Positions 1-22,944 of a stretch of 22,944 nucleotides of DNA are shown here, in pieces (position 1 is the first letter of the stretch; each line of letters begins with the position of its first letter). The position numbers and the translations under genes are program-made. The stretch comes from a virus. Where the stretch lies: positions 1 to 22,944 of IMG/VR virus record IMGVR_UViG_3300038701_000923; one strand, given 5' to 3'. Under the pieces are notes generated by a model. It was not told where the DNA came from. It saw only the letters and a list, made by a program, of their open reading frames with translations, and searched no databases.

Positions 1-2
1 CG

Positions 3-143
3 TCTGATGTGAGCGCTATCAGCACGAACCACAGGATTAAGATTCTGAACGAATCCCCTGAACGGTATCTTGATATCAAATCCGTGGCGAACGTGGATAT
101 GCGAGATTCGCATTTTGAGTTGATGTGCGCCGAATGGAAATAA
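3..143 (+). CDS. Head-tail adaptor (head closure) protein, 3' end only
   Basis: The frame is open from the left edge of the window to TAA at 141-143, giving the last 46 residues of a protein that starts outside. The tail alternates short beta-strand-like stretches (HRIKILNESPERYLDIKSV, then an 'HFELMCAEW' end). That pattern fits the C-terminus of SPP1-type head-tail adaptor proteins, whose usual ending is a 'Y-I-x-V-D ... L-x-C-E' strand pair. Position also fits: it lies directly upstream of an HK97 gp10-type gene and overlaps it by about 19 nt, the usual order in siphovirus head-tail joining cassettes. The family assignment is an inference from a short fragment and context. Confidence 0.6.
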   Translation, partial: SDVSAISTNHRIKILNESPERYLDIKSVANVDMRDSHFELMCAEWK

Positions 144-625
144 AGCTGCGAACCGATTTCACCGATGCGTATGCCGCGCTTCGGAAGATTGATGACATAT
201 TTGAGCAGCGGAAAGTGACGCAGGCGGCGCTTCGTGCCTCCATGAAACCGATGCTTGGCAAGGCCAAATCGAGAGCGGCCAAAACGTCGGGTGCGCTTGC
301 GGAATCGCTCAAGATTCGCACGTTTAGACGCGGGCGCAATTTGGGCAAAAACGTGGCGCGGGCGGTCATTTACTCCGCGCGCAAAGACAAGAAAGCGATT
401 AACAAGATGCTGAATTACTACGGCATTTTTCAATCGCGCGTCAGAAAGGGCGTGAAGCACGCGCATTTGGTCGAGTTCGGCGCACGTTCCAGGGGTGGTG
501 GCACGATCCCTGCCCGGCCATTTTTGCGACCGGCATTTGACACGGGTGTGCCGGCGATGATTTCGGCGTTTCGCCGTGAGCTTGGCAAACGGGCTGACAA
601 GGCGTTCAAAAGGTTGCGCAAGTGA
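125..625 (+). CDS. HK97 gp10-like tail completion protein
   Basis: A 166-residue basic protein. It probably helps join or terminate the tail at the head-proximal end. The recognisable part is the C-terminal half, 'HLVEFGARSRGGGTIPARPF' followed by 'LRPAFDTG', which is the typical signature of the HK97 gp10 family (V-E-[FY]-G ... P-A-R-P-F-[LM]-R-P-A). The N-terminal half is helical and rich in Lys/Arg. GTG at 125 has GAG at 117-119 upstream with suitable spacing. ATG at 134 is an alternative start, three codons shorter. The start overlaps the upstream gene and the stop overlaps the next gene (GTGA at 622-625), so translation is coupled. Confidence 0.88.
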   Translation: MRRMEIKLRTDFTDAYAALRKIDDIFEQRKVTQAALRASMKPMLGKAKSRAAKTSGALAESLKIRTFRRGRNLGKNVARAVIYSARKDKKAINKMLNYYGIFQSRVRKGVKHAHLVEFGARSRGGGTIPARPFLRPAFDTGVPAMISAFRRELGKRADKAFKRLRK

Positions 626-1005
626 GAATCGAGGAAGCGATTGTAACGGCTGTTAATGCCGCCAGCCCGACGATAGCGCCGATTTACGCCAATACGTTGC
701 CGCCGCGCCCAACTTACCCGGCGATCACATACGCCCGTGTATCGACCACACAGCCCACCATATTGGACGGTGTAGACACACTGACGGATGTGCGGATTCA
801 GTTCGACATATGGGGCGAGTCGGTTTCATCCGTGAAGGATGCGGCGGACGCGCTCAGAACACTGCTGAACGGCACTAGGGGGGCGTTTGGCGGCATGACA
901 GTGCAATACATCAAGTTCGATGATGAAAACGACTTCGCGGACATTGACGGCGACCTGGAATCCCGCCGGGTGAGCATGGATTTTGTGTTCACGCTCCACG
1001 AGTAA
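622..1005 (+). CDS. DUF3168-type tail completion protein
   Basis: A 127-residue protein of the DUF3168/tail-completion (gp17-like) type. These proteins sit at the tail terminus and cap the tube before head joining. Visible hallmarks are the N-terminal helix (RIEEAIVTAVNAASP), then 'IYANTLPPRPTYPAITYARV', then an amphipathic 'VRIQFDIWGESVSSVKDAAD' strand-helix, and a final beta strand (RRVSMDFVFTLHE). The length is normal for the family. GTG at 622 overlaps the upstream TGA by four bases. It is the last gene before a pair of terminators, so it closes the head-tail joining cassette. Confidence 0.85.
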   Translation: MRIEEAIVTAVNAASPTIAPIYANTLPPRPTYPAITYARVSTTQPTILDGVDTLTDVRIQFDIWGESVSSVKDAADALRTLLNGTRGAFGGMTVQYIKFDDENDFADIDGDLESRRVSMDFVFTLHE

Positions 1006-1028
1006 CCCCTAAACAATTTCTTTTATCG

Positions 1029-1050
1029 GCCCGCTTCGGCGGGCTTTTTT
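1029..1050 (+). terminator. Intrinsic terminator 1, upstream of the tail tube gene
   Basis: A perfect 6-bp stem, GCCCGC (1029-1034) and GCGGGC (1039-1044), is closed by a stable TTCG tetraloop and followed directly by six T residues (1045-1050). This is a textbook rho-independent terminator reading rightward. It lies 23 nt after the DUF3168 gene, inside the structural operon. Confidence 0.9.
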
Positions 1051-1052
1051 AT

Positions 1053-1073
1053 GCCCCGGTCAGGGGCTTTTTT
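1053..1073 (+). terminator. Intrinsic terminator 2 (tandem)
   Basis: GCCCC (1053-1057) pairs with GGGGC (1063-1067) around the loop GGTCA and is followed by six T residues (1068-1073). It follows terminator 1 by 2 nt and ends just before the Shine-Dalgarno of the tail tube gene, so the two hairpins act in series on any transcript entering the tail genes from upstream. No convincing promoter is visible between them and the tube gene. Confidence 0.82.
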
Positions 1074-1086
1074 GTGAGGAAACCCC

Positions 1087-1515
1087 ATGACAAGTGCAAT
1101 TACTGGCGTTGGTGCTGAGTTTCAACTCGGTGACGCGGCCAGCCCTGAAGTTTTCACGAAGGTGGCAGAGGTCATTTCGATCTCTGGCCCGGAGCTTTCT
1201 GCTGAACAGGTAGAAGTTACTTCGCTTGATTCGACGGGCGGTTACAAAGAGTTCATTCCCGGTCTGCTTGACGGCGGCTCTGTAACGATTGAATTCAACT
1301 ACGTTGACGGAAACACGCAGCAGGAAGCGTTGCGTACTCGCGTTTCTACAGCAAGCCAGACGGCGCTGAATTATCGCATTCAGTTGCCTGACTCGCCGCT
1401 GTCTTACGTCACGTTTGCGGCAACTGTTGAATCGTATTCCATGAACGTGGAAACCGGCTCTGCTGTTACCGTTTCGTGTGGCGTGAAGATTTCCGGCGCT
1501 CCCGTTTGGTCGTAA
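1087..1515 (+). CDS. Major tail tube protein
   Basis: A 142-residue protein that should polymerise into the hexameric rings of the non-contractile tail tube. The sequence is almost all beta, with the usual phrases of the siphovirus tube family: 'VAEVISISGPELSAEQVEVT', 'GYKEFIPGLLDGGSVTIEFN', and a final 'SCGVKISGAP'. The length is typical for short lambda/TP901-like tube proteins that lack the extra Ig domain. GAGGA at 1076-1080, 6 nt before ATG 1087, is a good ribosome-binding site. It stands alone after two terminators and is not translationally coupled to its neighbours, as expected for a protein needed in far greater amount than the tail-completion proteins. Confidence 0.9.
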   Translation: MTSAITGVGAEFQLGDAASPEVFTKVAEVISISGPELSAEQVEVTSLDSTGGYKEFIPGLLDGGSVTIEFNYVDGNTQQEALRTRVSTASQTALNYRIQLPDSPLSYVTFAATVESYSMNVETGSAVTVSCGVKISGAPVWS

Positions 1516-1551
1516 TCCCTTTTTTTATTCTCTGACTTCGGAGGTTAGCGC

Positions 1552-1908
1552 ATGAGCGCATTAAGCAAGTTCGGCAAGTACCGTCCCGGCGTTGTCCCTG
1601 TCACCGTTCCAGATTGGGGCGATGAAGTGATTTACGTCAAGGGCATGGACGCATCCGCGATGGAGGCGTTTTTCGCCATTCACGGCGCAGAAAAAGACGA
1701 GGCATACTCTGCCGAGAGGTCTGCGCGCGTGATTGTCCTGCATCTTTGTGACGAGCATGGTAACAGGCTTGTCAGTGAAGATGACCGGGACGAGGCGGTG
1801 CGGGAACTCTGCGGGCATAAGTTTTCTGTTATTTCGCACCTGTTAGCCGAATGCATGAACGCATCCGGCCTTAGTCAGGGCGAAATCGAGGAAACAGCAA
1901 AAAACTAG
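1552..1908 (+). CDS. Tail assembly chaperone, G-like frame
   Basis: A 118-residue protein, the counterpart of lambda gpG. It would bind the tape measure protein during tail assembly and not remain in the virion. The fold is inferred: an N-terminal beta part (VVPVTVPDWGDEVIYVKGM) followed by helices and 'VSEDDRDEAVRELCGHKFSVISHLLAECMNASGL', typical of phage tail assembly chaperones. GGAGG at 1540-1544, 7 nt before ATG 1552, is a strong ribosome-binding site. The last codons are AAA AAC TAG preceded by A, a -1 slippery heptamer, so a minor fraction of product should continue into the next frame. Position between tube and tape measure genes matches all G/GT systems. Confidence 0.87.
   Translation: MSALSKFGKYRPGVVPVTVPDWGDEVIYVKGMDASAMEAFFAIHGAEKDEAYSAERSARVIVLHLCDEHGNRLVSEDDRDEAVRELCGHKFSVISHLLAECMNASGLSQGEIEETAKN
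1899..1905 (+). promoter_or_regulatory. Programmed -1 ribosomal frameshift site (A AAA AAC)
   Basis: In the chaperone frame the codons are GCA AAA AAC TAG, so positions 1899-1905 read A AAA AAC, a canonical X XXY YYZ heptamer immediately before the stop codon. Slipping back one base gives CTA at 1905-1907 and an open frame to the TGA at 2226-2228. The fusion is 118 residues plus 107 (225 in all), the arrangement of the lambda G-GT pair. Confidence 0.88.
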
Positions 1909-2228
1909 AGCGCCAGCCGTTGCACGTTTTTGTGTTTCGGTTGGCGTTAAGGTTAGGCAAGACAAAGCAGGAACTAATTCGCGATCTTGGCCCGCGAGAG
2001 CTTGGCGAGTGGATGGCGTACTTTGACCTGGAGCCGCCCGACGAGCATCACGAACAGATGTTCGGGGCGCTGATGGCGGGTATGTATAACAGTTCCGGTA
2101 ATTCCCGAAAGGCGTATCAGGCGAAGGACTTTTTACCGAAACGCGAACGCCTGTTCGAGTCGGTGGAATTAAAGCGCAAGCGTGCCGCCGATCAAATCCG
2201 TGCAATTTTTGGAAAGCCTAAGAAATGA
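1905..2228 (+). CDS. Tail assembly chaperone, T-like extension made by frameshift
   Basis: This 107-codon frame is read only as the C-terminal part of a 225-residue GT-type fusion. Its residues (FRLALRLGKTKQELIRDLGPRELGEWMAYFDLEPP ... AKDFLPK) match the DUF4035/minor-tail-T type. In lambda, gpGT uses its T domain to recruit the tube protein while the G domain coats the tape measure. The only available independent start is TTG at 1920, which has no ribosome-binding site, so I take the frame from the slip point at 1905. Its TGA overlaps the ATG of the tape measure gene (ATGA at 2225-2228). Confidence 0.83.
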   Translation, partial: LERQPLHVFVFRLALRLGKTKQELIRDLGPRELGEWMAYFDLEPPDEHHEQMFGALMAGMYNSSGNSRKAYQAKDFLPKRERLFESVELKRKRAADQIRAIFGKPKK

Positions 2229-4321
2229 CAAAGGCAGTCGCATCAGCGTCGATTGACGTAACCGCCAATATAACAAAGCTGCAAAAGCAGCTCGACAGGG
2301 CGGAAGGCCGCATCAAGCGGATGGAGGGAAAAGCCCGCCGTTCGTCGCGCGGCATACAGAGATCGTTCCGCGATGTTTCCACGGTTGGGCGTAACGTCGC
2401 CATTGCGGCGGCGGGAATTGGTGTGGCATTTGCTGCGGCCGCGAGGCAGATAAGCGATGCGGGCATCAAAATGCAAGGGTTCGAGCGCGCCTTCCGCGCC
2501 GCAACGGGTTCGACGGAGGCGGGCGCAGCCGAGATGCAGTTCGTCCGCAAGGAGGCCGACCGGCTTGGCCTGAGCTTTGAGGGCGCTGCGGGGGGCTATG
2601 CAAAGCTGTCAGCAGCGGCAAAGGGCACGGCGATTGAAGGCGCGCAGGCGCGGGATATTTTTACCGCCGTTTCCGAAGCGTCCCGAGTGCTGTCGCTGTC
2701 ATCTGAACAGACGGCGGGCGCACTTACTGCCATTGAGCAGATTATCTCAAAAGGCAAGGTGCAGGCGGAAGAACTGCGCGGCCAGTTGGGTGAACGGCTC
2801 CCCGGTGCATTCCAGATCGCTGCGCGGGCGATGAACCTCACCACCGCTGAACTCGACAAGATGCTGGAACTCGGACAGGTCACTGCCGAGGATATGCTTC
2901 CGGCATTCGCCGAGGAGTTGCGCAAGACGTTCGGCCCGGAGGTTCCATCAGCGGCTAACGATGCGCAGGCGGCGTATAACCGATTCGGTAACGCGATATT
3001 CGACCTACAGACCGCGATTGCATCATCCGGGGTTCTGGATGCGCTGACAAGTCTTGCAGAATATTCGACAAATGCCGCGCGTGAAATAGGCGTTTTTCTC
3101 ACGAGGGTTGGTTTGCTGAAAAACGCTTCTGGCATTCAGAAGCTCGAAGCGGAAATGGCCGATGTAAACGCCGAACTTGCAACGGCAACCCGGCAACTGA
3201 ACGTCATGCGGGGCATTGTCGAGAGGCAAGGCCCGTCCGAGGTTATCAGCGCAAAAGCACTACGGGAACAAGAGGTTGAGGTTCGGCGGCTTGAGTTTGC
3301 GTTGACGGCGGTTGTTAAAAAACGCAACGCGCTTAAATTCGGGGAAACGCCCTCGCCGGTCATCAGCAAGCCGGAAGCAATATCCGGCAATGGTGGGGGA
3401 GTAAAAGACCCGGAAGAAGTAGAAGCGACTGGGGCAGCGATTGACCTGGACGCTCTGCGGGCACAGGAAGAACAAGCCACGCAAATCCGTTTGGAGGCAC
3501 TGCGCCGAAGAAAGGAAGCGGAAGCCGCGTTAAACGCGCAGTTCGCAGCAGTGGAGCTACAAAACAAGGCGCTGACAGACGAGCAATTGCTTGAAGCTGC
3601 ACGGCAATTCGCGTCGGCCAAAGTCATCGCGCAAGTCGAAGCGGAACGGGCTGCGAAAGGCGCGCTCGATATTCCGTTGACCGACGAGGAAAAGATTGAG
3701 GCAACGCGGGAGTTCAACGACCGCATGATTGCCGAGTATGAAAGGCTGGCGTCAGAGCAGGCACGGGCGTCCGCCAAAGGCGCACAGGCGGTCGCAGATA
3801 ACGCGAAGCGCGAGGCAGATGCAAAGCTGTATTTTCAAGGCGTTATGTTGGGCGGCGCTAAACAGTTCTTTACCAAAAACAAAGCCCTGTCGAAAGCGAT
3901 CAACGCCTTTGAGCAGCGCGAACAGTTGGTCAAGGCGTGGAACGCGACCAAAACCGGCATGACTAAAGCCCTTGAGTGGGGCTGGCCGATGGGGCCTATA
4001 TTCGCCGCCGCGATTGGTGCGATGGGCGCGGCCAACATCGCGTCGATGATCGGTGTCGGCGGTGGTGGTGGTGTTGGGTCTGTTGGCGGCGTCGGTGCTG
4101 GCTCTGCGCCCCGCACTCCGCCCCCGGTGGATAACACGGAGCCCAACGAACGCGAGGGCCAGGCAGCCGTGCAGATTGTATTTAACGGCGACATGAACGG
4201 GTGGGACGAATACGTGCAAGAAAAGGTTGTGACATCCATCCGTGACGCGGTGAAGGAACGGGACGTTATTTTGATTGACAGCGAATCTCGGAACGCTCAA
4301 GACCTGGTTGGTGACATCTGA
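2225..4321 (+). CDS. Tape measure protein
   Basis: A 698-residue protein that sets tail length and is ejected ahead of the DNA. Residues about 1-60 are coiled coil with a basic stretch (LQKQLDRAEGRIKRMEGKAR). Residues about 75-240 form a tape-measure N-terminal domain, with the phrases 'FRAATGSTEAG', 'IISKGKVQAEELRGQLGERL' and 'ELGQVTAEDMLPAFAEEL'. The middle is long charged helix. Around residues 575-630 lies a hydrophobic Gly/Ala stretch (GWPMGPIFAAAIGAMGAANI followed by a Gly-rich run) that could span a membrane. At roughly 0.15 nm per residue, the family rule of thumb, an unprocessed protein would give a tail of about 100 nm. It is coupled to the chaperone pair by ATGA and to the next gene by TGATG at 4319-4323. 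Confidence 0.93.
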   Translation: MTKAVASASIDVTANITKLQKQLDRAEGRIKRMEGKARRSSRGIQRSFRDVSTVGRNVAIAAAGIGVAFAAAARQISDAGIKMQGFERAFRAATGSTEAGAAEMQFVRKEADRLGLSFEGAAGGYAKLSAAAKGTAIEGAQARDIFTAVSEASRVLSLSSEQTAGALTAIEQIISKGKVQAEELRGQLGERLPGAFQIAARAMNLTTAELDKMLELGQVTAEDMLPAFAEELRKTFGPEVPSAANDAQAAYNRFGNAIFDLQTAIASSGVLDALTSLAEYSTNAAREIGVFLTRVGLLKNASGIQKLEAEMADVNAELATATRQLNVMRGIVERQGPSEVISAKALREQEVEVRRLEFALTAVVKKRNALKFGETPSPVISKPEAISGNGGGVKDPEEVEATGAAIDLDALRAQEEQATQIRLEALRRRKEAEAALNAQFAAVELQNKALTDEQLLEAARQFASAKVIAQVEAERAAKGALDIPLTDEEKIEATREFNDRMIAEYERLASEQARASAKGAQAVADNAKREADAKLYFQGVMLGGAKQFFTKNKALSKAINAFEQREQLVKAWNATKTGMTKALEWGWPMGPIFAAAIGAMGAANIASMIGVGGGGGVGSVGGVGAGSAPRTPPPVDNTEPNEREGQAAVQIVFNGDMNGWDEYVQEKVVTSIRDAVKERDVILIDSESRNAQDLVGDI

Positions 4322-5295
4322 TGCGCATTCGTTATACGGCACTGCGGGAAATCAACACGGCGGGCGAGCCGCGTCAGGTCTATGATTTTTCCGGGGCTGA
4401 CGATTACCGTTTTACCGCGCCGAGCGTTTTTGACCCCAGTCAGGAGTACGAACTTCGGTGCAAGTTCTATATAAACGAGCTTGGCGCTAATGCACAGCGC
4501 ATTATTTCGATAACGGGGAGTTATTCCGTTTATGTGTCAACGGGAAACTATATTGGCGTAACAGACAATGCAGACGGCAAAACGTCGAACTTCACGACTC
4601 TCACTGTGGATGATGGGCAAGAATATGATCTGCGATTCTTTTATGACGGGATCGGCAATTACACTGTCTCGCTGAACAATTTGAGCGAATCGGATGTTAC
4701 AGCCGCATCGCCTCTCCCGTCAGGGTTAACAACCGTTTATCTGGGAAACACATCCGGGTCGTCTGATCTGGATGGGTTCGTGTTCGATGTGGAGCTATAC
4801 GAAAGCGGCACATTAACGCATTCGTGGGCGTGTGATGACGGTTCTGGAACGACGTTCGCAGATGGCACAGGGTCGGATGACATGAATCGTGCCGGGTCGG
4901 CATCACCGGAACCGCTAGGGTGGAAAACATACACCCCGGAGCACTATTCCGGCGGCTTATATACGAAAACGATCAGGCTCAAGGAATACGACCGGAAGCG
5001 GGACGTAAAGCAGAACACACTAACGTCCATGTCGGGCGTATACCGGACAACATCGCTCCGCACTGACGTAATGTACAACTGCACTACAGAACCAATGACC
5101 GGGGCGGATAAACGCGATATGCGGGAATTTCTCGCGTCATCCGAGAACGGCCTTCAGTTTGAATTTGATGACGGTTCCGGTGATTTCGTGTGGTGCGTGA
5201 TGGAAGGCGGCTATACGGAATCCAGGGCCGTGAGAAGGGGCGACGGCGGCGACGGCGATTATTTTACCTATCGGTGGAAGCATCGTGAGGTCTGA
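4321..5295 (+). CDS. Tail-tip (probable distal tail) protein with lectin-like insertion
   Basis: A 324-residue protein directly after the tape measure gene, where the distal tail or lambda gpM-like protein normally lies. A short N-terminal strand (MRIRYTALREI) and the C-terminal third from about residue 213 (GLYTKTIRLKEYDRKRDV ... YFTYRWKHREV) look like the tail-tip part. Between them, residues about 20-190 read as a LamG/concanavalin-like jelly roll ('VYDFSGADDYRFTAPSVFDP', 'YELRCKFYINE', 'LDGFVFDVELYE'). I infer that the insertion decorates the tip and binds surface sugar. The stop overlaps the following GTG start by 11 nt. The exact tail-tip family is not certain; position carries most of the weight. 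Confidence 0.68.
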   Translation: MRIRYTALREINTAGEPRQVYDFSGADDYRFTAPSVFDPSQEYELRCKFYINELGANAQRIISITGSYSVYVSTGNYIGVTDNADGKTSNFTTLTVDDGQEYDLRFFYDGIGNYTVSLNNLSESDVTAASPLPSGLTTVYLGNTSGSSDLDGFVFDVELYESGTLTHSWACDDGSGTTFADGTGSDDMNRAGSASPEPLGWKTYTPEHYSGGLYTKTIRLKEYDRKRDVKQNTLTSMSGVYRTTSLRTDVMYNCTTEPMTGADKRDMREFLASSENGLQFEFDDGSGDFVWCVMEGGYTESRAVRRGDGGDGDYFTYRWKHREV

Positions 5296-8200
5296 CGACT
5301 GGAATACGTTCGCGGCTTATAATTTTGGTTGGGCGCGAAAACCACGATTCGTTGTTGAAATCGTTTACGATGACGAGAACGTCGTTCTCACATCGCACGA
5401 ACACCCGAAAAACCTTGAAGGGCAAGTCCTTGAGGGGTTTTTGGAAGGCGTAAGTTCGACCAGTAATGCTGTTTACCCGATCGACGGGCGCAGCGAAATC
5501 GGCGGTTTGACAGTATCGGCGCTCGATGTCTCGACGCCCAAACGTTCTTGGGTGTATGACCTCGGCGGCGTTCACTGGTTTCGCCAAGATGGATCGAGGT
5601 TTCACGCGAACCGAAAAACGCGGATTCGGGCGTATTTCGTTATTGACGAGGCGAGCCCAACCACAACGGCGTCCATATTCTCAGTTGAGGGCGTTCTGTA
5701 TTACATGATCAGTGATACGGGGCAGGTTCGCGTTTACGATTCAGCGGCGGTTGCATTTACTAATACCGGCCTGTACGTGGAGCCGGGCAAAATCCACCGC
5801 GCCGAGATTGAGTGGGATGGTGAGGGTAACTTCTACGTCTGGCTTGACGGCCAGAAATACAGCCCGAGCCCTGCGACCACCTACACAATAGAATCCCCCG
5901 TCAACTCAGGGGCGCTTTACATTGGGGGGCGGTGGACGGTCTTCACAGAGGGGCGCGTATGGGGTGTGAAAGCATGGGATGAAGGCGTCCTGAAATGTGA
6001 CGCACCAATGAACGAAGGGCATGGAATCCCTCGCGAGTATGTATACAAGCGCGAAATGGTGCGCCTGAGCAGGACAGCGGGCGCAGCCGGGTGGGCTCGA
6101 CAAACGCTGGATAACATTTCAGACGTTCTGCGGGCAAAGATTAACGACAGCAGTTCCCCGGCGAACCCACAGGGAACATTCGAGCGGGAACTCCGTTTAT
6201 ACGTCGGGTTTACTGATGATTTCGACGATTATGTGCGGGTAATAACCACCTACATTGACTCTGTCGATACGCAGGACGGGGAATACACGTTCCGGTGTTC
6301 TGATGTAACGAAACTGCTCCGCAGAAACGTATTTGAGCGCAAAACGTGGCGACTCACTTCCGATCTGGATGATGGCTCCGCCAGCCCGCAGCCCGACATT
6401 CCGTTAAGCGAATCACCCGACGATGTGCGCTGCCCCCACACAGCAGCATTCACGGACGCGCCTAGCGAAACCGTGGGGTATATCAAGGTAAAGGATACCG
6501 GCGAGATAATCCGCTATACAGGCGTTTCCGACAGCCCTGCGGCATTTACCGGCATTACTCGTGGCGTCATGGGCACTAACGCCGCGGCTACGTCGGGCGA
6601 CTACGCGAACGGGGTGGACAATTATCCCGAGCTTGAGGAAGTCATTTACCTGGAAATGCCTGCGCCTCAACTGGCGTATGCAGTCATTACCGGGCGGATA
6701 TTCGGTTCGTCACCGATGGCGACGTTGCCCGATCACTGGCACATGGGCGTGTCTGTTGACAAGATGGCAACCTCCGAATGGGAAGGCATCGGGCCGGATT
6801 TATATGACAGCGATATCGCCGGGCTTGTTCTGTATTTCAACCATCTGAAAAAGACGGACGGTAAAAAGTTCGTCGAGAACGAAATTCACCGGCTTGTCGG
6901 AACATATTCGCCCATCAACACAGACGGCACGTTAGGGCTTGCCCGAATCAACCGTGTGCTGTCGGGCTCGAGTGCGGACGGGTTGCTCTATCAAGACCAG
7001 ATCGTTAGTTACACGCCCGCTAAAACCGTCTCGCGGGACGTTATCAATTCATATCGGATTGATTACCAGTGGAACGGGGAAAAGTACCTTAATTCGTTCC
7101 TGTTCACTGACGCGGATTCGGTGGCGATAAATGGCGCGTCGAAAACGAAGGTTCTCAAGTTCAAAGGTCTGCATACGTCGCGCCATTCCGTTTCGCTTAT
7201 CGCGCAGCTTATCAACACGCTGCAAGACAGGTACAGAAACCCGCCGATTGAAATGGGCGTCAATCTGCTGCCCGAATACAACATCATCGAATCTAATGAT
7301 GTCATTACGGTGGTGCTGTATTCGCAATCCGAATTTGCGGATTCATCCAATGTGTTCATAAATCGGCCCTTCGAGGTTCAGCGGACTTCGGTGGACTGGG
7401 TTCGCGGTGATGTGCGGCTGCAACTGTTCGCGTCAACTGGCACTGGCGGCGCGGCCATGTACACGCCAAACATCGTGCTGGCGGATGCGTTCTATACATC
7501 GAAAGGCACGGACATTGCCACGATGGAAAGCCCGTCACCGATTGACGGAGCGGGCAACCTGTTGGCCGACCTGACGCTAACGGGCGATGCGGATATGACC
7601 GCAGCGGGCGCGGTTTATTATGTAGATGGCGACTTTACCGTACCCAACGGGGTTACGTTGACCGTTGAGGACAACGTCCAGCTGCGGGTTAAGGGTACGT
7701 TTACCGTTAACGGCACGGTTGACGGGGTTGGAAATGGGAAAGCGGGGGCCACGGATACACGGGGGATCGGGTCGGGGCTGTGGCTGCGTCCGTTTTGTAT
7801 CGAGGGAACATCCGGTTTTATCGGCAATACCCGATCAACCGACAGCGCGGGACATCACGGCGGTGACTGGTGGCAGTGTTCGGGGTTGCTCACCGAGGGC
7901 CAGCATTCAACATTCCCTGACGTATTGTTGAATGCGGGCGACCAGACCGCCTCGCCCGTTCCTGCGGACGTAACAGGCGTCCCCACAGATATGCGTGGCA
8001 CTTCTGGTGCTACAGGCGCGATGGCCTGCCGGGAGTATTGGGGGTACCGATATATCGAGGCTCGTGGCGGCGACGGTGGCGACGGTGGGGCGGGCGTTTG
8101 TGTTATCGCGCGAGGCATGGGGGCGGGTGCAAACGGTCTTATTAACCTGTCCGGCGGGGATGGTGCCGAGGGGGAAACGTGGACTGTAACAGGCGGTTAC

Positions 8201-8545
8201 TACCGGCCAGAAAACGCGAATCCGTCGCAACCCTACCAGTACAAGGCCGGGACTGGCGCTGGCGGCGGCCCTGGTGGCCTGCTGGTGGTTATCGACGGTG
8301 ACGCCGGGCTCCCCGACCTCACAAGCACATTCGTGGGGCGCACGGGGGCCACGGTGCCAGTCGGCACAGACGCCGATGATTGGGGGCACCCGCGAATCGG
8401 TTGGGGATACGGGCAAAACACGAAGCCACACACAGGGCGGAACGCCGGTTATGCGGACGGCAATCCGCAATACATTATTGATGATGTTGACAGATCAGAA
8501 GCATGTTTGAAGGTGTTGTGGGTGCCGGAGGCCGCTGATGGATGA
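5285..8545 (+). CDS. Tail hub/tip protein with lectin-like and Gly-rich domains
   Basis: A 1086-residue multi-domain tail-tip protein. Residues 1-88 and about 255-720 form the structural hub part, with phrases such as 'LRLYVGFTDDFDDYVRV', 'YTFRCSDVTKLLRRNVF' and 'RPFEVQRTSVDWVRGDVRLQ' typical of baseplate-hub or central-tip proteins. Residues about 89-250 are a LamG-like segment starting 'VYDLGGVHWFRQDG', similar to the one in the upstream protein. Residues about 720-1086 start with beta-helix-like strands (VYYVDGDFTVPNGVTLTVED) and become very Gly-rich (GGDGGDGGAG; GTGAGGGPGG), as seen in receptor-binding tips. GTG at 5285 overlaps the upstream stop. The role as host-range determinant is inferred from architecture and position. 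Confidence 0.75.
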   Translation: MRSDDWNTFAAYNFGWARKPRFVVEIVYDDENVVLTSHEHPKNLEGQVLEGFLEGVSSTSNAVYPIDGRSEIGGLTVSALDVSTPKRSWVYDLGGVHWFRQDGSRFHANRKTRIRAYFVIDEASPTTTASIFSVEGVLYYMISDTGQVRVYDSAAVAFTNTGLYVEPGKIHRAEIEWDGEGNFYVWLDGQKYSPSPATTYTIESPVNSGALYIGGRWTVFTEGRVWGVKAWDEGVLKCDAPMNEGHGIPREYVYKREMVRLSRTAGAAGWARQTLDNISDVLRAKINDSSSPANPQGTFERELRLYVGFTDDFDDYVRVITTYIDSVDTQDGEYTFRCSDVTKLLRRNVFERKTWRLTSDLDDGSASPQPDIPLSESPDDVRCPHTAAFTDAPSETVGYIKVKDTGEIIRYTGVSDSPAAFTGITRGVMGTNAAATSGDYANGVDNYPELEEVIYLEMPAPQLAYAVITGRIFGSSPMATLPDHWHMGVSVDKMATSEWEGIGPDLYDSDIAGLVLYFNHLKKTDGKKFVENEIHRLVGTYSPINTDGTLGLARINRVLSGSSADGLLYQDQIVSYTPAKTVSRDVINSYRIDYQWNGEKYLNSFLFTDADSVAINGASKTKVLKFKGLHTSRHSVSLIAQLINTLQDRYRNPPIEMGVNLLPEYNIIESNDVITVVLYSQSEFADSSNVFINRPFEVQRTSVDWVRGDVRLQLFASTGTGGAAMYTPNIVLADAFYTSKGTDIATMESPSPIDGAGNLLADLTLTGDADMTAAGAVYYVDGDFTVPNGVTLTVEDNVQLRVKGTFTVNGTVDGVGNGKAGATDTRGIGSGLWLRPFCIEGTSGFIGNTRSTDSAGHHGGDWWQCSGLLTEGQHSTFPDVLLNAGDQTASPVPADVTGVPTDMRGTSGATGAMACREYWGYRYIEARGGDGGDGGAGVCVIARGMGAGANGLINLSGGDGAEGETWTVTGGYYRPENANPSQPYQYKAGTGAGGGPGGLLVVIDGDAGLPDLTSTFVGRTGATVPVGTDADDWGHPRIGWGYGQNTKPHTGRNAGYADGNPQYIIDDVDRSEACLKVLWVPEAADG

Positions 8546-8801
8546 TATATGGCGAGCAATCGGGTCGTTTCTGGCCGTGCTCGGCGCGGGCGGTTGGGTT
8601 GCGCGTGTTCATGTGAAAACGAACCGCAACGAGGTCGATATAGACAATGTACTGCACAAGCTGGACAACCACACGCGGGAGGCTCAGGCGCACTCGGACA
8701 GGGTTCATGCGCTGTCCGAGCGCATAGCAGTGCTTGAGACAAAGGCGGATGTAAATACGAAGATTCTCGGTGAGATTCGGGACGCCGTGAAGCGTGACTA
8801 A
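8538..8801 (+). CDS. Small membrane protein with coiled coil (possible lysis accessory)
   Basis: An 87-residue protein with one N-terminal membrane segment (about residues 5-24, IWRAIGSFLAVLGAGGWVAR). A coiled-coil tail follows (NEVDIDNVLHKLDNHTREAQ ... SERIAVLETKADVNTKILGE). Its size, topology and place just before a holin-like gene resemble small accessory lysis proteins, but I do not recognise a specific family. GGAGG at 8527-8531, 6 nt before ATG, is a strong ribosome-binding site. The start overlaps the end of the hub gene and the stop overlaps the next ATG (TAATG at 8799-8803). Confidence 0.65.
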   Translation: MDDIWRAIGSFLAVLGAGGWVARVHVKTNRNEVDIDNVLHKLDNHTREAQAHSDRVHALSERIAVLETKADVNTKILGEIRDAVKRD

Positions 8802-9298
8802 TGGATTTAATCCTAGTCAGGTTTTCTTACGCCCCAACGGAAACCGAGGGGCTTTTTTATGCCCCGCCGCTTGAGCCGTTCGCCACGATGGAGCAGCCGT
8901 GGGTGGGGCAATGGGGCGGCGCAACGTATCCATCCGGCAAGCCGTTTTATTCCTGCATACCGGAAGGCAAGTACGAGCTTGTCCCGTATAAACGGCCCAA
9001 TGGCCAAAAGGTGTGGGCGCTCGTCAATGCGTCGCTTGGCGTGTATCTGCACAAGGTGGATCGTAAACACGACCACGAGCGTTATTTGTGCCTTATGCAT
9101 CCCGGCAACCTTGTCGAACACACGCAAGGGTGCATTTTGCCGGGGTTGCGTCGCGGAATCATCAAGGGGCAGCGGGCAGTCGTTAAATCCGGCTTTCGGG
9201 CGGGGTACGCGATGGACTTGCTTGCGAAATTACTCGGGCCGATGTCAACCGGCCACACGCTAACAATCAGACAGGTGAAGGGCGCGCACTATGTTTAA
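8801..9298 (+). CDS. DUF5675 family protein in the lysis cluster
   Basis: A 165-residue protein with the family's layout: N-terminal 'MDLILVRFSYAPTETEGLFY', then 'TMEQPWVGQWGG', 'SCIPEGKYELVPYKRPNGQK', and the conserved 'LCLMHPGNLVEHTQGCILPG' segment. Function is not established. The H-P-G-N ... G-C-I arrangement recalls the HG ... GC core of L,D-transpeptidase-type enzymes, so a cell-wall role is possible but unproven. It lies between the coiled-coil membrane protein and the holin-like gene, and no other endolysin is visible. A terminator-like hairpin lies inside codons 11-20 (see that entry). The stop overlaps the start of the holin-like gene. Confidence 0.78.
   Translation: MDLILVRFSYAPTETEGLFYAPPLEPFATMEQPWVGQWGGATYPSGKPFYSCIPEGKYELVPYKRPNGQKVWALVNASLGVYLHKVDRKHDHERYLCLMHPGNLVEHTQGCILPGLRRGIIKGQRAVVKSGFRAGYAMDLLAKLLGPMSTGHTLTIRQVKGAHYV
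8831..8858 (+). terminator. Intragenic terminator-like hairpin in the DUF5675 gene
   Basis: GCCCC (8831-8835) pairs with GGGGC (8848-8852), with an inner CGG/CCG stem and AAA loop, and is followed by six T residues (8853-8858). It lies within the first 20 codons of the gene. The string GGGCTTTTTTATGCCCCG (8849-8866) is identical to positions 1041-1058 in the tandem terminators upstream of the tail tube gene. Confidence 0.6.
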
Positions 9299-9656
9299 GA
9301 CGCTTAAAGCGATATTCAGCACACCCACGGATGCTTCAAAAGTCGCGGACGCGGTGATTAAGGGCGCGGACGCGGCGTGGTTTACCAAAGAGGAGCAGTC
9401 CGCGTGGTTTCTTCGGTATCTGGAAGCCACACAGCCGCAGAACCTTTCCCGTCGGTTCATTGCGATGGCGGTTAGCATGGTGTGGGTGGTATCAGCATTG
9501 GTACTACTGGCCGTGACGCTGGCTGGTATTGAAGTGGTCGCAGAAAACGTGTTCGCGTTTATGAGCACGGTTGTCAACCCGGTTTTTTATACGGTGGTCG
9601 GCTTTTACTTCGCGCACCGGATAGCCGGGGGCTTTTCTGACGCGCTGAAGAAATGA
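9291..9656 (+). CDS. Holin-like membrane protein (GTA_holin_3TM type)
   Basis: A 121-residue protein with an amphipathic N-terminal half (KVADAVIKGADAAWFTKEEQ, then 'FLRYLEATQPQNLSRRF'). Two membrane spans follow, at about residues 56-80 and 86-107 (FIAMAVSMVWVVSALVLLAV; VNPVFYTVVGFYFAH), and the tail is basic. This matches the layout of GTA-type or '3TM' holins, which oligomerise in the inner membrane to trigger lysis. It overlaps the DUF5675 gene at its start and the next gene at its end (ATGA at 9653-9656), so it belongs to the same translationally coupled lysis cluster. Function is inferred from topology, phrasing and position. Confidence 0.72.
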   Translation: MFKTLKAIFSTPTDASKVADAVIKGADAAWFTKEEQSAWFLRYLEATQPQNLSRRFIAMAVSMVWVVSALVLLAVTLAGIEVVAENVFAFMSTVVNPVFYTVVGFYFAHRIAGGFSDALKK

Positions 9657-9949
9657 GCATCCCGTCCCGCATTGAGATAGCGGGTCAGGAAATCACCGTC
9701 AAGCAAGTGCGCGACCTGTATGACCGGGATGGCGTTTACGGCGATTGGTGTTCAAGGACAAACACAATCCGAATCCAGAAACCGGGCGCGGCACACCCGC
9801 TGGATACGATCTTTGGGACGTACTACCACGAAGTTCTGCACGCGGTTCTAGACCTTGCAGGCCATACTGAATGGTCGAAAAACGAGGATTTCGTGGAACG
9901 GGTGGGGCAACTGCTTTATCAGGCTGAAAAATCGAGGCGCTATGACTGA
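9653..9949 (+). CDS. Small HExxH zinc-peptidase-like phage protein
   Basis: A 98-residue protein with the motif 'YYHEVLHAVLD' in its second half. H-E-V-L-H is a canonical HExxH zinc site with the usual small and hydrophobic surroundings, and a downstream glutamate (ENF-like 'KNEDFVERVGQLL') could supply the third ligand. The N-terminus is a short beta part (IEIAGQEITVKQVRDLY). Small proteins of this kind are common in tailed phages. No substrate is known to me. A role in lysis is possible from position but not shown. It overlaps the holin-like gene at its start and the metallophosphoesterase at its end (ATGACTGA). Confidence 0.68.
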   Translation: MSIPSRIEIAGQEITVKQVRDLYDRDGVYGDWCSRTNTIRIQKPGAAHPLDTIFGTYYHEVLHAVLDLAGHTEWSKNEDFVERVGQLLYQAEKSRRYD

Positions 9950-11105
9950 TTATCAAGCCCTGCTGCCATACGCGGAAACGGAGACACAGCGCAACGTCAT
10001 TGATGCCTGTATCCACGCGGATACGGTAAGCGGGGCGGCAAAACAACTTGGGGTTGACCAGCGCAACGTCTATGAGGCGCTGAAGCGGGTCAAGCGGAGA
10101 GCGGCGGCTCAGGGATACTCGCCAGAGCACGACATGACCAAGCCCGCGCCCAATGGGTTCGCTGTTAAGGGAACTTCCACTCTGTACGACGCCGAAACGG
10201 GCGAAGCGAAGATTCAGTGGGTCAAGACGCAGGCTGACCAGAATCAGCGGCTAGAGATGTTGCGTGATGCGCTACACGCATCGTTCGACGAGGTTAAGCC
10301 ATTAAAGGCCATCAAGGCACCGAAGCGGGCAAACAAGGATTTGCTCTCAGTCATTCCTCTCGGTGATCCCCATGTGGGCATGTATGCGTGGGCGGAGGAA
10401 ACGGGCGAGAACTATGACACCAAGATCGCCACGGAATTGCATGAAGCGGCGGTGGACAGGCTGGTCAACATCTCGCCGGATGCCGAGACAGGCGTGTTGC
10501 TGAATCTAGGAGATTTTTTCCACGCGGACAACATGGATGCCAGGACTCGGCGTTCGGGTAATGCGCTCGACGTTGATACCCGGTGGGCCGATGTGATGAC
10601 CATAGGCGTTGAGTTGATGGTGCGCCTGATTCGTCGAATGCTGGAAAAGCACAAGCGGGTCATCGTCAAGAACAACATCGGCAACCACGACGAGCACTCG
10701 TCGGTCATGCTCGCCATTGCTTTAAATGCGTTTTTCAGGGGCAACAAGCGGGTTCAGATTGATACCAGTCCATACCCTTTTTGGTATCACCGACACGGGA
10801 AGGTGCTGATTGCATCCACCCACGGGGATAAGACAAAGCCCCAACAGCTTGCGCAACTGATGGCGTCGGATAAGCCTTCAGATTGGGGCGAGACAGCGTA
10901 CCGATATTGGTACATCGGCCACGTTCACCATCAGGCGCGGTTTGAGTTTCCAGGCGTTGAAGTGGAATCGTTCAGGACGCTCGCAGCAAAGGACGCTTGG
11001 CATTCGGCAGAAGGTTACAGGTCTGCGCGGGATATGCACTGCATCGTGCATCACAAAGATCAGGGTGACGTTGAACGACACAGGGTAGCGGTGGAACAGC
11101 TATGA
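9942..11105 (+). CDS. HTH plus calcineurin-like metallophosphoesterase
   Basis: A 387-residue protein. Residues about 13-55 (TETQRNVIDACIHADTVSGA, then 'AKQLGVDQRNVYEALKRVKR') form a helix-turn-helix-like DNA-binding segment. Residues 135-360 carry a complete two-metal calcineurin-type phosphoesterase site: GDPH (D142, H144), GDFFH (D191), GNHD (N248, H249, D250), THGD (H294) and GHVH (H327, H329). It should hydrolyse a phosphodiester or phosphomonoester; the substrate cannot be read from sequence. A longer frame begins at 9855, but ATG 9942 has GAGG at 9934-9937 and overlaps the previous stop, so I prefer it. Its place inside the late operon, not the replication region, is unusual for a DNA-processing enzyme. 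Confidence 0.85.
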   Translation: MTDYQALLPYAETETQRNVIDACIHADTVSGAAKQLGVDQRNVYEALKRVKRRAAAQGYSPEHDMTKPAPNGFAVKGTSTLYDAETGEAKIQWVKTQADQNQRLEMLRDALHASFDEVKPLKAIKAPKRANKDLLSVIPLGDPHVGMYAWAEETGENYDTKIATELHEAAVDRLVNISPDAETGVLLNLGDFFHADNMDARTRRSGNALDVDTRWADVMTIGVELMVRLIRRMLEKHKRVIVKNNIGNHDEHSSVMLAIALNAFFRGNKRVQIDTSPYPFWYHRHGKVLIASTHGDKTKPQQLAQLMASDKPSDWGETAYRYWYIGHVHHQARFEFPGVEVESFRTLAAKDAWHSAEGYRSARDMHCIVHHKDQGDVERHRVAVEQL

Positions 11106-11338
11106 AGTGCGCCAATGGCGGTGATTGTGCGAAGACTCATAACGGGCTGAGAGCGACCCGGCACGAGATGCAGCATTGGCTAGAGCAGGCGGTTTACTGG
11201 CGCAAACGGGCGCAGGATTTATACATCGAATCCCTTAACAGGGGGTATGGAAATGGATCAGGAAAAGCGAATTATGCAGGAACGGATAGTTGCGTTGGAG
11301 AAGGCTTTGGAACAGGTCACGAAGAACAGCGCAGCTAA
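11102..11338 (+). CDS. Small hypothetical protein
   Basis: A 78-residue frame that starts with ATGA overlapping the phosphoesterase stop, which is the main support for it. The first half is helical with two cysteines (MKCANGGDCAK ... EMQHWLEQAVYWRKRAQDLY). The second half is Gly/Ser-rich and overlaps the following coiled-coil gene out of frame, so only about the first 48 residues are free of overlap. I do not recognise a family. A shorter real protein or a mere translational coupler is possible. Confidence 0.45.
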   Translation: MKCANGGDCAKTHNGLRATRHEMQHWLEQAVYWRKRAQDLYIESLNRGYGNGSGKANYAGTDSCVGEGFGTGHEEQRS

Positions 11339-11447
11339 GGACGCGGAGGTCGTGCAGATGCGTGCCGAGTTGGAGCAAATGCGACGATTTATAGCGGTCA
11401 TGCGGGCGGATCGGGAGTTTTCCGTACACCCCCCCATCTGGAACTGA
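11253..11447 (+). CDS. Small coiled-coil protein
   Basis: A 64-residue protein, almost all heptad-patterned helix ('MDQEKRIMQERIVALEKALE', then 'QVTKNSAAKDAEVVQMRAEL', then 'EQMRRFIAVMRADR'), with a short tail. AGGGGG at 11240-11245, 7 nt before ATG 11253, is a plausible ribosome-binding site. The in-frame ATG at 11247 is too close to it. The stop is followed one base later by the ATG of the tailspike-like gene (TGATATG). Position just before the spike suggests an assembly or linker role, but that is only inference. Confidence 0.6.
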   Translation: MDQEKRIMQERIVALEKALEQVTKNSAAKDAEVVQMRAELEQMRRFIAVMRADREFSVHPPIWN

Positions 11448-11448
11448 T

Positions 11449-14214
11449 ATGGCGGGGCGGAATTTCTATCGTTACGCATTCGGGCATGGCTCTAAAGCGG
11501 GCGGAAAGAATGTGCTCGTTATAGGCGATTCTTTTGCCTATGACAACATAGGCGGAGAGGCAAGCTGGTCGGAGTATATGACCAGTCAGGGCACGTTAAG
11601 CATCGAGGCATTCGGCGGGGCCAAACTCGATCAAGGCGGCTCACCAATTAAGGACAGCATTGACGGGTGGCTTGCCGAGTATCCCGAGGCGGAGGTCGTG
11701 GTGCTGAACGGGGGCACAAATGACATAAAAGGGCCGCTGTCGTCCGAGCCGGACGTTGACTCTCTCAAATCCGCAGCGGCTTATTGCGTTGAAGCGATTA
11801 TCGCTGCGGGGCGGCAATGTGTGATAGTTGACATCCCGCCCCTCGGGGATTACGAGTTTATTGACCAGGACTTAGTCTCCCCAAGTTTTCAAGCCGAAAA
11901 GCTGGCAGCGGTCACGGAATATAATGCGTGGCTTGGCGCGTTCGCCCCTGCGACAGGTTGCAAGCTAATCCAGACAACGGCGCTGTTTGATGACGGGGCT
12001 GGTGGTCTTGATGATGCCTATGACCGCGATGGCCTGCATTTGAACGTGGCCGGGTCGCGGATTGTTGCGGGCCTGATTGATGACCGGATTCGGTCTGCGG
12101 ACATTCCGCAAACGGTCGCAACAGTCGCGGTCAGGGAGCGCCCGAGCCCCGAACTGATGACAGCGGCGGAAATAAATACCGTCAAGACATTTGTGGACAG
12201 TGTCGCTTCGGAATGGGAAAGCGCGAAGGATGTATGGATACTGACGCAAAGCGATGACTCTGCTGGTGGCAATGCGCTGACAGGGCTCAAGGGAACGGTC
12301 GCCACAGTAGGCGCGGGAACGCCTTCGGTAAACAGCAACGGGATGGCTTTTGCCGCAGGAGAATACCTGAATATCCCCCTTAACCCGCTGAACGATTGGG
12401 CCGATGATGGTATCGGTCAGGGCGTTGTGGTTACAGAGTCGGGCGATGATACGTCTAACATTTACTGCTGCGGCACGGCACTTAACAGCGGGTTTACCAA
12501 TGTTTCGTATATTCGCTGGCAAGGGAATACGGCGCTAAAGACGCTGTCCCACAATGTGGGTGGGATTTGGCTTGAGGGCGAGCTTCGGTCGAACAATCTT
12601 GGGTCATGCGTGGAAAGCAACGCCGTGGTATCGGGAGACAACATATCGCATTCGACATGGCTTAGCGGAACAGAGTCATCGGGCGATGCGGCGGAGGCAG
12701 CCGCACGGAGTAGCGAAAACTTCGCACTGCACGCCATGCGGCACAACACGGGCGTTACAACGAGCGACACCAGCGCCACGTACTCGGTTTTCTATCTGAC
12801 AGACGGAACAAACACTCCTGCAACATGGGCGGCAGCGTCGGAGGTCGTTGCCGCTGGCCCTTTTAGCCCGTCGGTGACGGGGCTGTCACCAAGCTCCGGC
12901 ACCGAGTCAGGAGGCACCGAGGTCACCATAACCGGCACCGGGTTCACCGGGGCGACAGACGTTACTTTCGACGGTGTATCGGGCACCAGCCGGACGGTGG
13001 TGAGCGACACGGAAATCACGGTGGACTCGCCTGCGGGCACAGCCGGGGTTGTTGACGTGGTGGTTACCACGCCAGCGGGATCGTCAGCGACAAGTGGCGA
13101 TTCGGAATTTACCTACACGGCAGCGGCGGCGGGCTATGACCCTGCAACTCGTCTGCTTGATGCCCCGGCAGGGATGAATGTCCCGGCTCTGGCCATTCGG
13201 CCAACCACCACAACCACGGCGTCGGTGAGCACTGCAAGCGCATTCAATGCAGCGGTTACGAGCGGGGTTCACATCACCATGAATCCGGGCACTTGGGACG
13301 AAGACTTGGTGCTCGACGGCGTGAATAACGTGCGCGTAACCAATAACGCGGGCGTGTCGATGAACCATGTTGTGCGTGTCGACGATTGCGACCGAATCCT
13401 GTTTGAAGGATTTACGCCCCGCGCCGGAGAGTTCGGTTATTTCTACTTGGGACAAAGCGACACCGGCCCGGTTACTAACATAACCATCGACGGCGTAACT
13501 CAGAAGCATGTGACCGGGCTGAGTTTCGAGCAGGGTAACTTCTTTGAAGGCAGCCGGATTACTATTATCAATAGCGATTTGGAGGCTTACGAGCACCCTG
13601 CGAAAGGCTTTAGCACTGACGCCAATCCGGTGTCTGATGTGTTTATCGGCAACTGCCGTTTGATTGACCGCAACGGCGAGTTGGCGGGTAGCGGGCCGGA
13701 GGAGTTCAGCCTGCGATTCCATGGGATTAAGCGATATGCGTTTGTAGATAACCAGTCGATACAGCGGTCGTATAGCAGTGGCGGTTGGGACCACTTCCGT
13801 ATTCACGCTCAACCCGCAGCAGCGCACGCAGCTGCAACAGACAGGGATACACACGACGTGTGGGTGGATAACAACCAGTTTGAGTGCGACAGCACTGGCC
13901 GAGGGCACAACTGGCAGCGCAGAGCAGAAGGACTTCCAGAGGCGGGGCACGGCGAAATTTACCGAGTCTGGTACACGAATAACGACGATTACATTGGGTC
14001 GAGCGTGTCGCAGCGCATTAATGTCGGGTCGGAAAATGCCGATGTGCAGTCACCAACAACCGACGTCACGATTACCGGGAACCAGCTATATCAAGGCAGT
14101 GGTGGCAACAGCAGTCCTTACCCGACGCAGCCGTCGGGCCGCACTAACTGGACGGTCAGCAATCCCACGTCACTGGCTTACACCACGCCGCCCGCGTGGG
14201 ACTTCGCAGCGTGA
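11449..14214 (+). CDS. Tailspike-like protein: SGNH esterase, ConA-like, TIG and beta-helix
   Basis: A 921-residue multi-domain protein. Residues about 20-215 are an SGNH/GDSL hydrolase: GDSF (Ser28), a Gly in block II near 57, NGGTND (Asn87 to Asp92) and DGLHLN (Asp194, His197). All catalytic residues are present. Residues about 230-470 are beta-rich and read like a ConA/LamG-type domain. Residues about 473-560 are an IPT/TIG immunoglobulin-like domain (VTGLSPSSGTESGGTEVTIT and 'TGFTGATDVTFDGV'). Residues about 575-921 show the strand/turn rhythm of a right-handed beta-helix ('NNVRVTNNAGVSM', 'ITIINSDLEAYE', 'VTITGNQLYQG'). The likely role is binding and enzymatic trimming (for example deacetylation) of host surface polysaccharide. 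It has no signal peptide, as expected for a virion protein. Confidence 0.82.
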   Translation: MAGRNFYRYAFGHGSKAGGKNVLVIGDSFAYDNIGGEASWSEYMTSQGTLSIEAFGGAKLDQGGSPIKDSIDGWLAEYPEAEVVVLNGGTNDIKGPLSSEPDVDSLKSAAAYCVEAIIAAGRQCVIVDIPPLGDYEFIDQDLVSPSFQAEKLAAVTEYNAWLGAFAPATGCKLIQTTALFDDGAGGLDDAYDRDGLHLNVAGSRIVAGLIDDRIRSADIPQTVATVAVRERPSPELMTAAEINTVKTFVDSVASEWESAKDVWILTQSDDSAGGNALTGLKGTVATVGAGTPSVNSNGMAFAAGEYLNIPLNPLNDWADDGIGQGVVVTESGDDTSNIYCCGTALNSGFTNVSYIRWQGNTALKTLSHNVGGIWLEGELRSNNLGSCVESNAVVSGDNISHSTWLSGTESSGDAAEAAARSSENFALHAMRHNTGVTTSDTSATYSVFYLTDGTNTPATWAAASEVVAAGPFSPSVTGLSPSSGTESGGTEVTITGTGFTGATDVTFDGVSGTSRTVVSDTEITVDSPAGTAGVVDVVVTTPAGSSATSGDSEFTYTAAAAGYDPATRLLDAPAGMNVPALAIRPTTTTTASVSTASAFNAAVTSGVHITMNPGTWDEDLVLDGVNNVRVTNNAGVSMNHVVRVDDCDRILFEGFTPRAGEFGYFYLGQSDTGPVTNITIDGVTQKHVTGLSFEQGNFFEGSRITIINSDLEAYEHPAKGFSTDANPVSDVFIGNCRLIDRNGELAGSGPEEFSLRFHGIKRYAFVDNQSIQRSYSSGGWDHFRIHAQPAAAHAAATDRDTHDVWVDNNQFECDSTGRGHNWQRRAEGLPEAGHGEIYRVWYTNNDDYIGSSVSQRINVGSENADVQSPTTDVTITGNQLYQGSGGNSSPYPTQPSGRTNWTVSNPTSLAYTTPPAWDFAA

Positions 14215-14519
14215 AACAGACAGACTTCCCACCCTACCGAATGCCGTGGCCAGAGCGATGGGAAGCTCTGACCGGCATCCGGCCACGGGTGCAAAAGTGC
14301 AAGCTGTCCCGGTTCCCGGGTCAATTCACCTACAAGTTTCTGGATGGCAACGGCGAGCCGCAGCTTACGGCGCGGCTGGCATCAGAAATCATCCGGCGAA
14401 CGAAAGACGGCAAACCTTACAAGTACGCGAGGAACGTAGATGACAAACCTGCTGATAGTTCTATTCCTGACATGGACATTGCCGACGCAAAACATCGACG
14501 GCTCGCCGCTCGATTCTGA
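14211..14519 (+). CDS. Small basic hypothetical protein
   Basis: A 102-residue frame starting at GTG 14211, which overlaps the spike's TGA (GTGA). It is basic and contains 'RMPWPERWEALTGIRPRVQK' and 'FPGQFTYKFLDGNGEPQL'. I do not recognise a family. The last 27 residues overlap the next gene out of frame. Coupling to the spike hints at a spike-associated role such as a chaperone, but nothing in the sequence proves it. Confidence 0.5.
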   Translation: MKQTDFPPYRMPWPERWEALTGIRPRVQKCKLSRFPGQFTYKFLDGNGEPQLTARLASEIIRRTKDGKPYKYARNVDDKPADSSIPDMDIADAKHRRLAARF

Positions 14520-14748
14520 TTCGATCAGCGGTTACCAGGTGTGGTGTGCGCCACCGGGCGGCGAATACCGACAGGTGGTCAAAACGTGGCGGCTTAACCA
14601 CCACCCCGGTTGGGTGGGTACAGGCGGCATGTGCTGCAAGGTGCGGACGGTGGCCGAGAATGAGCGGGGCCGAGAGACCGGCCCGTTTACTGAGCAGCTT
14701 TGCGTTGCTGTGCGGCGGGTGCCGGAACTGGAAGTGGCCCCCAACTAG
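14440..14748 (+). CDS. Small FN3-like protein with hydrophobic N-terminus
   Basis: A 102-residue protein. The first 12 residues are hydrophobic (MTNLLIVLFLTW) and could act as a weak signal or anchor, although no basic n-region is present. The rest reads like one fibronectin type III repeat: 'TWTLPTQNIDGSPL', then 'ISGYQVWCAPPGGEYR', then 'CCKVRTVAENERGRETGPF'. It has four cysteines (one near residue 36, a CC pair near 64, one near 87) that could form disulfides if exported. CGAGGA at 14428-14433, 6 nt before ATG, is a good ribosome-binding site. It is the last gene of the late operon, just before the attachment region. A role on the virion or at the cell surface is inferred. Confidence 0.58.
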   Translation: MTNLLIVLFLTWTLPTQNIDGSPLDSDSISGYQVWCAPPGGEYRQVVKTWRLNHHPGWVGTGGMCCKVRTVAENERGRETGPFTEQLCVAVRRVPELEVAPN

Positions 14749-14762
14749 CGAAAGTGGCCCCC
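14732..14762 (+). repeat. Direct repeat AAGTGGCCCCC, two copies
   Basis: The 11-mer AAGTGGCCCCC occurs at 14732-14742 and 14752-14762, straddling the stop of the last late gene. Similar strings (AAAATGGCTCCCC at 14776-14788 and AAAAGTGGCGTCCCC at 14894-14908) follow at the ends of the two tRNA pieces. All look like reverse complements of tRNA 3' ends (GGGGxxCCA). I see no further function. Confidence 0.5.
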
Positions 14763-14779
14763 GCCTGATTGCATGAAAA

Positions 14780-14812
14780 TGGCTCCCCGGGCCGGACTCG
14801 AACCAGCGACGC
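14780..14812 (-). other. tRNA 3' fragment (tRNA-Asn-like)
   Basis: Read on the minus strand this is GTCGCTGGTTCGAGTCCGGC followed by CCGGGGAGCCA: a complete T-arm (GCTGG, TTCGAGT, CCGGC), the 3' strand of an acceptor stem, discriminator G and encoded CCA. The 'GTCGCTGGTTCGAGTCC' and 'GGAGCCA' parts are what tRNA-Asn genes of gammaproteobacteria look like. No anticodon arm, D-arm or 5' acceptor strand precedes it; instead there is the TAGACG repeat tract. It is a fragment, not a gene. Confidence 0.7.
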
Positions 14813-14814
14813 TT

Positions 14815-14872
14815 TAGACGCTTTAGACGGTTTTGGCCGGTTTCGATAGACGATTATAGACGGATATAGACT
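14815..14872 (+). repeat. TAGAC(G) direct repeats in the attachment region
   Basis: TAGACG occurs at 14815, 14824, 14847 and 14857, and TAGACT at 14867. The last three are spaced exactly 10 bp apart and are embedded in AT-rich sequence. The first two form a 9-bp tandem repeat (CTTTAGACG). Such phased short direct repeats beside an attachment core are what integrase arm-type sites or excisionase sites look like. The assignment is by position and pattern only. Confidence 0.6.
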
Positions 14873-14898
14873 TTATAAATTCATAACAGTCTGAAAAG

Positions 14899-14947
14899 TG
14901 GCGTCCCCAAGGGGATTCGAACCCCTGTTACCGCCGTGAAAGGGCGG
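14899..14947 (-). other. attP core: 3' part of tRNA-Glu(UUC)
   Basis: On the minus strand this reads from the anticodon stem CCGCC, loop CTTTCAC (anticodon TTC), GGCGG, variable TAAC, T-arm AGGGG-TTCGAAT-CCCCT, acceptor strand TGGGGAC, discriminator G and CCA. It matches known gammaproteobacterial tRNA-Glu from the anticodon stem to the CCA. The 5' half (acceptor GTCCCC, D-arm) is absent; the sequence before it is unrelated. It lies 58 nt beyond the 3' end of the integrase gene. This is the standard form of a phage attachment core that restores the host tRNA on integration. Phage genes on both sides make it attP. Confidence 0.82.
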
Positions 14948-14980
14948 ACCAGCACCTTGTATCTATTGGTTTTCGTGATG

Positions 14981-15002
14981 TTTGGCCGATTCTTTGGCCG
15001 AT
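14981..15002 (+). repeat. TTTGGCCGAT direct repeat next to integrase
   Basis: TTTGGCCGAT is repeated at 14981-14990 and 14993-15002 (period 12), directly beside the integrase stop codon. A related TTTGGCCGG lies at 14832-14840 on the other side of the tRNA-Glu core. Placement on both flanks of the core suggests binding sites for integrase or an accessory factor. Confidence 0.5.
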
Positions 15003-15004
15003 AA

Positions 15005-15976
15005 TCACAGCTCAAATCCTCTCATGGCTTGCTCCAGATGCTCGCTGGCAACGTGCAAATACTTCTCCGTGGTGGTCACGTTCGCGTGGCCCATGAGTTG
15101 CTGCAACACCCTGACCGGGGTTCCTTTCATGGCCTGGTGCGTTGCAAAGGTGTGTCGCAAGCTGTACAGAGAGCCGCCCAGACCCGCGTGTGCGGCGCGG
15201 AACGCACGGGTGAGGTTTGGGCCGTGCATGGGTATTTCGCCAGTTAGCGCGCTCAGGGAGGCGCGAGCGGCGCTGTTGAGGGGTATTTCCCTCCATTTGC
15301 GCGATTTGGTACGGGCCTCCCGCGTGGAGCGGACGATAATACTGGCCCCCCTGTCCTCAAAAGCCCTGACTTCCCCCCGCCGAATCCCGGTGTTTACCAT
15401 GAACCGCCATATTGGCGCGTTGACATCCTCATAGATTGTTTGCAGTTCTTCCATCGTATACCAGCGAAACGGGCGGCTTTCGATTATCTGCGGGGGCTTC
15501 ACTGCCTGTATGCAGTTGTACGGCACGATCCTGTGGGAAACACCCCAATTCAGCACGGCTTTCAGCGTGCGGATTTCCTTCGCCACGGTTGCCTGAGAGA
15601 CTTTTTCAAGTCGATCAGCCTTGTAAACTTCCACCTTGGATGGGTTGATCTGGTCGGCTGGATCAATGGAGAAAACAGGCCGCAGCCGCTTCTCGACAAT
15701 AAACCGGATGCGTTCGTGTGAGTCGGGGTAGTCGCTCCGGTGCCACTCTAAGTAACGCTCTGCCAGATCACGGAACAGCGGCGCATGGCTAAGCACTTGC
15801 CGCCCTGTTTCCAACTCAATCTCTTTGGCCTTTCGGAATGTTTCAGCTTCTCGGCGACTGATTATCCCAAGGCTTTTCTTTCGCTCCCGGCCATGTTCAG
15901 ACCAGCGGAGATCAAAATAGACGCCTTTTTTACCCCTGCGCTCGGATAGGGTTGCCATAACTTTCTTTTGCTGCAT
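15005..15976 (-). CDS. int: Tyrosine-recombinase integrase
   Basis: A 323-residue phage integrase that should join attP to the host tRNA-Glu site and, with excisionase, reverse the reaction. An N-terminal arm-binding segment (about 7-50) is followed by a SAM-like core-binding domain (about 65-150) and the catalytic domain. The catalytic set is complete: Arg in 'NTGIRRGEVRAF', Lys in 'KSRKWREIPL', HxxR as 'SLRHTFATH' (written L-R-H-T-F, with the Arg), 'LMGHANVTTTEKYLHV' supplying His and the nucleophile Tyr. ATG 15958 (MATLSERRGKKG) is an alternative, possibly better, start; neither has a clean ribosome-binding site. It overlaps the excisionase gene and its 3' end faces the attachment core. 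Confidence 0.93.
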   Translation of the reverse strand: MQQKKVMATLSERRGKKGVYFDLRWSEHGRERKKSLGIISRREAETFRKAKEIELETGRQVLSHAPLFRDLAERYLEWHRSDYPDSHERIRFIVEKRLRPVFSIDPADQINPSKVEVYKADRLEKVSQATVAKEIRTLKAVLNWGVSHRIVPYNCIQAVKPPQIIESRPFRWYTMEELQTIYEDVNAPIWRFMVNTGIRRGEVRAFEDRGASIIVRSTREARTKSRKWREIPLNSAARASLSALTGEIPMHGPNLTRAFRAAHAGLGGSLYSLRHTFATHQAMKGTPVRVLQQLMGHANVTTTEKYLHVASEHLEQAMRGFEL

Positions 15977-16145
15977 CCTCGATCAGGCGTTGAATATCTG
16001 CCCGACGATACAGTTTCTTCCCCCCGAAAGTGAAGGGCCGTAGGCCAACAGCATCCCTAACTTTGTAGAATTGGGCTCGGGACAGGTTGCAGTATTCTGC
16101 CGCATGGTCAGCATCGAAATAGTCTTTTCCAGCGAGAACAAGCAT
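15930..16145 (-). CDS. xis: Excisionase / AlpA-like DNA-binding protein
   Basis: A 71-residue winged-helix (HTH_17/AlpA-like) protein: 'YFDADHAAEYCNLSRAQFYK', then 'GGKKLYRRADIQRLI', the usual helix-turn-helix followed by a wing with 'Y-R-R-x-D-I'. It should bind beside the attachment core and steer integrase toward excision. GAGG lies 7 nt before ATG 16145. It begins two bases after the upstream stop and overlaps the integrase start by 47 nt, the classic xis-int arrangement. The specific xis role is inferred from position. Confidence 0.8.
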   Translation of the reverse strand: MLVLAGKDYFDADHAAEYCNLSRAQFYKVRDAVGLRPFTFGGKKLYRRADIQRLIEDAAKESYGNPIRAQG

Positions 16146-16147
16146 TT

Positions 16148-16645
16148 CTAGCCTCGGTATATCTTATTAAATTTGGGCTGTAGCGCATTGATATAACGAG
16201 ATTCCCAAAAGTCGTAATCTTCGGCAATTAGATACCGCTCCGCGTCCCACTTCTTGCTGCCTTTTCTGTAGAGCCGTTCCTGCCAATGCTGAGTGACCCG
16301 TGTGCCGATGCCATACGATTTTCCGATATACACGATCTCGCAATTAGCGATAAGAAAATAAAGGCCAGGCGGGTCGCATCGCTCCCCATCCACGTTATCA
16401 GGCAAAGACAGAATTTCTTCCGTACTCAATAGGCCGCTTTTTCGATGAAAGGGGAATGTAGGCGGCTCGTAGTGTTGGCCAAGAAACGATCTCGCCGCCA
16501 AAGCATCCAGTGTAGTCCAGGGGCGTCCGTGCCGGTCAACGTGGAACTTGATGCGGCGGCTGTTCAGGTACTCGATGACCTTAGCGGTCTGAGAATAACC
16601 CGACCGCTCTTGCAGCTCCTCGAAGGTGACGATCCCGCTAGCCAT
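16148..16645 (-). CDS. DUF4224 plus GIY-YIG nuclease-domain protein
   Basis: A 165-residue fusion. Residues about 3-50 are a DUF4224-type segment ('IVTFEELQERSGYSQTAKVI', then 'LNSRRIKFHVDRHGRPW'), a small domain often seen near phage integrases. Residues about 92-162 are a GIY-YIG domain with G94-L-Y96, Y106-I-G108, Arg116, Glu148 and Asn160 (in 'ESRYINALQPKFN'). All key residues are present, so it is probably an active nuclease. ATG 16645 is preceded by GGAGCAGGACG and overlaps the previous stop (ATGGCTAG). A longer frame from 16708 runs back into the upstream gene and is unlikely. Its role beside xis-int is unknown; DNA processing linked to recombination or attack on competing DNA are possibilities. 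Confidence 0.8.
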   Translation of the reverse strand: MASGIVTFEELQERSGYSQTAKVIEYLNSRRIKFHVDRHGRPWTTLDALAARSFLGQHYEPPTFPFHRKSGLLSTEEILSLPDNVDGERCDPPGLYFLIANCEIVYIGKSYGIGTRVTQHWQERLYRKGSKKWDAERYLIAEDYDFWESRYINALQPKFNKIYRG

Positions 16646-17228
16646 CGTCCTGCTCCATGCGCTTGAGGGCGGCATCCAGTCCGCAAGAGCAGTAACCATA
16701 ACCACCAATCACCGCGCAAAGTGAGTCATGCGTCCCGTGCCGCTCCAACGCCTCCCGCAGCCGCTCATTATCGGCGCGGAGTTGGTCGCGCTCTTCAATA
16801 AGTCCATTCAACGTGGGTTCAATGGAATTAAAATCATCTGCGAGCAGAAGGTCAGCGAGCCGCGCCCCGAGCCGCTGAATGTCTGAATCTTCTACCGGAA
16901 GCAGAGCATGCTTGGCGAGCATCTTTTGAATGTCATCACGCTCGGCCTCCGCAGCCTCGGCCCGCGCTACGGCTTGCCGGTAGGCTTTGAGCAAAGTCTG
17001 AATTGCTTGAACTGCCCATGTAAGAACTAAATCAGCGTCCTTATCTTCATTGGCCGGTATACTCATGTACAAAAGATCAGTAACATTTCGCCAGCCATCC
17101 GCTCCGGCACGCTTGTTACTGGTTATGGCCGCGACGATTTTTTCTATGGTCGGTAAACGCTTGCTCGCGCTGTCCTCAATCTCCGCAATCTCCGCATCAT
17201 CGACCGGAAGTTCTTTAGGGTCACTCAT
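16638..17228 (-). CDS. Coiled-coil hypothetical protein A (repeat-bearing paralogue)
   Basis: A 196-residue acidic helical protein: 'MSDPKELPVDDAEIAEIEDS' at the start, a long coiled coil (ARAEAAEAERDDIQKMLAKH, and later 'GLIEERDQLRADNERLREAL'), and a Cys-containing end (CAVIGGYGYCSCGL). The 61 residues encoded by 16771-16953 are identical, base for base, in the second paralogue at 21781-22260. ATG 17228 overlaps the previous stop (ATGAGTGA) with GAGG 9 nt upstream. The frame could extend to a TTG at 17243, which is less likely. Function unknown. Confidence 0.72.
   Translation of the reverse strand: MSDPKELPVDDAEIAEIEDSASKRLPTIEKIVAAITSNKRAGADGWRNVTDLLYMSIPANEDKDADLVLTWAVQAIQTLLKAYRQAVARAEAAEAERDDIQKMLAKHALLPVEDSDIQRLGARLADLLLADDFNSIEPTLNGLIEERDQLRADNERLREALERHGTHDSLCAVIGGYGYCSCGLDAALKRMEQDDG
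16771..16953 (-). repeat. 183-bp perfect direct repeat, copy 1
   Basis: Identical over all 183 bases to 21899-22081 and in the same orientation and reading frame within two otherwise divergent coiled-coil genes. Just outside copy 1 the sequences diverge, although a short string (GCAGCCTCGGCCCGCGCTA) next to it reappears near 21805, so the two genes look mosaic. Confidence 0.97.
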
Positions 17229-17727
17229 TGTCCATTTCCTCAATCGCCTTCTGAATATCCCCGGTCTCGCACCATGCCTTGAGCAAGCGGGTCTGGTAGT
17301 CGCGTTCTGCGTCCTCTGCGTCCTCTGCGGCGTCCCATGCGGCGCCCCATGCGGCGTCCCGTGCGGCCCATGCGGCGTCTCGTGCGGCCTCTAATTCCTC
17401 ATCCGTCGCGTCGCCAGCCAGCCATCGCTCATGCACATCGTTACAGCGTGTCGCCGCACCGGATTTGTCCAGATGTTCAACGCGGCGCGCACACGCGAGC
17501 GCATATCTGCGAATATCGCGCTCCGGCACATCAACAGCCCGCAGGCACCACAGCGCATCGTTCAGACCGTTGCTATCCAGAATCATCAGCAGGTCGATGG
17601 GTGCATCCGGGTCATAATCTTCACCAACATAGGCGCGCAGTTTCAGATATCCGGTCAGTGTGCCGTCCGGCTGCGGCTTGATGCCGCACGGGCCATTTGC
17701 GCGGATTCTGTTAAGGGTTGTTTGCAT
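17221..17727 (-). CDS. Ala/Trp-repeat hypothetical phage protein
   Basis: A 168-residue protein. The N-terminal half (residues about 1-100) is a compact helical domain ('GPCGIKPQPDGTLTGYL', 'APIDLLMILDSNGLNDALWC', 'DIRRYALACARRVEHL'). The second half holds a low-complexity run, 'ARDAAWAARDAAWGAAWDAA', followed by 'EDAEDAERDYQTRLL', encoded by near-tandem 12-bp units at about 17300-17395. Proteins with this Ala/Trp repeat and N-terminal domain are frequent in phage and prophage early regions but have no known function. GAGG 8 nt before ATG 17727 is a good ribosome-binding site. The start touches the previous stop (TGATG) and the stop overlaps the next start. Confidence 0.72.
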   Translation of the reverse strand: MQTTLNRIRANGPCGIKPQPDGTLTGYLKLRAYVGEDYDPDAPIDLLMILDSNGLNDALWCLRAVDVPERDIRRYALACARRVEHLDKSGAATRCNDVHERWLAGDATDEELEAARDAAWAARDAAWGAAWDAAEDAEDAERDYQTRLLKAWCETGDIQKAIEEMDNE

Positions 17728-17924
17728 CACTCACACCTCGCTACGCCGACCTTCGACCACACCGCAACATCACCTATCCAACAACCGTGCGGTGGAAATG
17801 CCGGGTGCGGGGGTTCATACAGCGCCATGCAGTTGCACGGCTGCCCCTCGCACTGGATATCCGGCCACTCGATAGGGGTGGCACTCAGGCAGAGCAGGGC
17901 GGCGGTTGTGAGGGCGAGTTTCAT
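17727..17924 (-). CDS. Small exported Cys-containing protein
   Basis: A 65-residue protein with a clear Sec signal peptide (MKLALTTAALLCLSATP, cleavage likely after the Ala/Thr region). The mature part is about 48 residues with five cysteines ('IQCEGQPCNCMALYEP', 'HGCWIGDVAVW', 'VARCE'). No lipobox is evident. It should act in the periplasm or at the surface; the family is not recognised. GAGGGAACGT precedes ATG 17924. It overlaps the methyltransferase stop (ATGA) and touches the next start. Its signal peptide resembles the 17-residue ORF at 18343-18396. Confidence 0.65.
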   Translation of the reverse strand: MKLALTTAALLCLSATPIEWPDIQCEGQPCNCMALYEPPHPAFPPHGCWIGDVAVWSKVGVARCE

Positions 17925-18346
17925 ACGTTCCCTCGCGCAAGGCTGTCAAATATCACGATGGCAGATGGAAACGGCGCGCTATTCTTGCTTCCGCCGAATT
18001 TCAAGCGCCCCCGAATGAAGTGGATTCGACCTTTTGTGCAATAGTCCTGCCACCATTTCGTATCGGTCCGCGCTGGCAGCAGGCAGACGACCAGCGCATC
18101 GGACTCGTATGCCTTCCTGACCCACTTGCCGATCTCGCGTCCATATGGCGGATTCATCCAGCACCGGCCCGCCCAGTCCTGCATCAGCCCGTCCTCGTCA
18201 GGCGTGTAGTAGTGCAAGCACTTCGCGTTCCCTGGCCGAGCGCAGACATCAGTAGTGAAGCCATACTCGGCGTTGAGCGTATCGAACAAGTCTTGCGGCG
18301 TTTCCCAACCATCACGCGCGCTCGAATAGTGAACTTGCATATTCAT
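17921..18346 (-). CDS. Phage adenine-N6 DNA methyltransferase (Dam-like)
   Basis: A 141-residue SAM-dependent methyltransferase of the phage N6-adenine type. Key features are 'WETPQDLFDTLNAEYGFTTD' (residues 14-33), 'ENAKC-like' CARPGNAKCLHYYT, and the catalytic NPPY motif (N65-P-P-Y68) in 'RCWMNPPYGREIGKWVRKA', then 'VVCLLPARTDTKWW'. The length is close to the short members of the family. It would modify phage DNA, for example to evade host restriction. There is no Shine-Dalgarno; ATG 18346 overlaps the stop of the 17-aa ORF (ATGA), so translation is probably coupled to it. MQV at 18340 is an alternative start. Confidence 0.88.
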   Translation of the reverse strand: MNMQVHYSSARDGWETPQDLFDTLNAEYGFTTDVCARPGNAKCLHYYTPDEDGLMQDWAGRCWMNPPYGREIGKWVRKAYESDALVVCLLPARTDTKWWQDYCTKGRIHFIRGRLKFGGSKNSAPFPSAIVIFDSLARGNV

Positions 18347-18396
18347 GGCGTAGCGGATATGAGAACGATTGCGGCGATTGTGAGAACGGGTTTCAT
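18343..18396 (-). CDS. 17-aa leader-like peptide ORF
   Basis: ATG 18396 follows AGGAGG with 7 nt spacing, the best Shine-Dalgarno in this stretch, and the frame MKPVLTIAAIVLISATP ends at TGA 18345-18343. Both ends overlap their neighbours by ATGA. The peptide matches the signal peptide of the 65-aa protein (MKLALTTAALLCLSATP) at 10 of 17 positions. It looks like a signal-peptide stump left by a truncated paralogue and now serves as a coupler that brings ribosomes to the methyltransferase start. Expression is inferred. Confidence 0.6.
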   Translation of the reverse strand: MKPVLTIAAIVLISATP

Positions 18397-18695
18397 GCTT
18401 CGACCTCCTGTTCCTCGTCCTGAGTCACCGGGTCGTAGCCGTCGATGCGGAGAAGGTTGCGTTCCCGCATCATGTTTCGCAGCTTTCCGTGGCGCGAAAT
18501 CACAAGAGCATCAATCTCCCAATAATCGTGATGCCGAAACGTGCCCGTGCATCCCACGCAGCGGTTGGCGCACGGGCAGCTTGCCTGCCCCAAAAACTGC
18601 CCAACACGCACGATTGTCCCTGCCAGAGTGCGGTTAGGGCCACGCTTAGGCGCGCCAACAATCAACGCCATACATCCGGGTTTGATTGGCTTCAT
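18393..18695 (-). CDS. Small Cys-rich hypothetical protein
   Basis: A 100-residue protein. It starts with an SH3-like beta part ('PGCMALIVGAPKRGPN' then 'LAGTIVRVGQFLG') of the kind seen in small phage and plasmid proteins. A cysteine knuckle follows (C40, C42, C46, C49 in 'ASCPCANRCVGCTGTFRHHD', with His55/His56), which may bind zinc. The C-terminus is 'LLRIDGYDPVTQDEEQEVEA'. TAGGAT lies about 8 nt before ATG 18695; the gene starts nine bases after the SSB stop and overlaps the 17-aa ORF at its end. Function unknown. Confidence 0.68.
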   Translation of the reverse strand: MKPIKPGCMALIVGAPKRGPNRTLAGTIVRVGQFLGQASCPCANRCVGCTGTFRHHDYWEIDALVISRHGKLRNMMRERNLLRIDGYDPVTQDEEQEVEA

Positions 18696-18704
18696 GCCGC
18701 CATC

Positions 18705-19151
18705 CTAAAACGGGATATCCGAGCCGCCGATACCGTCCAGTGAATCATTGAACGGGTCAGAACCACCGCCAGCGGGCGCTTGGGAGGCAGCGGTGTTCCC
18801 GCCAGCGGTGGGTTGATCTGACTTGCCGCCCAGGAACTGCATCTCGCGGGCCTCGATCTCCGAGAAGTAGCGCGTCTGGCCGTCCTTCTCGTACTTGCGG
18901 TGAACCTGCTTGCCAGCGATAAACACCGCCGAGCCTTTGCGCAGATACTCAGCAGCGACCTCTGCCTGACGCCGGAACATTTTTACGTTGTGCCAGGTTG
19001 TGTCCTCGCGCTTCTCGCCGGTCTTTTTGTCCTTCCACTTCTCGGTGGTGGCGACTGAGAACGTGGTCACGGGGTCGCCGGAGGGCATGTACTTCGTTGT
19101 CGGGTCGCCGCCCAAGTGGCCCATGATTTCGATTCGGTTGTATGACGGCAT
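18705..19151 (-). CDS. ssb: Single-stranded DNA-binding protein
   Basis: A 148-residue SSB. Residues about 1-108 are the OB fold ('YNRIEIMGHLGGDPTTKYMP', 'TTWHNVKMFRRQAEVAAEYL', 'GSAVFIAGKQVHRKYEKDGQ'). A Gly/Ala/Gln linker and the acidic tip 'DSLDGIGGSDIPF' follow. The D-I-P-F ending is the conserved tail that recruits partner proteins. It should coat ssDNA made by the exonuclease and in replication. GGAGG sits 8 nt before ATG 19151, which overlaps the exonuclease TAA by one base. It completes a bet-exo-ssb recombination set. Confidence 0.94.
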   Translation of the reverse strand: MPSYNRIEIMGHLGGDPTTKYMPSGDPVTTFSVATTEKWKDKKTGEKREDTTWHNVKMFRRQAEVAAEYLRKGSAVFIAGKQVHRKYEKDGQTRYFSEIEAREMQFLGGKSDQPTAGGNTAASQAPAGGGSDPFNDSLDGIGGSDIPF

Positions 19152-20743
19152 TACGCGGCCTCCTTTGCGAAGATTTCAGAAATGGCTCGCTCGGCTGCGC
19201 TGTCGCTCAAGTTGTAAGCGTCAGCGACCAGACGGATGATTGAATGGCGAGTCGGCTGGCCATCGGATGAGCCGGTGTAGACTGGTTTCGGCGCGCTGCT
19301 TGTGGTCTGCGGTGCGGCGGGTGCATCGTCCCGCGCCCAGCACTCCGGGTCAGCGCATATAGGGCCGCCGTGGTTGCCGTCGCACTTGCCAGCCGCACGT
19401 CGAGCGGCTTCCTGCTGCTCGTGTTCAATGCGGCGTCGTTCGCGCTCCGCCGCGTCCTCGGCAATACGCTTCTGTTCGGCCTCATGCTCGGCAATACGGG
19501 CTTTAACCAGGTTCTCGAAGTCCTCCGGCTCTTTGTTGACGAGCTGCTGAACGTCGCGGAACAGGAACTCGATGCCCTCGGCAGCGTTGCGCAGGTGTTC
19601 AAGGTTCCCCCGGATGCGGTCGCCAATCTCGCTGGCCTCGATCTTCACGCGGGCCACTTCATCGTCGCAGGCTGACTTGAGGCTGCTGACGGTTTTCTTA
19701 CCCTTCATCGCGCTGGCGAAGTTCGGGGTAATGACAGGCAGCATCACCTTGCCGCCTAGCGACTCGTTGATCTTCGCAATGTGTGCATCAACTTTAGCCT
19801 GTGCGGCGTCGCGGATTTCGACGCGAATCGCGTCCTTGCGGGCTTTCACCAGGCGGTTTAGTTCCAGCCGCTTGCCGCGCATCGACTCGCGCAAGTGGTC
19901 AAGAGTGCGGAACAGGTCGTCAATGGTGGCGGTCTGCGCAAGCGCCTGTTTCTTGACCGTTTCGATTTCCTTCTCGCCGGAGTCCAGAAACTTCACCATC
20001 TGCTCGGCATCGGCAAAGTCCTGATCCGTTTGCAGGTCGGTATTGATCGCCGCGATGCGCGCCTCAACAACGTCTTTGTAGGTAGCCAGGTTGCTGCTGC
20101 GAACCTCGCCCGCCAGTTCAACGGCCAGCGTCGGCAAGGATTCAATCGGCTGCGCCGTGGCCTCGAGTTTTTCGTCCGGCTGGTACTCGGCCATATCGGC
20201 CTTGAACTGATCCCAACCCGAACGCAGCGCCTTGAATGCGTCCGTGTCCGGTTCGACCTTCATGGTGGCACAGCTATCGTGGCCGCCGTCGCTGACCATG
20301 TAGAGGCAGTATTCAGCGCCGCTGACCAACAACTGCTGCTGCACCTGCCACCAATCCGCATCCGGCACCTTGCTGGCAAGCACGGATTGCGCTTTCGCAT
20401 CGTTCCAGAGTTTGTGCTCCCAGGCTACCCGGCCATCCATCGTCAGGCCGTCAAAGCTGGCCGACAGGTCGGCAACGCTGCCAGTGACCGGGTAGAGTTC
20501 CGCTCCGATCAATTCCTCGGCGTTCGCCCTTGCTTTCGCCTCGGCGGCGTGGCCTTTGTCGAACAGGCGCTGCTCGGATTCGGACGGCTCACGGACAGCG
20601 CCGGTCGCCTTTTCGGCCAGCAACTCGCTGCGAGTCTTGTAAGGGCTGACGCCCATCATCGCGGGCGCTTCGCTGGCGGTGAAATAATCGGCCCGGAACT
20701 TGAGCCATTCCGGGGTGCCGGGCGTGAGTTTATGAATCTGCAT
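19151..20743 (-). CDS. YqaJ-type recombination exonuclease with long C-terminal extension
   Basis: A 530-residue protein. Residues 1-190 are a YqaJ/lambda-exo-like nuclease: 'WLKFRADYFTASEAPAMMGV', GHAAE (Glu68), 'SASFDGLT' (Asp98), 'AWEHKL' (Glu109-x-Lys111) and 'WWQVQQQLLVSGAEYC' (Gln133 to Gln137). These are all the expected catalytic residues of the D-x(n)-E-x-K fold. It should degrade 5' strands of duplex ends to make 3' ssDNA for Bet. The remaining 340 residues are mostly coiled coil, resembling DUF1351-like extensions, then 'GKCDGNHGGPICADPECW' (a possible Cys/His metal site) and a helical tail. Standard YqaJ exonucleases are near 200-250 residues. It overlaps bet by 14 nt and ssb by 1 nt. 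Confidence 0.88.
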   Translation of the reverse strand: MQIHKLTPGTPEWLKFRADYFTASEAPAMMGVSPYKTRSELLAEKATGAVREPSESEQRLFDKGHAAEAKARANAEELIGAELYPVTGSVADLSASFDGLTMDGRVAWEHKLWNDAKAQSVLASKVPDADWWQVQQQLLVSGAEYCLYMVSDGGHDSCATMKVEPDTDAFKALRSGWDQFKADMAEYQPDEKLEATAQPIESLPTLAVELAGEVRSSNLATYKDVVEARIAAINTDLQTDQDFADAEQMVKFLDSGEKEIETVKKQALAQTATIDDLFRTLDHLRESMRGKRLELNRLVKARKDAIRVEIRDAAQAKVDAHIAKINESLGGKVMLPVITPNFASAMKGKKTVSSLKSACDDEVARVKIEASEIGDRIRGNLEHLRNAAEGIEFLFRDVQQLVNKEPEDFENLVKARIAEHEAEQKRIAEDAAERERRRIEHEQQEAARRAAGKCDGNHGGPICADPECWARDDAPAAPQTTSSAPKPVYTGSSDGQPTRHSIIRLVADAYNLSDSAAERAISEIFAKEAA

Positions 20744-21464
20744 CTGTCACTTCTCCGTCAAGGATTTCCATGTCGCGCAGCGTTTTCTTCTGCGCGTCGG
20801 TCAGATCGGCCCTGCTCTCAATGGCCGCGATAATTTCGTTGGCGGTGCGCGTACCGCTTTCGATCAGGGCTTTCCAGTCGCTCAGGTTCGCCTGAAACCG
20901 CTCGTCCGGGTACTCGGCACGGGTTTCCGGCTCGTCGCGCTTGGCATCCACGATCCGCTCGGCCTCGTCCTCGTCAAATATTCCGGTATAGGCAAAGGCC
21001 AGCCGTGCGCACTGGATGAACGCCTTGTGCCGCAGCATCCGCTTCGGGTGGGTTTTCCACGGGCTTGTGCTTCGGACGCACTCGCTCATGTACTCGGTGA
21101 CAGCGACCGGGTGGCGGCGGTCTTTGCGGTAGATTCGGCAGGTACATGACTCGTCGTCCTGCTCAAAGTCCATCCCGTCGAACTGCGGGTTTTCGTTCAC
21201 AATCCGTGACCAGCCATCAACGCCAACCACCGGCACGATGCCGTTGCGCTGGTCGGGGAAGGCATAAATCTCTTTTGTGAACGGGTTCAGCCCGTACTCG
21301 TTCGCAACCAGGATAAGCGCGGCCATCTGCTCGTTCGTGACCTCGCCGCGAAACGCGGTCGCCCGGAGCGTCTGCATCATCTTGTCCGGCTCCATGTGAT
21401 ACCTGTTGGCGAACGCCGTCATCAGGCTACGTTTTTCTTGCTTCTCTGCGATATTGGCTACCAT
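20730..21464 (-). CDS. bet: Lambda Bet-like single-strand annealing protein
   Basis: A 244-residue annealing protein. Its core is nearly word-for-word that of lambda Bet: 'NEYGLNPFTKEIYAFPDQRN', 'GIVPVVGVDGWSRIVNENPQ', 'FDGMDFEQDDESCTCRIYRK', 'HPKRMLRHKAFIQCARLAFA'. It should bind ssDNA left by the exonuclease and anneal it to complementary strands. The divergent C-terminus (from about 185) is the part that contacts partner SSB or exonuclease in this family. AGGAGG with 5 nt spacing before ATG 21464 is the strongest ribosome-binding site of the operon. It is followed by exo and ssb in one coupled unit. Confidence 0.95.
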   Translation of the reverse strand: MVANIAEKQEKRSLMTAFANRYHMEPDKMMQTLRATAFRGEVTNEQMAALILVANEYGLNPFTKEIYAFPDQRNGIVPVVGVDGWSRIVNENPQFDGMDFEQDDESCTCRIYRKDRRHPVAVTEYMSECVRSTSPWKTHPKRMLRHKAFIQCARLAFAYTGIFDEDEAERIVDAKRDEPETRAEYPDERFQANLSDWKALIESGTRTANEIIAAIESRADLTDAQKKTLRDMEILDGEVTDADS

Positions 21465-21465
21465 G

Positions 21466-21669
21466 TCAGCCTCCTAAGCTCTCAGCCATCCCGATCACGC
21501 GCTCGCGGCGCTCATCGAATGCGGCCATGTAGATTTCGTCGTACAAATCGGTTCCGGGCTTAATCTCCCGGCCTTCCCTCTCGCAGTGCTCGACGAGGAA
21601 GTCAGAACCCTCTCCGGTTGTAACTACGAGATAGGTCAGGCCACCTACTTTCACGGTGTATTCATCCAT
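21466..21669 (-). CDS. Small hypothetical protein upstream of bet
   Basis: A 67-residue acidic protein (MDEYTVKVGGLTYLVVTTGE ... 'LYDEIYMAAFDERRERVIGM'), beta at the start and helical at the end. Not recognised. ATG 21669 is preceded by GGAGCAGGACA and overlaps the stop of the 40-aa gene (ATGGATGA). The longer frame to 21714 runs back into that gene and is rejected. The stop is followed one base later by the bet ATG. Confidence 0.68.
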   Translation of the reverse strand: MDEYTVKVGGLTYLVVTTGEGSDFLVEHCEREGREIKPGTDLYDEIYMAAFDERRERVIGMAESLGG

Positions 21670-21784
21670 TGTCCTGCTCCATGCGCTTGAGCTTCCAAAA
21701 GTAACGACAAACACTTACAAACATCACAGCAAAAAAACCGATGTGTGTGCCCAAGAGAAGCAGCAGCCCGGTGTTATTGCTCAT
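21662..21784 (-). CDS. 40-aa membrane protein
   Basis: A short frame, M-S-N-N-T-G then a hydrophobic stretch (LLLLLGTHIGFFAVMFVSVC) and a basic tail 'RYFWKLKRMEQDNG'. It has one or two closely spaced membrane segments, predicted N-out/C-in by the positive tail. It overlaps the upstream gene by ATGA (21784-21781) and the downstream start by 8 nt, so it fills an otherwise empty 113-nt gap exactly. The C-terminal 'LKRMEQDNG' nearly repeats the 'LKRMEQDDG' end of the 196-aa protein. Function unknown. Confidence 0.62.
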   Translation of the reverse strand: MSNNTGLLLLLGTHIGFFAVMFVSVCRYFWKLKRMEQDNG

Positions 21785-22260
21785 GTTTCGCCCTCATCCT
21801 CAGCAGCCTCGGCCCGCGCTATGGCTTCGTCACGTTCCAGAACCGCATTGTTAAGACCGCCCAATAGCGAGCGGTTGAGGCTTTTCCGCTGCTCGTTCTC
21901 GGCGCGGAGTTGGTCGCGCTCTTCAATAAGTCCATTCAACGTGGGTTCAATGGAATTAAAATCATCTGCGAGCAGAAGGTCAGCGAGCCGCGCCCCGAGC
22001 CGCTGAATGTCTGAATCTTCTACCGGAAGCAGAGCATGCTTGGCGAGCATCTTTTGAATGTCATCACGCTCGGCCTCCGCATCATCCACCAGCTTGGTCT
22101 GCTGTTCGATGAGGTCGATGGCTTTTTGCAGTTCCATCAATGGTGTAGCGTCAATCCACAAGGATTCACCCCAATTTTCATGGGCCGCATCAAGAAATTG
22201 TTGCAGTTCATCGGTGTTGACTTCCTGCAGCTTCGCGGCCAGTTCTTTAAGGTCAGTCAT
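21781..22260 (-). CDS. Coiled-coil hypothetical protein B (repeat-bearing paralogue)
   Basis: A 159-residue acidic helical protein starting 'MTDLKELAAKLQEVNTDELQ', compared with 'MSDPKEL' in paralogue A. The middle 61 residues ('AERDDIQKMLAKHALLPVED' through 'LNGLIEERDQLRA') are identical to that protein at the DNA level, and the C-terminus is 'RDEAIARAEAAEDEGET'. ATG 22260 overlaps the previous stop (ATGA in ACAATGAC). A longer frame to 22362 runs through the membrane-protein gene and is rejected. Function unknown; oligomerisation through the coiled coil is likely. Confidence 0.72.
   Translation of the reverse strand: MTDLKELAAKLQEVNTDELQQFLDAAHENWGESLWIDATPLMELQKAIDLIEQQTKLVDDAEAERDDIQKMLAKHALLPVEDSDIQRLGARLADLLLADDFNSIEPTLNGLIEERDQLRAENEQRKSLNRSLLGGLNNAVLERDEAIARAEAAEDEGET
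21899..22081 (-). repeat. 183-bp perfect direct repeat, copy 2
   Basis: Identical to 16771-16953, offset 5128 bp, same strand. The interval between the copies contains bet, exo, ssb, the methyltransferase and five small genes, so recombination between copies would delete exactly this block. Confidence 0.97.
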
Positions 22261-22418
22261 TGTCCCGCCCCCAGGCTGAATATCAGCGCCGCGATCAGCC
22301 AGAACTGCGCGCCCATCAGGGCGGCGAGGCCGATAGCAAAGAGCCACTGATGCCAGCACCACTTGCGGGCCGTGTCCCAGTCGTGGGCGTACTCGTCGAA
22401 TCGGTTGAACAGGTTCAT
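22257..22418 (-). CDS. 53-aa membrane protein
   Basis: The frame starts at ATG 22418 after AGGAGG (7 nt spacing) and ends at TGA 22259-22257, overlapping the next ATG. A charged N-terminus (MNLFNRFDEYAHDWDTARKW) is followed by about 30 hydrophobic residues forming one long or two short membrane spans ('LFAIGLAALMGAQFWLIAAL' then 'IFSLGAGQ'). The start also overlaps the upstream stop (ATGA). The tight fit on both sides supports a real gene. Function unknown; it could be an inner-membrane accessory or superinfection factor. Confidence 0.65.
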   Translation of the reverse strand: MNLFNRFDEYAHDWDTARKWCWHQWLFAIGLAALMGAQFWLIAALIFSLGAGQ

Positions 22419-22944
22419 TCCTCGACCTCCTGCAATTTACCGTCGCGAGCCTCGTACCATGTGTCCGGTTTCAAGCCGTCCTGACCAATGCAGCCCGTGG
22501 CAAAGCCGACGCATTTGCCGTCAGAAAACTCCGCCAGGGATATCCATGCCCCCTTTTTGGCTCTGATGCGTGTTTGCGATCCTGCAGACGCTATTACCGC
22601 GTTTTCGCCTTCGGAATTGATCTGTGCGAAGCCCCCGCTGCTACCGATCCGTGCGGAGTCCCCGCTGCTACCGATCTGTGCGGAGTCCCCGCTGCTACCG
22701 ATCCGTGCGGAGTCCCCGCTGCTACCGATCCGTGCGGAGCCCCCGCTGCTACCGATCCGTGCGGAGTCCCCGCTGCTACCGATCCGTGCGGAGCCCCCGC
22801 TGCTACCGATCTGTGCGGAGTCCCCGCTGCTACCGATCCGTGCGGAGCCCCCGCTGCTACCGATCTGTGCGAAGCCCCCGCTGCTACCGATCTGTGCGAA
22901 GCCCCCGCTGCTACCGATCTGTGCGAAGCCCCCGCTGCTACCGA
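22415..22944 (-). CDS. DUF7666-like 9-residue-repeat protein, N-terminus missing
   Basis: The frame is open from the right edge to TGA 22417-22415, giving 175 C-terminal residues; the start lies outside. The first 108 residues are twelve copies of a 9-residue unit, 'IGSSGGFAQ' or variants 'IGSSGDSAR', 'IGSSGGSAR', 'IGSSGDSAQ'. A unique end domain follows ('GENAVIASAGSQTRI', 'KKGAWISLAEFSDGKCVGFA', 'LKPDTWYEARDGKLQEVEE'). Alternating inward hydrophobic and outward polar residues suggest a beta-solenoid. This is the layout of DUF7666-type proteins of phages and bacteria, whose function is unknown. It heads the visible part of the early operon. Confidence 0.75.
   Translation of the reverse strand, partial: GSSGGFAQIGSSGGFAQIGSSGGFAQIGSSGGSARIGSSGDSAQIGSSGGSARIGSSGDSARIGSSGGSARIGSSGDSARIGSSGDSAQIGSSGDSARIGSSGGFAQINSEGENAVIASAGSQTRIRAKKGAWISLAEFSDGKCVGFATGCIGQDGLKPDTWYEARDGKLQEVEE
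22620..22943 (-). repeat. 12 tandem copies of a 27-bp coding repeat
   Basis: Twelve head-to-tail 27-bp units without spacers. Variation is confined to three positions per unit (C/T, A/G and T/C in 'ATCYGTGCGRAGYCC'), giving Gly/Asp, Phe/Ser and Gln/Arg alternatives. The last three units before the edge are identical. The array continues past the window. Confidence 0.96.

Follow-up and report, generated by a model that had tools for sequence, protein, structure and literature searches.

How a large phage protein that opens with an esterase domain could be held on a virion, and on which substrate it would act, is the question raised by a 921-residue gene product encoded in the 22,944-base IMG/VR virus record IMGVR_UViG_3300038701_000923, the whole of which was analysed here and is called the window. 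The original prediction made it a spike of four modules, an SGNH esterase, a ConA-like part, a TIG domain and a beta-helix, with the esterase taking the N-terminus and the gene lying after the lysis cluster. The analysis reported below makes it likely that this protein is a virion receptor-binding protein with an N-terminal anchor of about 14 residues, followed by shuffled modules, and that it is an esterase of host polysaccharide.

Modules of the spike protein

Coordinates of the spike modules and of the genes discussed are collected in Table 1. The SGNH module covers the full Lipase_GDSL_2 profile (51.8 bits, for a Pfam cut-off of 32.9), a match far above chance. The four catalytic residues announced in the original prediction were found at their places, Ser28 in a GDS motif, Asn91 in GGTND, and Asp194 and His197 in DGLHLN, meaning that SGNH blocks I (the Ser of GDS), III (Asn) and V (Asp-x-x-His) are all present. 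For the oxyanion glycine of block II, an FGG triplet (residues 55–57) stands at the expected place, in a column that is not conserved in a three-sequence alignment. A three-sequence SGNH profile retrieved solved GDSL acylhydrolases, with E-values down to 6e-7. With the alpha/beta/alpha flavodoxin-like fold of the superfamily in mind, the module was also modelled with AlphaFold (pLDDT 39), and the best PDB matches obtained with Foldseek were SGNH enzymes (E 4e-3 to 5e-2), the neighbours of this weak model including the peptidoglycan O-acetyltransferase PatB and lipolytic enzymes. Because the AlphaFold models are poor (mean pLDDT 38–39), Foldseek is taken as weak support only.

Residues 222–472, which had been labelled ConA-like, matched no Pfam family at E≤10, Laminin_G and ConA included. 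A profile search of the PDB did not return any ConA-like fold either, its only matches being two pectate lyase chains (E 0.02–0.03). Since neither a ConA/LamG family nor a solved structure of that fold was matched, the label is not confirmed. The module itself recurs in a related contig, L093 (phmmer 1.9e-12; hhalign 97%).

The TIG domain that follows was confirmed well above chance, with 46.7 bits in Pfam for a cut-off of 20.9, and an NCBIfam E-value of 1.5e-10. A recent acquisition of this domain was considered and rejected, as the difference in GC3, 0.72 compared to 0.61–0.64, is no larger than sampling of 89 codons can produce.

The C-terminal 365 residues probably fold as a right-handed beta-helix. 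Eight rungs of the V-x-V-x-N-N type were counted, with a motif picked after inspecting the sequence, compared to a mean of 1.1 in shuffled sequences; none of 5000 shuffles reached eight. The single-sequence AlphaFold model of residues 557–921 was all-beta, with a pLDDT of 38, and its PDB matches included beta-helix alginate and pectate lyases, none of them below E 1. The region gave no Pfam match at E≤10, and no lyase family match. The beta-helix first proposed is therefore retained as probable only, with the rungs and the all-beta model in its favour, and the lack of a Pfam match and the low pLDDT against it.

Table 1. Positions of the spike modules and of other features in the window
Feature	Position	Strand	Basis
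Tail tube gene	1087–1515	+	
Tape measure gene	2225–4321	+	
Large tail protein, with LamG-like insertion	5285–8545	+	Homologues in L002, L092, L093, L094
phrog_704 exonuclease-like gene, upstream of cassette	9882–11105	+	phrog_704 match
Small ORF, same cassette, 78 aa	11102–11338	+	'LN.G...YG.G' region shared with L094 and L002 ORFs
Coiled-coil-like ORF, 66 aa	11247–11447	+	Counterparts in L002, L094
Spike gene, 921 aa	11449–14214	+	Intact ORF, ATG 11449, stop 14214
Putative anchor peptide MAGRNFYRYAFGHG, residues 1–14	11449–11490	+	Common to L094 spike, same slot
SGNH/GDSL esterase module, residues 24–205	11518–12063	+	PF13472 E 1.8e-13; Ser28, Asn91, Asp194, His197
Conserved module of unproven fold, residues 223–472	12115–12864	+	Homologous to L093 residues ~346–600
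IPT/TIG domain, residues 474–556	12868–13116	+	Pfam E 3.3e-12
Probable right-handed beta-helix, residues 557–921	13117–14211	+	Rung motif versus shuffles; all-beta model; weak PDB matches
attP-like 3' half of tRNA-Glu, spike/integrase interval	14898–14949	-	98% identity to E. coli tRNA-Glu, 50 nt

Genomic context

On its 5' side, the spike gene is preceded by + strand genes for a DUF5675 protein, a phrog_9646 protein and the phrog_704 exonuclease, and also by a gene for a small protein with an HExxH-like motif. The phrog_9646 product is a small membrane protein (PHROG category: function unknown). No lysis family was matched among these genes, and the position after a lysis cluster is partly wrong. 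A single base separates the stop codon of the coiled-coil ORF from the ATG of the spike. Further upstream, the product of gene 5285–8545 may be a tail hub or tip protein.

On the 3' side, a reading frame overlapping the spike end (14196–14519) had no family match, and a tyrosine integrase is encoded on the - strand (15005–15976). The presence of both an integrase and an attP-like tRNA-Glu half means that the phage is temperate. Its host is probably a gammaproteobacterium, judging from the tRNA-Glu similarity. Searches of the window for Rfam families and for complete tRNAs were negative. The attP-like region (14780–14949) also contains a second stretch resembling a tRNA 3' end (14780–14824), and repeated TTTAGACG/TATAGACG motifs.

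A shared N-terminal peptide and exchanged modules

Searches of phage and plasmid collections, of IMG/VR and of GTDB genomes returned no full-length homologue of the spike; those of IMG/VR and GTDB were made with short peptide patterns, which detect close relatives only. A genome scan with the tail-protein alignment gave no relative. Syntenic contigs (L002, L092, L093 and L094) were found by searching with the tail protein 5285–8545.

In L094, an exonuclease gene, a small ORF and a 63-aa coiled-coil ORF are followed, in the same slot as the window spike, by a gene for a 705-aa protein. This protein begins with MAGRNFYRYAMGRG, where the window spike begins with MAGRNFYRYAFGHG. Residues 1–10, MAGRNFYRYA, are identical in the two proteins despite silent changes in 8 of the 9 codons after the ATG, which argues for selection on the peptide. 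Behind it, the L094 protein has different modules, then a C-terminal SGNH domain (PF13472 E 6e-10). Two relaxed pattern scans of IMG/VR did not yield a third locus with the peptide, only L094 and chance frames. The claim that the esterase takes the N-terminus thus needs to be amended: SGNH does lie next to the putative anchor, but this peptide of residues 1–14 precedes it, and because these residues are shared with a different spike in L094, the usual anchor-first order still holds. The peptide would attach the spike to the virion, possibly through the coiled-coil neighbour, as would fit the conserved, tightly spaced pair of coiled-coil and spike genes.

The same slot of L002, after the coiled-coil ORF, is occupied by a fibre-like gene whose product has an N-terminus of the MASTFPTD type; a protein of L094 with a similar start, MADITFPTD, matches minor-tail, virion-structural and tail-fibre PHROGs. 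In L093, gene 7379–9181 encodes a tail-tube domain (PF16460 9.1e-6; phrog_158 1.8e-13), then an SGNH module and a module of the 222–472 type, both homologous to residues 58–472 of the spike (phmmer E 2.3e-30). This fusion would tie the SGNH and 222–472 modules to the virion. A scan for the RP...LMTA linker pattern returned L093 only. The SGNH catalytic residues are kept in L093 and L094. Judged from these sequences, the slot is one for receptor-binding proteins, in which the first ~14 residues stay constant and the rest is exchanged, and the comparison with L094, L093 and L002 shows modules swapped and re-ordered behind the anchor among related phages.

Some further observations were made on these contigs. 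Through its fusion, the L093 esterase would sit on the tail tube or at the tube end. Stand-alone tail-tube-like genes are found downstream of DUF5675 in L002 (7971–8441) and in L094 (12424–12990, a second copy there). The gene following the L093 fusion (9474–10901) encodes a ConA-type-looking module and a degenerate C-terminal SGNH (GDS, GGVNQ, EGVHW), for which no Pfam match was obtained.

Proposed function and alternatives

We propose that the spike would act as a virion-attached receptor-binding protein of a temperate phage with tail-tube and tape measure proteins. Its N-terminal ~14 residues would bind the tail, possibly via the coiled-coil protein or the tail hub. By the mechanism of its family, SGNH would be a serine esterase in which Ser28 is the nucleophile, Asp194 and His197 form a pair, and Asn91 belongs to the oxyanion hole, and it would most likely strip the surface polysaccharide of the host of O-acetyl groups. 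The 222–472 module, TIG and beta-helix may provide a spacer, a trimer body, and a binding or second carbohydrate-active part. The assignment as tail spike and polysaccharide esterase is well supported, by context and precedent; a location in the virion has indirect support from the tail-tube fusion of L093, and the spike would be a trimer. More tentatively, it is possible that in this phage group a minimal anchor of ~10–14 residues accepts esterase, lectin-like and helix modules in any order, with an esterase working close to the tail or at the tip, and on the tail itself in a relative where the esterase unit is joined to a tail-tube protein copy.

Among the large genes, that of the spike comes last ahead of attP and the integrase, a place where conversion genes also occur, and the SGNH domain of L094 matches phrog_6102, of the category 'moron, auxiliary metabolic gene and host takeover'. 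The protein might then be an esterase of lysogenic conversion, made by the prophage and modifying the host polysaccharide outside the virion, with a surface change or a superinfection block as a result. We regard this as improbable: the gene is co-oriented with the late genes, one base past the coiled-coil ORF, and no promoter-like site was found on the + strand between 11000 and 15100; its product is devoid of any signal peptide-like, membrane or N-terminal hydrophobic stretch; in L002 this slot holds a fibre-like gene whose N-terminus differs, and homologous modules are joined to a tail-tube domain in L093.

Even on the virion, SGNH may not be the main activity. Lyase or hydrolase activity is frequent among beta-helix tailspikes, and the alginate and pectate lyases among the PDB matches of the weak C-terminal model would agree with a classical depolymerase, in which the helix is the main enzyme and SGNH an extra esterase, helper or spacer. 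That this is so seems doubtful, given that no lyase family was matched, that no catalytic signature was identified in a beta-helix modelled at pLDDT 38, and that SGNH, not the helix, is retained in L093 and L094. As to the substrate, the SGNH fold permits many esters, and the PatB and lipolytic neighbours would suit an action on peptidoglycan O-acetyl groups or lipids at entry, rather than on capsule or O-antigen. This is quite unlikely, as the phage SGNH spikes in the literature have surface polysaccharide or simple acetyl esters as their substrates, and the neighbours come from a weak model of a promiscuous fold. A polysaccharide esterase carried on the virion is the reading that we retain.

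Comparison with known esterase spikes

SGNH receptor-binding proteins are esterases or deacetylases in phages G7C, Possum and Aristophanes and in Klebsiella prophages (PMC13123978, PMC9569702, PMC8471582). As described in the literature, gp63.1 of Escherichia phage G7C, which serves here as a functional model with SGNH within a receptor-binding spike, deacetylates the O-polysaccharide without cutting the chain (PMC13123978, PMC9569702, PMC6872550). It is described there as a branch held by gp66 via a T4gp10-like domain, whereas in the window spike a 14-residue peptide directly precedes SGNH and, unlike in gp63.1 as there described, the 222–472 module, TIG and a probable beta-helix lie behind it. 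Because no sequence relation to known esterase spikes was detected (tblastn against 50,697 phage records gave no match), we place the spike beside the G7C type as a functional analogue, not as a member.

The Klebsiella prophage fibres 164_08 and 174_38, for which esterase activity was measured on p-nitrophenyl acetate, are likewise SGNH receptor-binding proteins of temperate phages (PMC13123978), but they carry SGNH in a C-terminal brush-like part, and the window spike next to the anchor. Pectobacterium phage Possum gp66, which deacetylates the host O-polysaccharide, and Acinetobacter phage Aristophanes gp41 are also modular SGNH spikes or fibres (PMC9569702, PMC8471582); their N-terminal attachment is longer and folded, and SGNH is central in Possum and C-terminal in Aristophanes. 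Closer to the window spike in their attachment are K1-5, with peptide anchors of 7 and 11 residues, and the second receptor-binding protein of KP32, with 29 (PMC6872550): a short conserved N-terminal peptide is followed by swapped modules, the peptide sequences being different.

What distinguishes the window spike is an SGNH on the tail-proximal side, with TIG and then a probable beta-helix behind it, compared to the central or C-terminal SGNH of the published cases considered. Our literature comparison covers few papers, and earlier examples of the SGNH-first order may exist. Known parts and a known principle are combined in an unusual order, with no close relative, and the placing of SGNH beside the anchor amounts to a real but modest variation. 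If the proposal is true, deacetylase spikes can dispense with an enzyme at the distal tip, and a 10-residue peptide suffices as a tag that directs a protein to the tail. Peptides of this kind would then help to flag unannotated receptor-binding proteins of metagenomic phages, the remaining part of which has no homologue.

Other features of the window

Two tail proteins, 4321–5295 and 5285–8545, contain LamG-like insertions of about 190 and 170 aa, respectively, missing in the homologues compared. Comparison by hhalign relates one insertion to the other (68%, E 5e-5), and that of 5285–8545 has a weak Laminin_G_3 match (Pfam, E 0.0024). A 206-base block is present twice, at 16760–16965 and 21888–22093, with 96% identity, inside two related ORFs of the - strand, and 27-base tandem units occupy the extreme end of the contig (22538–22942).
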